DNA from: a virus | Virus record (IMG/VR): IMGVR_UViG_3300006802_000032 | Span: 1 to 39,231 of that record | Strand: one strand, 5' to 3' | DNA length: 39,231 bases | Position numbers and translations under genes: made by a program | Part shown: positions 1 to 39,231 of the stretch, piece by piece | How the letters are laid out: every line of letters starts with the position of its first letter | Position numbering within the stretch: position 1 is the stretch's first letter | The notes under the pieces: generated by a model | Told to the model about the DNA's origin: nothing | The model's database searches: none | Seen by the model: the letters and a program-made list of their open reading frames with translations, nothing else

Positions 1-123
1 ATCGCCGCGTTGCAGCAGCTTTACCAGCAGCGCGAGCAGGTCAAGCAAACGATTTACGAGGTCACGGGTCTATCTGACGTGCTTCGTGGCGCGACAAACC
101 CCAATGAAACGTTGGGTGCGCAG
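1..123. repeat. Terminal direct repeat, left copy (circular contig overlap)
   Basis: Bases 1-123 are identical to 39109-39231. The reading frame of the portal gene continues without a break from the right end into the left end, so the repeat marks a circular or circularly permuted molecule of 39,108 bp opened inside the portal gene. An assembler overlap is the simplest explanation. A physical terminal repeat inside a structural gene is unlikely. Confidence 0.95.
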
Positions 124-933
124 CAACTCAAGGCGCAGGTCGGCAGCCAACGGTTGAGCACGCGCCAAGGCCAGGTCGCGCGGTTTGCTCGCGATCTGTT
201 CCGGCTCAAAGCCGAGATTATGTGCACCCACTTCACGCCCGAAAACCTCCAGGCCATGACGCAAGTCGAGGTCAATGAGGAAGTGATTGGATTGTTGCGC
301 AATCAGATGATGCGGTCTTACAGGATCGATATCGAATCAGACAGCACGATACGAGCCGACGTGGCCCGCAGCCAAGAGCAGATGACGCAGTTCCTACAGG
401 GCACGGCTCAATACGCGCAGTCCATGGCGTCAGTTTTGCAGATGGCGCCCGGCGCCACTGGCGCGGTCGTCGAGATATATGCGGCGTTCGCGCGGCACTT
501 CAAACTTGGCAAGTCTGCCGAAGATGCGCTGGAAAAACTGGTACAGGCCGCACAGCAGCCGGCCGAACCGCAGCCTAGCCCGGAGGAACAGAAGGCACAG
601 GCCGAGCTTCAGCGCATGCAAGCTGAGATGCAGATGAAAGGCCAGCAGGCGCAAGCTGACATGGCGATGGCGCAGCAGAAAGCGGAGATCGATATGAGCA
701 TGGCCCAACTCAAGGCGCAGATGATGCAACTTGAGTTGCAGACCAAGCAGCAGCTCGCATCCCTCGAAATCCAGAAGGCTGAAATGGAGATCGGCTTGAA
801 GCGGGAGGCGATGGCCATGGATCGAGAGGCAAAGGTGTTTGACATGCAGACGCGCCAGCAGATGTCTGAAATCGACATCGACGCGCGCCGTCGCAAAGCC
901 GAAGCGCAAGCACAACCGGGGGCCGCCGAATAA
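1..933 (+). CDS. Portal protein, C-terminal part (continues from 37996-39231)
   Basis: This is the downstream part of the portal gene opened by linearisation; codon 1 is base 1. Joined to 37996-39108 it gives a 681-residue protein. The portal forms the dodecameric channel at one capsid vertex through which DNA enters and leaves. This part holds the end of the conserved core, roughly window residues 1-150. A long Q/M/A-rich coiled coil follows at about residues 180-300, built of alternating MAQQK, LKAQM and LQTKQ-like units, as expected for the barrel or crown helices of podovirus-type portals. It ends in TAA overlapping the next ATG by one base, which suggests translational coupling. Confidence 0.9.
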   Translation: MAALQQLYQQREQVKQTIYEVTGLSDVLRGATNPNETLGAQQLKAQVGSQRLSTRQGQVARFARDLFRLKAEIMCTHFTPENLQAMTQVEVNEEVIGLLRNQMMRSYRIDIESDSTIRADVARSQEQMTQFLQGTAQYAQSMASVLQMAPGATGAVVEIYAAFARHFKLGKSAEDALEKLVQAAQQPAEPQPSPEEQKAQAELQRMQAEMQMKGQQAQADMAMAQQKAEIDMSMAQLKAQMMQLELQTKQQLASLEIQKAEMEIGLKREAMAMDREAKVFDMQTRQQMSEIDIDARRRKAEAQAQPGAAE

Positions 934-1286
934 TGCCGACCTACGTTTGGGACCGCAGTCGAGAGCTTTTCGTTGACAAGAAAACGCGAGAGCCGATGCA
1001 GGTCAAAGACGAGAACGCGATCTGCAAGCCTTACGTCTGTTCCGACATCAATGAATATATGTCGCCAGTGACGGGGCTGCCGATCACGTCGCGTTCGCAT
1101 CGTCGCGAAGATTTGAAGCGGCACGACTGCTATGAGGTCGATCCGCCCAAGCGCCAACGCGCGCTAAGCAATCCGCGTTTTGCCGCCAAGCATAGGCTCC
1201 CGTTCGGGGATGAAGCGAAGGAAAAGGCGGCGCGCAAGGTTGCGGCTGAAAAGAAAAGATTGAAGGAGCGTTTGCATGTCTCTTGA
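933..1286 (+). CDS. Small conserved virion-region protein after the portal
   Basis: A 117-residue protein beginning MPTYVWDR, with its start overlapping the portal stop (TAATG). It is basic at the C-terminus, where lysine/arginine/alanine-rich helices fill about residues 85-117. There are single cysteines near 30, 35 and 69 but no clear metal site. Small proteins of this kind follow the portal in several alphaproteobacterial podophages. Their role is not known to me; an assembly cofactor or minor head protein is possible. The 3' end overlaps the scaffold start by 11 bases, so this is a coupled gene of the head module. Confidence 0.7.
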   Translation: MPTYVWDRSRELFVDKKTREPMQVKDENAICKPYVCSDINEYMSPVTGLPITSRSHRREDLKRHDCYEVDPPKRQRALSNPRFAAKHRLPFGDEAKEKAARKVAAEKKRLKERLHVS

Positions 1287-2355
1287 AGCGTCAACCGAGT
1301 TTGCAGAGGCGCCTGCGGCTCCCGTTGCGGATGCGCCGGCACCAGCGCCGGCCGAAACGGTGCATCGCGAAACGCCTGAGGTTGATAGCGACCAAGCCTG
1401 GGACGATGAGCTGCGCAGCGTTTACCGTAACGCCAACCGTGCACGGGACGAATCCGGCAAGTTTGTCGGCAAGGACGGCAAGTCCGTCGAGGAAGCCCCA
1501 GAGCAGATCGAGGCGAAAGCGCCAGAAGAGACTAAGCCGATTGTGCCGGCCATCGAGCCGCCGCGCACCTGGCAAGGCGATCTTAAAGACAAGTTCGCGG
1601 CGCTGCCGCCCGAAGTGCAGAAGATCGTTGCCGAGCGCGAAGCCGAGGCGCAGGAAGTCCGAACCGCTGCCGGTCGTTTGACGGCCGAATATTCGCCGAT
1701 CCGCGAAACGCTATCCAAGCACGCAGACTATCTTGGCAAAGTGGGTCAGCCGCTCGACCAGTATCTTGATCGAGTTATCAGTATCTCGCACCAACTCGAC
1801 AACGGCAACGCGGCCGGTGTCATCCAAGAATTGGCCAAAGCATACAAGGTCGATTTGTTTGCGCTGGCGGACCCGTTTGCGGCGCCAGCGCAGGTCGATC
1901 CTCAAATCGCTACGCTTCAGCAGGAAGTGCAGCAGCTTCGCGCGCACATCGAACAGCAGCAGCGCACCGAGCAAAACCGACAGCGCCAAGCGCAGGAAAA
2001 CGAGCGCACGCAGGTTCTATCCGTTGTTGACGAGTTTTTGTCTCGCGTTCCTGATGTCAAAGGCTACGAGGCGGAATTGGAGGCTCAGATAGCCGCTGCC
2101 CGTCGCGCCGCTCCCGATCTCGCACCTAAAGACCTCATCCAGAAAGCCTGGGAAACTGTGGTCTGGTCCAACGAGAAATTGAGAGCCGCCCGACTTGAGG
2201 CCGACCGCAAGGCGCAAGCGGAGGCGGCACATAAAGCCGCTCGCCAAGCGCAGAACGCAGCCAGCGTCAATGCCCGTGGTGCTCCGAAACCCGCCGCTGA
2301 CGGCGAGGATTTGGACGCCGATCTTCGCGCCGTGTGGCGCAAAAACAATCGATAA
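1276..2355 (+). CDS. Putative capsid scaffolding protein
   Basis: A 359-residue protein lying directly before the major capsid gene, the usual place for a scaffold. The N-terminal 110 residues are acidic and rich in alanine and proline, likely disordered. The segment at about 100-190 is helical. A glutamine-rich coiled coil covers about 215-250, and the basic C-terminus ends DLRAVWRKNNR, similar to the capsid-binding helix-turn-helix tail of known scaffolds. Scaffolds guide capsid shell assembly and are removed before DNA packaging. An AAGGAG-like ribosome site lies upstream of ATG 1276. Assignment rests on position and composition, not on a catalytic motif. Confidence 0.75.
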   Translation: MSLEASTEFAEAPAAPVADAPAPAPAETVHRETPEVDSDQAWDDELRSVYRNANRARDESGKFVGKDGKSVEEAPEQIEAKAPEETKPIVPAIEPPRTWQGDLKDKFAALPPEVQKIVAEREAEAQEVRTAAGRLTAEYSPIRETLSKHADYLGKVGQPLDQYLDRVISISHQLDNGNAAGVIQELAKAYKVDLFALADPFAAPAQVDPQIATLQQEVQQLRAHIEQQQRTEQNRQRQAQENERTQVLSVVDEFLSRVPDVKGYEAELEAQIAAARRAAPDLAPKDLIQKAWETVVWSNEKLRAARLEADRKAQAEAAHKAARQAQNAASVNARGAPKPAADGEDLDADLRAVWRKNNR

Positions 2356-2367
2356 GGATCATAGGCC

Positions 2368-3342
2368 ATGGCCTCTCCAAACTCGACCTTCACCGAAATG
2401 GTCACGACCACGATGCGCAAGCACAAGCGCAAGGTGGTCGATAACGTGACCAAGAACAACGCGCTTTTGACGCTTCTCAAAGAGCGCGGCAACATCAAGA
2501 CCGACGCCAGCGGAGGTTACGAGATCACCCTCCCGCTGAGCCACGCGGAAAACGCCACCTATCAGCGCTATTCAGGCTACGACACGATGAATATCGCGGC
2601 GTCTGACGTCCTGTCGGCGGCGAAATACGACTGGCAACAGGTGGCGCTGCATGTGACGGCTTCCGGCCGGGAGCTCCGCATGAACAACGGCGAGGAGCGC
2701 TTGATCAATCTGGTCAAGGCGCGCACTGAAGTTGCTTTTGCGACCGCCGCCAACAACATGAGCATCGACCTCTACTCGGACGGCGCTTTGACCAATCAGA
2801 TCGGCGGCCTCAAGCATATCATTCAGGCGGCCGGCACCGGCACGGTAGGCGGCATCAACTCGTCGACCTACACGTTCTGGAAAAACAAGTTCAACGAGAT
2901 CGCGGCCGGCGGCGGAACCACGGTAACGTTCGCCAACCTCAAGGCGGCCATGAACGCTCAATGGATGGCCCAGACGCGCGGCCAGGACAAGCCTGATCTG
3001 CTGGTGTCAACTCACGACCTGTTCGCGATCTACGAGAGCGGACTGCAGGATAACCAGCGCTATGGCGACGCCAAGCTCGGTTCGCTCGGGTTTGAAAGTC
3101 TAAAGTACAAGTCGGCGTCGATCATTTTCGACGACAACACCAATTTTGGCACCACGGACGAATTGGTCTACTTCCTGAATACCAAGCATCTCTATCTCAT
3201 GGAGCACCCGGACGCGCGCTGGACCGAGGATGATGAGAAGGTGCCTGTAAATCAGGATGCCGTTGTTGTGCCCATCTATTGGATGGGTCAGCTGTGCTGC
3301 TCGAATCGGTCCCTGCAGGGCCGTATCCACGACCTCGCCTAA
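2368..3342 (+). CDS. Major capsid protein (HK97-fold type expected)
   Basis: A 324-residue protein following the scaffold gene. It begins with a helical N-arm (TFTEMVTTTMRKHKRKVV, then NNALLTLLKERG). Next comes a beta-rich part with ITLPLS at about 53, then a mixed domain with the helix RLINLVKARTEVAF near 110-125. The C-terminal segment contains FLNTKHLYLMEHPDARWTED and ends with the strand VVVPIYWMGQLCCSNRSLQG. This order (N-arm, E-loop, spine helix, P-domain and hydrophobic final strand) suits the HK97 fold of podovirus capsids. A homologous copy of the N-arm recurs at 35771-36031. The spacing after the scaffold stop is 12 bases. Confidence 0.88.
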   Translation: MASPNSTFTEMVTTTMRKHKRKVVDNVTKNNALLTLLKERGNIKTDASGGYEITLPLSHAENATYQRYSGYDTMNIAASDVLSAAKYDWQQVALHVTASGRELRMNNGEERLINLVKARTEVAFATAANNMSIDLYSDGALTNQIGGLKHIIQAAGTGTVGGINSSTYTFWKNKFNEIAAGGGTTVTFANLKAAMNAQWMAQTRGQDKPDLLVSTHDLFAIYESGLQDNQRYGDAKLGSLGFESLKYKSASIIFDDNTNFGTTDELVYFLNTKHLYLMEHPDARWTEDDEKVPVNQDAVVVPIYWMGQLCCSNRSLQGRIHDLA

Positions 3343-3356
3343 TCAGGAGATCAAAC

Positions 3357-3839
3357 ATGACCATCGCAGCAGGCGCCCTCCTTACGGGCACTTGGACTTC
3401 AGCGCAGTTGGCTGCTGGCGGCACTCCTGCTGTCGGCGATCTTTTCACCGCGTCGGGCGGAAAGATCTACAAGTTCGTACAGTACGACACGGGCGCTGGC
3501 GGCGTTGCTGCCGTCGCAGGACAGGTGGCGTACTATTATGCGCCGGGCGGAACGTCGGCTGGCGCAACTACGGTTGTGACGTCCGATCTGTCGGACAGTG
3601 CAGGCGTGGGGGCTGGCGTCCTTCAAGCAGCGCCGGGCGACGGTGAATACGGCTGGATTCAAATCAAGGGGGCTGCCACGCTGTCGATTGCATTGACGGC
3701 TGGCGGCGACGGTGCCCAGCTCACACCAACCGGAGCGACCGATGGTACGCTTGATGTGTCGACGGCATCAACGGATCACATCTGCGCGGCGGCTATCGAC
3801 GCATCCGCAAAAATTGTGATGTGCGATTTCCCGTTCTGA
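3357..3839 (+). CDS. Putative head decoration or capsid-stabilising protein
   Basis: A 160-residue protein rich in alanine, glycine and threonine, beginning MTIAAGALLTG, right after the capsid gene. ATG 3357 is chosen because TCAGGAGATC lies just upstream and the capsid stop precedes it; in-frame codons further upstream lie inside the capsid gene. The sequence looks beta-rich, with alternating small and hydrophobic residues and a C-terminus ending VMCDFPF. Position and composition match small decoration proteins that bind the outside of capsids. A minor head protein of unknown role is the alternative. A GC-rich hairpin follows the stop codon. Confidence 0.6.
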   Translation: MTIAAGALLTGTWTSAQLAAGGTPAVGDLFTASGGKIYKFVQYDTGAGGVAAVAGQVAYYYAPGGTSAGATTVVTSDLSDSAGVGAGVLQAAPGDGEYGWIQIKGAATLSIALTAGGDGAQLTPTGATDGTLDVSTASTDHICAAAIDASAKIVMCDFPF

Positions 3840-3846
3840 TCATCTC

Positions 3847-3869
3847 GGAGGGGGCATTTCGCCCCCTCC
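3847..3869 (+). terminator. GC-rich hairpin after the capsid/decoration genes
   Basis: A perfect 9-bp stem (GGAGGGGGC with GCCCCCTCC) closes the 5-base loop ATTTC, eight bases after the decoration stop. No T tract follows, so it may be a weak or partial terminator, or a hairpin that stabilises the abundant capsid mRNA upstream. Confidence 0.6.
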
Positions 3870-3888
3870 ACATCGCTAGAGGTATGCA

Positions 3889-4494
3889 ATGACATCCGTT
3901 CGGATCATCAAGTTTTGGACTGAGTACAAAATGCGCGACGGCCAGATGGTGGGCGTCGATTGGGCCGAATATTGCGCAGTCGGCATGGCGCAGCGTGCAT
4001 CTACCTGCGATCCGATCAATCGTTTGTCGCGCGTCATGCCGGAAGCGGCGGCAGACAATCCCGCTGCTCGCATGGCTTTGGATCGATGGAACGCGATCAA
4101 GCCGGCTTATGAAGCCTGGAAGGCAGGCCAGGATTTGCCGGTGAACGGCACGCCGCTAGCGGCATGGGCTGGAATTTCGCAAGAGCAAGCCGAAGGCTTG
4201 AAGATGGCCGGCATTCGCACTGTAGAGGAGTTGGCGGACGCAACCGAATCCGTCATTACCCGAGTGCCGCTACCCAACATGCGCGCCTTGAAGGATATGG
4301 CCGCGCTGTTCCTGAAATCGTCGGACAAGGCCAAGATTGCCGACGAAATGGCGACGATGGCGCGCGAAAATCAAGCCCTCAAAGATGAGCAGGAGGAGAT
4401 GCGCCGCATCGTGCTCGAAATGCAAGAAGAGCTTCGTCAGAAGCGCGGTCGGCGCAAGGCGGGCAGCGATGAGCCCCAAGCAGAGGCGGTGTAA
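3889..4494 (+). CDS. Virion-module protein with helix-hairpin-helix-like and coiled-coil parts
   Basis: A 201-residue protein in the head-to-tail module. The N-terminal 60 residues (MTSVRIIKFWTEYK, then VDWAEYCAVG) look globular. The segment GISQEQAEGLKMAGIRTVEELADAT at about 94-118 resembles a helix-hairpin-helix (the LKMAGIRTVEELA pattern) that usually contacts DNA backbones. The C-terminal 60 residues form a charged coiled coil (MARENQALKDEQEEMRRIV) ending in a basic then acidic tail. A role in DNA retention or head completion is inference. It ends three bases before the next gene, so the two are likely co-translated. Confidence 0.65.
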   Translation: MTSVRIIKFWTEYKMRDGQMVGVDWAEYCAVGMAQRASTCDPINRLSRVMPEAAADNPAARMALDRWNAIKPAYEAWKAGQDLPVNGTPLAAWAGISQEQAEGLKMAGIRTVEELADATESVITRVPLPNMRALKDMAALFLKSSDKAKIADEMATMARENQALKDEQEEMRRIVLEMQEELRQKRGRRKAGSDEPQAEAV

Positions 4495-4497
4495 TCT

Positions 4498-5205
4498 ATG
4501 AGCCTGTTGACGATCATCCAAGACGCATCGGATCGAATCGGGATTGTGCGCCCGTCGGCCGTCACGGGCTCGGCTGATCATCAGGTACGCAATCTGCTGG
4601 CGTTGGCCCAGCAAGAGGGCAAGGAGCTGGCGCGCCGTGGGTCGTGGCAGACGATAACCAAAGAAACGACGTTTCTCACGACCGCAGCCGAGACGCAAAC
4701 CAACGCGCTGCCTGCGGATTACGACCGCATGATCCCTGGCACGTTCTACAACCGCACACAAAAGCGCATCGTCACTGGTCCCCTTACGGCGCAAGAATAT
4801 GCCGACTATAAAGGGCGCCTCACGTCGCTAGTGTATGAAGCGTTTAGGATCAGGGGTAATTCAATCCTGATTCTGCCAACGCCAACGGCCAATGAGACGA
4901 TGGCGTTTGAGTACGTGTCGAAATACTGGGCCGGCACAAGTGCAGACACGGCGTCAACGGCGGCAGCGTTTGCAGCGGATTCGGATCAAGCATTTCTTGA
5001 TGAAGAGGCTATGACGCTGGGCGTTGTGTGGCGCTATCTGCGCAGCCGTGGCCAGGACTATGGGGAGGCGTTCGCGGCATACGAGCGGCATGTGGCTCAA
5101 CTGCTCGGCCGCGACGGTGGCGCCAGAACACTGTACATGGGTGCTAGGGCGGATACGCGCGTTCCCCGCGCGCCGCAGGTGCCAGACGGAAACTGGCCGC
5201 TGTGA
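4498..5205 (+). CDS. Putative head-to-tail adaptor protein (tail-tubular-A-like)
   Basis: A 235-residue protein whose helical start (SLLTIIQDASDRIGI) is followed by RNLLALAQQEGKELARRGSW. Such starts are typical of podovirus adaptor proteins that bind below the portal (the T7 gp11 / P22 gp4 functional class). A beta-rich middle (RIRGNSILILPTPT at about 121-134) and a helical C-terminal part (WRYLRSRGQDYGEAFAAYERHVA) follow. Order is conserved: this gene lies just before the large nozzle-like gene, and their stop and start overlap (TGATG). The assignment is from gene order and sequence character; no enzymatic site is expected. Confidence 0.7.
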   Translation: MSLLTIIQDASDRIGIVRPSAVTGSADHQVRNLLALAQQEGKELARRGSWQTITKETTFLTTAAETQTNALPADYDRMIPGTFYNRTQKRIVTGPLTAQEYADYKGRLTSLVYEAFRIRGNSILILPTPTANETMAFEYVSKYWAGTSADTASTAAAFAADSDQAFLDEEAMTLGVVWRYLRSRGQDYGEAFAAYERHVAQLLGRDGGARTLYMGARADTRVPRAPQVPDGNWPL

Positions 5206-7085
5206 TGCTGCTCGACCGCGCCCCTCAAGCAATCAACCGGCGCCGCGCCAAGGTTGTCAGGCCGACAACGATCCCGGCACCAGTTGAGGGATGGGATGCG
5301 TCAACGGCGCTGGCGACGATGAGTCCGGCGCGGGCAGTGCAACTCAAGAACTGGTTTCCGCAGCCCGGCTATATCGAGGTTCGGCGGGGTTCACGCTATC
5401 ATTCATGGGATATTGGTGCGTCTCCTAAGACCGTTTCGTCCATTGATACCGGAACAGAAACCCTGACGTCCAATAGCCACGGGTTCTCCGATGGTGACGA
5501 GGTCAAGGTCTATGCGACAACGACAATCCCGGCCGGGTTGTCGGACAACCGCACATATTACATTGTCAGCAGCGCGACCAATACATTCAAACTGGCGACG
5601 ACGTCGGGCGGCTCTGCCGTTGACATAACGTCGGCCGGCTCGGGCACGATCTACGTTTGGAAGCTGACCGAGCCCGACGTCGAAACACTGATGACGTGGC
5701 ACGGGCCGGCGTCGTCAAAGATGTTCGCGGCCGGTGGTGGTGCGATTTGGGACGTCACGTCGCGGGCCAAGGCGGTCCCATCATCGCCTGGTTATTCCAG
5801 CAACCGCTGGCAATGGACGATGATGACGACCAGCGGCGGCACCTATCTGTGGTGCTGCAACGGCACGGATGCCGCAGTTCACTACAACGGAACGACTTGG
5901 GCGGCGCCGTCTTTGACCGGCGTCACGGCAACTGACATCATCGGTGTCAATGCCCACAAAAAGCGCCTTTGGTTTGTCGTCAAGGATTCGACGAAGGCAT
6001 ACTACCTTGCCACTGAGGCCATCGCGGGTGCCGCAACGTCGTTTGAGCTTGGCTCGCTGTTTACGCGCGGCGGCTACCTCATGGCCATGGGAACCTGGAC
6101 GCGCGACGGTGGCTCGGGTGCCGATGATTACGCGGTGTTTGTTTCAAGTCGGGGGCAGGTCGCCGTGTACCAGGGCACCGATCCTGCAGCGGCCGACACA
6201 TGGGCGCTTGTCGGCGTGTTTGATTGCCCCGCACCGATTGGGCGGCGCTGCTTTACAAAGTTTGGCGGCGATCTGCTGCTGATCACCGTTGAAGGCGTCT
6301 ACCCGCTGTCGCAGCTGCTTTCGGTCGATCAGAGCCAGGTCAGCCGCGTTGCAATCTCCAATCGCATCTCGGCCGCAATGACGGTGGCGGCGCAGTCCTA
6401 TGCGAGCAATTGGGGATGGGAGGCGTGCGTCTATCCCAAGGGCACGCAGCTGATCATCAACATCCCGACCAGTGAGAACGCGACGGCAGTCCAGTACGTC
6501 ATGAACACGCTCACAGGGGCGTGGTGTGAGTTTGACGGCATGAATGCGAATTCATGGGTCGTCTATGCGGACAATCTTTATTATGGCGGGCAAGACGGAA
6601 CTGTCTATCAAGCAGATGTAGGTTCTGCCGATGTAGACACGCCGATAACGGCAGTCGGCCAAACTGCCTATTCGGCGTTCGGCTCGCCCGGTTCGGTCAA
6701 ATACTTCTCAATGATCCGGCCGCTTTTGTTAACGTCTGGGTCCCTTCGTCCGGCTATCGGCGTGTCGGTGGACTTTCAGGAAACGTCCACTTTATCAACG
6801 TTGACTGCGGTCACGTCAACGACGACTGCCCGATGGGATTCGGCGCGGTGGGATATCGATGTTTGGGCCGGAGATGACGTAGAGGTGAACGACTGGACTA
6901 ACACCATCGCTATCGGCGCTTATGCGTCAATCAAGTTCCAAGCGCAGACGGGTGCGGTGTCGGGCGGCTCGTTGTGGGGCGTGTCGAAGTGGGGCGTCGA
7001 TCTGTGGGGTTCGCAGGGTGGCGAGACGCAGACCATGAAGATCAATGGGTTTGTCGCGCTAGCGGCAGCTGGCGGCTTCATATAG
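5205..7085 (+). CDS. Putative tail nozzle / stabilisation protein (tail-tubular-B-like)
   Basis: A protein of about 626 residues, mostly beta-strand. ATG 5205 is chosen because it overlaps the upstream stop; GTG 5202 would add one residue. Near residue 40 the sequence LKNWFPQPGYIEVRRGSRY fits nozzle or propeller proteins of podophages, which extend the portal-adaptor tube. An inserted repeat-like domain at about 85-150 (GDEVKVY, PAGLSDNRTYYIV, NTFKLATTSGG) resembles the FCCH-like insertion seen in many phage tail proteins. Several WD-like short repeats (IWDVTS, RWDSARWDIDVW, VDLWGS) fit a beta-propeller. Role: the distal tube for DNA ejection, inferred from position and fold character. Confidence 0.75.
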   Translation: MLLDRAPQAINRRRAKVVRPTTIPAPVEGWDASTALATMSPARAVQLKNWFPQPGYIEVRRGSRYHSWDIGASPKTVSSIDTGTETLTSNSHGFSDGDEVKVYATTTIPAGLSDNRTYYIVSSATNTFKLATTSGGSAVDITSAGSGTIYVWKLTEPDVETLMTWHGPASSKMFAAGGGAIWDVTSRAKAVPSSPGYSSNRWQWTMMTTSGGTYLWCCNGTDAAVHYNGTTWAAPSLTGVTATDIIGVNAHKKRLWFVVKDSTKAYYLATEAIAGAATSFELGSLFTRGGYLMAMGTWTRDGGSGADDYAVFVSSRGQVAVYQGTDPAAADTWALVGVFDCPAPIGRRCFTKFGGDLLLITVEGVYPLSQLLSVDQSQVSRVAISNRISAAMTVAAQSYASNWGWEACVYPKGTQLIINIPTSENATAVQYVMNTLTGAWCEFDGMNANSWVVYADNLYYGGQDGTVYQADVGSADVDTPITAVGQTAYSAFGSPGSVKYFSMIRPLLLTSGSLRPAIGVSVDFQETSTLSTLTAVTSTTTARWDSARWDIDVWAGDDVEVNDWTNTIAIGAYASIKFQAQTGAVSGGSLWGVSKWGVDLWGSQGGETQTMKINGFVALAAAGGFI

Positions 7086-7094
7086 GAGGGCTTA

Positions 7095-7460
7095 ATGGCG
7101 GATGATGTGCGAAGCAGGCTTGCAGCGCAGTTGTTGCGCGGTGAAGACCCCTTGCCGGATTATTTTCAGAGAAAGCGCATAGGCCACAACATCGGATCAG
7201 GTGTCTATGGCGCGACGGCAGGCATGGCGGCCTTGCCAGCCTTGATGGATAATGATCCAATTTCGGCATGGCTGGCGCGCGGCATAGTTGCAACGACGTT
7301 ACCGCTGTCGCTTGACCATCTGAATAAGGCTGGCAAGGCCGCTGATGCACAACGCATGTGGCAGCAAACTGGCATGCCCGCAGGGCCGGTGTCTGATGCC
7401 GACAACCCATATCTTCGCATGTTGCGTCTCAATCAGATGTATGGCGGCGACGGCGACTAA
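7095..7460 (+). CDS. Small protein of the ejection module with a hydrophobic middle
   Basis: A 121-residue protein preceded by a strong ribosome site (AGGAGGG, 7 bases from ATG). The middle (about residues 32-72) is rich in glycine, alanine and hydrophobic residues (GVYGATAGMAALPALM and WLARGIVATTLPLSL), suitable for membrane association. The C-terminus is polar. Its place between the nozzle and the ejection-protein genes suggests a minor virion component used in DNA entry. That is inference; the family is not recognised. Its last base overlaps the next ATG. Confidence 0.6.
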   Translation: MADDVRSRLAAQLLRGEDPLPDYFQRKRIGHNIGSGVYGATAGMAALPALMDNDPISAWLARGIVATTLPLSLDHLNKAGKAADAQRMWQQTGMPAGPVSDADNPYLRMLRLNQMYGGDGD

Positions 7461-8044
7461 TGCGCTTGCTCGACGGTCACGCCGACGTCGTGTCCGACTG
7501 GCTGGCCGACAGGTATGGCGCATTCATCCTGCAAACGCCCAACGTGATATGGGGCGTGCTCGATAAGGCCGGCGTGCTGCGTGGCGCGTTTGTCGTGACT
7601 TGGAAATGCGACAGCACGGCAGAGCTGCACGTGTTCGGTCAGCGTTCCAAAGATACGACGTGCGAGATGTTCCGCCGCGTGTTCAATGACTACGCTGTGT
7701 GGCGTCTCGAGGTCCGCACATCCAAGACCAACAAAGCGATAAAGCGCGCGGCACCTAAGCACGGGTTCAAGTTCCAGGGTGTTGACCGCGATTACTATGG
7801 CCCCGGCGATGACGCGCTAGTGTTCTTTATGCGTCCTCACGAATGCAGATGGATCAAGCGCCATGAGCAGCATATTCAAATCACCGAAGCCGCCAGCCCC
7901 GATGGACGTGGGCAAGATCGCTGGCGAACAACGTGCGCAGAATACGAACAGCGCCTATCAGCAGGCGGCGTTCAACCGCATCAATCAGACGGGCCCATTC
8001 GGCTCGATATCGTATCGGCAGAGCGGCACCGATGCGCAGGGTAA
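7460..8044 (+). CDS. GNAT-like N-acyltransferase domain protein, overlapping the next gene
   Basis: A 194-residue reading frame whose first 130 or so residues look like a small GNAT acetyltransferase-type fold. The strand WGVLDKAGVLRGAFVVTW is followed by a helix-containing part with VFNDYAVWRLEVRTSKTNKAIKRAAPKHGFKFQGV, where the late helix and strand resemble the acyl-CoA-binding half. Podophages often carry such a protein at the start of the internal virion gene cluster. The last 61 residues are encoded over the start of the next gene (7863), an unusually long 182-base overlap. They look like a shadow frame, so a natural stop near 7864 lost by an indel is possible. Confidence 0.6.
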   Translation: MRLLDGHADVVSDWLADRYGAFILQTPNVIWGVLDKAGVLRGAFVVTWKCDSTAELHVFGQRSKDTTCEMFRRVFNDYAVWRLEVRTSKTNKAIKRAAPKHGFKFQGVDRDYYGPGDDALVFFMRPHECRWIKRHEQHIQITEAASPDGRGQDRWRTTCAEYEQRLSAGGVQPHQSDGPIRLDIVSAERHRCAG

Positions 8045-8924
8045 TCCGATCTTTGAGCAGGCGACACAACTAGATCAGGGCGAACTCGACTATCGCGACC
8101 AGATCAAAGGGACAGCCTTCAACGCCTACCAGGGGGGGCTTGGCGCTTTGCAGCAGACACAGGACCGCGTAAACCGTGTCGAAACTGATCCCTATGGCCT
8201 GACGCAAGCCGGCGCGGGTCGCCTGCACGGATTTGCGCAGCCAGCGAATCTCAACAGCGGCGCCGCGTTTGATCGCGCGTATCAGACAGCATCGGCCAAC
8301 ATCGAACCGCGCATGGAACGCGCCCGCGCGGCCATGGAAAACCGCCTTCGCAACCAGGGGCTCGATCCGACGTCGGAGGCTTATCGCTCGCAAATGAACG
8401 ACCTTGGCTTGCAGCAGAACGAGGCCCGTAACGATCTGACGACGCGGCTGCAAGGGCAAATGTTCGGACAGGACTTGGCGGGACGGCAGCAGGGTTACAG
8501 TGAAGCGGCCGGACTATTCGGCACGGGCCAGAACGCGGCGCAGCAGCTGTTTGGGCAGGACTTGTCTGGGTCAGGGTTCGGCCTGCAACGTGCTTCGCAG
8601 CTGGCCTCGCAGGGAAGATCTGGCATGGTTGATCCAATCTTGCAAACTGGCGCATCGCCTTATGCCAGCGTCAATGTTGGAAACGTCGATCTTACCAACC
8701 TTTATGGCCAGCAGTACCAGCAGCAGATGAATAACTATAACGCTGAAATGCAGCAGCGTAACGCCATGCTCGGCGGGCTAGGTGCTATCGGCGGCACGCT
8801 GCTAGGTCTGCCGATGGGTGGGGGCTTGTCGTTCGGTGGGTCGCTCGCCAACCGATTCATGGGCGGGCTTGGAAACGTCGGATTGCAAAACTGGAATAAC
8901 GGCACGACCGTTACAAGGAACTGA
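7863..8924 (+). CDS. Putative internal virion / DNA ejection protein 1
   Basis: A 353-residue protein rich in Q, G, N and A, starting MSSIFKSPKPPAP. The N-terminal 90 residues include NRINQTGPFGSISY and LDYRDQIKGTAFNAY, patterns typical of proteins placed before podophage ejection proteins. The middle (about 130-220) is helical with RMERARAAMENRLRNQGLDPTS, a motif of a structural helical repeat. The C-terminus is glycine-rich with a hydrophobic stretch (LGGLGAIGGTLLGLPMGGG) that could insert into a membrane. Such proteins leave the capsid with the DNA to form a channel across the cell envelope; this assignment is by position and composition. Confidence 0.65.
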   Translation: MSSIFKSPKPPAPMDVGKIAGEQRAQNTNSAYQQAAFNRINQTGPFGSISYRQSGTDAQGNPIFEQATQLDQGELDYRDQIKGTAFNAYQGGLGALQQTQDRVNRVETDPYGLTQAGAGRLHGFAQPANLNSGAAFDRAYQTASANIEPRMERARAAMENRLRNQGLDPTSEAYRSQMNDLGLQQNEARNDLTTRLQGQMFGQDLAGRQQGYSEAAGLFGTGQNAAQQLFGQDLSGSGFGLQRASQLASQGRSGMVDPILQTGASPYASVNVGNVDLTNLYGQQYQQQMNNYNAEMQQRNAMLGGLGAIGGTLLGLPMGGGLSFGGSLANRFMGGLGNVGLQNWNNGTTVTRN

Positions 8925-8926
8925 CT

Positions 8927-10243
8927 ATGGCCGGATACATCATGAGCCCCGACGACGTCGAGCAGTTTCGTCGGCAGGGCGCCCGCATGGGCCAGCTGGC
9001 AACCGATGCATCTCCTGTTGGGCATTGGACTCAAGCGCTGGCGCGTGTGCTGCAAGGCGGCGTCGGCTCGATGTATTCAAGCCAGGCATCTCAAGGCGAG
9101 CAGGCCGGACGTGAAAGCGCGCGGAACGCGCTAGCGGCGGCCATGGTCGGCAATGATCCGATGAAGGTGGCGGCATCTGGCGTCAACAATCCATGGATTG
9201 GGCAGCAGGGTATGCAGCTTGGCCAGATGATGCAGGCCAGACAGCAGGCGGGCGCGGCTGATGCGCACCGTAAGGCGCAGCTGCAATTGGCGCAGGCGCA
9301 GGAGGCCAGGGCGGCACGCATGGCTGATGCGCAGCTGTCTCAACTGAAAATGCAGACGCCTGAAGCCAGGGCTCAGATGGCGCAGCAGTACGGCATACAA
9401 CCGGGCACGTCAGAATATCGCCAGTTTGTGCTCATGGGCACGCTGCCGAACAATAACGACGTGCGCACGTCTCTGCAACCCGTCTACGGCACGGACAAGG
9501 ACGGCAACCCGGTGGTGATGCAGCCCCGGTCGGATGGCGCCATGGTGCAATCCAAGATGCCCGACGGCGTGACCATATCGCGCCAGCCGATCAAGGTGGA
9601 TGCCGGGACCGAGACTATCCTGCTTGATCCGATCACCAGGCAGCCAATCGCGCGGTTGCCAAAGAACGTGGCAGAGGCAGCATCGCTCAGGGAGCAGGGC
9701 GAGGCACAAGGCAAGGCGGCGGCAGATCTGCCTCGTGTCGTCGACAACGCATCGCGGACGCTGCAGACAATCGAGCAGATACGGAGCCATCCTGGCAAGC
9801 CGTATGCGCTTGGCGCTGCCGCCATCGTGCCTGGCATTCCAGGCACGCAGCAGCGCGGGTTTATCAACCTAGTTGAGCAGGCCAAAGGGCAGACGTTCCT
9901 TGAGGCGTTCAACAGCTTGCGCGGCGGCGGCGCCATTACAGAGGCGGAAGGTGCGAAGGCCACTCAAGCGTTGGCTCGTCTCGACCGTGCGCAGAGCCCG
10001 CAGGACTTTGAGCAAGCGCTTGCGGATTTGGAAGGGGTTGTTCGGGCGGGGTTGACGCGGGCACAGGGCAGTGCCAATCGCGGCCCGCAACTGCAACAGC
10101 CCGGCGCCGCGCCCAATGCTGCGGCTCGCCAGCCGGTGGCGCCCGGTTCCTACGTGTTTGATCCGGCGTCGGGGCAGCTCGTGCCACAGGGCCAATCTGA
10201 TCGAACTCGAGCTCGCACCACGATTGAAGGCATCGGCCGATGA
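8927..10243 (+). CDS. Putative internal virion / DNA ejection protein 2
   Basis: A 438-residue protein. The start GTG-free context CTGACTATGGCC follows the previous stop by two bases. Residues about 85-150 form a long alanine/glutamine-rich helix (QARQQAGAADAHRKAQLQLA). Near 295-365 lies a conserved-looking helical domain (FINLVEQAKGQTFLEAFNSL, GGGAITEAEGAKATQALARL) that I recognise from ejection proteins of many proteobacterial podophages. The C-terminus is basic (TRARTTIEGIGR). The last four bases overlap the next start (ATGA), implying coupled synthesis with protein 3. Confidence 0.7.
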   Translation: MAGYIMSPDDVEQFRRQGARMGQLATDASPVGHWTQALARVLQGGVGSMYSSQASQGEQAGRESARNALAAAMVGNDPMKVAASGVNNPWIGQQGMQLGQMMQARQQAGAADAHRKAQLQLAQAQEARAARMADAQLSQLKMQTPEARAQMAQQYGIQPGTSEYRQFVLMGTLPNNNDVRTSLQPVYGTDKDGNPVVMQPRSDGAMVQSKMPDGVTISRQPIKVDAGTETILLDPITRQPIARLPKNVAEAASLREQGEAQGKAAADLPRVVDNASRTLQTIEQIRSHPGKPYALGAAAIVPGIPGTQQRGFINLVEQAKGQTFLEAFNSLRGGGAITEAEGAKATQALARLDRAQSPQDFEQALADLEGVVRAGLTRAQGSANRGPQLQQPGAAPNAAARQPVAPGSYVFDPASGQLVPQGQSDRTRARTTIEGIGR

Positions 10244-12222
10244 CGATCACCGTCAAGTCGGGGCAGCTGTCTGTCGACTTTCCGGACGGCACCGACGACG
10301 AAACCATACGCCGCGTGATGCTTCGCGCCACTGGCGGGGACGGATCGGAGGCGCGTGCACAGCCGAAGGCGCCACCCGTGAGCACGCTGGAGGCCGCAGG
10401 GCGCGGCGCGATCCAGGGCGCCACATTTGGCTTTGGCGATGAAATCTATGCAGGTGCCGTCGGTGCTTACGATGCGCTCAAGGGCGGCTCGTTTTCCGAC
10501 ACCTACAACCGAGAGCTTGGCGATGTTCGGGCCGCCAACGAGCGTGCGCGGCAAAGCAATCCGATACCGTTCATCGGTGGTGAGCTTGTCGGCGGCATGG
10601 CGCTGCCGTTGGGAGCGCTCGGAACAGCAGCGCGCGGCGCCACACTGGCGCAACGGTCAATGCAATCGGCCAAGACCGGCGCGGCGCTGGGTGGAGTGTA
10701 TGGGTTCGGAACGGCGCAGGGCGGTGAAGGCTCTATCATCGATCAGGCGGGCAATCGCGCTATAGCTGCAATCCCTGGAGTAGTAGGCGGTGCTGCTGTC
10801 GGCGCTGTAGCACCTGCTGCCGTAGACCTGGCCAGCGCCGCGCTGAAACCCGTTTCAAACGCCGTGCGCGCGTTCGCCAATCCGTCGTCCGTAGCAGAGT
10901 CGAAAGTGATCGAAGCCCTAGCCAGAGACGCGCCAGAATTGGCGCCATCGCGCGCCGTAGAAATGGCCCAGGACCGTCTTGCCAGAGCGCGACAAACCAA
11001 GCCCGATGCGATGCTGGCAGACGTGGGTGGGCAGAATACACGTGATCTACTCCGTGCCGCTTCCAACATGCCCAGCCGTAGCGGGCAACGCCTGCAGGCG
11101 TCACTTGATCGCCGTCAGGCGTGGCAGTGGTCCCGCATTGAGAACGATGTAGCAGATACACTAGCGGACGGCAACGCTTTTACCGGCGCGATGGAGGAAA
11201 TCACCAAGCGCGTGAGCGAGGTCGGCAAGACCGAATTTGAACGTGCGTTCTCGCGGCCCTGGAATGTCACGGCCAACGATCCGCTGGCGCGGTTTCTGTC
11301 GGAACGGCCGTTCATGCGGCGGTTGGTGGAAAAGACGGCAGAGAACTACGAAGGCATGACCGGGCAGAACCTCATGGAGATGAGGCCGTGGGAGATCATG
11401 CACCGCGTCAAAATGCAGATCGACAGCGAGATCGGCGGCCTCAAGCGCGGGAACCTCGACAGCAAGGCAAACTGGGACTTGCGCGGCCTGGTGCAGCTAA
11501 AAAAGGAGTTTGTCGATCTGATCGGCCAGCGTAACGGAAGCTACCGATCAGCGCTCTACAAGTACGGTGACGAAGCGGGGTTACGCACGGCATTGGAACG
11601 CGGTGCCGAAGAGTTCAATACGGCATCTCGCCTTGACCTGCGAGCCGCGCTGCAAGGCATGACCGAGCCCGAGCGGCGCATGTATCGCATGGGCGCTGCG
11701 CGGTCGCTGTTCGACCAGATTGAAAAAGGCAACGTGATGCGGGACCGCACGGATTCGCTGTTTTCCTCGGCAGAAATACAGATGAAGCTCGCCGTTCTTT
11801 ATCCTGATCAAGCGGCCCGACGCGATTTGCAAAAAAGGCTGATCTTGGAGGCGCGGATGGCCGATACGCGCAAGGCAGTCCAGGGTAATTCGACGACGGC
11901 ACGACAGCTGGCGCAGGGGCAAGAAGCGGGCCAGCCTTTGCAAGGCGTCGTGGCCGTGGCCAACGCAACGTCTGGCAAGCTAACTCCGGCTTTGCAGTGG
12001 CTCAGCCGGCAGACGCAAGCGTTCTCGGGCCTAACGCCGCAGGTTGCCGACAAGATCATTGAACGTCTGATGGCTCAAACGCCGCAGCATATGCAAATGC
12101 GTTTGATGGCTGAGATCGGCCGCGCCGCAAAGGAACCGGCGCGGCGTGACGCTCTCGTGCGGCGCATCGTTCAAGGCGCGGCCCCGCTCATGGGCAACGC
12201 TACGCCAGCGCAATCGTTCTAG
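10240..12222 (+). CDS. Putative internal virion / DNA ejection protein 3 (large)
   Basis: A 660-residue protein, the largest of the ejection set. It opens with a small domain (MTITVKSGQLSVDFPDGTDD at 1-20), followed at about 48-200 by a glycine- and alanine-rich amphipathic and hydrophobic region (RGAIQGATFGFGDEIYAG, GGELVGGMALPLGALG, GVVGGAAVGAVAPAAV) with transmembrane character. The rest is mostly helical, with repeated charged helices to residue 600. This layout fits proteins that are stored inside the head and form the trans-envelope conduit. No lytic transglycosylase motif was seen. The stop overlaps the end of a convergent minus-strand gene by four bases. Confidence 0.72.
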   Translation: MTITVKSGQLSVDFPDGTDDETIRRVMLRATGGDGSEARAQPKAPPVSTLEAAGRGAIQGATFGFGDEIYAGAVGAYDALKGGSFSDTYNRELGDVRAANERARQSNPIPFIGGELVGGMALPLGALGTAARGATLAQRSMQSAKTGAALGGVYGFGTAQGGEGSIIDQAGNRAIAAIPGVVGGAAVGAVAPAAVDLASAALKPVSNAVRAFANPSSVAESKVIEALARDAPELAPSRAVEMAQDRLARARQTKPDAMLADVGGQNTRDLLRAASNMPSRSGQRLQASLDRRQAWQWSRIENDVADTLADGNAFTGAMEEITKRVSEVGKTEFERAFSRPWNVTANDPLARFLSERPFMRRLVEKTAENYEGMTGQNLMEMRPWEIMHRVKMQIDSEIGGLKRGNLDSKANWDLRGLVQLKKEFVDLIGQRNGSYRSALYKYGDEAGLRTALERGAEEFNTASRLDLRAALQGMTEPERRMYRMGAARSLFDQIEKGNVMRDRTDSLFSSAEIQMKLAVLYPDQAARRDLQKRLILEARMADTRKAVQGNSTTARQLAQGQEAGQPLQGVVAVANATSGKLTPALQWLSRQTQAFSGLTPQVADKIIERLMAQTPQHMQMRLMAEIGRAAKEPARRDALVRRIVQGAAPLMGNATPAQSF

Positions 12223-12392
12223 CGGCAGACCATCACAAACTGACAATTCTGCCCGAACTGGTTGCACTGACACGGGCCGACCCTGCACCCTATCGGCGGG
12301 ATCGGCGGTATCCCACACATCATGTTGACCTTGGTAACTGGCAGCTGCGCCGACGATCCGGACAGCGCCAGGATTAGTGCAAGCGTTTTCAT
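12219..12392 (-). CDS. Small secreted cysteine-rich peptide on the minus strand
   Basis: A 57-residue ORF on the opposite strand to all flanking late genes. It starts MKTLALILALSGSSAQ, a compact signal peptide: one lysine, a hydrophobic run and a SSA-Q cleavage site. The mature part is about 42 residues with six cysteines, including a GCRVGPCQCNQFGQNC segment and a final VMVCR. Similar short peptides with a PPIPPIGC-type lead and CQC...QNC...C order occur in rhizobial phages, to my recollection, but no function is known to me. Its start is 15 bases from the divergent fibre start at 12408, and its stop overlaps the ejection-gene stop. Coding fills an otherwise empty 185-base gap almost exactly. 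Confidence 0.7.
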   Translation of the reverse strand: MKTLALILALSGSSAQLPVTKVNMMCGIPPIPPIGCRVGPCQCNQFGQNCQFVMVCR

Positions 12393-12407
12393 CTCGGACC
12401 CCCGCTC

Positions 12408-13487
12408 ATGCCTCGCAATGGCTCTGGTACCTACGCGGTACCGACGTCGTTCACGTCTGGATCGACTATATCGTCGTCGAGCGTCAACGCCAACTTTACC
12501 GACGTCGGATCGGAGTTATCCAATAGTCTGCCGCGCGATGGCCAAGCGGCGATGACGGGACAGTTCAAGGCGGCGTCCGGCACGGCTGCGGCGCCTGGAC
12601 TGACGTTTGGGTCGGACACGGACACTGGCTTTTATCGCAAGAGTGCCGACACCATCGGCGTAGCTGTCGGCGGGGCCGAAGTCGGCGAGTTCTCGTCTAA
12701 AGGCACGTCGTTCATTCCTGCCGGTATGATCGCGCCATACATCGCCACGACGGCGCCGTCGGGATGGGTGCGGGCTAACGGCCGCACAATCGGTAACGCG
12801 GCTTCCAGCGCCACCGAACGCGCCAACGCCGACACGCAGACGCTTTATGAGCTGCTATGGAACAGTTACAGCGATTCGGTTTGCGCGGTGTCGTCTGGCC
12901 GGGGATCGACGGCGGCGCTGGACTATGCGGCGAACAAGACTATTACCCTGCCGGACCTTCGCGGTCGGTCTTGGTTCGGCCTCGACGACATGGGCAATAC
13001 GCCGGCCGCTCGTATCGGCACGGTTTTAACAACACCGACGACTAACGGCACAAGCGGGGGCACCGAGACTGTCACGCTGTCATCCTCTGAGATGCCGGCG
13101 CACACTCATGATCTGTCAAGTCACACACACAGCGTCAGCGGCACGACGGGCACGCAAAGTGCCGACCATACGCACGGCGCCGGAACGCTGGCCGCTGATA
13201 GTTCTGGGGCTCACACGCATACTGAAAGCGCCCCGTCTGGCAGTGTTGCCGCAGGAACGGGCGGCAATTCGGCTGTTGCCGGAGGGACAACTACAAACAC
13301 AGGATCTAACGGTGCTCACGTTCACACGATCAGCGGATCGACCGGCACGACCAGCGCCAATCACGATCACACGTTTAGCGCCACGTCCGGAACGCCGTCT
13401 AACAATACGTCGGGTTCTACTGGCTCGACGAGCGCACACTCAAACATGCCGCCCGCGTTTCTGGGCACATTCATCATCAAACTTTGA
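12408..13487 (+). CDS. Tail fibre / collar-domain protein with histidine-rich C-terminus
   Basis: A 359-residue fibre-type protein. The N-terminus (MPRNGSGTYAVPTSF) followed by NANFTDVGSELSNSL looks like a particle-anchoring module shared with the next gene. A phage tail collar domain spans about 103-215 (IPAGMIAPYIATTAPSGW, ANGRTIG, LPDLRGRSWFGLDDMG). From about 230 to 330 there are repeated HxH or HTH motifs (PAHTHD, SSHTHS, ADHTHG, GAHTHT, GAHVHT, NHDHTF), as in fibre needles that coordinate iron or other metals along a trimer axis. The C-terminus NMPPAFLGTFIIKL closes the collar-type fold. Role: host recognition. There is no good ribosome site directly upstream. Confidence 0.85.
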   Translation: MPRNGSGTYAVPTSFTSGSTISSSSVNANFTDVGSELSNSLPRDGQAAMTGQFKAASGTAAAPGLTFGSDTDTGFYRKSADTIGVAVGGAEVGEFSSKGTSFIPAGMIAPYIATTAPSGWVRANGRTIGNAASSATERANADTQTLYELLWNSYSDSVCAVSSGRGSTAALDYAANKTITLPDLRGRSWFGLDDMGNTPAARIGTVLTTPTTNGTSGGTETVTLSSSEMPAHTHDLSSHTHSVSGTTGTQSADHTHGAGTLAADSSGAHTHTESAPSGSVAAGTGGNSAVAGGTTTNTGSNGAHVHTISGSTGTTSANHDHTFSATSGTPSNNTSGSTGSTSAHSNMPPAFLGTFIIKL

Positions 13488-13496
13488 GGCGCCACC

Positions 13497-14324
13497 ATGC
13501 CGCGAAGCTCTGGAACGTACACGACACCATCATCAAGCGTAGCGCCTGCCGTTGAGGGCACAGTCATTGACGAAACTGACTTCAACGCTTTGGTTGACGA
13601 TATAGAGACAGCGATCAACGAGAGCACATACACGTCGGGTCTTGGATCGAGTGACAATCGTATTGTTCGAACGGACGGGACAGATACGAGAAAGCTGCAG
13701 GGTTCCTCCGCGACGATGGACGATGACGGGTCTATATTTCTCCCGGATGCGGGGTATGTGATCAAAGGGCATTCTGCAGCCCTTGCGCATGTCTTGACGA
13801 TTGCAGCCGGCATACAAACTCACGGCACAGACGGAAAGGCCGGCAGCAGCGCGTGGCGATGGTCAAATGATGCCACGGGGCCGGCGCAGCAATTCATCAA
13901 ATCGCGGGGAGCTGCCGTCGCAACGAACACCATTGTTCAAAACAATGATATTTTAGGCCAGATCAGTGTTCGGGGCGCGGACGGAACTGGATATATTCAA
14001 GCCGCCACGATCACGTTTAGGTGCGACGGAACGCCTGGCACCAACGACATGCCAGGAAACATTATATTTGCAACAACGCCAGATGGTGCAACTGCATCAA
14101 CTGAGCGATCGCGCATTACAAACGCGGGATATCACGGCTTTGCCACGAACGCGCCTGCGCACATTGTTGATGTGAATGACGATTCCATTCGAATCCGAAC
14201 GTCGCAGACACCGGCATCGGCAAGCGCAACAGGGTCGCAAGGCGAGATTGCATGGGACAGCGATTACATATACGTGTGCACGGCAACAAACACATGGAAG
14301 CGCGCGGCGCTATCAACGTGGTGA
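13497..14324 (+). CDS. Second tail fibre protein
   Basis: A 275-residue protein whose first residues (MPRSSGTYTTP), followed by IDETDFNALVDDIETAIN, parallel the anchor of the preceding fibre, suggesting both attach to the same tail site. The body is beta-rich with fibre-like repeats (GYVIKGHSAALAHVLTIA, FRCDGTPGTNDMPGNIIFAT). The C-terminus has a common fibre ending (GEIAWDSDYIYVCTATNTWK). No lyase or chaperone peptidase motif was seen. It probably forms a side fibre or an appendage for host binding. Coding starts nine bases after the first fibre. Confidence 0.78.
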   Translation: MPRSSGTYTTPSSSVAPAVEGTVIDETDFNALVDDIETAINESTYTSGLGSSDNRIVRTDGTDTRKLQGSSATMDDDGSIFLPDAGYVIKGHSAALAHVLTIAAGIQTHGTDGKAGSSAWRWSNDATGPAQQFIKSRGAAVATNTIVQNNDILGQISVRGADGTGYIQAATITFRCDGTPGTNDMPGNIIFATTPDGATASTERSRITNAGYHGFATNAPAHIVDVNDDSIRIRTSQTPASASATGSQGEIAWDSDYIYVCTATNTWKRAALSTW

Positions 14325-14328
14325 AACC

Positions 14329-14859
14329 ATGATGAAAATTGATAATGGGGCTCCGGCTCACAATCCGCTGTTGCAAGTGGTGACGCGATCATGGCGGACG
14401 GAAACGGTACAGACCGACGACGGCCCACGCGATGCTGAAATCGCAGATTATACGTGCGCCGATAAGCCGCTTGATGAAATCAAGCGCGCGCTAAAAGATA
14501 AGCTGGATGCCGATGCGGAGCGCGTGCGCCTCACATACATCACGCCGGGTGCTGGCATGGCGTTGACGTATCAGGAGAAGTTTGCGCAGGCAACTGCCGT
14601 CAACCGCATGACGCAAGACGCGGCAAATGCGATGAGCGCGACAGAGCGGGCGGCAACATTTCCGCTTTTGGATGCGTCCGTCGGTCTCGAGGCGCCGACA
14701 TTGTGGGACGTATCGCAGCTAGTGCTAGCCCGGTTCGCAGCATTCGCGCAAGTTGCCCGTGTCATTGAACAACGCCGCATTGCTGGCAAGCAGGCGGTCG
14801 CATCTGCATCGAATAGCGCGGCTGCTGTGGCGGCTTACGAGGCAGTAACGTGGAATTAG
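14329..14859 (+). CDS. Putative fibre-associated or assembly protein
   Basis: A 176-residue protein downstream of the fibres. Start 14329 is chosen because it lies five bases after the fibre stop; in-frame upstream codons lie inside the fibre gene. The N-terminal part (about 1-50) is beta-like, and the middle contains LDEIKRALKDKLDADAERVRLTYITPGAG, similar to C-terminal helical segments of phage fibre-assembly or DUF4376-type proteins. It ends in an alanine-rich helix. A helper for fibre folding or attachment is plausible from position only. Confidence 0.6.
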   Translation: MMKIDNGAPAHNPLLQVVTRSWRTETVQTDDGPRDAEIADYTCADKPLDEIKRALKDKLDADAERVRLTYITPGAGMALTYQEKFAQATAVNRMTQDAANAMSATERAATFPLLDASVGLEAPTLWDVSQLVLARFAAFAQVARVIEQRRIAGKQAVASASNSAAAVAAYEAVTWN

Positions 14860-15158
14860 ATGGCAGGTTTTTGGATTGGCGGTCGCAGGTCGCCGAACGC
14901 CATGAAATTATCCGAGAACATCACACCCGCGAAGTCAAGGACGTTCCGCCAGAAATCATTGCTCGGCTTGAAGCATTGGAACAATTCGCGGCAACGGCTG
15001 CCGATACGATCAACCGGCTTAATGCTGATATTTTGGCATGCCGAGAGGAAATGGCGGCCGTAACGGTACGGCTTAACGCTCTCATCTCCGATCCGAAATC
15101 GCATGGGTTGAGCCCGATGGCTCATTATCATGATGTTGCGGGAAGGCATGTTGCATGA
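14850..15158 (+). CDS. Small coiled-coil protein before the endolysin
   Basis: A 102-residue protein starting with GTG at 14850, which overlaps the previous stop. An ATG ten bases later belongs to a different frame. Residues about 30-80 form a coiled coil (IARLEALEQFAATAADTINRL then LACREEMAAVTVRLNAL). The C-terminus has several histidines (MAHYHDVAGRHVA). The family is not recognised. The stop overlaps the endolysin ATG by four bases, so it belongs to the lysis transcript, perhaps as a minor structural or lysis-timing protein. Confidence 0.5.
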   Translation: MELDGRFLDWRSQVAERHEIIREHHTREVKDVPPEIIARLEALEQFAATAADTINRLNADILACREEMAAVTVRLNALISDPKSHGLSPMAHYHDVAGRHVA

Positions 15159-15877
15159 CGCTATCGGCGCGATCTCAAAAGGCTCTCCAAGGCATCCATC
15201 CCGATCTCGTCAAGGTCGTCGTTCGCGCGCACGCTTTGTGCGAGGCGGACGGGAGGGACTTCATCGTCACGGATGGCCTGCGTTCCACCGCGAAACAACG
15301 GGAGCTGGTGCGGGCGGGCAAAAGCAAGACCATGCGTTCTCGGCATCTGACGGGGCATGCGGTGGATTTGTGCGCGTCTCATGGCCCCAAGGATGTATCA
15401 TGGGATGAAGACGATTTGAGGGCGATTGCCGCGAAGATGAAGCAGGCAGCGACCGAGCTTGGTGTTCTCATCGAGTGGGGTGGCGACTGGAAGTCGTTCG
15501 TCGACATGCCGCATTATCAACTGCCCTGGAAACAGTATCCGGCTGGCGCCACCGTTGCCCCCGCGACGGCAGCAGCGCCAGAGCCAGAGCCGGTTGCTCC
15601 TTCGCCGGCTCTGGCTCCCGCTGGTCCGCTCAAAACATCGGGCACGATTTGGGGCTCAATCGGGGCGGCCTTCGCTGGCATCGGCATGTATTTCGAGCAG
15701 GCGTTCTCGACGCTCGTGCAAGCCGGCGCGGCATTGACCGAGCTTGGCCCGGCCCAAGGGCTGCTGGCCAGCGTCGGCGCCAACATGAAGGCGGTCAGCA
15801 TGGGGCTGCTGGTAATGTGCGTTGGCGTCGTGATTTCACGCCGGGTGAAAGCCAGGCAGGAGGGCAAGGCGGGATGA
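15155..15877 (+). CDS. Endolysin: M15-family peptidase with C-terminal membrane segment
   Basis: A 240-residue lysis enzyme. The N-terminal 125 residues hold the peptidase M15 (VanY/D-Ala-D-Ala carboxypeptidase or L-Ala-D-Glu endopeptidase) motifs. SRHLTGHAVD gives the zinc ligands H64 and D71, and DMPHYQLP gives H120 with D117 as a likely catalytic acid. An alanine/proline-rich linker (about 128-160) joins a C-terminal part with hydrophobic helices (SIGAAFAGIGMYF and MGLLVMCVGVVISRR), so the enzyme may be membrane-tethered. It cuts peptide cross-links in the cell wall at the end of infection. Its start overlaps the previous stop. Confidence 0.87.
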   Translation: MTLSARSQKALQGIHPDLVKVVVRAHALCEADGRDFIVTDGLRSTAKQRELVRAGKSKTMRSRHLTGHAVDLCASHGPKDVSWDEDDLRAIAAKMKQAATELGVLIEWGGDWKSFVDMPHYQLPWKQYPAGATVAPATAAAPEPEPVAPSPALAPAGPLKTSGTIWGSIGAAFAGIGMYFEQAFSTLVQAGAALTELGPAQGLLASVGANMKAVSMGLLVMCVGVVISRRVKARQEGKAG

Positions 15878-16011
15878 TCAGGAATGAAGAGGCCCCCGCC
15901 TTTCGGCTAGGGGCCCCGATGAAACAGGCGAGTCACATCCCTTTCGCTGATCAGCACTCGATGGGCTTCGACGCACGCAAGATAACACAGCGCGCGGAGT
16001 TCTCAAGATGA
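15874..16011 (+). CDS. Small ORF coupled to the endolysin
   Basis: A 45-residue reading frame that starts at an ATG overlapping the endolysin stop (ATGA) and ends in a TGA that overlaps the following ATG. Both joints are typical of coupled phage genes. The peptide (MIRNEEAPAFRLGAPMKQ...) has no signal or membrane segment. A GC-rich hairpin lies inside its first third, which argues that translation could instead be incidental. The function is unknown. Confidence 0.4.
   Translation: MIRNEEAPAFRLGAPMKQASHIPFADQHSMGFDARKITQRAEFSR
15891..15915 (+). terminator. GC-rich hairpin downstream of the endolysin
   Basis: The outer 6-bp stem GGCCCC/GGGGCC encloses an inner GCC/GGC pair around TTTC. It falls 14 bases after the endolysin stop but has no T tract, so it may attenuate rather than end transcription. 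Confidence 0.45.
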
Positions 16012-16250
16012 TCGGCGCCGTTCTCACAGACATTATCGCCCGGTTCGGCGTTCGCATTGCGATTGGGCTCGGGCTCGTCGTCGGTTGGTTTGCGTGGGAC
16101 AATTCACGGATCAACAAGGGCCGGATGCAGGAACGCGCGGCCGTCGAAGAGCGGAGCAAGACCAATGCGCGCAAGGCCAATAGCGCTCGCAGTGACGCTG
16201 ACAGGCTGCCTTCTGGCCGGGTGTTCGACAAGCGCTGTCGTGATTGCTAG
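16008..16250 (+). CDS. Inner-membrane spanin candidate (Rz-like)
   Basis: An 80-residue protein with one N-terminal transmembrane helix (about residues 13-29, RFGVRIAIGLGLVVGWF), followed by a charged helical periplasmic stalk (INKGRMQERAAVEERSKTNARKA) and the end VFDKRCRDC. This N-in layout with a helical periplasmic domain is that of inner spanins, which join an outer-membrane lipoprotein to fuse the membranes at lysis. A lipoprotein frame is embedded out of register in its 3' half, as in the classic Rz/Rz1 arrangement. The start overlaps the previous stop. The 3' end abuts the minus-strand HNH gene. Confidence 0.65.
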   Translation: MIGAVLTDIIARFGVRIAIGLGLVVGWFAWDNSRINKGRMQERAAVEERSKTNARKANSARSDADRLPSGRVFDKRCRDC

Positions 16251-16275
16251 TCAGATGCAAAGTCGCCAAAGGTAG
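16165..16275 (+). CDS. Embedded lipoprotein frame (possible truncated o-spanin)
   Basis: A 36-residue frame in a different register inside the inner-spanin gene. It begins MRARPIALAV and carries a lipoprotein signal ending LLAGC (cysteine 20), with a second possible lipobox LTGC just before. Only 16 residues follow the lipid cysteine, too few to reach across the periplasm. The frame runs directly into the 3' end of the HNH gene at 16247, so it may be an outer spanin cut short by that insertion. Chance coding over the spanin is the alternative. Confidence 0.4.
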   Translation: MRARPIALAVTLTGCLLAGCSTSAVVIASQMQSRQR

Positions 16276-16714
16276 CTACGGCGGCGGTCTGATATGCAGC
16301 TTTGGCTTCCGCGATCGTCTCAAAATACCCAAGATGAAAGTACTCCCCGTTGGCACGCATGGTGGCTCTGAACCTGCGGTTCTTGTTGCACCATGACACG
16401 CCTTTGACATTCAAAGTTCCGCGTGCCGGCGTATTTGCTGCGTTCTGCGACCGTGTCGCTGGTCGCAGATTGGCAATACGGTTGTCGTCCTTTTGCCTGT
16501 TGATGTGGTCGAGTTCTGTCACCCACAACCCGAACACGTAAAGCCAAGCAAGTTGATGTTCTGCGTATCGCCTGCCGTCGACGTAAATGTATCGGTATCC
16601 GTGTGCGACTGTCCCAGCTCGCTTCGACCCATATCGTGTTTTGCGGTGGAAGTGTCCACTCTCACGATCATACGTGAGAAGAAGTCGCAAGCGTTCTTGT
16701 GAAATGCGTTCCAT
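16247..16714 (-). CDS. HNH homing-type endonuclease with AP2-like C-terminal domain
   Basis: A 155-residue protein on the strand opposite the lysis genes. ATG 16714 (MERISQERLRLLLTYD) is chosen because this is the standard start of the family; the longer frame upstream would be antisense to the lipoprotein gene. H53, D69-H70, N78 and N82 lie within WVTELDHINRQKDDNRIANL and form the HNH nuclease site. The C-terminal part (KGVSWCNKNRRFRATMR, HLGYFETIAEAKAAY) is an AP2/ERF-type DNA-binding fold. Free-standing HNH-AP2 enzymes spread by cutting allelic sites in phage genomes. It sits exactly between the spanin candidate and a second lipoprotein, as expected for an invader. Confidence 0.88.
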   Translation of the reverse strand: MERISQERLRLLLTYDRESGHFHRKTRYGSKRAGTVAHGYRYIYVDGRRYAEHQLAWLYVFGLWVTELDHINRQKDDNRIANLRPATRSQNAANTPARGTLNVKGVSWCNKNRRFRATMRANGEYFHLGYFETIAEAKAAYQTAAVATFGDFASD

Positions 16715-16730
16715 GTGAGGAACATAGCAC

Positions 16731-16925
16731 ATGCGCTGCTGGCCGATACTTGTCATGATGACATTGCTCACAGGTTGCTCCGGATCAGGAACCGGCATCG
16801 CGGATTCGAGCTGCGACAGCTTCCGACCAATCAGCATGAGCAAGCAGGACACTGAGCCGACGCGGCGCCAGATCGTCGGGCACAACCGCGCTTATGATGC
16901 GATTTGCAAGGCAAAACAATCATGA
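16731..16925 (+). CDS. Small lipoprotein, outer-spanin candidate
   Basis: A 64-residue protein with signal MRCWPILVMMTLLTGC: the lipobox LTGC makes C16 the lipid anchor. The mature 49 residues contain SSCDSFRPISMSKQDTE and a helical end (RRQIVGHNRAYDAICKAKQS). Small phage lipoproteins with an FRPI.x.S..DTE...I..HN pattern often follow inner spanins in rhizobial phages. The start lies 17 bases from the HNH start and the stop overlaps the next ATG. Role as the outer-membrane partner of the spanin complex is inferred. Confidence 0.7.
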   Translation: MRCWPILVMMTLLTGCSGSGTGIADSSCDSFRPISMSKQDTEPTRRQIVGHNRAYDAICKAKQS

Positions 16926-17326
16926 CCATCATCGACGTGCACCAGGCGTTTCAGTTCGCGGTCGGCGTGATGCTTTGGGTGCTGGCGGTCACGCTGGCCA
17001 TGCGGTCACGCGCCATCGCGCAAGGCAAACTGGAAAAGCCGTCGCCGCTGATCACGCTGCTGTTTGGCCTGTTCCTTGCGGTCTGGGCGGTGCGGCAAAG
17101 TTATTGGAACGTCCGTTATCTCGTCGCCGAGATCAATCCGGCCGTGGCCTCTCGTATGGCAGAGGCGCCCGTGTTTGCCATCGTGTGCTCAATTGCGGCA
17201 CTGGTGATCGGCGCCGGCATACTGACCATAGCCGCCCGTCCGACCATTGGACAGCATACCCCAGTCATTGTATCGGCGGGCGTGATCGCTGTTGTGATCG
17301 TGGGCTTTATCATCGCGAGGGGATGA
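16922..17326 (+). CDS. Four-helix membrane protein, holin candidate
   Basis: A 134-residue membrane protein starting at ATG 16922, which overlaps the lipoprotein stop (ATGA). Four hydrophobic segments are visible at about 10-31, 47-62, 85-105 and 111-131 (AVGVMLWVLAVTLAM, LLFGLFLAVWAV, VFAIVCSIAALVIGAGIL, VIVSAGVIAVVIVGFII), with little between them. Such small multi-helix proteins in lysis cassettes act as holins that open the inner membrane to the endolysin. No family signature confirms it; a superinfection-exclusion protein is an alternative. Confidence 0.6.
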   Translation: MTIIDVHQAFQFAVGVMLWVLAVTLAMRSRAIAQGKLEKPSPLITLLFGLFLAVWAVRQSYWNVRYLVAEINPAVASRMAEAPVFAIVCSIAALVIGAGILTIAARPTIGQHTPVIVSAGVIAVVIVGFIIARG

Positions 17327-17329
17327 TGG

Positions 17330-17614
17330 ATGGACGATCAGCAGCACTATCAGACGCCATTGCAAAACTTAGATCCCGTGTCCCGGCTGATCATCGCAGT
17401 GTGGGGGTTGACAGGAAACAACGGGTTGACGGGGACCGTCAAGGAACACGAAGTCCGCCTAAAATCTTTGGAGACGTTCACGGCCGAGCTGCGCCAAATC
17501 CGGGACGCGATCAAGTGGATGGGGCTCGGGCTGTTCGCGCTAATCGGTTGGGCGCTCACAGACCCAGTGGCGGCGGTGATCGCAAGGGTCGTGCGCGCGG
17601 CGGCTACCCCATGA
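17330..17614 (+). CDS. Small membrane-anchored coiled-coil protein (XhlA-like layout)
   Basis: A 94-residue protein with a helical N-terminal two-thirds (HEVRLKSLETFTAELRQIRDAIKW) followed by one transmembrane helix at about 66-85 (MGLGLFALIGWALTDPVAAVIA) and a short basic tail. This order matches small holin-accessory proteins such as XhlA, though identity cannot be proved. Start 17330 lies three bases after the holin-candidate stop. It is probably part of the lysis set. Confidence 0.6.
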   Translation: MDDQQHYQTPLQNLDPVSRLIIAVWGLTGNNGLTGTVKEHEVRLKSLETFTAELRQIRDAIKWMGLGLFALIGWALTDPVAAVIARVVRAAATP

Positions 17615-17706
17615 AAGACGCGATGTTCTGGGCTGCCGTGTTTGGCACGATAACAATCATAAGCGCGGCGACGACTTTGGCGGTCGTGGCCCGGCTGGCT
17701 CACTGA
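17611..17706 (+). CDS. 31-residue single-pass membrane peptide
   Basis: The ATG overlaps the preceding stop (ATGA), indicating a coupled gene. The peptide MKDAMFWAAVFGTITIISAA... is one hydrophobic helix with a short C-terminal end (ARLAH). It is the last + strand gene of the late block. A role in lysis timing is possible but unproven. Confidence 0.5.
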   Translation: MKDAMFWAAVFGTITIISAATTLAVVARLAH

Positions 17707-17718
17707 GCCGGTCTCCGA

Positions 17719-17937
17719 TCAGTTGTTGTTCTTTACCGCATCTCGTTGCAGCCACGCCGTGATTATCTCGCGCAGCTTGCGAGCATCGCCGGGCTCGTCG
17801 GGCAGGTAGCCTAGCATGCTGTGCATGATGCCCTCTGCGGCAGCGATAGTGGTGCGGCGCTGCGCGTCGTAGTCGCTCCTCTGCGGCGCTGGCGCGAGGG
17901 GCCAACCCTTTTCATCGCGCTGCTTGTCGTCGCTCAC
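17719..17937 (-). CDS. Small acidic hypothetical protein, last gene of the leftward set
   Basis: A 72-residue protein starting with GTG at 17937, preceded by GAGG nine bases away. The N-terminus is polar (SDDKQRDEKGWPLAPAPQ) and the C-terminal part is helical (ARKLREIITAWLQRDAV). The family is not recognised. Its end lies 12 bases from the end of the convergent late transcript, so little room exists for a terminator there. Confidence 0.5.
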   Translation of the reverse strand: MSDDKQRDEKGWPLAPAPQRSDYDAQRRTTIAAAEGIMHSMLGYLPDEPGDARKLREIITAWLQRDAVKNNN

Positions 17938-18012
17938 GGGCCGGCCTCACGACGCATCTTGTGCGTCACGAACGGTTTTGCCCATCCGGGCGCCTGTCTC
18001 GCTTATGCGGGC

Positions 18013-18234
18013 CTACCGTGCGTTGGGGTTGAGCGACAAGACACCGCGCACGTTCTGGGCAAACGCGCGTAGCGCTTCGTCGGGGTCGATACCGGGCATC
18101 TTCAAGAGTGCGCCCGCCATGACGCAGGCAAGCGCGGGCAACAAAATATCTGTGTGCGTCTTGCCCGTCGCTTCGCAAATGCGATCCGCTAGGGCTGATA
18201 CTTCGATGTTTCCGGGTGGGAGTTGAACATTCAT
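18013..18234 (-). CDS. Small helical hypothetical protein
   Basis: A 73-residue protein starting MNVQLPPGNIEVSALADRIC at ATG 18234, chosen because GAGGAAGG lies just upstream. The longer frame has no ribosome site. Two helices with many hydrophobic residues follow (HTDILLPALACVMAGALLK and DPDEALRAFAQNVRGVL), so a compact helical domain is likely. The function is unknown. It is separated by only 14 bases from the gene before it on this strand. Confidence 0.6.
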   Translation of the reverse strand: MNVQLPPGNIEVSALADRICEATGKTHTDILLPALACVMAGALLKMPGIDPDEALRAFAQNVRGVLSLNPNAR

Positions 18235-18248
18235 GATCTGGGCCTTCC

Positions 18249-18464
18249 TCAGACAATCGCCGCAAGAGCTTCGCGTCCAGCGTCGGTGATCTCCGTAAGC
18301 CAAAGGTCATTTTCGAATGCCGTGACGATCTTAATCAGTTTGGCGTCGAGTAGCGCCTGTAGCGCGTTGAGGTCCGCCATGTGGCTGGCATGGAATGCAA
18401 GACGACCGCCATCGGACTTGCCGATGCTTGTCAGCCAGCGCTGCTGTAGTGGCTTGAGCTTCAT
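18249..18464 (-). CDS. Small winged-helix-like protein
   Basis: A 71-residue protein from ATG 18464 (MKLKPLQQRWL), with an AAAGG ribosome site upstream. The in-frame extension upstream reads through the 94-bp structured repeat and is not used. The pattern of helices followed by a two-strand wing (LQALLDAKLIKIV, then LWLTEITDAGREAL) matches small winged helix-turn-helix proteins, and the end resembles the gene at 21324. It may bind DNA as a regulator or only mimic that fold; its target is unknown. Confidence 0.6.
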   Translation of the reverse strand: MKLKPLQQRWLTSIGKSDGGRLAFHASHMADLNALQALLDAKLIKIVTAFENDLWLTEITDAGREALAAIV

Positions 18465-18486
18465 GAGGCGGCCTTTCTCGTGTTGC

Positions 18487-18580
18487 GCCCGCATTGGTGC
18501 TTCGCTTCGGAGCGTGATTGAGCCGGGAAAGTCCCTAACCGTCAACGCTGACGGGACCGAAGCGGAGCCCCTATGCGGGC
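18487..18580 (+). repeat. 94-bp structured element, copy 1 (inverted relative to copy 2)
   Basis: Reads the same as the reverse complement of 18960-19053 except for position 6 and a central stretch of about 18 bases. The first 24 bases pair with the last 24 (21 Watson-Crick pairs plus one G-U in this orientation). Inside are a GGGA/TCCC pair and an apical hairpin CCGTCA-ACGC-TGACGG. The element lies between two minus-strand genes just after an SD-like GGAGGC. It could be a small mobile palindromic element or a structured RNA. Confidence 0.85.
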
Positions 18581-18595
18581 GGCCTCCGATGGAAT

Positions 18596-18928
18596 CTATT
18601 CCGTGCTCGTTACTTCGATCTTTGGGTGTGAGCCCTTTGGCTCTGGCTTCTTCTCAGCATTGAGCTTCATCGCCGCCGCAAGACCAGGGTGAGAAAGCAC
18701 TTCCGCAGCGCGCACGAACTCCATCTCATAGCCGTCTGGGTAGTGAGCCGCGTAGGTCTCGTGACGATCAGGTCTCGATCCAGGCGAGACGCCCAAATTT
18801 CCCGGCACAAATGCCTCGTGACTACACCAGTGCGAGCCCAAAACAGTTCCGTCCTCTGCCAGAGCAAGGGCAATTCCCTCACCGCCACCGACGACGTTGC
18901 TGAAACAGTAAATCTTGGGTTTGCTCAT
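18596..18928 (-). CDS. Conserved phage hypothetical protein bracketed by structured repeats
   Basis: A 110-residue protein beginning MSKPKIYCFSNVVGGGEG from ATG 18928, with TGGAGG as ribosome site; five upstream in-frame residues are not needed. The part IALALAEDGTVLGSHWCSHEAF and then RPDRHETYAAHYPDGYEMEF is a pattern I recognise from small proteins of rhizobial phages whose function is unknown. The last 20 residues are polar. The gene lies exactly between the two inverted 94-bp elements, so recombination between them would invert it. Confidence 0.7.
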   Translation of the reverse strand: MSKPKIYCFSNVVGGGEGIALALAEDGTVLGSHWCSHEAFVPGNLGVSPGSRPDRHETYAAHYPDGYEMEFVRAAEVLSHPGLAAAMKLNAEKKPEPKGSHPKIEVTSTE

Positions 18929-18959
18929 CTTAGCGGCCTCCAATCAGTTTCTAAAATCC

Positions 18960-19053
18960 GCCCGCATAGGGGCTCCGCTTCGGTCACGCCACATATGGGC
19001 GCTAGGGACTTTCCCGGCTCAATCACGCTCCGAAGCGAAGCACCAATACGGGC
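18960..19053 (-). repeat. 94-bp structured element, copy 2
   Basis: The inverted partner of 18487-18580. The outer arms are nearly identical to copy 1, but the apex differs in sequence and still pairs (CGCC with GGCG around CATATGT in this orientation). The flank on the 3' genomic side carries GGCGGCCTCCGAT in both copies. It is placed between the stop of the gene at 19063 and the ribosome site of the gene at 18928. Confidence 0.85.
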
Positions 19054-19062
19054 GGCCTCCGA

Positions 19063-19272
19063 TCAGTTTGTCTCAAACCCGTCATTGTAGGCGCCAACGT
19101 CGCGGAAATAGTAGTCAGGACCATCCTCGGGCTTCGACCCATCGCAGTAGAAATAGCCCTGACTGTACGTCGCGCGAACTGGCTTCTTGTGCAGCGGGTT
19201 TGCAGCGTTCGGATACAGAGTGACGGACTGTCCGTCCCTGAGGTTTTGGAAGTCTGTTCGTAGCGTCTTCAT
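19063..19272 (-). CDS. Conserved small phage protein (YPNAANPLHKKP type)
   Basis: A 69-residue protein, first gene of the leftward set, with a strong ribosome site (AGGAGG) before ATG 19272. It contains VTLYPNAANPLHKKPVRATY and GYFYCDGSKPEDGPDYYFRDV, a compact beta-rich signature I recognise from many alphaproteobacterial phages. Its function is unknown. The stop codon falls inside the motif AACTGATCGGAGG that recurs before other early genes here. Confidence 0.75.
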   Translation of the reverse strand: MKTLRTDFQNLRDGQSVTLYPNAANPLHKKPVRATYSQGYFYCDGSKPEDGPDYYFRDVGAYNDGFETN

Positions 19273-19434
19273 CTCACCGGCCTCCTGTACGTCGAGGCCA
19301 GTCGTTAACGGCCCCTTGATCCTTGATCGTGTATAGCACGTTATTCCTGCGTTTGCGAATTGTCAAGCGCAGTGACCTGTGTTATCACACTGCCAACAGG
19401 ATCGCGCTTGACACTAAGAGCATTCGTTCGGGAC
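19273..19434. promoter_or_regulatory. Divergent control region with dyad operator candidates
   Basis: Between the leftward gene at 19272 and the rightward gene at 19435. On the + strand TTGTCA (19360-19365), a 16-base spacer and TTATCA (19382-19387) form a modest promoter. On the minus strand TTGACA overlaps the same site, but its -10 is unclear; TATACA at 19335-19330 is too far away at 25 bases. A dyad TGTG-TTAT-CACA (19378-19389), flanked by CAGTG and CACTG (19370-19392), overlaps the + strand -10 and could be an operator. Confidence 0.5.
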
Positions 19435-20037
19435 ATGCCGGGCAACACCGCCGCATCGCAGATGGCACGAGCGACCAAGTTGGGCGCGACCGTGATCTAT
19501 GAGGCCGACCGCTCGCTGCCCGACAAGCGCGATGCGTGGCTGCGCTCGCTGCGCCCCAATGACACCGCCGTGATCGACAAGCTGGCGCTGCTGGCGTCGC
19601 ATCCGCCCAAGCAAGGCGTGCGCCCGTCAGCCGACTTCGCCGGCGCCCTGACGCGGTTGCTGCTTGCCGGCTGCCGCATCGTCGAGGCGTCGACCGGCGT
19701 GACCAGCGACGACAAAGATGCGCTGGCAGCAGCGGTTATTGCGGCAGCGGACCAGATCGCGAGCGGGCGCCGGCTCACACCTCGACGTGCGCGCGAGATC
19801 GGTCGAGCAGGGGTCGAAGCGGCGATCGAGCGGAGCCCCGTGCGCCGCTGGACCTCGCCGGAAATGAGTGCACAGCGCAAGCGCTACGGTGCGATCTGGC
19901 GCGACAGCCAGTACACTAACGACGACGATGCGGCGGAGGCGGTCAACGCCGCGCTGCGCGAGGACGGCAAGCCAGAGCTAGGATCGCCGTCGACCATGAG
20001 GCGGATATTCGAGCGGCGCAGGCCGCGTCAACGATAG
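19435..20037 (+). CDS. Resolvase-like regulatory or DNA-binding protein without full catalytic site
   Basis: A 200-residue protein. ATG 19435 (MPGNTAASQMARATKLGATV) is preferred over the TTG 75 bases upstream, which overlaps the promoter. The N-terminal 110 residues (GATVIYEADRSLPDKRDAWL, ADFAGALTRLLLAGCRIVEA, STGVTSDDKDALAAAV) resemble the serine-resolvase fold, but I cannot place the catalytic serine. The C-terminal part has a helix-turn-helix-like stretch (RRLTPRRAREIGRAGVEA) and a basic end (RRIFERRRPRQR). It could regulate the flanking divergent promoter or act in recombination; both are inference. Confidence 0.6.
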   Translation: MPGNTAASQMARATKLGATVIYEADRSLPDKRDAWLRSLRPNDTAVIDKLALLASHPPKQGVRPSADFAGALTRLLLAGCRIVEASTGVTSDDKDALAAAVIAAADQIASGRRLTPRRAREIGRAGVEAAIERSPVRRWTSPEMSAQRKRYGAIWRDSQYTNDDDAAEAVNAALREDGKPELGSPSTMRRIFERRRPRQR

Positions 20038-20046
20038 GAGAGGACG

Positions 20047-20496
20047 ATGCACGCGCTGCGCTTGAAGGAAGTGAAGTCAGTTCCGGTGAAGTACATCCGC
20101 GCCCGGTGCGGAGTGCGCTATTGGGAGGACGCGACAGTCAACGGCGAGGAAGACCCGGACGGCTCGCGCATCCCGCTTCGCGAAGGCACCGCAGCGGACA
20201 ACGACAGTCTCGGCGGCGGCAACTGGCGGCCGACGATCGATCTCGACACGGGCATCATCGAGAACTGGCCGACGGGAACGACAGCAAGCATCCACTACAA
20301 GGTGTGCGATGACGGCGACTATGAATTGCTCGACGCCGACCGCAATGTCGTGAAGGCGATCGACGGCTACGTGCCGTCTCTGATGTGCCCGGAGGGCGAT
20401 GGATATGGCGATTACGTGATCATGGAGATCGACGGCGACGGGCGGATCGCAAAGTGGAAAGCCGATCTGTCTGAGTTCGAACGCGATGACGACTGA
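20047..20496 (+). CDS. Conserved phage hypothetical protein (VPVKYIRARCGVRYWED)
   Basis: A 149-residue acidic protein with ATAGGAGAGG before ATG 20047. The sequence VKYIRARCGVRYWEDATVNG followed by GGNWRPTIDLDTGIIENW and IHYKVCDDGDYELLD is a pattern I know from many phages and prophages of proteobacteria, always without assigned function. It looks like a single beta-rich domain. It lies nine bases after the resolvase-like gene, likely in the same transcript. Confidence 0.75.
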   Translation: MHALRLKEVKSVPVKYIRARCGVRYWEDATVNGEEDPDGSRIPLREGTAADNDSLGGGNWRPTIDLDTGIIENWPTGTTASIHYKVCDDGDYELLDADRNVVKAIDGYVPSLMCPEGDGYGDYVIMEIDGDGRIAKWKADLSEFERDDD

Positions 20497-20518
20497 CAGT
20501 CAATCGGAGGAGAAGGAC

Positions 20519-20623
20519 GTGGGCGAATACCTGCGCAGAGACCCGTTTGCTGTGATCCCGATCATCACTATCGCGTTCGTTGCATTTTGGATGATCGCGC
20601 GTGTGCTTGGTCGGAAACGGTAG
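20519..20623 (+). CDS. 34-residue membrane peptide
   Basis: GTG 20519 follows a strong GGAGGAG ribosome site; ATG 20486 in the same frame would give 45 residues but overlaps the previous gene and has no such site. The peptide has one transmembrane helix (AVIPIITIAFVAFWMIARVL) between a charged start (GEYLRRDP) and a basic end (GRKR), giving an N-out or N-in single-pass protein. The function is unknown. Confidence 0.55.
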   Translation: MGEYLRRDPFAVIPIITIAFVAFWMIARVLGRKR

Positions 20624-20634
20624 AGGAGCCAGCA

Positions 20635-20706
20635 ATGATGTCGGACGAGAAATTTTATCGCGCTTTGCATTGGGCTGCGATCCGCCGTCGCCGTGGTCAA
20701 CGCTAG
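20635..20706 (+). CDS. Possible 23-residue basic peptide
   Basis: ATG 20635 follows TAGAGGAGCC and the frame stops at 20706. The peptide MMSDEKFYRALHWAAIRRRR... is strongly basic at its end. A ribosome site supports translation, but the size makes this uncertain. No other gene is present between 20624 and 20850. Confidence 0.35.
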   Translation: MMSDEKFYRALHWAAIRRRRGQR

Positions 20707-20781
20707 TAGAGCTTGGCGGCTGTGCAGTGCATCCAGCGACAGGATGAGGACCGGGGCACCCGATCGTCTCTGCATGGGTCG

Positions 20782-20821
20782 CCCGCCAAGGCGGGACCGC
20801 TCTAATCGTGGGCGGTCCCGC
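20782..20821 (+). promoter_or_regulatory. Two mutually exclusive hairpins (attenuator-like)
   Basis: CCCGCC-AA-GGCGGG (20782-20795) and GCGGGACCGC paired with GCGGTCCCGC (20791-20800 with 20812-20821) share bases, so only one can form. They lie 30 bases before the GTG of the nucleotidyltransferase-like gene. There is no T tract. Confidence 0.55.
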
Positions 20822-20850
20822 TATCTGAAGTCAACCGAGGAGGATCGGAC

Positions 20851-21303
20851 GTGGGCAACGAATTTCCAGGTGGCGAACGCGGCGACGGTGCGATCCCAAT
20901 GGGGCCGGAGCCGGTGCCCGCGAAGCGCCGCGCCGACTACCTTCCACCGCAAAGTCTGTTCGGCCTACATGCCGCAGCAAGCGAGGTCATGAAGTCATAC
21001 GACAGCCTTGGCGTGTACCTCGTAGGTTCCTGCCTCGTGCACAAAGACTATCGCGACGTTGACGTGCGGTGCATCATGCGCGACGACGACTTCGAGCGTG
21101 AGTTTCCAAAGGACGAACACGGGCACCGACCCAAGTGGATGCTGACGTGCCTCGCGCTCTCCGCATGGTTCCGGCACGTCACCGGCCTGCCCGTTGATTT
21201 CCAGTTTCAGAAGATGACGCTAGCCAACGAGCGGTATCCGAGCCGAGCGCACCGGCGCAATAGCATTGGCTACTATCACTGGCTTGGCGACGCAGCGGCC
21301 TGA
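20851..21303 (+). CDS. Minimal nucleotidyltransferase-fold protein
   Basis: A 150-residue protein from GTG 20851 with a GAGGAGGATC ribosome site. The centre shows the nucleotidyltransferase (Pol-beta superfamily) pattern: G59-S60 in VYLVGSCLVHKDYRDVDVR, with the metal-binding pair D69 and D71. A later acidic third ligand is probably D195-free here; VDFQF near 126 offers D127. The fold would transfer a nucleotide to a protein, RNA or small molecule. Its small size suggests a MNT-like enzyme or an inactive relative. The stop is part of the motif AACTGATCGAAGGAG that supplies the next gene's ribosome site. Confidence 0.65.
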   Translation: MGNEFPGGERGDGAIPMGPEPVPAKRRADYLPPQSLFGLHAAASEVMKSYDSLGVYLVGSCLVHKDYRDVDVRCIMRDDDFEREFPKDEHGHRPKWMLTCLALSAWFRHVTGLPVDFQFQKMTLANERYPSRAHRRNSIGYYHWLGDAAA

Positions 21304-21323
21304 ACTGATCGAAGGAGAGCGGA

Positions 21324-21551
21324 ATGAGCTTTGAGACTGACCTTTTGCGGCAAGCACTGGCGCGAATCCGTGATGCCACCGACGCAAGTGGGGGCGCAAA
21401 GCTGCCGCCAATGATGCGGTCCAACGCCAAGGCCTGGGAGCGGCGCGGCTTCATTGAACTTCACCACGGCGCCGAGCCTGGGACTGTTCTCGCCCGCATC
21501 ACGGCGAAGGGCCGAGCCGTAGCAGCCGGTAGGCTGAAACGTGGCACCTGA
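21324..21551 (+). CDS. Small winged-helix-like protein
   Basis: A 75-residue protein with an AAGGAG ribosome site 8 bases upstream. Helices (DLLRQALARIRDATD, MRSNAKAWERRGFIEL) are followed by a wing-like hairpin and final helix (VLARITAKGRAVAAGRL), matching the layout of small winged helix-turn-helix proteins and echoing the end of the gene at 18249. It may regulate early genes; the target is unknown. Confidence 0.6.
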   Translation: MSFETDLLRQALARIRDATDASGGAKLPPMMRSNAKAWERRGFIELHHGAEPGTVLARITAKGRAVAAGRLKRGT

Positions 21552-21563
21552 GGAGCGACTGAC

Positions 21564-21755
21564 GTGCCAGACATATCTATGTGCGCTGACAAATATTGCC
21601 CGTCGCGCGAGACGTGCTACCGCTTCAAGGCGACGCCGAGCGCATACCAAACCTACGGCGCCTTTCCGCGCAAGCCAGAGGATGTGAAGTGCGAGTGCCA
21701 CTGGCCGCTGCAGTCGATGCCGCCGAAACGGCGCGCAACTGAAACGCCTATTTGA
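21564..21755 (+). CDS. Small cysteine-rich, probably zinc-binding protein
   Basis: A 63-residue protein from GTG 21564, preceded by TGAGGAGC. Cysteines in MCADKYCPSRETCYRFKA and later KCECHWPL (five or six in all, with one histidine) suit one zinc site. I recognise the CP...TCYRF.A.PS.YQ.Y..F pattern from small proteins of alphaproteobacterial phages; its function is unknown. It lies 12 bases after the winged-helix gene. Confidence 0.65.
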   Translation: MPDISMCADKYCPSRETCYRFKATPSAYQTYGAFPRKPEDVKCECHWPLQSMPPKRRATETPI

Positions 21756-21768
21756 TGAGGGGCTGAGC

Positions 21769-21981
21769 GTGTTGAACGACGAAACGATGAATCCGACAAA
21801 GGGCGGCTGGGTCATAAGCGACAAACAGAGCCCGCCCGTCGAACGTCTGATTACGCGGCGCGCGGGCAATGACGTTTGGTACATGGTGAAGCAGGGTGAC
21901 GGCATGTCGCCCGAGAGAAACTGCTTGCTAGTGACGTGGCGCAGGTGGTGTCGTGCCAATGCGGCCAGAAATGTGAAATAA
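21769..21981 (+). CDS. Small basic hypothetical protein
   Basis: A 70-residue protein with GTG 21769 preceded by GAGGGG. The middle reads VERLITRRAGNDVWYMVKQG and the end is basic and tryptophan-rich (VTWRRWCRANAARNVK). No known motif is visible. It is part of a run of short genes, each with its own ribosome site. Confidence 0.55.
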   Translation: MLNDETMNPTKGGWVISDKQSPPVERLITRRAGNDVWYMVKQGDGMSPERNCLLVTWRRWCRANAARNVK

Positions 21982-21996
21982 TCTGAGGAGAGGCAG

Positions 21997-22302
21997 ATGA
22001 AATACACAGGCTATGAACCACTCAGCGTCTCTGCCGATGACGTTCTGTCACTCGGGACTCGTCAAGATCCGGAACAACGCATTGCAGAGCTTGAGCGGGA
22101 AGCGTGCGCCGTCACGGCAGAGCGGAACCGAGCGCAGCAAGCGTGCGAGGTTATGGGGCGTCGTATAGTTGAACTGCGTGACGCGCTCGGCCGGACCATC
22201 GACTACTGCGATGCGGCAACCCACGGGGATGGGCAATATGCAGATGAGCGCAGCGCCCTGCTGCGTGCGTGGCGCGGTGATGATTCGGGAAGTGCCGGAT
22301 AG
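21997..22302 (+). CDS. Small coiled-coil hypothetical protein
   Basis: A 101-residue protein with AGGAGAGG before ATG 21997. Residues about 25-65 form a coiled coil (EQRIAELEREACAVTAERNR), and the rest is polar. Coiled-coil accessory proteins of this size are common in early phage regions. The function is unknown. Confidence 0.6.
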   Translation: MKYTGYEPLSVSADDVLSLGTRQDPEQRIAELEREACAVTAERNRAQQACEVMGRRIVELRDALGRTIDYCDAATHGDGQYADERSALLRAWRGDDSGSAG

Positions 22303-22326
22303 TTGAACTGATCTAAGGAGAAGGCT

Positions 22327-22497
22327 ATGGAACGCAATCCGGCTAACGAAATAGTGGCGGAGATGCAGAGACGGCTGTCAAGCCGTAAAATTGAGGAAAT
22401 GCAGGTCATGGAGTACCATGAGACGGCGGTCAAGGTGATGTTTGAGGTTGTGGCTGATCTCATGGTGGCGACAATTCAAAAGATGAAGCAACAATAG
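22327..22497 (+). CDS. 56-residue helical hypothetical protein
   Basis: ATG 22327 follows CTAAGGAGAAGG, an excellent ribosome site carrying the AACTGATCTAAGGAG motif. The peptide (MERNPANEIVAEMQRRLSSR...) is mostly amphipathic helix with methionine-rich hydrophobic positions (VKVMFEVVADLMVATIQKM) and could dimerise. It fills the gap between neighbouring genes exactly. No function is known. Confidence 0.65.
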   Translation: MERNPANEIVAEMQRRLSSRKIEEMQVMEYHETAVKVMFEVVADLMVATIQKMKQQ

Positions 22498-22509
22498 GAG
22501 CACTCGGCA

Positions 22510-22752
22510 ATGTCGGACCCGGACAAAGACATTCTTGACCGTCTCGATGGGATCGAAACCCGCGATGCTGCAGTCGAGTGGTGTGCGCTTGCTGTGCGAG
22601 AGATCCGACAGCTCCGAGCGAAAGTGGCCGTGCTGGAGGCTCAGCTTTCCGAGGATGACGCGCCTGTCCCGCCAGGACTCACTTTTGATGCAGTTATCAG
22701 GGATGTACGCATCCAGCAGACGCCTCTCTTCGATCGGCTGAAATCAAAGTAG
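22510..22752 (+). CDS. Small hypothetical protein with helical core
   Basis: An 80-residue protein, with TAGGAGC 10 bases upstream of ATG 22510. Helical segments (DILDRLDGIETRDAAVEWCA, REIRQLRAKVAVLEAQL) precede a short C-terminal tail (IRDVRIQQTPLFDRLKSK). It resembles small early coiled-coil proteins in its region. The family is not recognised. Confidence 0.6.
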   Translation: MSDPDKDILDRLDGIETRDAAVEWCALAVREIRQLRAKVAVLEAQLSEDDAPVPPGLTFDAVIRDVRIQQTPLFDRLKSK

Positions 22753-22761
22753 GAGGCTGAA

Positions 22762-23019
22762 ATGCCGATGCACATCCTAAACGGCGATCATGCGGAGTTC
22801 GAGGCGCTGCACGCGGGCACACCTCCCCATGAGCGACCCGACTGGCCGTATCCATCGTTCGACGCGCGCGATTGGGCGGTAGCGTTCTGCAAGGTCGCGA
22901 ACGAACACGGCTTCAAAGACGCCAACGGCCAGCCAATAGACGAGGACTGGATGATCGGCTGGTTCGCGAACGCACTGATGCGCGGCTACGATGAGCCGCG
23001 CGATCCGGCAAACATATAA
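22762..23019 (+). CDS. Conserved small acidic phage protein
   Basis: An 85-residue protein with TAGGAGG upstream of ATG 22762. It contains WAVAFCKVANEHGF followed by DEDWMIGWFANALMRGYDE, a pattern found in many phage hypothetical proteins of alphaproteobacteria. It is strongly acidic and compact. The function is unknown. Confidence 0.7.
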   Translation: MPMHILNGDHAEFEALHAGTPPHERPDWPYPSFDARDWAVAFCKVANEHGFKDANGQPIDEDWMIGWFANALMRGYDEPRDPANI

Positions 23020-23030
23020 GGAGCATCGAA

Positions 23031-23261
23031 ATGGGTTGCCAGTTCTGCGGCCACAGCACGCCGCACGGGTGTTGGGATGCCAACGAGGCGGCATCGTGCG
23101 GAAACTATCGCAACGCTCGCGCGCAGATCGCATCGCGTCGGTCTGCTACTGACGAGGTGGAGAAGGTTTTGAAGGCGAGAGCCAAGCGCCCCAGCAAGGC
23201 GCAGATTGAGAAAGCCGAGCGGGCGGAGTTGGCCCGGCTCAAAGCGAAGTACGATAATTGA
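23031..23261 (+). CDS. Small CxxC-type zinc-finger-like protein
   Basis: A 76-residue protein with TAAGGAGC upstream of ATG 23031. The N-terminus has cysteines and histidines (GCQFCGHSTPHGCW, then ASCGNY) that can bind zinc. The C-terminal half is a basic helical stretch (AKRPSKAQIEKAERAELARL). The layout suggests nucleic-acid or protein binding. The function is unknown. Confidence 0.62.
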   Translation: MGCQFCGHSTPHGCWDANEAASCGNYRNARAQIASRRSATDEVEKVLKARAKRPSKAQIEKAERAELARLKAKYDN

Positions 23262-23287
23262 AACGTGTCAACAAAGGAGCGACGAAC

Positions 23288-23518
23288 ATGCAGCCATCAT
23301 CATTCACTTTCGCGGTTGTTGAGAACGGTCCGTTCCACGAGAAGGTTAAGCGCCTCGCGGCGCGGCTGGGGGTTGATCCGGCAGAGGAGAGCAAAGAGTT
23401 CAGAACATTCGTGGATGCCGGGGACTGCAGGTTTGACTTGCTGGACCTGATGCACGCATTTCTTGACAAGATCGACGCCGCTGAGAAGGCGACACACAAG
23501 CCGATCACCCACTTCTGA
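23288..23518 (+). CDS. Small hypothetical protein, last of the rightward early set
   Basis: A 76-residue protein from ATG 23288 with AAAGGAGC upstream; the TTG 30 bases earlier is rejected because it lies before that site. It contains helices (EKVKRLAARLGVDPAEESKE) and an aspartate-rich stretch (VDAGDCRFDLLDLMHAFLD). The family is not recognised. The region beyond it switches strand. Confidence 0.6.
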   Translation: MQPSSFTFAVVENGPFHEKVKRLAARLGVDPAEESKEFRTFVDAGDCRFDLLDLMHAFLDKIDAAEKATHKPITHF

Positions 23519-23593
23519 ACTGTCTAATTGAGGAGCGCTCGGAGAGCCGGACATAAGCTGCGGCTTCCTTGCGGGTGGGCCAGGCCGATGTTA
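23519..23593. other. Convergent gene boundary with a bulged hairpin
   Basis: The rightward and leftward sets end here, 75 bases apart. GGAGAGCCG can pair with CGGCTTCC with one bulge (about 23539-23570). It may act as a two-way terminator, but there is no T tract on either strand. Confidence 0.35.
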
Positions 23594-23824
23594 TCATTCT
23601 TCATCCCGCGCCTTTGCCAGCGCTTCCTTGACGGCATTGCGCCTGATGGCCTGATCGTGTGGCAGGCTCAGCAGGGAGTTGTAAGCGGCCTCAAGCTCGG
23701 CAATGCAGTCGCTCAGCGCGTCGAGCTGGACGACCGGGTGAGACTTGAAAAACTCCGGGCTAAACCGCGCGAATCCTTCGCCTTTGTTGTAGTCCCACAC
23801 GAGAGAAACAAGTCTGATGCTCAT
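23594..23824 (-). CDS. Small hypothetical protein, last gene of the leftward operon
   Basis: A 76-residue protein from ATG 23824, overlapping the preceding stop. The first half contains RLVSLVWDYNKGEGFARF; the second half is helical (LDALSDCIAELEAAYNSLL, AIRRNAVKEALAKARDEE). No known motif. It is the promoter-distal end of an operon that starts at 28550. Confidence 0.6.
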   Translation of the reverse strand: MSIRLVSLVWDYNKGEGFARFSPEFFKSHPVVQLDALSDCIAELEAAYNSLLSLPHDQAIRRNAVKEALAKARDEE

Positions 23825-24144
23825 GCCTCGCCCTCTTGTGTGATCCTAGGCCAAGGGCAATCACCGGCAAACGGATCATTGATCGTGCCCGCCCCCAGAT
23901 CATCATCTGGCAAAGCGGAGATGCTTGTGAGCCTACGCTGGACGTGCTCCAGATAAGCGATCTTTCTGGCCAAATCCTCTTGTGCAGTCGTGACAACCAT
24001 CGCGTGACCAAGACGACGGCACTCACCAATCCAGCGTAAATATTCTTTATCCAGGTCTTTCGAGGTCAAACCTGCGGAAGCAAAAAGATCTTCTTTAAGT
24101 TTCCGGACGCGAATTTTGAGTGCGTACCGAGACAAGATGCTCAT
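23821..24144 (-). CDS. Helical hypothetical protein
   Basis: A 107-residue protein. ATG 24144 (MSILSRYALKIRVRKLKEDL) is chosen because it overlaps the upstream HNH stop (ATGA); four earlier in-frame residues are dispensable. It is largely helical, with a basic N-terminus and a coiled-coil-like part (AQEDLARKIAYLEHVQRRL). The acidic C-terminus ends ITQEGEA. The function is unknown. Confidence 0.6.
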   Translation of the reverse strand: MSILSRYALKIRVRKLKEDLFASAGLTSKDLDKEYLRWIGECRRLGHAMVVTTAQEDLARKIAYLEHVQRRLTSISALPDDDLGAGTINDPFAGDCPWPRITQEGEA

Positions 24145-24476
24145 CGTCTCTCCCACTCCCCGTTGACCTTATGTCGCCATCCGCTGGCTTTGGTCCCGGC
24201 CAATGGCCGGCCCTTCCGTTTCAATCCCGCCCGCTTGGTCTCGATCCGCTTGCCCTTGGCAATGGCTGGTATGTCGGTCTTGCTCGTCTTGAGGCGATGA
24301 CAGCGGGAGCAGAGCACCTGACAATTTGCTAGTGTCGGTTCGCCGTCGAGCGCGTCAGCAACGATGTGATCATATTGGGCCACGTCGATGATCTTCTGAC
24401 GGCAGATCTCGCAGTGTCCGCCGCAGCGCTCCCATGCGGCGAACTTCACGGCCTTGGAGAAGTTCTGGCGGGTCAT
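24141..24476 (-). CDS. HNH endonuclease (zinc-ribbon type)
   Basis: A 111-residue protein with the classical HNH core. C22 and C25 (HCEICRQ), D36-H37 in YDHIVADALDG, N51 and the pair C56..C59-H60 (VLCSRCHRLKT) give a zinc-stabilised nuclease site with H37, N51 and H60. The C-terminal tail is basic (AKGKRIETKRAGLKRKGRPL). In phages such enzymes often act in packaging or recombination; its operon neighbours (RecT group) favour recombination or DNA processing. It overlaps both neighbours by four bases. Confidence 0.85.
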   Translation of the reverse strand: MTRQNFSKAVKFAAWERCGGHCEICRQKIIDVAQYDHIVADALDGEPTLANCQVLCSRCHRLKTSKTDIPAIAKGKRIETKRAGLKRKGRPLAGTKASGWRHKVNGEWERR

Positions 24477-24748
24477 TGTTTGTTATCCCATAAGCGCCGA
24501 TGCTCATCGGCATCGACCAGCATCCGGCAGAATGCCTGAACTCCGATTGTGTTCATGGCCAATCCCTGCGCCGTCATAACCATGGCCATTAGCGCTATTT
24601 CTACCCCGCGCGGGTGCGACTTCAGGCCGTGACGTGCGCCCGATGCGCGAAGTTCTCTCAGCATATCTGAATGCACTGCATGGGTCAATTTTCCGATCTC
24701 AATGGCGTCCATTGCCGCTTGGTCGATTGTTTGGTCTTGTTTGCTCAT
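24473..24748 (-). CDS. Helical hypothetical protein
   Basis: A 91-residue protein in the coupled leftward operon, sharing ATGA overlaps with the genes on both sides. It contains an alanine- and methionine-rich helix (GVEIALMAMVMTAQGLAMN) that could pack against a membrane or a partner protein. No motif is recognised. Its position beside the DUF1367-like and HNH genes suggests an accessory role in DNA metabolism. Confidence 0.6.
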   Translation of the reverse strand: MSKQDQTIDQAAMDAIEIGKLTHAVHSDMLRELRASGARHGLKSHPRGVEIALMAMVMTAQGLAMNTIGVQAFCRMLVDADEHRRLWDNKQ

Positions 24749-25218
24749 GCCGCACCTGCCGTCTCTTTGAGTAGATTGTTTGCCGGCATGCCGGTTTCAG
24801 CCTCGATCACCGCTGCAACTTCATCAAACAGCGCGCACGCTGCTTTGTGATCGAGCTTGTCGAACGCAATCGACTTCGGCCGAAACACCACAAGCACGTC
24901 ACCATGAATCACCGGCACCGCGTAGCTGCCGGCCGCTCTGATTGACGCCTCCGCAAGCAACATCGCGCGTTCCTTGTTGATGCCGGTCAGCGGTATCGAT
25001 GCCCCGATTTCGCGATGCCCAGCCTTCATCTGCAACCATTTGCGAAGTTCTTCCGAACTGGAAAATTGCCGCTTGTGACTTTCCGGCCAGTGATGGAACG
25101 CCGCGCTGATCAGCGCGAAGTAGCGGCGGTGTTGTTCGACCGAGCGCGGCTTGGCACGCGCTGGGCACGACGCGCACATTTCAGCCGGCCTTACGCGCGC
25201 TCGGTCAGAAATGCTCAC
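24745..25218 (-). CDS. DUF1367-like / NinB-like recombination-region protein
   Basis: A 157-residue protein with an N-terminal cysteine pair (MCASCPARAKPRS). The core has SVEQHRRYFALISAAFHHWPE, then SSSEELRKWLQMKAGHRE and a C-terminal VFRPKSIAFDKLDHKAACALFDEV. These blocks are typical of the DUF1367 and NinB-type proteins found beside recombinases in phages; they bind single-stranded DNA or support annealing in some cases. The identification is by pattern, so moderate. It overlaps its neighbours by four bases. Confidence 0.6.
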   Translation of the reverse strand: MSISDRARVRPAEMCASCPARAKPRSVEQHRRYFALISAAFHHWPESHKRQFSSSEELRKWLQMKAGHREIGASIPLTGINKERAMLLAEASIRAAGSYAVPVIHGDVLVVFRPKSIAFDKLDHKAACALFDEVAAVIEAETGMPANNLLKETAGAA

Positions 25219-25490
25219 AGCGGCACCGCTCGCTTGATATCGAAGCCCTTGGGATACTTGCCAAAGCCCGAATAGATGATCTTGGTTTTCGTGTCCCGCA
25301 TCTGCCGACGCGCTCGCTTCTGCTTGCCCACCTTGCCGACGATCTCCGACAAATCAAACCCGGCCTCGGCCGCCAGCTCGGCCATGCGTTCCCTCAACTT
25401 CATCCGCGCCTCCGCCTCTTTCTTCGCAATGACTACATCAACGCGGTCTCTCAACTCGCGAAGCTGCTTTATGTTCATGTTGTCCAGCAT
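25215..25490 (-). CDS. H-NS/HvrA-like nucleoid-associated protein with altered DNA hook
   Basis: A 91-residue protein from ATG 25490, with GGGGAAAA upstream. Residues 7-45 form the oligomerising coiled coil (LRELRDRVDVVIAKKEAEAR, KLRERMAELAAEAGF). Residues 60-82 align with the H-NS DNA-binding motif: RDTKTKIIYSGFGKYPKGF stands where family members have a W-(S/T)-G-R-G-x-x-P core, so the hook arginine is replaced by F. H-NS-like proteins silence AT-rich DNA; this one may bind DNA differently or poison host H-NS by mixed oligomers. The start overlaps the next gene by 53 bases. Confidence 0.65.
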   Translation of the reverse strand: MLDNMNIKQLRELRDRVDVVIAKKEAEARMKLRERMAELAAEAGFDLSEIVGKVGKQKRARRQMRDTKTKIIYSGFGKYPKGFDIKRAVPL

Positions 25491-25644
25491 GCTTTTCCCC
25501 GTGCACTTTCCAAACCCAATACTTGATCTGATCACGCGATATTACGGCAGGAAACTCCTTCCGGCGCCGACGCATCAGCACAACGATGTCATCGACGCCA
25601 TAGCCCTGGATCGCGTACATAACTATGGTCGTGTGATAGGTCAT
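25438..25644 (-). CDS. Small helix-turn-helix-like protein
   Basis: A 68-residue protein starting MTYHTTIVMYAIQGYGVDDI at ATG 25644, overlapping the RecT stop by four bases. The pattern of a short helix, a turn and a second helix (GVDDIVVLMRRRRKEFPAVI then SRDQIKYWVWKVHGE) is that of a small helix-turn-helix domain, and the C-terminus is basic. A DNA-binding role is likely. The last 53 bases overlap the start of the H-NS-like gene. Confidence 0.6.
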   Translation of the reverse strand: MTYHTTIVMYAIQGYGVDDIVVLMRRRRKEFPAVISRDQIKYWVWKVHGEKHAGQHEHKAASRVERPR

Positions 25645-26414
25645 TCGGTCGCCGATTTCTCCCGCTTGGCTTCTTCAATCATCTCGATTGCATTCGTGCG
25701 CCCGTCCTCATCCATCGCCATGATGGCCGTGGCGTATTCCTTCTCGACTTTAGCGGCTGGCTTGCTCTGCAACGCCTTCTCGATATCCCGCAGCACGGCG
25801 GCCTGATCGTCGGCGGTCGGCTCGTCTGGAATGTCGGGAAGGTCTAGCGGCGTCGGCCTGGCCGGTGTGATGTCTTTCGGCTCGCCTTGCCATTGGTCGA
25901 ACTCGTCGCGGTCCATGAGACCGGCAAAGCCGAACGCATAGCGCGCCGCCTGCGTCAGCGCGCGGTGGCGCATCATGCGCTTGGGCGAGGTCTTCCAGAC
26001 AGATCCACCAGCACGGCTGCACTCGTCGAAATACTCCGTCACCCGCATCTGGTGCTTGCGATCCTTGCGGTAGATGATGCAGGTGCAGGAAATCGGCTCG
26101 CCCGTGTCGGTCAGAGCGTCGATGAACTCGATTCCATCAAACTGCGGGTGCTCGTTGCACTTCTTCATCCAGCCGTCGACCGAGACAATCGGCTGAATGC
26201 CGTTGTTCTTCGTCCGCATGAAGTAGATTTCCTTCGTGAGCGGGTTCAACCCATGCTCACGGGCGACGAGACAGCAAGATACGAACTCCTCGTCGGTGTG
26301 GGGTGACGGCATCGCGACCTTGCGAAAGGTCACGATGAACGCCAGCGCGTCGAGCTTGTAGAAGCCGGCCAGTTCGCCAATTGCCGGCATCTGCGCGATG
26401 ATGTCGTTGCTCAT
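25641..26414 (-). CDS. RecT/Bet-type single-strand annealing protein
   Basis: A 257-residue protein of the phage Bet/RecT annealing family. The N-terminal 180 residues contain the family core: FVSCCLVAREHGLNPLTKEIYF, then QPIVSVDGWMKKCNEHPQFDG, then a strand-rich region with CTCIIYRKDRKHQMRVTEYF, and RMMRHRALTQAARYAFGFAGL. The tail is proline-rich and then helical. It pairs complementary single strands during recombination and replication of the phage genome. The usual partner exonuclease is not found in this window. It overlaps both adjacent genes by four bases. Confidence 0.85.
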   Translation of the reverse strand: MSNDIIAQMPAIGELAGFYKLDALAFIVTFRKVAMPSPHTDEEFVSCCLVAREHGLNPLTKEIYFMRTKNNGIQPIVSVDGWMKKCNEHPQFDGIEFIDALTDTGEPISCTCIIYRKDRKHQMRVTEYFDECSRAGGSVWKTSPKRMMRHRALTQAARYAFGFAGLMDRDEFDQWQGEPKDITPARPTPLDLPDIPDEPTADDQAAVLRDIEKALQSKPAAKVEKEYATAIMAMDEDGRTNAIEMIEEAKREKSATE

Positions 26415-27367
26415 ACCGCGACCTTCTCATCGAAGCTCCGCACGCCGGGCACTGTCGCGCCAGCTCGCGCTTGCGCAAACGCCACCTTTTCGACGGCAGC
26501 GCGCACGTCAGGATGCGTTTTGACGTGTGCTAGGGCGGCCTCGTAGTCGGCCAGATCGTAGCGGGTGATCGTGCGCAATCCGGCCTTCTTGCCACGTTGT
26601 CCGCCAGCGCTGACCTTGACATCGGCCGGCGCCACAAATACGGGCGCTTCAAGCGGCAGCGGCGGCTCGTCATTCGGCGCAGCGGCGGCAGCCTTTGCGG
26701 CTTCCTCCTGCTGGCGCTTGAACTCTGCCATGCGCCGTTCGTTTTCCTCGCGCGCCTTGCGTTCTGCTTCGGCCCGCGCCTTGGCTTCCTCGGCGGCCAG
26801 ATACTTCGACAGCGCATCACGCAACTTGTCGGCCGCAGCCTTGGCGTCATCGACGAGCGGCTTGTATTCCGCATTGATCTTGCGTTGTGCTTCTAGGTGC
26901 GGGCGCACCTTGGCATCGCGTTCGGTGTCCGCCTTCTTGCTCAGATCAAGCAGCTTGGCGCGATAGTTCGCAGCCATGTCGGCAGTCGTCTTATCGACGA
27001 TGCCGGTGGTGGTGAGCCACTGCAAAGCCTGATCGCGCGCTTCGCTGATTTCCTCGGCCAGCGTGAGATCGCCGGAGTTGTGCCCAATGGTCGGCACGTC
27101 GCCGGGCCATAGACCAGTGTCGAATGCGTGCTTGGCCGCATCCTTCGCGACGGGATTGCCGGCGCAATACGTCCAGATTTCATGCGCGTCGCGCACCTTA
27201 TCCGCGACACGACAGACGATCTCGCCGTCCTTTTCCCAGATCGCGACCGGCAGCCAAGGGCCATCCTTGCCGGCGCGCGTCTTGAAGTAGCCGGACTGCG
27301 GCTCGTTGACATTGATCGGCGGGTTCTTTCCTGCGAGCGCATCGCGCCACCATTGCCATTGATCCAT
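26411..27367 (-). CDS. Coiled-coil protein of the RecT operon, function unknown
   Basis: A 318-residue protein from ATG 27367 (MDQWQWWRDALAGKNPPINV). The first 70 residues have a beta-rich part with YFKTRAGKDGPWLPVAIWEK. A long coiled coil follows at about 110-230, rich in K, E, A and R (KADTERDAKVRPHLEAQRKI, EEAKARAEAERKAREENERR). The C-terminal domain (GLRTITRYDLADYEAALAHV to PGVRSFDEKVAV) resembles that of many RecT-operon proteins. It is common in rhizobial phages and may be a partner of the annealing protein. No catalytic residues can be named. Confidence 0.7.
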   Translation of the reverse strand: MDQWQWWRDALAGKNPPINVNEPQSGYFKTRAGKDGPWLPVAIWEKDGEIVCRVADKVRDAHEIWTYCAGNPVAKDAAKHAFDTGLWPGDVPTIGHNSGDLTLAEEISEARDQALQWLTTTGIVDKTTADMAANYRAKLLDLSKKADTERDAKVRPHLEAQRKINAEYKPLVDDAKAAADKLRDALSKYLAAEEAKARAEAERKAREENERRMAEFKRQQEEAAKAAAAAPNDEPPLPLEAPVFVAPADVKVSAGGQRGKKAGLRTITRYDLADYEAALAHVKTHPDVRAAVEKVAFAQARAGATVPGVRSFDEKVAV

Positions 27368-27444
27368 CACCAATCCCCCCAAGCCAGAGCCAGCACCGGA
27401 AGCGCCACGACACACAGCGCCATCACTGCAAATGTGATCATCAT
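27367..27444 (-). CDS. 25-residue membrane peptide coupled within the operon
   Basis: The ATG overlaps the upstream stop by four bases (ATGA) and the TGA overlaps the next ATG by one base (TGATG), so coupling is exact. The peptide (MMITFAVMALCVVALPVLAL...) is a single hydrophobic helix. It may only carry translation from one gene to the next or act as a small membrane protein. Confidence 0.6.
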   Translation of the reverse strand: MMITFAVMALCVVALPVLALAWGDW

Positions 27445-27716
27445 CGTGGCACCTCTATCTTGACGCCCGTCTCTTGCACCATATCGACCACCAGCGCTTG
27501 CAGGTCGCGAAGCCGCCGCGTCAATTCGGCGTTCTCCGCCGCATTGGTTTCGAGCGCTTCTGCAATCTCCTCCAACACCTTTTCTCGAGCGCGCTCAATC
27601 TGGGCTCGCTCTGTCTCGGTTTTGACGATAGCGTTTCTGATGTTGGCAATCTGCTTCCGAAGCTGCTCATAGGTGAGCGGCTGTGATCGCATCGGGACTA
27701 CTTCTGTCTTTTCCAT
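27441..27716 (-). CDS. Coiled-coil hypothetical protein
   Basis: A 91-residue protein. ATG 27716 (MEKTEVVPMRSQPLTYEQLR) is preferred because CGGAGC lies eight bases upstream. ATG 27779, with AAAGGA, would add 21 residues and overlap the next gene. The core is a coiled coil (ETERAQIERAREKVLEEIAE, ENAELTRRLRDLQALVVDMV) typical of early accessory proteins. The function is unknown. Confidence 0.62.
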   Translation of the reverse strand: MEKTEVVPMRSQPLTYEQLRKQIANIRNAIVKTETERAQIERAREKVLEEIAEALETNAAENAELTRRLRDLQALVVDMVQETGVKIEVPR

Positions 27717-27747
27717 CAGCGGCTCCGCTCGTCCGGTCGTTACCGCC

Positions 27748-27966
27748 TCAAGTATCGTCGCCCATTTCACGTTCAACATATCGCCTATTCCTTTTGAGTG
27801 CCGCATTTTCTTTCATCAGTTGGGCATTCTTTATGTGCGCCTGCCGTAGCTCCTGCCTCACTGCCGCGATTTGCCGCTTTTGATCTTCGATGGTCTCATG
27901 TAACCCCGCAAATTGCATCGCCACAGAGCCGACCCGTGAACCGTGATAACCGTAGATTTGTGCCAT
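27748..27966 (-). CDS. Small coiled-coil hypothetical protein
   Basis: A 72-residue protein beginning MAQIYGYHGSRVGSVAMQFA from ATG 27966, with GGGAGT upstream. The middle is a coiled coil (IEDQKRQIAAVRQELRQAHI). Proteins with this start are frequent in rhizobial phages and have no known role. It may pair with the coiled-coil protein encoded downstream. Confidence 0.62.
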   Translation of the reverse strand: MAQIYGYHGSRVGSVAMQFAGLHETIEDQKRQIAAVRQELRQAHIKNAQLMKENAALKRNRRYVEREMGDDT

Positions 27967-27992
27967 AACGTACTCCCGCTACTGATTGGTGT

Positions 27993-28031
27993 GGCGGCGG
28001 GCGCTGTAGGCCCCCAATAGCACCCGCCGCC
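27993..28031 (-). terminator. Strong hairpin within the leftward operon
   Basis: A 13-bp stem pairs GGCGGCGGGTGCT with AGCGCCCGCCGCC on the minus-strand RNA, perfect with one U-G pair. On the + strand the same position is a C-A mismatch, which supports function on the minus transcript. No T tract follows, so it may stabilise or attenuate the mRNA. Confidence 0.6.
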
Positions 28032-28050
28032 GATGGTCCGCCGCCCTGTG

Positions 28051-28329
28051 TCAATACCCCGCTGGCGGCGGACGTAACTTGATGACTGTCGCGCTCGGTT
28101 CATGGGACCGGCGCTCGATCTGCTCGCGCTCGAGCTTAACGCCGGCCTGCACCGAGTAGGCAAACTGAATCGCGCGGTGATCCTCGGTGGTCAGCAATTC
28201 CTTTGGCACGCGACCAGCCAGCGAGATCAGCGAAGTGACCCAGTAGCCTTCACGATAAGCGCGGTTGATGGCGTCTCGCTCCAAATCGGAAATCGCGTCT
28301 CTCATTTTTGCCACGGCTTCGATGGTCAT
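28051..28329 (-). CDS. Small hypothetical protein
   Basis: A 92-residue protein from ATG 28329 with AAGGGGG upstream. Helical start (KMRDAISDLERDAINRAYRE) followed by WVTSLISLAGRVPKELL and a helix (EDHRAIQFAYSVQAGVKLER). The C-terminus is basic and proline-rich. The family is not recognised. It lies between the cysteine-rich leader gene and the hairpin. Confidence 0.6.
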   Translation of the reverse strand: MTIEAVAKMRDAISDLERDAINRAYREGYWVTSLISLAGRVPKELLTTEDHRAIQFAYSVQAGVKLEREQIERRSHEPSATVIKLRPPPAGY

Positions 28330-28340
28330 GATGCACCCCC

Positions 28341-28550
28341 TTAAATCACGTCTTTGATACGCAGTCGGTGCTCATCCTCGTAACTTTCCGGGGATGGCCG
28401 CCATGTGTCGGGCTCGACGATGTTTCCGCCGCATGAACAAAGACCGCGCGGCCATGACAGCGGATAGTCGGCGCCGCACTCGTCGCAGCACAGCAAAGGG
28501 CAGTCGTCGCAGGCCCCGTCGCAACCGTCGTCTTTGATGCATCCGCTCAT
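28341..28550 (-). CDS. Cysteine-rich zinc-binding protein, first gene of the leftward operon
   Basis: A 69-residue acidic protein with nine cysteines in MSGCIKDDGCDGACDDCP and LLCCDECGADYPL, then LCSCGGN. It looks like a zinc ribbon or small metal cluster protein. The ribosome site AAGGAGGCG before ATG 28550 is the best in the region. It directly follows a structured leader RNA, so its translation, and that of the operon, may be regulated by that RNA. The function of the protein itself is unknown. Confidence 0.65.
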   Translation of the reverse strand: MSGCIKDDGCDGACDDCPLLCCDECGADYPLSWPRGLCSCGGNIVEPDTWRPSPESYEDEHRLRIKDVI

Positions 28551-28574
28551 CGTCGCCTCCTTAACCGAACCACC

Positions 28575-28680
28575 ACCGGACGCCGCGCCTAGCAGGTCTC
28601 CCCGCTACCTGGGCGGCGGCTTATGCTCGACTTGCGGGGGACTAGTCCGACCCATCGAGCACCAGGAAGCGGCGTCCGGT
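28575..28680 (-). ncRNA. Structured 5' leader RNA of the leftward operon
   Basis: A perfect 12-bp stem (ACCGGACGCCGC at 28575-28586 with GCGGCGTCCGGT at 28669-28680) closes a 106-nt element. Inside, on the minus strand, GCTCGA pairs with TCGAGC, enclosing the palindrome GGACTAGTCC, and CAGGT pairs with ACCTG. The likely transcription start falls at about 28682, so the RNA begins at the stem. It ends about 14 bases before the ribosome site. A riboswitch or protein-bound leader is plausible; no known class is recognised. Confidence 0.65.
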
Positions 28681-28688
28681 GTAGGTGC

Positions 28689-28717
28689 ATACTGTAGCAC
28701 GGCCGCTAACGTGTCAA
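28689..28717 (-). promoter_or_regulatory. Leftward early promoter
   Basis: On the minus strand TTGACA (28717-28712), a 17-base spacer and CAGTAT (28694-28689) match a sigma-70-type promoter. TCAACA/TGTTGA half-sites at 28714-28719 and 28745-28750 form an inverted repeat over the -35 and could be an operator. Confidence 0.65.
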
Positions 28718-28765
28718 CATTAAATTTAGCGTACAGGCTACAATTGTTGATAACTCAATCTGAGC

Positions 28766-28794
28766 TTGACGTGTAGGCGCAATGCTAATATGGT
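28766..28794 (+). promoter_or_regulatory. Rightward early promoter
   Basis: TTGACG (28766-28771), a 17-base spacer and TATGGT (28789-28794). The start point expected at about 28801 coincides with the ATG at 28802, so a leaderless message is likely. Confidence 0.65.
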
Positions 28795-28801
28795 GCCACA
28801 C

Positions 28802-29029
28802 ATGACAACCGAGCGTGAAAAATTGCTGGCAGAGGTCGAGGCGTTCCTTGAGCGTCACGACATGCCGCCTTCCAACTTTGGGCGGCAGGCGATGTCCGAT
28901 GCGACGTTTGTCTTTGACCTTCGCAAGGGCCAGGACATCAAGCTATCGACTGCGGATCGGTGCCGGCGCTTCATGGCGGAGTACAAGGCGCCAAAGGCGA
29001 GGCGCGCCGAAAAAAACGTCGCAGCGTGA
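28802..29029 (+). CDS. Small probable regulator, likely leaderless
   Basis: A 75-residue protein from ATG 28802 (MTTEREKLLAEVEAFLERHD); ATG 28790 is in frame but lies in the -10 region. No ribosome site precedes it. The sequence LERHDMPPSNFGRQAMSDAT followed by FVFDLRKGQDIKLSTADRCR resembles small helix-turn-helix regulators of rhizobial phages that have a FG..A..D..FV..L..G pattern. It is the first gene of the rightward early operon and could control the divergent promoters at 28.7 kb. Confidence 0.7.
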   Translation: MTTEREKLLAEVEAFLERHDMPPSNFGRQAMSDATFVFDLRKGQDIKLSTADRCRRFMAEYKAPKARRAEKNVAA

Positions 29030-29040
29030 AGGGATAGGGC

Positions 29041-29169
29041 ATGACTGAGTTTCAAATCGGTATCCTGATCGGCGCTATAGCCGCGTTCCCCGTTGGCCTC
29101 GCGGCCGGCATCGCTGGCCTGATCATCGGCCTGGGGTGGAACGACAAGGCCGCTCGCGGCGAACTGTAA
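29041..29169 (+). CDS. 42-residue glycine-rich membrane peptide
   Basis: ATG 29041 follows GGGATAGGGC and the frame ends at 29169. The peptide has one or two hydrophobic segments with a glycine zipper (IGILIGAIAAFPVGLAAGIA then GLIIGLGW) and a short polar end (NDKAARGEL). It is probably an early inner-membrane peptide, perhaps for superinfection exclusion, but nothing proves this. Confidence 0.55.
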   Translation: MTEFQIGILIGAIAAFPVGLAAGIAGLIIGLGWNDKAARGEL

Positions 29170-29199
29170 GCGTTATCCAGTCAGTTGCGTTGCGTATCC

Positions 29200-29349
29200 C
29201 CGGCCACGAGTGCAGCGGCCGGTGGGCAGGCTGTTTGGTAACTGCAGCCGGGCATGCCCGCCTCCAACGCCCACCGACCGCTGCCCTTTCATCGGGGGGT
29301 AGCTTCCTCCTTAGACTTGGGGGCCGGCTTCGGTCGGCCCTCCTTTAGG
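29200..29349 (+). ncRNA. Structured intergenic RNA element with terminator-like hairpin
   Basis: A 16-bp stem with one mismatch (29212-29227 with 29269-29284) encloses two hairpins: GGCTG/CAGCC (29229-29249) and CGGG-CATG-CCCG. An alternative stem CCGGCC/GGCCGG (29200-29222) uses part of the same arm. A GGGCCG/CGGCCC hairpin with a TCCTTT tail follows (29321-29346), just before the GcrA-like gene. On the minus strand the mismatch becomes U-G, so the direction of function is open. Confidence 0.55.
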
Positions 29350-29358
29350 ACCAAGTCA

Positions 29359-29706
29359 ATGATGACGGCCCCGAAACTGATCCGCAAGTTTCCGTCCCTC
29401 TCTGACGCTGAGTTGCAGGCGCGGTTCGGGGTCAGCATCAATGCGCTCCGCATCGCCAGATGGCGCCAAGAGAACTACGCCGCGAACCGTCAACAAGAAG
29501 AGGCAAGGCGTCGTCGCAACGGCATCCTGCCACGCGCCGAACGCTGGCGCCTGCAAAGCGAAGCGATATGGCCTGGCAAAGCCATAGCCATCCTAGAGAA
29601 GCACTGGGGCCGCAAGTCTGCGGCTGAAATCGCTGAATTAGTTGGAAAGTCGCGTAATGCGGTCATTGGCAAGGCCAATCGGCTTGGTTTGCCGCGTCTG
29701 AAATGA
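29359..29706 (+). CDS. GcrA-like DNA-binding regulator
   Basis: A 115-residue protein from ATG 29359, with TAGGA upstream; earlier in-frame ATG codons fall in the structured RNA. Residues 10-40 (SLSDAELQARFGVSINALRI) resemble a helix-turn-helix. The C-terminal part, about 72-115 (KAIAILEKHWGRKSAAEIAE, then SRNAVIGKANRLGLPRLK), matches the N-terminal DNA-binding domain of the alphaproteobacterial cell-cycle regulator GcrA. GcrA works with sigma-70 at promoters with methylated GANTC sites. The phage protein may divert that system to phage promoters. Confidence 0.72.
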   Translation: MMTAPKLIRKFPSLSDAELQARFGVSINALRIARWRQENYAANRQQEEARRRRNGILPRAERWRLQSEAIWPGKAIAILEKHWGRKSAAEIAELVGKSRNAVIGKANRLGLPRLK

Positions 29707-29709
29707 AGC

Positions 29710-29746
29710 GGGCCCGGCTGGAGTTCGCGCTCCAGGGACCGGGCCC
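29710..29746 (+). terminator. Very strong hairpin after the GcrA-like gene
   Basis: GGGCCCGG-CTGGAG around TTCGCG pairs with CTCCAG-(GGA)-CCGGGCCC: 8 bp plus 6 bp with a three-base bulge. It starts four bases after the stop. The downstream run is short (TTGAT), so termination may be partial. Confidence 0.65.
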
Positions 29747-29780
29747 TTGATAGGTGGAAGAAACGGAGCATCCTCCTACC

Positions 29781-29993
29781 ATGACCGAAAATATATCACG
29801 GGCTATTGACAGCGACAAGTCGGCCACGCCGCAGCACGTCGTTTTCCACTGTCCCATGATCGCTGAACGCTCACCACTCGACGAGTGGGCCATCGATCAG
29901 ATCGCCAATCTCTGCCGCCAGGGTTGGCGGTTAAGCCGCTTCCGTTCCGCGTCCCACTTCCACCTGCTCAACCCGATGATGGGGGAAGCGTGA
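29781..29993 (+). CDS. Small hypothetical protein
   Basis: A 70-residue protein from ATG 29781 (MTENISRAIDSDKSATPQHV); GTG 29754 would add nine residues. It contains AERSPLDEWAIDQIANLCRQ, a helix, then GWRLSRFRSASHFHLLNPM. The family is not recognised. It sits between two hairpins, so its level may differ from that of neighbours. Confidence 0.55.
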   Translation: MTENISRAIDSDKSATPQHVVFHCPMIAERSPLDEWAIDQIANLCRQGWRLSRFRSASHFHLLNPMMGEA

Positions 29994-29999
29994 TGAGTA

Positions 30000-30029
30000 A
30001 AGCCGCCGGGTCGTGACCCCCAGCGGCTT
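30000..30029 (+). terminator. Hairpin between 29993 and the winged-helix gene
   Basis: AAGCCGC (30000-30006) pairs with GCGGCTT (30023-30029), and the centre forms a second GGGTC/GACCC-type pairing. There is no T tract. It may separate expression of the replication genes from the regulator genes. Confidence 0.5.
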
Positions 30030-30061
30030 GTGCATGCGTATCGAAATCGAGTGAGACGCAT

Positions 30062-30610
30062 ATGTCAGAGAAACGAGCCGAAATCAAGGCGAATCGGACG
30101 CCTGCGAACTATGGTGGATGGTTCCGGGCCTACAACGGCATCATCGATGATCCGAAGGTGCAGCGGCTGGCCCCGCACTTCTTCAAGGGCTGGATCTGCC
30201 TGCTGTGCCTCGCCAGCGAGCGCCGTGGCCCGCTGCCCGATCTCGACACCATCGCCTTCCGCCTGCGTATCAGTGCCAACGATGCCGAGCAGCTTCTATC
30301 TACGCTGATCGAGGCTGAGCTGATCGAATACACGCAGGTCAACGGGGACCGCGTGCTGGCTCCGCACAACTGGAAAGGGCGCCAGTGGATCACCGAAAAA
30401 TCAACCGATCGTGTCCGGAAATTTAGGCGTCGGAAGAACCATGAAACGCGAATGAAACGCGATGAAACGGTTTCTGAAACGCCTGAAACCTTATCTGAGT
30501 CTGTATCTGCTGTTGAGATATCCTCTACCGTAGCTTCCATCCAGGAAGAGAAGATAAGTTATCTAGGTGGTGAGTACGCACGCACGTCACGTGACGGAGG
30601 TGCGTCATGA
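30062..30610 (+). CDS. Winged-helix replication-initiation-type protein
   Basis: A 182-residue protein. The N-terminal 105 residues (WFRAYNGIIDDPKVQRL, FKGWICLLCLASERRG, LPDLDTIAFRLRISANDAEQ, LIEAELIEYTQV) form a winged helix-turn-helix like that of phage replisome organisers and DnaD-like N domains. A basic segment follows (DRVRKFRRRKNHETRMKRDE), and the tail is acidic. It sits directly before the helicase and primase genes (ATGA overlap), so it probably recognises the phage origin and recruits the helicase. The origin itself is not identified. Confidence 0.7.
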   Translation: MSEKRAEIKANRTPANYGGWFRAYNGIIDDPKVQRLAPHFFKGWICLLCLASERRGPLPDLDTIAFRLRISANDAEQLLSTLIEAELIEYTQVNGDRVLAPHNWKGRQWITEKSTDRVRKFRRRKNHETRMKRDETVSETPETLSESVSAVEISSTVASIQEEKISYLGGEYARTSRDGGAS

Positions 30611-32136
30611 CCACGGCCACCGCCCTCAAGCCGCTCCGTCCGCACCAGCAGCGCGCCATCGACGGCATCAAGCAATCCATCGTGGATGGCCATCGTCGCC
30701 CGATGCTGCAAGCGCCGACCGGAGCCGGCAAGACCGTCATCGCCGCCCACATCGTCGCCGGAGCCCGCGCCAAGTCCAAGCGCCTCGCCTTCTGCGTGCC
30801 CTCCATCGGCCTCGTCGACCAGACCTTCGAGCGCTTCGTCGAGAACGGCATCGACCCCGCCGACATGGGCGTGATCCAGGCCGATCATCCCTGGAAGCGA
30901 CCGCACGCGCCGATCCAGATCGCGACCGCGCAAACGCTCGCCCGCCGTGACCGGCCCGATGTGGACCTCGTGGTCATCGACGAAGCCCACGTGATGCACA
31001 AGGTCTATCAAACCTGGATGGACGAACAGCCCGACCGGATATTCATCGGGCTTTCGGCAACGCCCTGGTCGCGCGGTCTCGGCCGGCGCTTTGACGACCT
31101 CATCAAGCCGACCTCGACCTCGGAGCTGATCGGGGAAGGCTACCTGTCGCCGTTCCGCGTGTTTGCCCCAACGCATCCGGACCTGTCTGGCATCGCCACG
31201 GTTGCCGGCGACTACCACGAGGGCCAGATTGCCGAGCGCATGAGCCGGGCGACCATCGTTGCCGATGTCGTGACCTCGTGGCTGGCGCGCGGACAGGACC
31301 GGCCAACGCTGTGCTTCGCCGTCAACCGCGCCCATGCCCAGCTTCTCGCCGGGCAGTTCCGCGAAGCCGGCGTGCCGACAGCATACGTCGATGCTGACAC
31401 GCCGCGCGAAGAGCGCGAACGCATTGGCCGCGAGCTAGAAGCCGGCCGGATCAAGGTCGTGGTCAACATCGGCTGCCTGACGACCGGCATCGACTGGGAC
31501 GTGCGGTGCCTGATCCTCGCCCGCCCAACGAAATCCGAGATGCTGTTCGTGCAGATCATCGGCCGCGCCCTGCGCACGGCGGCCGGAAAGGATCACGCGA
31601 TCATCCTCGATCATTCCGACACGCACCTGCGGCTCGGCATGGTCACGGATATCGATTTCGATGACCTCGACGATGGCAAGTCGAAAGCCACCGCAGAATG
31701 CCGCAAGCGGGAGGACACGATCCCGAAACCGCGGGAGTGCCAGAAGTGCGCCGCGTTGGTGCCGGCGGCGATGAAGGAATGCCCGTGCTGCGGAACCATC
31801 GCGCCGCGTCCGACCGGGGTCCGCGTCGAGGATGGCGATCTCACCGAGTTCGGTCCCCGCCGCAACAAGGGCGAACCGCTGACTGTCCGCGAGATGATCG
31901 CCGGTCAGGGCAAGACTGCGGTCTACATGCAGTTGCTCTGGTACGCCGACGAACGTGGCAGATCGCATGGCTGGGCAGGGCACGCCTACAAGGAAATCTT
32001 TGGGTGCTGGCCGCGCGGAATTTCCAAGTACGGCGGTTTGGAACCGACGCCGCTGATGCGCTCGTGGCTGCGATCCCGAGATATTGCCTACGCCAAGAGC
32101 AAGGCCCGGCAAGCGGAGGTGCGCCATGCCGTTTGA
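30607..32136 (+). CDS. DEAH-box superfamily 2 helicase
   Basis: A 509-residue protein with all key helicase motifs. Walker A is APTGAGKT (36-43), the DEAH box lies at 125-128 in LVVIDEAHVM, motif III is SATPWSRG (150-157), and motif VI-like QIIGRALRTA follows TTGIDWDVRCLILARPTKSE. A cysteine cluster (CQKCAALVPAAMKECPCCG at about 377-395) forms a zinc ribbon. The C-terminal 100 residues are a separate domain. It unwinds DNA during replication or repair and could serve as the replicative helicase, although the family is more often a UvsW-like type. It overlaps the next gene by 11 bases. Confidence 0.88.
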   Translation: MTTATALKPLRPHQQRAIDGIKQSIVDGHRRPMLQAPTGAGKTVIAAHIVAGARAKSKRLAFCVPSIGLVDQTFERFVENGIDPADMGVIQADHPWKRPHAPIQIATAQTLARRDRPDVDLVVIDEAHVMHKVYQTWMDEQPDRIFIGLSATPWSRGLGRRFDDLIKPTSTSELIGEGYLSPFRVFAPTHPDLSGIATVAGDYHEGQIAERMSRATIVADVVTSWLARGQDRPTLCFAVNRAHAQLLAGQFREAGVPTAYVDADTPREERERIGRELEAGRIKVVVNIGCLTTGIDWDVRCLILARPTKSEMLFVQIIGRALRTAAGKDHAIILDHSDTHLRLGMVTDIDFDDLDDGKSKATAECRKREDTIPKPRECQKCAALVPAAMKECPCCGTIAPRPTGVRVEDGDLTEFGPRRNKGEPLTVREMIAGQGKTAVYMQLLWYADERGRSHGWAGHAYKEIFGCWPRGISKYGGLEPTPLMRSWLRSRDIAYAKSKARQAEVRHAV

Positions 32137-33049
32137 ACAGCGCATCCAAGACAAGGCTATCGGCCGCTGGCGCACGCTGCTTCCCGCGCTAGGCATCCAC
32201 GATCGGTTCCTGACCAATCGGCACGGCCCGTGTCCGATCTGCGGCGGCACTGATCGCTTCCGCTGGGACGATAAGGCTGGCTCTGGATCATACTACTGCA
32301 ACCAGTGCGGACCCGGCTCCGGCGTCGACCTCGTGATGAAGGCGAGGCGCGTGCCCTTCATTGAGGCCAAGCGACTGATCGAGCAGCATCTTCCGCAGTC
32401 GCCGGTGATCGCCCCCAAGGCGCGGCGCGATACGAGCTTCGAGACGCTGACGGCGATCTGGCAGCGGGCGCAGCGGCTCACCGGCAATGAGCCGGCCTCC
32501 TGGTATCTTGCCCGCCGTGGCTTGCCGCATGACAGCCCGTCGCTGCGCTTCCTGCCGCGGTTCACCTACTATCACGACGACAAGAGCAAGACCGAGCACC
32601 CGGCCATGCTCGCGCTGTTCGTGTCGCCGGATCGCACCGTGCATACGATCCAGTACACCTACCTGGATGGAGCGGGCCGCAAAGCTGATGTTCCCGAGCC
32701 GCGCAAGCTGGCTCCCGCCAAGATCCCGACAGGTGGTGCCGTTCGTCTCGCCTCATCGGCCCAAACGATGGGCATCGCTGAGGGGGTCGAGACGGCACTC
32801 GCGGCGGCAAAGCTGTTCGAGGTTCCCGTGTGGTCGGCGCTGTCGGCTGGGGGGCTCGTCAAGTGGCAGCCGCCGGAGACGGCACGGCACATCATCGTGT
32901 TCGGAGACAACGATGCAAATGCGACGGGGCAAGCCGCGGCGTGGTCGCTCGCGCACCGCTTGATTGCCGAGGGGCTGACGGCGGAGGTTCGCGTTCCTGA
33001 CGAGCCGGGCACAGACTGGAACGATGTTTTATCGGCGGAGGCGGCATGA
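32126..33049 (+). CDS. Primase with zinc finger and TOPRIM domain
   Basis: A 307-residue protein from ATG 32126 with GCGGAGG upstream. An N-terminal zinc finger (C36, C39 in PCPICGG and C58, C61 in YYCNQCG) is followed by a linker and a TOPRIM domain with E219 (GIAEGVETALAAAK) and the D261/D263 pair (VFGDNDANATG). This is the layout of phage and plasmid primases that make RNA primers for lagging-strand synthesis. With the winged-helix and helicase proteins it forms the replication module. No DNA polymerase is encoded here. Confidence 0.87.
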   Translation: MPFEQRIQDKAIGRWRTLLPALGIHDRFLTNRHGPCPICGGTDRFRWDDKAGSGSYYCNQCGPGSGVDLVMKARRVPFIEAKRLIEQHLPQSPVIAPKARRDTSFETLTAIWQRAQRLTGNEPASWYLARRGLPHDSPSLRFLPRFTYYHDDKSKTEHPAMLALFVSPDRTVHTIQYTYLDGAGRKADVPEPRKLAPAKIPTGGAVRLASSAQTMGIAEGVETALAAAKLFEVPVWSALSAGGLVKWQPPETARHIIVFGDNDANATGQAAAWSLAHRLIAEGLTAEVRVPDEPGTDWNDVLSAEAA

Positions 33050-33276
33050 CCTGGATTCACGCTGGAGACGCGGCCCACCGCGTCGTCAATCGCATCAAGC
33101 TCATTCACGAGCTGCGCCGCTCGGCAGAGCTTTCCGAGTCTCCCCGCGATCGCATGGCGCTGACATCAGCCGCCGACATTATCGAAGCACAACAAGCCGA
33201 GCTTTCGGAACTGCGACGGCAGCTCAACGTCTCAATCGAGCGGCAGGCGGAAGACAGGGAGTGGGCAGCAATATGA
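33046..33276 (+). CDS. Small coiled-coil protein after the primase
   Basis: A 76-residue protein overlapping both neighbours by four bases. It has helices HRVVNRIKLIHELRRSAELS and a coiled-coil end (AQQAELSELRRQLNVSIERQ). The function is unknown; co-translation with primase suggests a replication accessory. Confidence 0.6.
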   Translation: MTWIHAGDAAHRVVNRIKLIHELRRSAELSESPRDRMALTSAADIIEAQQAELSELRRQLNVSIERQAEDREWAAI

Positions 33277-33425
33277 CACCTTGGACCAAAGACGAAATCA
33301 CCTTGGTCATTCGACTGTGGGATGAAGGTCTATCCGCCTCCGAGATCGGCGCGCGACTTGATCCCCGTCGGTCCCGCAATGCCGTCATCGGCAAGGTGCA
33401 TCGCCGTCTTGTTTGGCGCCATTAG
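33273..33425 (+). CDS. Mini-GcrA: isolated GcrA DNA-binding domain
   Basis: A 50-residue protein from ATG 33273, overlapping the previous stop. Its sequence (MTPWTKDEITLVIRLWDEGL, SASEIGARLDPRRSRNAVIG, KVHRR) is the N-terminal helical domain of GcrA with the SRNAVIGKVHR signature. The long C-terminal part that contacts sigma-70 in host GcrA is missing. It may compete with host GcrA for DNA, or act with the longer GcrA-like protein at 29359. Confidence 0.75.
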   Translation: MTPWTKDEITLVIRLWDEGLSASEIGARLDPRRSRNAVIGKVHRRLVWRH

Positions 33426-33516
33426 GGAGGGCGGATGGCCCATCGCCGTCATCGCTGTCTTCTCGTTCTGGTGCGTGTTTGGCTTTTGCTACCTGATGAT
33501 TAATCGCAAAGACTGA
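33379..33516 (+). CDS. Small single-pass membrane protein
   Basis: A frame ending at 33516 with a clear transmembrane helix (WPIAVIAVFSFWCVFGFCYLM) and the end INRKD. ATG 33379 gives 45 residues but overlaps the mini-GcrA gene; a rare start nearer the AGGGAGG at 33424 is possible. The start is uncertain, but the membrane helix is clear. It is in the early operon. Confidence 0.45.
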   Translation: MPSSARCIAVLFGAIREGGWPIAVIAVFSFWCVFGFCYLMINRKD

Positions 33517-33548
33517 GCGTGCGCGTCCCTAACAAGGGAGCCAATACA

Positions 33549-34052
33549 ATGTCCACCGACATCATCATTCCGACCAAGGAGCGCCTGCGCCGCGATCAAT
33601 TCGAGGCCCCACACGTCGATCAGAAAACAGATCGCCGCGCATTCAAAGCCCTAACCGTGCCAGAACAGCTCGGCCTCCACCCTCACCTCTGTGACGCCTA
33701 CGACGATTTCGTCGCGGCTGTTGATCAGGCAACCGCCGTCAGGGCTGGCGTCGGAGACTACGGGGAGCGCGTCAACGGAGGGTCTGATCCACATGGCTCA
33801 ATGGCCGCCCTGGCAGATCGGCGCATCAAGGCGAGCATGGAGGTCCTGAGGGTGGTGCATGCGATCACCGACGCCAAAACCGCCCATGTCCTGATCCGCC
33901 TCCTGGCCGGCGACAAGCCCGAAGCCATCGGGCGGGGCGTTCTCGGGTATGCCAACCGTCCCCAGGCCAAGGCTGCTGCCGAACAGCGTATCGAGATGGC
34001 CTGTACCGCTCTGGCCATAGGCTATGGATATATTCGCCCCGGCGTTCCGTGA
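33549..34052 (+). CDS. Helical hypothetical protein, last of the early rightward operon
   Basis: A 167-residue protein from ATG 33549 with AAGGGAGC upstream. It contains the segments QLGLHPHLCDAYDDFVAAVD, DRRIKASMEVLRVVHAITDA and HVLIRLLAGDKPEAIGRGVL, then IEMACTALAIGYGYI. It looks fully helical and is followed by a strong terminator. The family is not recognised. Position at the end of the early operon suggests a transition function, but that is speculation. Confidence 0.6.
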   Translation: MSTDIIIPTKERLRRDQFEAPHVDQKTDRRAFKALTVPEQLGLHPHLCDAYDDFVAAVDQATAVRAGVGDYGERVNGGSDPHGSMAALADRRIKASMEVLRVVHAITDAKTAHVLIRLLAGDKPEAIGRGVLGYANRPQAKAAAEQRIEMACTALAIGYGYIRPGVP

Positions 34053-34106
34053 AGCCTTGACGCCGTAACGCAAATCAGGCAGCAAAAAGGCACGCTGCAA
34101 TAATTG

Positions 34107-34150
34107 GACCCGCCCGAGACGCCTTCACTGGCTCCGGCGGGTCTTCTTAT
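34107..34150 (+). terminator. Rho-independent terminator of the early rightward operon
   Basis: A perfect 8-bp stem GACCCGCC (34107-34114) with GGCGGGTC (34136-34143) is followed by TTCTTAT. This is the only hairpin in the window with a proper T-rich tail on the coding strand. It separates the replication genes from the membrane and packaging genes. Confidence 0.8.
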
Positions 34151-34212
34151 TGGTGCGAACGCCACTCACTGACATTCCGACCCTACACCCCGCCACCTGA
34201 ACGGAGGCTGAC

Positions 34213-35184
34213 ATGCCACGCCGGACATGGTCTCAATGGGCGCAGTCGCGCTCAGCTCACGTTTGGGTAGGAGAAGGGGTTATCGCGTTTGCCCTCTGCT
34301 GCTTTGCGGTCTCGGCCTACTTCAACGCTCGCTATGCCGGCAGTCTCGGCCAAGACGATGCGATGCAGACGGCCATGAAGATCGCCGGGTTTAGCATCGC
34401 CGCCCTGCTCGCCCTGCTTGCCATCGGTAAGCATCTGATCGATACCGACAAGTTTCACGGCGTTAAGGCTAAGGCTCTGATCCTCGTGGCATGTCTGGCC
34501 GTAGTTGAAGTCTGGTCCGCGATGGGTTCCATCGTCACCGGCCGCAGCGATATGGTCGGTTCCCGCAAGATCGAAGCAACATCGGTTGCCAACGCAACGG
34601 CAGACCGAACGCGTTTGCAGGCCGAGCTTGCCAAGCTCAAATCAACCCCGCCAGCGGCCACGCTTCGCGCCCAGATCCAGGGTATGCAGGCCCAGACGTT
34701 CTACAAAGCCACGAACGCCTGCACCACGAACACAGGCCCATATAACAACTCATGCCGCCGATATGCCTCTGTCGCCGCCCAGCTCGGCACGGCAGAGCGC
34801 AAGGAAAGCCTAGAGGCGCAGCTTGCGGCGGCAACCGGCACCATCGCCCATGCCAAGGGCGCGGCGCAGTCCGGCGCTGATCCCCAATCGGCCGCCCTTG
34901 CCACAACGCTCGGATTCATGGGCATCATGGCGAGCCCTGACACTATCGGTCTGCTGGCCCCGCTCGGCATCGCCCTTGTTCTGATGCTTGCTGGCTGGTG
35001 GGGAATCGAGATCGGGTTCGCCATTCGCGGGATCGAACTCGTGGCCGGCGCTGCAAGACCCGCCGCCGCACTCAACGACAACGTGCGGCAGTTCCAGGCG
35101 CCATCGTCAACTTACAGCCCTCCGAATGGGCCACTGTCTCGCATCGAGTGGAGCGGGCAGACCAGCATAGCTAAGGTGGCATGA
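34213..35184 (+). CDS. Multi-pass membrane protein with periplasmic/cytoplasmic coiled coil
   Basis: A 323-residue protein with a CGGAGG site before ATG 34213. Transmembrane helices at about 20-38, 57-73, 86-106 and 245-268 (GVIAFALCCFAVSAYF, AGFSIAALLALLAIG, ALILVACLAVVEVW, LLAPLGIALVLMLAGWW). Between helices 3 and 4 lies a long soluble, partly coiled part (RTRLQAELAKLKSTPPAATL, ERKESLEAQLAAATGTIAHA) with three cysteines. I recognise the overall type from other rhizobial phages; no function is established. It might act in membrane take-over or exclusion. Confidence 0.65.
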   Translation: MPRRTWSQWAQSRSAHVWVGEGVIAFALCCFAVSAYFNARYAGSLGQDDAMQTAMKIAGFSIAALLALLAIGKHLIDTDKFHGVKAKALILVACLAVVEVWSAMGSIVTGRSDMVGSRKIEATSVANATADRTRLQAELAKLKSTPPAATLRAQIQGMQAQTFYKATNACTTNTGPYNNSCRRYASVAAQLGTAERKESLEAQLAAATGTIAHAKGAAQSGADPQSAALATTLGFMGIMASPDTIGLLAPLGIALVLMLAGWWGIEIGFAIRGIELVAGAARPAAALNDNVRQFQAPSSTYSPPNGPLSRIEWSGQTSIAKVA

Positions 35185-35429
35185 TGAGCCAGGACGCAAA
35201 GCTGCTTCCTATCGTCAAGGCGAAACTGGACAAGGCTAAGGGACTATCCGTTCTTATCGACGGTCCCCTATCCTTCTGCATGTGGGTCGCCGTGGCCACG
35301 CTCACGGCCATCTTCATTGCCACGGTCGCCAAAACAGCGGGGATTTATCCCAAGTGGATGATTATACCCACTGCGGAATACCTGCAACTGCTGTATGCTG
35401 CAGGGGTGGTGTATCTGCTGAGGCATTGA
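35181..35429 (+). CDS. Small membrane protein with two helices
   Basis: An 82-residue protein overlapping the previous stop (ATGA). The hydrophobic segments are LSFCMWVAVATLTAIFIATV and YLQLLYAAGVVYLL. The last 12 codons and stop lie in the first copy of the 39-bp repeat that also carries the next gene's ribosome site. The function is unknown. Confidence 0.6.
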   Translation: MMSQDAKLLPIVKAKLDKAKGLSVLIDGPLSFCMWVAVATLTAIFIATVAKTAGIYPKWMIIPTAEYLQLLYAAGVVYLLRH

Positions 35430-35433
35430 GATG
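35395..35433 (+). repeat. 39-bp direct repeat, copy 1
   Basis: Identical to 35735-35773. It contains the end of the membrane-protein gene, a GAGG ribosome site and the ATG of the helix-turn-helix gene. The two copies are 340 bp apart, start to start. Confidence 0.9.
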
Positions 35434-35733
35434 ATTCCTATCCACAAGACAAGGACGAACTACATTGCGGCATCGTCTCGCCGAGACGAAGTTCTTCATC
35501 GAAGGCTATGTGGCGAAACTCAGTCTAGTATCGCCAAAAGCCTTGGCGTTTCGGTCGGCCGTGTTCGGCAGATGGAAGCGTTAGCCTTCAAGAGGTGGTA
35601 TGATGTGTGTCACGAAGTGTCATGCGCCATTGATAGCCTTGAAAATGAGGCGGGTGCTTTGTCTCGGATGGAAGCCGCGATAGCAAGCGGTTCATTCAAT
35701 CCTGACCGCAGACGGCAAGAGAAGCATAAGTGA
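35431..35733 (+). CDS. Sigma-70 region-4-like helix-turn-helix protein
   Basis: A 100-residue protein. Residues 20-57 (EVLHRRLCGETQSSIAKSLG, then VSVGRVRQMEALAFKRW) match region 4 of sigma-70 factors: the VS..RVRQ.E..A...W pattern is that of the recognition helix for -35 elements. The rest is helical, with no region 2, so it is not a full sigma factor. It could be a phage regulator acting on late or host promoters. The gene is bounded exactly by two perfect 39-bp repeats. Confidence 0.72.
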   Translation: MIPIHKTRTNYIAASSRRDEVLHRRLCGETQSSIAKSLGVSVGRVRQMEALAFKRWYDVCHEVSCAIDSLENEAGALSRMEAAIASGSFNPDRRRQEKHK

Positions 35734-35734
35734 C

Positions 35735-35773
35735 ATGCTGCAGGGGTGGTGTATCTGCTGAGGCATTGAGATG
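35735..35773 (+). repeat. 39-bp direct repeat, copy 2
   Basis: Perfect copy of 35395-35433. It places a GAGG ribosome site and ATG in front of the Tat-like gene at 35771. The two copies have different bases on both sides, so the repeat is exactly 39 bp. Confidence 0.9.
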
Positions 35774-36031
35774 GACGTTTCCCGCCGTGGTCTGTTGACC
35801 GGCCTGGCTTCGCTTCTCGCGGCGCCTGCTATTGTCCGCGTCACCAGCTTAATGCCGGTGAAGGCGTTGGGTCCGCCTGAATTGGTTCTGCCGTACACCT
35901 ACGGTGAAAATGAAACATTCTCACAGTTGGTAACGCAGACAATGAGGCGTCATCGGAGCCTGGTTATAGCTAACATCACTGAAAACAACGCCCTGCTGAG
36001 CATGCTCAAAGAGCGCAACCGGTTGACCTAG
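35771..36031 (+). CDS. Tat-like leader fused to a major-capsid N-terminal fragment
   Basis: An 86-residue protein with two parts. Residues 1-31 look like a twin-arginine signal: SRRGLLTG with R5-R6, a hydrophobic run (LASLLAAPAIV) and APAIVRVTSLMPVKA, a start that recurs in small phage proteins. Residues 46-86 (ENETFSQLVTQTMRRHRSLV, NITENNALLSMLKER) align with residues 5-43 of the major capsid protein (about 21 identities in 38 positions), then stop. At DNA level the two copies are divergent, so this is not a recent duplication. It may be a remnant, an assembly factor or a secreted peptide. Confidence 0.7.
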   Translation: MDVSRRGLLTGLASLLAAPAIVRVTSLMPVKALGPPELVLPYTYGENETFSQLVTQTMRRHRSLVIANITENNALLSMLKERNRLT

Positions 36032-36068
36032 CAACTAGTCTTTGAATTGAAATCGGAGAAATCAAACC

Positions 36069-36386
36069 GTGCCGCGCGGTGGTGCAAGAGCAGGTGCAGG
36101 ACGCAAGAAGGGCGCCAAGTCCAAAATGAGCGAGCTTCGGCAACGGATCGCAACCATGGCCGTGCTGGAAGCCGAAATCACGCCGTTGCACGTCATGCTG
36201 CAGGCCATGGCCAACGCCTGGAACCGGGGCGACCAAGACAAAGCGGCAGCATTCGCTAAAGAGGCAGCGCCCTACGTTCACCCGCGCCTCGCCAACATCG
36301 AGCACAAGGGCGATCCTGAAAACCCGCTTGAGACCGTCACACGGATCGAACTCGTTGCGCCTACGCCAGGGCATGGCAATCGATGA
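36069..36386 (+). CDS. Putative terminase small subunit
   Basis: A 105-residue protein from GTG 36069 with CGGAGA upstream. The start (MPRGGARAGAGRKKGAKSKM) has the G-R-K-rich DNA-binding tail typical of small terminase-type proteins. The centre is helical (VMLQAMANAWNRGDQDKAAA), with APYVHPRLANIEHKGDPE near 74-91. The small subunit recognises the packaging site and stimulates the large subunit, and it lies just upstream of it. The packaging site is not identified. Confidence 0.7.
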   Translation: MPRGGARAGAGRKKGAKSKMSELRQRIATMAVLEAEITPLHVMLQAMANAWNRGDQDKAAAFAKEAAPYVHPRLANIEHKGDPENPLETVTRIELVAPTPGHGNR

Positions 36387-36661
36387 GATCGACCGAAGAA
36401 TGGGCTGAGCGCATCGCTGATTTTGTAAACAAATTACCCACTAGGCCACGCGCTTTAGTGGTGCCGCCTGCTGATTTTGAAGCGTTCAAAGTAACGGTGC
36501 CCTTAATGTGGCGATACTACCTTACCGCAGACCCTCGGGAGAACCTGCTACTCACCATTCTTGGTCCGCGAATGATCATTGTGAAGGGGCCGCCAGATCA
36601 AACAGAATGGGTAGCAGAGACAGAATCGGCGGCCGAACCGCATGGCAACCGTTCAAGTTGA
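36383..36661 (+). CDS. Small hypothetical protein between the terminase subunits
   Basis: A 92-residue protein that overlaps the small-subunit stop (ATGA) and the large-subunit start by 20 bases. Its base composition is more AT-rich than that of its neighbours (for example TTTTGTAAACAAATTACCCA in the first third), suggesting later arrival. It has segments RALVVPPADFEAFKVTVPLM and NLLLTILGPRMIIVKGPP. The function is unknown; its place suggests a link to packaging. Confidence 0.6.
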   Translation: MRSTEEWAERIADFVNKLPTRPRALVVPPADFEAFKVTVPLMWRYYLTADPRENLLLTILGPRMIIVKGPPDQTEWVAETESAAEPHGNRSS

Positions 36662-38003
36662 GCTGCCGCCGAAGCTCGTTCCCATCTTCTCAGGTCAAGC
36701 GGACGTTAGGGGTGCGTGGGGCGGACGCGGATCCGGCAAGACCAGATCATTTGCCAAGATGACCGCGATCCGCGCCATGATGTGGGACAGGGCCCACCGG
36801 GAAGGGATCATCCTTTGCGGCCGACAGTTCATGAACTCCCTCGACGATAGTTCGATGGAGGAGATCAAGGCGGCCATCAGGTCCGAGCCCTGGCTTCATG
36901 AGCACTTCGAGATCGGCGAGAAGTTCATACGCACAAAGTCGCGCCGCATCGCCTACAAGTTCGCCGGCCTCGACAGGTCGATGGACAGCATCAAGTCAAA
37001 GTCGCGCATTTTGCTCTGTTGGGTAGACGAGGCCGAGCCCGTTACCGAGGAGGCATGGATCAAACTGATCCCAACGTTACGCGAAGAGGACAGCGAGCTA
37101 TGGGTTACATGGAACCCGGAAAGCAAGCGGTCGCCAACGCATCGACGGTTCAGGGAAAGCAGGACCGACCCTCGTGTGAAAATCTGCGAGATCAACTGGC
37201 GCGACAATCCATGGTTCCCGTCCGTACTCGAGCGGACGCGGCAGCGCGATATGCGCGACAGGCCCGATCAATACGATCACATCTGGGAGGGCGCGTTCGC
37301 GACGGTCTTCGAAGGCGCTTACTACGTCAAGGAGTTGATCGCCGCCAGGGACCAGAACAGGATTAAGGCGGTTAGCGTAGACCCACTGTTGCCTGTGCAC
37401 ACGGCATGGGACCTTGGCATCGGTGACAGCACTGCGATTTGGTTCTTTCAGGTCGTAGGCAAGGAAATCCGCGTCGTCGACTTCTACGAGAACCATGGTC
37501 AAGGGCTTCCCCATTACGTCGCGATGCTCACGGTTAAGGGCTACCGCTATGACGACGATTGGGTTCCACATGACGCCAAGGTCAGGGAATTGGGCACCGG
37601 CCGAACGCGGATTGAGACGCTTGAAGGGCTGGGCCGCAAGCCGCGCCTGGTGCCCAATCATACATTGCAGGACGGTATCAACGCGGTGCGAGAGACGCTG
37701 CCGTTTTGTTGGTTCGACGCGCAACGTACCGACGTTGGTTTAGACGCGCTGCGCCAATATCGCAGCGAGTACAAAGAGGACACGGCTGTTTTCAACGACC
37801 GGCCCTTACACGACTGGACGAGCCACGCGGCCGACGCCTTCCGTTACCTCGCGATGGCCTGGCGCGAGATGCAGCCGGAAAAGCCGAAAGAGCCGCCGAA
37901 GGATCGCGTCGTGTTCGAGATCGTGGATGGCCAGCTGCGGAGCAACATGACGGTGCGAGAGATCATTGAGGCCAAGCGGCGAAAGAAGGCGATGAATGGC
38001 TGA
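36642..38003 (+). CDS. Terminase large subunit
   Basis: A 453-residue packaging motor. The ATPase domain has Walker A GGRGSGKT (27-34) and Walker B LLCWVDEAE (D130, E131). The nuclease domain has the RNase H-like acidic positions D258 and D263 in HTAWDLGIGDSTAIW, and a last conserved block DWTSHAADAFRYLA near 398-411. This is the phage terminase_3-type architecture. It cuts concatemers and pumps DNA through the portal. Its stop overlaps the portal start by eight bases. Confidence 0.9.
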   Translation: MATVQVELPPKLVPIFSGQADVRGAWGGRGSGKTRSFAKMTAIRAMMWDRAHREGIILCGRQFMNSLDDSSMEEIKAAIRSEPWLHEHFEIGEKFIRTKSRRIAYKFAGLDRSMDSIKSKSRILLCWVDEAEPVTEEAWIKLIPTLREEDSELWVTWNPESKRSPTHRRFRESRTDPRVKICEINWRDNPWFPSVLERTRQRDMRDRPDQYDHIWEGAFATVFEGAYYVKELIAARDQNRIKAVSVDPLLPVHTAWDLGIGDSTAIWFFQVVGKEIRVVDFYENHGQGLPHYVAMLTVKGYRYDDDWVPHDAKVRELGTGRTRIETLEGLGRKPRLVPNHTLQDGINAVRETLPFCWFDAQRTDVGLDALRQYRSEYKEDTAVFNDRPLHDWTSHAADAFRYLAMAWREMQPEKPKEPPKDRVVFEIVDGQLRSNMTVREIIEAKRRKKAMNG

Positions 38004-39231
38004 TTCTGAAACGGCTGGCGAAATGGATAGCGAAGAGGAAGCGCTACGTCGCGGCCTCCCGCTGCCGGCCGTCTTTCTCAAGCACATAGAGAGGCAGAAG
38101 AAAGACGAGGAGCCATGGCGCAAGGCGGCAAAGAACGCGATTGCCGTTTATGAAGCGGGCGAACCGGACAAAACGTCGGAAGCGCCGTCATTCAACATCC
38201 TCCATTCCAACATCGAGACGACCGTTCCCGCGCTCTACAACTCGACGCCGATCCCTGACATCCGCCGACGGTTCGGCGATGCCGATGGTGTGGCGAAAGT
38301 TGCCGTTGATGTGATCGAACGGGGGCTGTCCTACTCTGTCGACGAGTATGATTTTGACGGCACAATGCGCGAAGCAACGCGGGACGGGGAACTTGCCGGT
38401 CGCGGTACGGCGCGCGTGCGTTACGAGCCTCAAATGATGCAAGGGCCAGATGGTCCGGTCATCGGCAGCCAGACTGTCACTTGCGAGCATGTGATCTGGG
38501 ACAAGTGGGGCCACGGGCCGGCGCGGTCTTGGGAAGAGGTGCCGTGGGTCTACTTTGAGCACGACTACACGACAGACGACTTGCTCAAGATCGGCGTGTC
38601 TCAGGAGCGTATTGACCGGCTGTCGCTCAACGACCAGCATGAAGAGGACAAGTCTGACAGCGCGTCAGGTGTCGAGAACAAGGGCATCCTCAAAACCTGC
38701 CGGGTTTACGAGGTCTGGGACAAGCGCCGCCGCGCTGTGCTGTTTATCGCCGATCAGGACAAGAATGAGTTTCTGGCCGTCAAGCCGGACCCATTGAAGC
38801 TCAAGCAGTTCTTCCCGATGCCCGAAGCGTTGCAGCCGCTTCGCAAGCGGGCGGACATCACGCCAATATGCCCCTATGAGGTTTACAAGCCTCTGGTCGA
38901 GGAACTAGATCGCGTCACCAAGCGCATTCGGTCGCTGGTCAACCAACTTCGCGTGCGCGGCCTGTATGACAAGCGCTTGGCGGAGGACTTCGAGCGGTTG
39001 CGGTTCTGCGAGGATGGCCAGTATGAACCGGCCAACGACGCATCCGCGTTCGCGTCTGGCGGCGGCGGTCTAGAGAAGGCCATTGCACACTGGCCGATGC
39101 AAGAGACAATCGCCGCGTTGCAGCAGCTTTACCAGCAGCGCGAGCAGGTCAAGCAAACGATTTACGAGGTCACGGGTCTATCTGACGTGCTTCGTGGCGC
39201 GACAAACCCCAATGAAACGTTGGGTGCGCAG
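37996..39231 (+). CDS. Portal protein, N-terminal part (gene continues at base 1)
   Basis: The start ATG 37996 overlaps the terminase stop. The first 371 codons run to base 39108 and the frame continues at base 1 (to 933), giving 681 residues. The part here has an acidic start (MADSETAGEMDSEEEALRRG), SFNILHSNIETTVPALYNST near 66-85, and a clip/wing portion ending KRIRSLVNQLRVRGLYDKRL. These match podovirus portals. It has no stop codon inside the window because the contig is opened here. Confidence 0.88.
   Translation, partial: MADSETAGEMDSEEEALRRGLPLPAVFLKHIERQKKDEEPWRKAAKNAIAVYEAGEPDKTSEAPSFNILHSNIETTVPALYNSTPIPDIRRRFGDADGVAKVAVDVIERGLSYSVDEYDFDGTMREATRDGELAGRGTARVRYEPQMMQGPDGPVIGSQTVTCEHVIWDKWGHGPARSWEEVPWVYFEHDYTTDDLLKIGVSQERIDRLSLNDQHEEDKSDSASGVENKGILKTCRVYEVWDKRRRAVLFIADQDKNEFLAVKPDPLKLKQFFPMPEALQPLRKRADITPICPYEVYKPLVEELDRVTKRIRSLVNQLRVRGLYDKRLAEDFERLRFCEDGQYEPANDASAFASGGGGLEKAIAHWPMQETIAALQQLYQQREQVKQTIYEVTGLSDVLRGATNPNETLGAQ
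39109..39231. repeat. Terminal direct repeat, right copy
   Basis: Identical to bases 1-123. One of the two copies must be removed to represent the circular molecule. Confidence 0.95.

What the first reader, a model, noticed from the sequence alone, without database searches (positions are those of the whole stretch)
28575..28717. Structured leader RNA starting at the predicted transcription start of the leftward operon
The promoter TTGACA-17-CAGTAT predicts a start at about 28682. The next bases begin a perfect 12-bp stem that closes a 106-nt multi-branched element ending just before the AAGGAGG site of the first gene. This is the architecture of a riboswitch or protein-responsive leader, in front of a recombination operon. 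No known class is recognised.
Basis: partly seen in the sequence, partly recalled or inferred. Interest (0 to 1): 0.75.

Follow-up and report, generated by a model that had tools for sequence, protein, structure and literature searches.

The report
Stem-closed leader RNA of phage operon
The messenger RNA for this virus's DNA-recombination genes appears to start with its very first bases zipped into a long double-stranded stem, a design that recurs with compensating sequence changes in many related viruses of alphaproteobacteria and probably shields the RNA's front end, although its job is untested.

Summary
On the minus strand, TTGACA-17-CAGTAT (28717-28689) predicts a start near 28682. Bases 28681-28574 form a 108-nt element closed by a perfect 13-bp helix, 11 nt before AAGGAGG (z -3.6). 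It is not isolated. I found 18 leaders (about 15 distinct arm pairs) in uncultivated phages. A 12-16 bp helix starts 4-8 nt after the -10 box and ends 14-29 nt before the first start codon. Most share AUCACC/GGUGAU at the base. Higher pairs covary: the first nine are intact in 18/18, permutation P below 5e-5. Where enough sequence was held, the operon nearly always carries an ssDNA-annealing protein (RecT/Bet or Erf).

The interior (36-82 nt) has no shared sequence, fold or Shine-Dalgarno pairing, and the first gene varies. That argues against a riboswitch. I favour an operon-level 5'-terminal helix that sequesters the mRNA's 5' end and leaves the ribosome site outside it (0.45). A put-like antitermination RNA or a protein-binding helix remain possible. 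Rfam has no match; six named phages and bacterial genome samples gave none. Limits: no mapped start, and the window's copy lacks the AU base and is missed by the covariance model.

The parts
28689..28717 (-). Leftward promoter: -35 TTGACA (28717-28712), 17-nt spacer, -10 CAGTAT (28694-28689)
   Evidence: sequence; same spacing and position in relatives
28669..28681 (-). 5' arm of the closing helix, CACCGGACGCCGC, starting at the predicted transcription start
28587..28668 (-). Interior of the leader, 82 nt; predicted hairpins at 28662-28623 and 28606-28591; not conserved among relatives
28574..28586 (-). 3' arm of the closing helix, GCGGCGTCCGGTG
28556..28562 (-). Shine-Dalgarno AAGGAGG of the first gene, outside the helix
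   Evidence: (core AGGAG 67% unpaired in the predicted ensemble)
28341..28550 (-). First gene, 69-aa cysteine-rich protein without family match
26411..27415 (-). Operon gene matching phrog_10477 (annotated exonuclease)
25641..26414 (-). Operon gene: RecT/Bet single-strand annealing protein
24745..25218 (-). Operon gene: NinB/Orf-like recombination mediator
28745..28753 (-). DnaA-box-like TTATCAACA between the divergent promoters (TTATCCACA in L005, L014, L185, L010)
28766..28794 (+). Divergent rightward promoter TTGACG-17-TATGGT
28802..29029 (+). Divergent small gene, Cro-like by position and size only (not tested for a family); its ATG lies 7 nt after the -10 box, so its mRNA would be leaderless or nearly so

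Best explanation
The element is a cis-acting 5' leader of the leftward (recombination) operon in a group of temperate-type alphaproteobacterial phages. Transcription starts at or within about 2 nt of the first base of the 5' arm, so the nascent RNA folds into a closed domain with its own 5' end in a 12-16 bp helix and the SD just outside the far arm. I infer that the helix works as an operon-level 5' cap: it denies single-stranded 5' nucleotides to RppH-type pyrophosphohydrolase and 5'-end-dependent RNase E, packs away the upstream untranslated region, and leaves the ribosome site accessible, giving a durable message whatever gene comes first. Shown by computation: position, helix, covariation, operon association, variable interior. 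Inferred: the start site, the nuclease shielding, the gain in expression.
For: The helix starts 4-8 nt after the -10 box and ends 14-23 nt before the ATG in the six loci measured, up to 29 nt in others. Arms pair within each locus (12-15 bp) but mostly not between loci (6-8, at most 11 outside one pair with shared arms). The first nine pairs are intact in 18/18 leaders; permutation P <5e-5. 96.8% of cells are paired, 6 pairs change on both sides, covariation score reached by 0/500 shuffles; RNAalifold recovers the same stem from a sequence-only alignment. Helix probability is at least 0.94 in 17/18. In the pattern-scan set, pairing longer than the pattern demanded goes with a -10 box plus SD and start (Fisher P 1e-7). 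Interiors vary. The same leader precedes different first genes. Annealing-protein genes lie downstream. 5'-terminal stems stabilise some E. coli mRNAs and impede RppH (PMC3997798).
Against: A bare hairpin would do for protection, yet every leader keeps 36-82 nt inside, and the AUCACC/GGUGAU base is conserved in sequence as well as pairing, which suggests recognition. L185 loses the helix in the ensemble once 60 nt of downstream mRNA is included (0.04). Predicted SD accessibility is mixed (0.18-0.95). Nothing on RNA stability was measured, and RppH/RNase E action in these hosts is assumed.
Confidence: 0.45

Rival explanations
1. A put-like RNA: the nascent leader binds RNA polymerase and makes it resist pauses and terminators across the long leftward operon, without a protein, as HK022 putL does at its pL.
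For: Same place: putL lies just downstream of PL, is about 70 nt, and its first paired residue is nucleotide 3 (PMC9378689). Tied to the operon, not to one gene. Sequence-conserved helix base.
Against: putRNA is two tandem stem-loops; this is one closed domain. No conserved interior that a polymerase-binding RNA should keep. No intrinsic terminator in 53 kb of downstream sense sequence. No copy of the same architecture found on the divergent transcript.
Confidence: 0.18
2. A protein-responsive leader: a phage or host protein binds the AUCACC/GGUGAU helix beside the SD and controls translation of the first gene.
For: Helix base conserved in sequence; helix abuts the ribosome site in most members.
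Against: First gene is not conserved; no candidate RNA-binding protein shared by the phages was identified; window and L001 deviate at the base.
Confidence: 0.17
3. An RNase III processing site, like the stem in the phage lambda N leader: cleavage removes the leader and frees the message for translation.
For: A long perfect helix just upstream of the SD at the start of an early left operon. The lambda comparison is from my own knowledge; no paper was found.
Against: 12-16 bp is short for a typical RNase III substrate (own knowledge), and the SD is not held inside the helix.
Confidence: 0.08
4. A riboswitch or attenuator sensing a ligand or translation of a leader peptide.
For: Multi-branched fold with z -3.6; short reading frames exist in some interiors (sequences).
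Against: No conserved aptamer, no SD pairing beyond chance (mean z 0.06), no terminator, no Rfam match, no SD before the short frames.
Confidence: 0.04
5. A DNA-level inverted repeat (operator or replication-origin part) rather than an RNA; a DnaA-box sequence lies close by.
For: DnaA box TTATCCACA between the divergent promoters of several members.
Against: Pairing is kept through G-U pairs in several members, arm spacing varies by tens of bases, and the arms sit exactly between predicted start and SD.
Confidence: 0.05

Closest known systems
HK022 putL RNA
   Same: structured cis RNA at the very start of the early left transcript of a temperate phage; operon-wide position
   Different: two tandem stem-loops with conserved polymerase contacts, not a single closed helix with a free interior; antitermination not shown here
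5'-terminal stabilising stems (ompA, papA type)
   Same: 5' end base-paired or close to it, SD downstream, gene-independent effect
   Different: those are simple hairpins of cellular mRNAs; here a 12-16 bp helix encloses 36-82 nt and has a sequence-conserved base
Lambda N-leader RNase III stem (from memory)
   Same: stem upstream of the SD in an early left operon
   Different: lambda's lies further down the leader and is tied to N and nut; no such protein or site identified here
P1/P7 c4 and P4 CI antisense RNAs (from memory)
   Same: folded RNA made from a phage leader
   Different: they pair with targets in the same phage; no complementarity of 11 nt or more beyond chance in the window

Membership tests
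Any Rfam 15 family | score at or above gathering threshold | tested here: not met
   no match in the window; only a chance lncRNA hit at E 7.9; only tRNAs in ten loci with leaders
HK022 put RNA | two tandem stem-loops | tested here: not met
   single closing helix in all 18; definition from PMC9378689
HK022 put RNA | location immediately downstream of the early left promoter | tested here: met
   start site predicted only
HK022 put RNA | antitermination through the RNA polymerase beta' zinc-binding domain | not testable with these tools
   needs transcription assay
Riboswitch | conserved aptamer core | tested here: not met
   interiors share no sequence or fold
Riboswitch | expression platform (terminator or SD sequestration) | tested here: not met
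5'-terminal stabilising stem | 5' end paired at the transcription start | tested here: met
   by predicted start and fold, 17/18 with helix probability at least 0.94
5'-terminal stabilising stem | prolongs mRNA life | not testable with these tools
   needs half-life measurement
c4/CI antisense RNA | complementary target in the same phage | tested here: not met
   (window only)
AUCACC-base leader group defined here | closing helix at predicted start, SD just after, operon with annealing protein | tested here: met
   window:
AUCACC-base leader group defined here | AUCACC/GGUGAU base and match to covariance model R1 | tested here: not met
   window has CACC/GGUG only, and R1 does not match its leader at E up to 1

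The most novel reading that the evidence does not exclude
A recurrent protein-free RNA element at the head of alphaproteobacterial phage recombination operons that modifies RNA polymerase or recruits a host factor through its conserved AUCACC/GGUGAU helix, a put-like class outside the lambdoid phages.
Probability: 0.15. Interest if true: 0.8.

Novelty: new variant of a known kind. Interest (0 to 1): 0.58.

Why it matters
It turns a single predicted fold into a leader group with covariation support in many uncultivated phages, tied to the recombination operon whichever annealing protein it carries. If it protects or licenses the message, it is a portable 5' cap for alphaproteobacterial expression and a handle on early gene control in phages whose regulation is little studied. 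If it acts on RNA polymerase, it is a new antitermination class.

Tried and rejected
Rfam at gathering and permissive thresholds. Antisense targets in the window. SD pseudoknot with the interior. Intrinsic terminators. Leader peptides: short frames in several interiors but no SD before them. CUAG motifs near the 3' arm: present in some members, absent in others. C-rich interior as a Rho site: interiors are C-skewed overall (P 6e-5) but the window is not. L002 has a 12-13 bp stem upstream of its operon but no clear promoter and a long gap to the start codon, so I left it out. Bacterial genome samples: by pattern in a class sample, by covariance model (hits inspected) and by promoter plus arms in an order sample gave no member with the full architecture. 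Six named phages with similar recombination operons gave no leader in the stretch fetched. Leader BLAST against named phages and plasmids gave nothing useful.

Full report
Check of the observation. The window is a 39-kb virus record. On the minus strand the promoter TTGACA-17-CAGTAT (28717-28689) predicts a start near 28682. AAGGAGG follows 11 nt later and the first ATG is at 28550. The fold is stronger than shuffled sequence (z -3.58, 1 of 200 as good). Rfam has nothing. The operon behind it encodes an exonuclease-annotated protein, a RecT/Bet annealing protein and a NinB-like mediator. A small divergent gene, Cro-like by position, lies on the other side.

Relatives. RecT, exonuclease and regulator searches brought in viral loci. 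Several carried a long stem in the same place although BLAST found no similarity between the leaders. A detector built only on architecture (-35, -10, stem starting 3-9 nt after the -10 box, SD and start codon soon after) found 7 cases in 3.7 Mb of strand sequence and none in reversed sequence, one of them new (L007). Of 102 distinct matches, those whose pairing ran on past the seven specified pairs were strongly those with a -10 box and an SD plus start codon, neither of which was specified (Fisher P 1e-7); none of 27 matches in bacterial genomes had that architecture.

Covariation. In six loci found mostly without the pattern, each 5' arm pairs with its own 3' arm over 12-15 bp but mostly over 6-8 with those of others (at most 11, apart from L185 and L014, which share arms). 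In 18 leaders (about 15 distinct arm pairs) the first nine pairs are intact in every one, with several pair types at positions 6-9, and permuting 3' arms never reached the observed pairing in 20,000 trials. On a 13-sequence MAFFT alignment 96.8% of cells pair, six pairs change on both sides and no shuffle of 500 reaches the covariation score; RNAalifold on the same alignment finds only this stem. The first seven pairs were specified by the pattern in part of the set and say little there; the pairs above them were not specified. Members are not all independent: L282 and L343 are identical, L005, L015 and L016 share one leader, and L014, L185, L349, L370 and L377 share one arm type.

Context. 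Members with enough sequence downstream carry a single-strand annealing protein in the same direction: RecT/Bet-like in the window, L175 and L343 by profile and L001 by tblastn, and Erf-like in L280, L331, L349, L357, L367, L370 and L377, often with a YqaJ exonuclease. L320 (about 2 kb held) showed a DUF6745 protein and no annealing protein, and L300 and L368 were too short to judge. GcrA, an alphaproteobacterial regulator, occurs in four of fifteen leader records tested and weakly in the window. L015 and L016 have identical leaders and different first genes. In L014 and L349 a copy of the 3' arm, GGCGCGGCGGTGATGCT, sits again before the second gene, as if first genes are exchanged as cassettes behind the leader.

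Mechanism. What is conserved is the helix, its place at the start site and the SD beside it. What is not conserved is everything inside: length 36-82 nt, sequence and fold. Interiors do not pair with the SD beyond chance (mean z 0.06), no terminators were found, and the first gene varies. That argues against a ligand-sensing riboswitch and for an operon-level function of the helix itself. The simplest is protection of the 5' end, as known for 5'-terminal stems in E. coli (PMC3997798); I hold it at 0.45. HK022 putL occupies the same position (PMC9378689) but has a different topology. The sequence-conserved AUCACC/GGUGAU base is the main fact the protection model does not explain and keeps polymerase- or protein-binding models alive.

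Limits. No start site is mapped. The window's own leader has CACC/GGUG but not the AU pairs below it, and the covariance model built from 13 relatives does not find it; its membership rests on geometry, helix and operon. In L185 the helix is lost from the predicted ensemble when 60 nt of downstream mRNA is added. Distance from helix to start codon reaches 27 nt in L343 and 29 nt in L357, so the helix does not abut the SD equally closely in all. Six named phages with related operons lack the leader in the stretch fetched, and genome samples gave no member, so its range is uncertain.

Noticed in passing
window 18490-18590 (+) and 18955-19065 (-): Two inverted, nearly identical copies of a roughly 95-nt element that folds at about -59 kcal/mol, with a hairpin that differs between copies but is self-complementary in each. 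No Rfam or named-phage match.
   Followed up: partly
L185:4298-4487, L014:1175-1364, L370:10111-10300 (-): A conserved, apparently structured region on the divergent (rightward) transcript after the Cro-like gene in several leader phages; no Rfam match in L185. Not seen in the window.
   Followed up: partly
window 28745-28753 and the same place in L005, L014, L185, L010: DnaA-box sequence (TTATCCACA; TTATCAACA in the window) between the divergent promoters.
   Followed up: no
L014 and L349, before the second gene: A repeat of the leader's 3' arm (GGCGCGGCGGTGATGCT) before the second gene's SD, suggesting cassette exchange of first genes.
   Followed up: partly
window 28766-28802 (+): The divergent Cro-like gene has its ATG 7 nt after the -10 box, so its message would be leaderless or nearly so.
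   Followed up: no

Follow-up and report, generated by a model that had tools for sequence, protein, structure and literature searches.

The locus described here raises the question of whether a small regulatory gene that lies between two perfect direct repeats, shortly upstream of the terminase genes of an uncultured phage, is an element made to excise or the trace of a gene that was gained once. The window, i.e. the whole stretch of DNA that was analysed, is the 39,231-base virus record IMGVR_UViG_3300006802_000032, whose identical 123-bp ends (1-123 and 39109-39231) give it the look of a circular contig. Based on the sequence of this window, it had been proposed that the gene in question, encoding a helix-turn-helix (HTH) protein, forms an excisable cassette. 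We give a probability of roughly 70% to a different reading, according to which the locus represents a recent gene insertion in the phage and not a dedicated mobile cassette. The HTH gene between its repeats is most likely the scar of this insertion, which could be lost cleanly again.

The two copies of the repeat (Table 1) are identical at 39/39 positions and are spaced by 340 bp from start to start. When the 123-bp overlap of the contig ends is set aside, they represent the longest exact repeat of the entire genome, and their length is far beyond chance, since the longest repeats in genomes simulated by an order-3 Markov model (n=30) measured 14-19 bp each. Outside the repeat edges the matches fall off abruptly, with 11/30 identical positions on the left and 9/30 on the right. 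The repeat originates from the 3' end of the 82-aa gene, of which it comprises 35 nt including the stop codon TGA (35427-35429), followed by a G and an ATG; the ribosome site GAGG is situated inside the repeat 7 nt 5' of this ATG. The HTH ORF takes its start from copy 1 and ends with a stop codon (35731-35733) one base 5' of copy 2, which in turn provides the start of the following 86-aa ORF. When the flanks were joined by a script and 340 bp thereby removed, the 82-aa and the 86-aa proteins both remained unchanged. Hence, the original prediction was correct with regard to the perfect 39-bp repeats, their make-up from upstream gene end, ribosome site and start codon, and, in silico, the intact junction that recombination between the copies would leave.

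Table 1. Features of the repeat-bounded locus and of the phage's putative recombination genes (positions in the window).
Feature	Position	Strand	Basis and remarks
Bet/RecT-like single-strand annealing protein	25641..26414	-	Pfam RecT 5.2e-26; phrog_252 2e-59
ORF beside annealing protein, PHROG-annotated exonuclease	26411..27415	-	phrog_10477 E 2.9e-19, residues 120-334
82-aa membrane-protein-like gene	35181..35429	+	hydrophobic stretch by eye; 81% identical in L003; without Pfam family
Direct repeat copy 1	35395..35433	+	last 35 nt of 82-aa gene, G, ATG of HTH ORF
HTH ORF, 100 aa, sigma-70 region 4-like, long C-terminal helix	35431..35733	+	Pfam PF04545
340-bp unit (HTH ORF body and one repeat copy)	35434..35773	+	would be deleted or amplified by inter-copy recombination; in silico flank joining
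Direct repeat copy 2	35735..35773	+	identical to copy 1; gives GAGG ribosome site and ATG to next ORF
86-aa ORF	35771..36031	+	twin-arginine-like N-terminus joined to capsid-protein N-arm-like C-terminus
Terminase small-subunit-like gene, right flank of variable slot	36069..36386	+	phrog_15261 E 4.5e-16, without stated function

The description of the HTH gene as sigma-region-4-like holds as well, because its product passed the Pfam threshold for Sigma70_r4 (28.8 bits against a cut-off of 24.1 bits, E 8.8e-7). In a structural model predicted from the single sequence only (mean pLDDT 81.4), the N-terminus is ill-defined and the remainder comprises a compact HTH and a long helix. Structure searches returned only HTH proteins of a generic kind (LuxR-type, KorA, sigma region 4), all at E >= 0.001, which fit a small DNA-binding protein without naming its function. 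The protein is probably a small DNA-binding regulator and not a full sigma factor, and we infer that it acts as such. At the sensitivity used, relatives of the HTH ORF were found neither in viral contigs nor in phages, plasmids or genome contigs, whereby the scans of the contig collections were seeded by exact 8-residue peptides, which distant relatives would escape. With a GC content of 0.515 and a GC3 of 0.515 the HTH ORF deviates from the gene of the large terminase subunit (TerL; GC 0.591, GC3 0.756). Composition alone is only a weak sign of acquisition, because another ORF of the region (36383-36661) is also low in GC3 (0.495). PADLOC found no anti-phage system and Rfam no RNA element.

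The genomic context was compared among TerL-related loci, of which 356 were confirmed and 80 kept in addition to the phage's own locus; by hand count, the sequence upstream of TerL measures 1.5 kb or more in 60 of these 80 loci. The 82-aa gene is encoded in a single one of the 80 loci (L003) and the HTH gene in none of them. When the upstream protein of 323 aa served as query, L003 was again the only result, and searches for the 82-aa gene, which was found in L003 alone, returned no match in phages, plasmids and genome contigs (in the contigs, two weak patterns gave 209 stretches, 0 of them confirmed). L003, whose TerL is 90% identical, is thus the only relative found that spans the site. A further locus, L002, belongs to the same phage (99.98% identity, 2 mismatches in 9432 bp) and begins at 36569, i.e. 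to the right of the site. In L004 (TerL 77% identical), the 82-aa gene is missing and another ORF, of 56 aa, precedes the small-subunit-like gene. In L003, the repeat is present as a single copy with 33/39 identical positions (6/39 differ) and the HTH gene is absent, which shows the latter to be dispensable in that lineage. However, L003 also lacks the 86-aa ORF; only approximately 80 nt separate its repeat from the terminase small-subunit-like gene, and the slot holds a 12-codon ORF in place of both genes. Homology to L003 stops exactly at the ATG of the repeat and is picked up again at approximately 36017-36029, so that the left flank is shared up to the ATG, whereas the right flank is shared only from there on and not from the repeat end. 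The expected single-repeat arrangement in a relative was therefore found in part: the repeat is single in L003 and the HTH gene absent, yet, with the downstream gene missing too, L003 does not represent the predicted empty site. A true empty site, with the 82-aa gene directly followed by the 86-aa ORF, was not found among the relatives searched. Taken together, the alignments portray the stretch before the terminase genes as a variable slot in this phage group.

The second gene of this slot had been named Tat-like, which is justified by the appearance of its N-terminus only. The twin-arginine-like look is by eye, no Tat model gave a significant match (TIGR02811, E 0.13), and the C-terminal part, residues 47-85 (35909-36025), aligns at 54% identity with positions 5-43 of the major head protein encoded by the phage itself (ORF 2368-3342; phrog_9953, E 9e-86). 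Judged from this alignment, the ORF is a chimera that ends in a capsid N-arm, and it may represent a leftover fragment or a peptide that interferes with the capsid; relatives of it were found neither in viral contigs nor in phages. Its chimeric nature indicates that at least two pieces of foreign DNA have probably entered the slot. The gene at the right flank of the slot is 52% identical in L003 and precedes TerL with one small ORF between them. Its tentative reading as terminase small subunit comes from this position and from weak matches (phrog_641, E 0.15).

The comparison with L003 also provides an estimate of age and direction. At the divergence from L003, the chance of observing 0/39 differences between the two copies would be 0.0015 when the repeat itself is used as reference, or 2e-5 when the rest of the gene is used, and the 95% upper bound for the divergence between the copies is 7.4%. 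The absence of differences between the copies, compared to the 6/39 differences to L003, favours a duplication younger than the L003 split, and this is probably the order of events. A recent gain of the HTH gene is hence the favoured direction. Our main reservation is that gene conversion between the copies could hold an older duplication identical. Such conversion would also be required if the history were one of loss, namely if a common ancestor carried the HTH gene together with the second ORF and both disappeared in L003, as the identity of the copies despite the 6/39 changes in L003 would otherwise not be expected. L003 does keep the ATG and the 12-codon ORF, followed by a stretch alignable to the end of the 86-aa ORF, and the authors who described a comparable insert in the mycobacteriophage LRRHood likewise could not exclude loss (PMC3029335). 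Nevertheless, recombination between the repeats would leave the second ORF in place and thus cannot alone give the state seen in L003, which makes a history of loss improbable.

Recent insertion, in the form that we prefer, would have started from an ancestor in which the 82-aa gene ran directly into another small gene via a stop-start overlap, TGA-G-ATG. The HTH gene would then have inserted at that start codon, recently in the lineage, and the insertion would have placed a second copy of the 3' end of the 82-aa gene, together with its ribosome site and the ATG, downstream of the insert. Such a route could be, for example, an exchange out of register with a closely related phage in which the HTH gene occupies the same start codon. 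The searches gave no donor in which the 82-aa and the HTH genes are neighbours, so that the route of gain is not reconstructed. The insertion is supported by the absence of the insert and the homology break at the ATG in L003. Moreover, the HTH gene is compositionally off and was found nowhere else searched, as is expected of an acquired gene. Paralogous duplication of the HTH ORF and the next ORF was ruled out, because the two proteins do not align; the two genes are unrelated and do not go back to a simple gene duplication. What speaks against insertion is that one relative only is available at the site, and this one is without two genes instead of one. Each of the two small genes begins with the same translation-start module, and both are probably covered by an upstream transcript, because the promoter scan revealed nothing resembling a sigma-70 promoter on the coding strand of the region; the HTH gene would then be translated from this transcript via translational coupling.

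Once present, the 340-bp unit would be passively lost or tandemly amplified at some low rate. According to PMC3945230, pairing requires at least 31-34 bp with RecA and 23-27 bp with Red-beta. The 39-bp repeat exceeds these lengths and the phage has its own Bet/RecT-like protein, so passive loss or amplification is to be expected. This putative annealing protein represents a candidate agent for gain and loss between short repeats and would be enough for a passive explanation; for the neighboring PHROG-annotated exonuclease ORF, Pfam gave no exonuclease family. The order of events, the route and the loss rate are what we infer, and no deletion rate is claimed. In this passive sense the term excisable is plausible, because the geometry permits a clean deletion. 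Not confirmed was the further meaning of a cassette, as neither a recombinase within the 340 bp, inverted-repeat ends or a hairpin nor another genome with the HTH gene was found.

It could be argued that the phage makes active use of this geometry, i.e. that deletion and regain serve to switch the HTH gene in the population and that the repeats are selected for that. The perfect repeats, the clean junction in silico, the own annealing protein and a repeat length above the pairing minima quoted in PMC3945230 are all compatible with such a cassette. We consider it unlikely, since a single-copy variant of the same phage was not seen (L002 does not reach the site), the exact 39-mer occurs in no other IMG/VR viral contig searched, a collection from which near-identical records were possibly left out, and the record assembled as one contig in the two-copy state; furthermore, recency already explains the identity of the copies. 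Little credence is given to the idea that the stop-ribosome-site-start module is a working switch, in which annealing of the copies by the Bet/RecT-like protein during replication would yield bursts whose genomes contain no HTH unit, a single one or more. If it were true, a regulator would be varied in the slot before the terminase genes without any site-specific recombinase.

The two-copy state could also be due to an assembly artefact, in which a repeat copy and its neighbour were misjoined, and the other contig of the same phage indeed stops short of the site. The MEGAHIT word list in PMC6646334 has 123 bases as its largest word. If such a list was used here, which the length of the terminal overlap would suggest, 123-base words span a 39-bp copy plus unique sequence on both sides. 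The contig closes by its 123-bp end overlap, and the HTH ORF is intact between a start inside one repeat and a stop just before the next. A misjoin is hence most improbable.

Integrases of genomic islands use gene ends as attachment sites, and the duplication of att restores the gene end at one side. The repeat resembles such att duplications in being a gene 3' end restored on one side, with a single copy in L003, which could be taken as a hint to a site-specific mini-element that is moved in trans by an integrase. However, there is no recombinase inside the 340 bp and no att-like site, the inverted repeats of the region do not bound the unit, the HTH gene was not found at any second location, and both repeat copies are the allele of this phage itself. 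The check for recombinases by Pfam and PHROG covered the unit and part of the phage's other ORFs; a 225-aa ORF (19360-20037) looks faintly resolvase-like by eye and is without Pfam or PHROG match. A recombinase supplied by the host might also act on the repeat. Overall, a mini-element is very unlikely. The 225-aa ORF lies near an inverted repeat (18486-18582 and 18958-19054) with 97-nt arms, 89% complementary and 375 nt apart, among short ORFs, to which a 34-nt direct repeat at 18557 and 19030 is related; the region 18486-19054 is a possible small mobile or invertible piece. Elsewhere in the genome, a 150-aa ORF (29254-29706) carries a GcrA-type domain (Pfam, E 1.6e-6), which presumably hints at an alphaproteobacterial host.

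Several known classes of small phage or cassette elements were compared with the locus. Integron attC sites possess a hairpin with the core motif GTTRRRY. An attC integron cassette was rejected, because the repeat folds no better than shuffled sequences (z -0.92 and -0.09 for the two strands); inspection by eye revealed no GTT in either strand. Morons are autonomous transcription units with their own promoter and terminator, which does not match a locus lacking a promoter-like site on the coding strand and having terminator-like sites near the shuffled number (3 compared to a mean of 1.6, sd 1.3). PeSL stands for promoter plus stem-loop. PeSL regulatory cassettes are similar in being short repeated regulatory modules around gained small genes, but differ in view of the folding of the repeat in our case and of the coding strand, on which no promoter was found; such cassettes of T4-like phages are mentioned in PMC4503421. 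PMC3556154, in the part relevant here, deals with terminal repeats only. The ultra-small mobile elements of mycobacteriophages (MPME) are 439 bp long, carry an inverted repeat at the left and at the right end, bring 6 additional bp to the target and are found with identical sequence at several sites (PMC3029335). With 340 bp the insert found here has a similar size in a phage genome; an MPME-like element was nevertheless rejected, since no inverted pair exists at the unit's two ends and the HTH gene is without relatives elsewhere searched.

In our assessment, the insert of LRRHood may be regarded as a near-exact published precedent, and the present case would be of the same kind in another phage group. 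LRRHood, a member of mycobacteriophage subcluster C1, carries a 1.35-kb insert with the HTH repressor gene 44 between 29-bp direct repeats, whereas its relatives have a single repeat placed right at a gene's 3' end; the authors weigh gain and loss, and the gain was not reconstructable (PMC3029335). Both cases share short perfect direct repeats, two in the carrier and one in the relative, the location at a gene 3' end and a DNA-binding regulator as cargo. For the phage studied here, this is reflected in edge repeats identical at 39/39 positions and in the insert-free relative L003 with one copy, in which, however, the downstream ORF is missing. The LRRHood insert differs by its four-gene cargo and by the known donor of the repressor, which has 99% DNA identity to Bxb1 gene 69 (PMC3029335). 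Moreover, its empty site exists in closely related phages, whereas here the cargo is one ORF and the sole relative is without the second gene too.

A parallel closer to the phage came from the 80 other loci, in which a search for exact repeats (minimum length 25 bp, within 3 kb) gave 12 pairs. Among them is a perfect 43-bp repeat in L009 at 2603 and 2985, i.e. 382 bp apart, which contains a ribosome site and an ATG and precedes TerL by approximately 1 kb. The sequences of L009 and of L012, a close relative, are almost the same downstream, but their similarity ends just 5' of that ATG. The loci L008-L012 have tandem small paralogous genes with an MTDWIE-type start upstream of TerL, and the number of these genes varies among close relatives. 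The likeness to our locus consists in a start-codon repeat in a small-gene array upstream of the terminase genes. The difference is that the duplicated genes in L009 are paralogous, which makes tandem duplication the likely source there, whereas the two ORFs here are unrelated. Even so, breakpoints at this position of related phages are seen to coincide with start-codon repeats; should the doubtful switch outlined above exist, those of L008-L012 at the same place would make the slot a recurrent hotspot.

Gene gain of this type is an ordinary way in which phages acquire genes, and no new class of mobile elements is opened by it. That the copies are identical places the event in the recent past, and the pattern known from LRRHood appears again in a different phage group which has its own annealing protein. 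A simple and testable prediction follows, namely deletion or amplification of 340 bp. Hence, the locus offers a snapshot of how phages may gain small genes with their neighbours undisturbed, in which the duplicated piece is exactly the unit that restarts translation.

Follow-up and report, generated by a model that had tools for sequence, protein, structure and literature searches.

Among the closest described counterparts of the locus studied here is Tab, the tail assembly blocker of the JBD26 prophage, which blocks virion assembly and, like the present gene, is a phage accessory gene lying beside terminase genes (PMC10884400). Tab acts on the virion of another phage, an activity that might be extended to the present gene by analogy only, and, unlike the present gene, it targets the tape measure protein and is paired with an anti-Tab (PMC10884400). 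In the account of Tab we found mention of neither an export leader nor a capsid-derived segment (PMC10884400), and the likeness drawn here is one of description. A second point of comparison is the Tat pathway, which exports partners having no signal of their own when they are bound to a signal-bearing protein (PMC4273604, PMC10924467). The leader described below resembles those of Tat substrates (TIGR01409) in having RR followed by [FL][LI], a moderately hydrophobic stretch, a basic residue near the cleavage region and a small-x-small site, whereas Tat substrates are typically folded enzymes and the cargo here is a short segment derived from a virion protein. Satellite-encoded modifiers of the capsid, P4 Sid among them, act on capsid subunits. 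The present gene can be likened to Sid and to the capsid trigger of CapRel, as small or capsid-related factors that change the fate of capsid subunits, but we know of no capsid-derived trigger or capsid modifier composed of an export leader and a capsid segment.

The window, by which we mean the whole 39,231-bp IMG/VR virus record IMGVR_UViG_3300006802_000032, encodes an 86-residue protein, MDVSRRGLLTGLASLLAAPAIVRVTSLMPVKALGPPELVLPYTYGENETFSQLVTQTMRRHRSLVIANITENNALLSMLKERNRLT, whose N-terminal leader, noticed as an RR-type signal in a sequence-only reading of this DNA, contains RR, a hydrophobic stretch and APAIVR. That reading had also aligned the remainder with the phage's own capsid, and the alignment is borne out: residues 47–85 match capsid residues 5–43 without gaps, with 21 of 39 positions identical and 32 similar (82%; BLASTP, E=3e-14), the start proposed earlier, residue 46, being one residue off. 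When the protein was compared with the whole record in six frames, it matched itself and the capsid alone (capsid E 2.4e-11). The match persists at the profile level, both with a profile built here and with PHROG 9953 “major head protein”, the sole PHROG reported, which covers residues 47–84 at profile positions 6–43 (E 0.0065); NCBIfam NF033394 (capsid_maj_Podo) covers residues 49–84 at positions 1–36 (E 0.14). Residues 47–85 are thus homologous to the N-arm of these capsids, but the protein holds only 39 of the ~324 capsid residues (~12%), an intact capsid being encoded elsewhere in the genome, and an HK97 fold is therefore impossible for it. The window capsid was modelled as an HK97 fold with moderate confidence (AlphaFold, pLDDT 69), and the best Foldseek match of the model is the cyanophage Mic1 capsid (E 4.6e-10). 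In this model, the captured piece is the N-arm, with an extended N-terminus and two short helices (19–28 and 32–39), and stops before the E-loop.

Table 1. Features of the leader gene, its surroundings and the related capsid gene in the window.
Feature	Position	Strand	Basis
Complete major capsid protein (HK97 fold, 324 aa), of the family from which the fragment derives	2368..3342	+	PHROG 9953 E 9e-86; modelled fold (AlphaFold) with Foldseek matches among solved capsids
First copy of the 39-bp direct repeat, covering the end of orf 35181-35429 and the beginning of the HTH gene	35395..35433	+	Exact repeat
Sigma70-region-4-like HTH gene, just upstream of the leader gene and between the two 39-bp repeats	35431..35733	+	Pfam Sigma70_r4 E 8.8e-7; absent from L004
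39-bp direct repeat, copy 2; gives the leader gene its RBS and start codon	35735..35773	+	Exact repeat
Ribosome-binding site GAGG, 7 nt 5' of ATG	35760..35763	+	Sequence
Leader-capsid-fragment gene, 86 aa	35771..36031	+	Open reading frame; matches by BLASTP and by profiles
Tat-like leader MDVSRRGLLTGLASLLAAPAIVRVTSLMPVK, residues 1-31	35771..35863	+	Aligned with leaders of other viral contigs
Linker, residues 32-46	35864..35908	+	Outside leader and capsid match; no relatives detected
Capsid N-arm-like segment, residues 47-85	35909..36025	+	54% identity to capsid 5-43; own-family profile E 2e-10
Probable small terminase subunit, directly downstream of the leader gene	36069..36386	+	PHROG 15261, without assigned function, E 4.5e-16; small terminase matched only weakly, E 0.15; position before TerL
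Large terminase subunit (TerL)	36642..38003	+	Pfam Terminase_3 E 9.7e-24

The earlier suggestion that the protein belongs to an unknown class of phage proteins with leaders has strong support. A scan with a degenerate DNA pattern for APAIVR..xLMPV, in which neither RR nor position was required, gave 69 matching stretches among 2.9 million viral contigs and six among ~85,000 species genomes, mostly alphaproteobacterial (host inference uses these six genome matches only), and nearly all matches lie at the beginning of a small ORF. A further 48 matches, unchanged in architecture, came from two relaxed patterns. Small ORFs with the same leader, and the leader-capsid fusion itself, were thereby found on other viral contigs, the family extending over more than 100 uncultured contigs, which are metagenomic and often partial; because some loci are near-identical copies, the counts given here are of distinct sequences and not of independent lineages. 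That the family exists and that its pieces derive from virion proteins is, in our judgment, practically certain. No match to the leader was obtained by tblastn at E<=10 among 50,697 catalogued phage records with the window and consensus queries, a meaningful negative because SEG masks the window query in part but not the consensus; a search for related loci with the full window protein found none. In the literature, no description was found of the leader motif, of exported or truncated capsid pieces as such, or of duplicated capsid genes of this kind, and the family of leaders joined to virion pieces has apparently not been described previously.

The shared leader follows the pattern RRx[FL][LI]...APAIVRxxSLMPV. 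RR is present in all 73 distinct first-scan matches, usually 13–14 residues upstream, although the pattern made no demand for it, and this invariance indicates that targeting matters. Position +4 is F or L and position +5 L or I in nearly all of these matches (SRRGLL in the window), and a basic residue follows the hydrophobic stretch in most leaders. Conservation of the APAIVR..SLMPV block exceeds the requirements of Tat, though that of APAIVR and LMP is partly a product of the search pattern; copies without LMPV, found by profile, do exist, and the last position varies among V, I and L. The cut-off of the Tat model TIGR01409 was passed by only one of the 10 members scanned (17.2 vs 16.7), two others falling below it, and the window protein gave a weak match to formate_TAT alone (E 0.13). 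We consider it likely that the leader uses Tat.

The C-termini that follow the leader are ~35–135 residues long and vary from contig to contig. For many contigs the complete or nearly complete record was retrieved, and each C-terminus was searched against the genome that carries it. At E<0.01, a protein of the same record was matched by 25 of 75 C-termini, compared with 0 of 75 reversed and 1 of 150 shuffled sequences. The targets comprise 22 major capsid proteins, called by direct PHROG scan or by profile grouping, two portals (one a weak match) and one protein without assigned identity, and the capsid targets fall into six or more families (PHROGs 212, 283, 334, 9953, 1357 and 3437). Our own profiles give a source for 36 of 117 distinct C-termini at E<0.01 (reversed control, 0 of 117), namely capsid for 32, tail collar for two, portal for one and an unannotated 451-aa protein for one; PHROGs backs the tail-collar assignment of L161 and L162, and for 81 C-termini no source was detected. 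Pieces of the N-arm are the commonest cargo, but middle (L186, L195, L219, L169, L207) and C-terminal (L175, L167, L228, L200, L422) pieces of the capsid also occur, and the L167 and L200 records each hold two leader genes with different capsid segments. The pieces in L167 and L228 had been considered portal-derived from a YGRSPAMD motif, which was ruled out as the matches lie in the capsid. The recurrent fusion of one leader to pieces of different capsid families is not explicable by a single accident. Conversely, when 25 records were searched with their own capsids, the matches outside the capsid gene were leader ORFs, apart from three other frames that lie in two of the records.

The reverse strand of L390 carries, besides a leader-N-arm gene and an intact capsid gene, two leaderless ORFs that resemble capsid residues 135–256 and 308–350 (reverse-complement offsets 5321–6020 and 1543–2065). 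One leader subfamily (L391, L398, L404, L408, L418, L431) has a conserved C-terminus of 100–130 residues (...SGLQTAAIESRADEKA...) under purifying selection. In another (L188, L220, L399, L411), the C-terminus bears a Cys-rich motif, [PR]RC..C....GMC..TGGPL, which by its residues is possibly metal-binding.

Selection was estimated by NG86 on short sequences, and the values are rough. Pairs of leader-borne genes mostly show dN/dS of 0.15–0.4, in the leader and the C-terminus alike, which means that these are kept genes, not wreckage, and very probably functional ones. For the fragment alone, pS and pN are 0.90 and 0.28 between L402 and L189, and 1.00 and 0.31 between L428 and L193; since pN is far below pS where neither member of the pair is a capsid, the constraint was acting after fusion. 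The protein-level constraint inferred earlier from the window thus stands for the family, whereas the window piece and capsid by themselves (pS 0.74, pN 0.32), which use different codons at 11 of 21 identical residues, are only suggestive. What was not supported is the idea of a remnant: the frame is intact, leader-borne pairs are under purifying selection and no frameshifted capsid copy lies around the gene. A frameshifted full capsid pseudogene, named beforehand as a finding that would speak against the proposal, was not seen, nor was the other such finding, a lack of any capsid match in profile searches, and the leader gene has neither the broken frame nor the relaxed selection of a capsid pseudogene. 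These data define a family of small phage accessory genes in which a Tat-type leader is joined to a piece of 30–100 residues from a virion protein, mostly the capsid and often its N-arm, with the piece under protein-level selection.

The pieces point to independent captures and differ in their closeness to the resident capsid. That of the window scores 51.6 bits to its own capsid clade and 23.5 bits to other leader-borne N-arms; the pieces of L189 and L402 are alike each other, while those of L191, L175 and L187 are nearer another phage's capsid than their own (58% vs 38% for L191).

Across the family, leader genes are packed tightly against their neighbours, frequently with a 3-nt overlap with the upstream gene. 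A unique genomic niche was considered and ruled out, as the neighbours are varied late genes, terminase being the most frequent. An integrase is present in 10 of 41 records, nine of them over the curated cut-off. The window capsid gene would lie some kilobases beyond the terminase genes if the record is circular. L004, a relative of the window phage with a 90% identical TerL, has neither the leader gene nor the HTH gene, and the leader gene is therefore accessory. In L004, orf81 is followed almost directly by the small terminase gene, ~18 bp replacing window positions 35437–36010, and homology picks up again within the last codons of the leader ORF. The repeat-flanked HTH gene of the window, absent from L004, looks like a recent small insertion. 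At the place of the leader gene, L004 has (~2196–2234) a 12-codon ORF, MFAGEAEPEPTR, starting from the equivalent ATG, which could be either a deletion scar or the state before insertion. Among 49 records related by the window terminase and capsid, none had a convincing leader and two gave marginal matches only, which makes the gene a sporadic accessory one.

What the product does can be proposed only tentatively; the decoy assembly peptide put forward in the earlier reading may be right. The best overall explanation, in which we place limited confidence, is that the piece would serve as a bait bound to a capsid-binding partner, handled by Tat and interfering with assembly. Because the leader has Tat hallmarks and Tat exports bound partners, a segment of the capsid interface is plausible as such a bait. 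The piece might still bind its usual partner in the capsid, which could be capsid subunits, from related phages or from competitors, or some other protein that binds capsids; the leader would then bring the bait, possibly with the partner bound to it as in “hitchhiker” export, to the inner membrane or through it. The partner would thereby be withheld from productive assembly, and the gene would be an accessory interference gene. Interference by the bait is somewhat doubtful in itself, but where it occurs, the partner is probably the capsid subunits of a competing phage. The main difficulties are that a model of capsid poisoning alone does not account for the tail-collar and portal pieces and that a piece resembling the phage's own capsid risks self-poisoning, no antidote having been identified; a protein exported alone would, in addition, leave the compartment of capsid assembly. 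More broadly, repeated fusion of one leader to interface segments taken from various capsid, portal and tail proteins may have produced a modular interference arsenal of interchangeable genes, whose products would bind the corresponding protein of a competitor, or a host sensor of it, and eject it through Tat or sequester it, but we consider this doubtful.

Two further readings dispense with a carried partner or with export, and we regard each as unlikely. The protein could be exported alone and act in the periplasm or at the cell surface, in superinfection exclusion, receptor masking or envelope disruption, the capsid pieces being ready-made folds. The Tat-like leader and the soluble C-termini, none of which (0 of 117) has a membrane-like segment, would suit this, and the tail-collar pieces (L161, L162, L423) could plausibly work at the surface; capsid-specific conservation, however, persists after fusion, which a generic scaffold would not need. 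The net charge of the C-termini is mixed (60 negative, 36 positive), which does not suggest a cationic membrane-active peptide, and an envelope-disrupting peptide of that kind was rejected. Alternatively, the piece could poison assembly directly in the cytoplasm as a dominant-negative interface peptide, with the leader as a membrane tether or incidental. The pieces are mostly elongated interface elements, the N-arm especially, and the fragments of several lineages end at the same capsid position, both of which agree with such an inhibitor, but self-poisoning is left unexplained and the invariant RR argues against an incidental leader.

Less probable again is a decoy for host defence proteins that sense new capsid, portal or tail proteins, where the bait would occupy or remove the sensor and leave the real capsid unseen. 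Capsid proteins directly trigger CapRel (PMC9712102), the recurrent sources of cargo are capsid, portal and tail proteins, and divergence from the phage's own capsid would suit binding without activation. The CapRel trigger, however, itself activates, so that a fragment might trigger rather than shield; these hosts have no known sensor of this kind, nor a known binding site for one, and the need for an export leader is not obvious. It is hardly credible that the genes are functionless leftovers from capsid duplication through illegitimate recombination, as the sporadic distribution and the repeat-flanked small insertion in the window might suggest, given that leader, frame and architecture are alike on more than 100 contigs, that selection acts on both parts and that leaderless capsid pieces are almost absent from the same genomes, which largely refutes this reading. 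Equally remote is a sequence archive in which the pieces would be donors for capsid gene conversion, for although the L428 piece shares 70% identity with the capsid of its own phage and the L172 leader gene lies 66 bp from its capsid gene, an archive needs neither leader nor intact frame, and synonymous differences between piece and capsid are almost saturated, making recent conversion unlikely for most.

Returning to the bait with its Tat leader, if the proposal is true, phages would here be making an unusual use of the Tat pathway. The findings suggest that capsid segments are used outside the capsid, in conflict between phages or between phage and host, and the family offers a ready list of natural capsid-derived peptides as candidates for assembly inhibitors or immune decoys.

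The N-arm codons of the capsid gene are also the site of a further observation. In L107, a relative of the window phage, and also in L108, a group I intron (RF00028, E 3e-6; L107 8235–8964) splits the capsid gene after residue 27, and the intron of L107 contains an endonuclease-like ORF (8443–8934).
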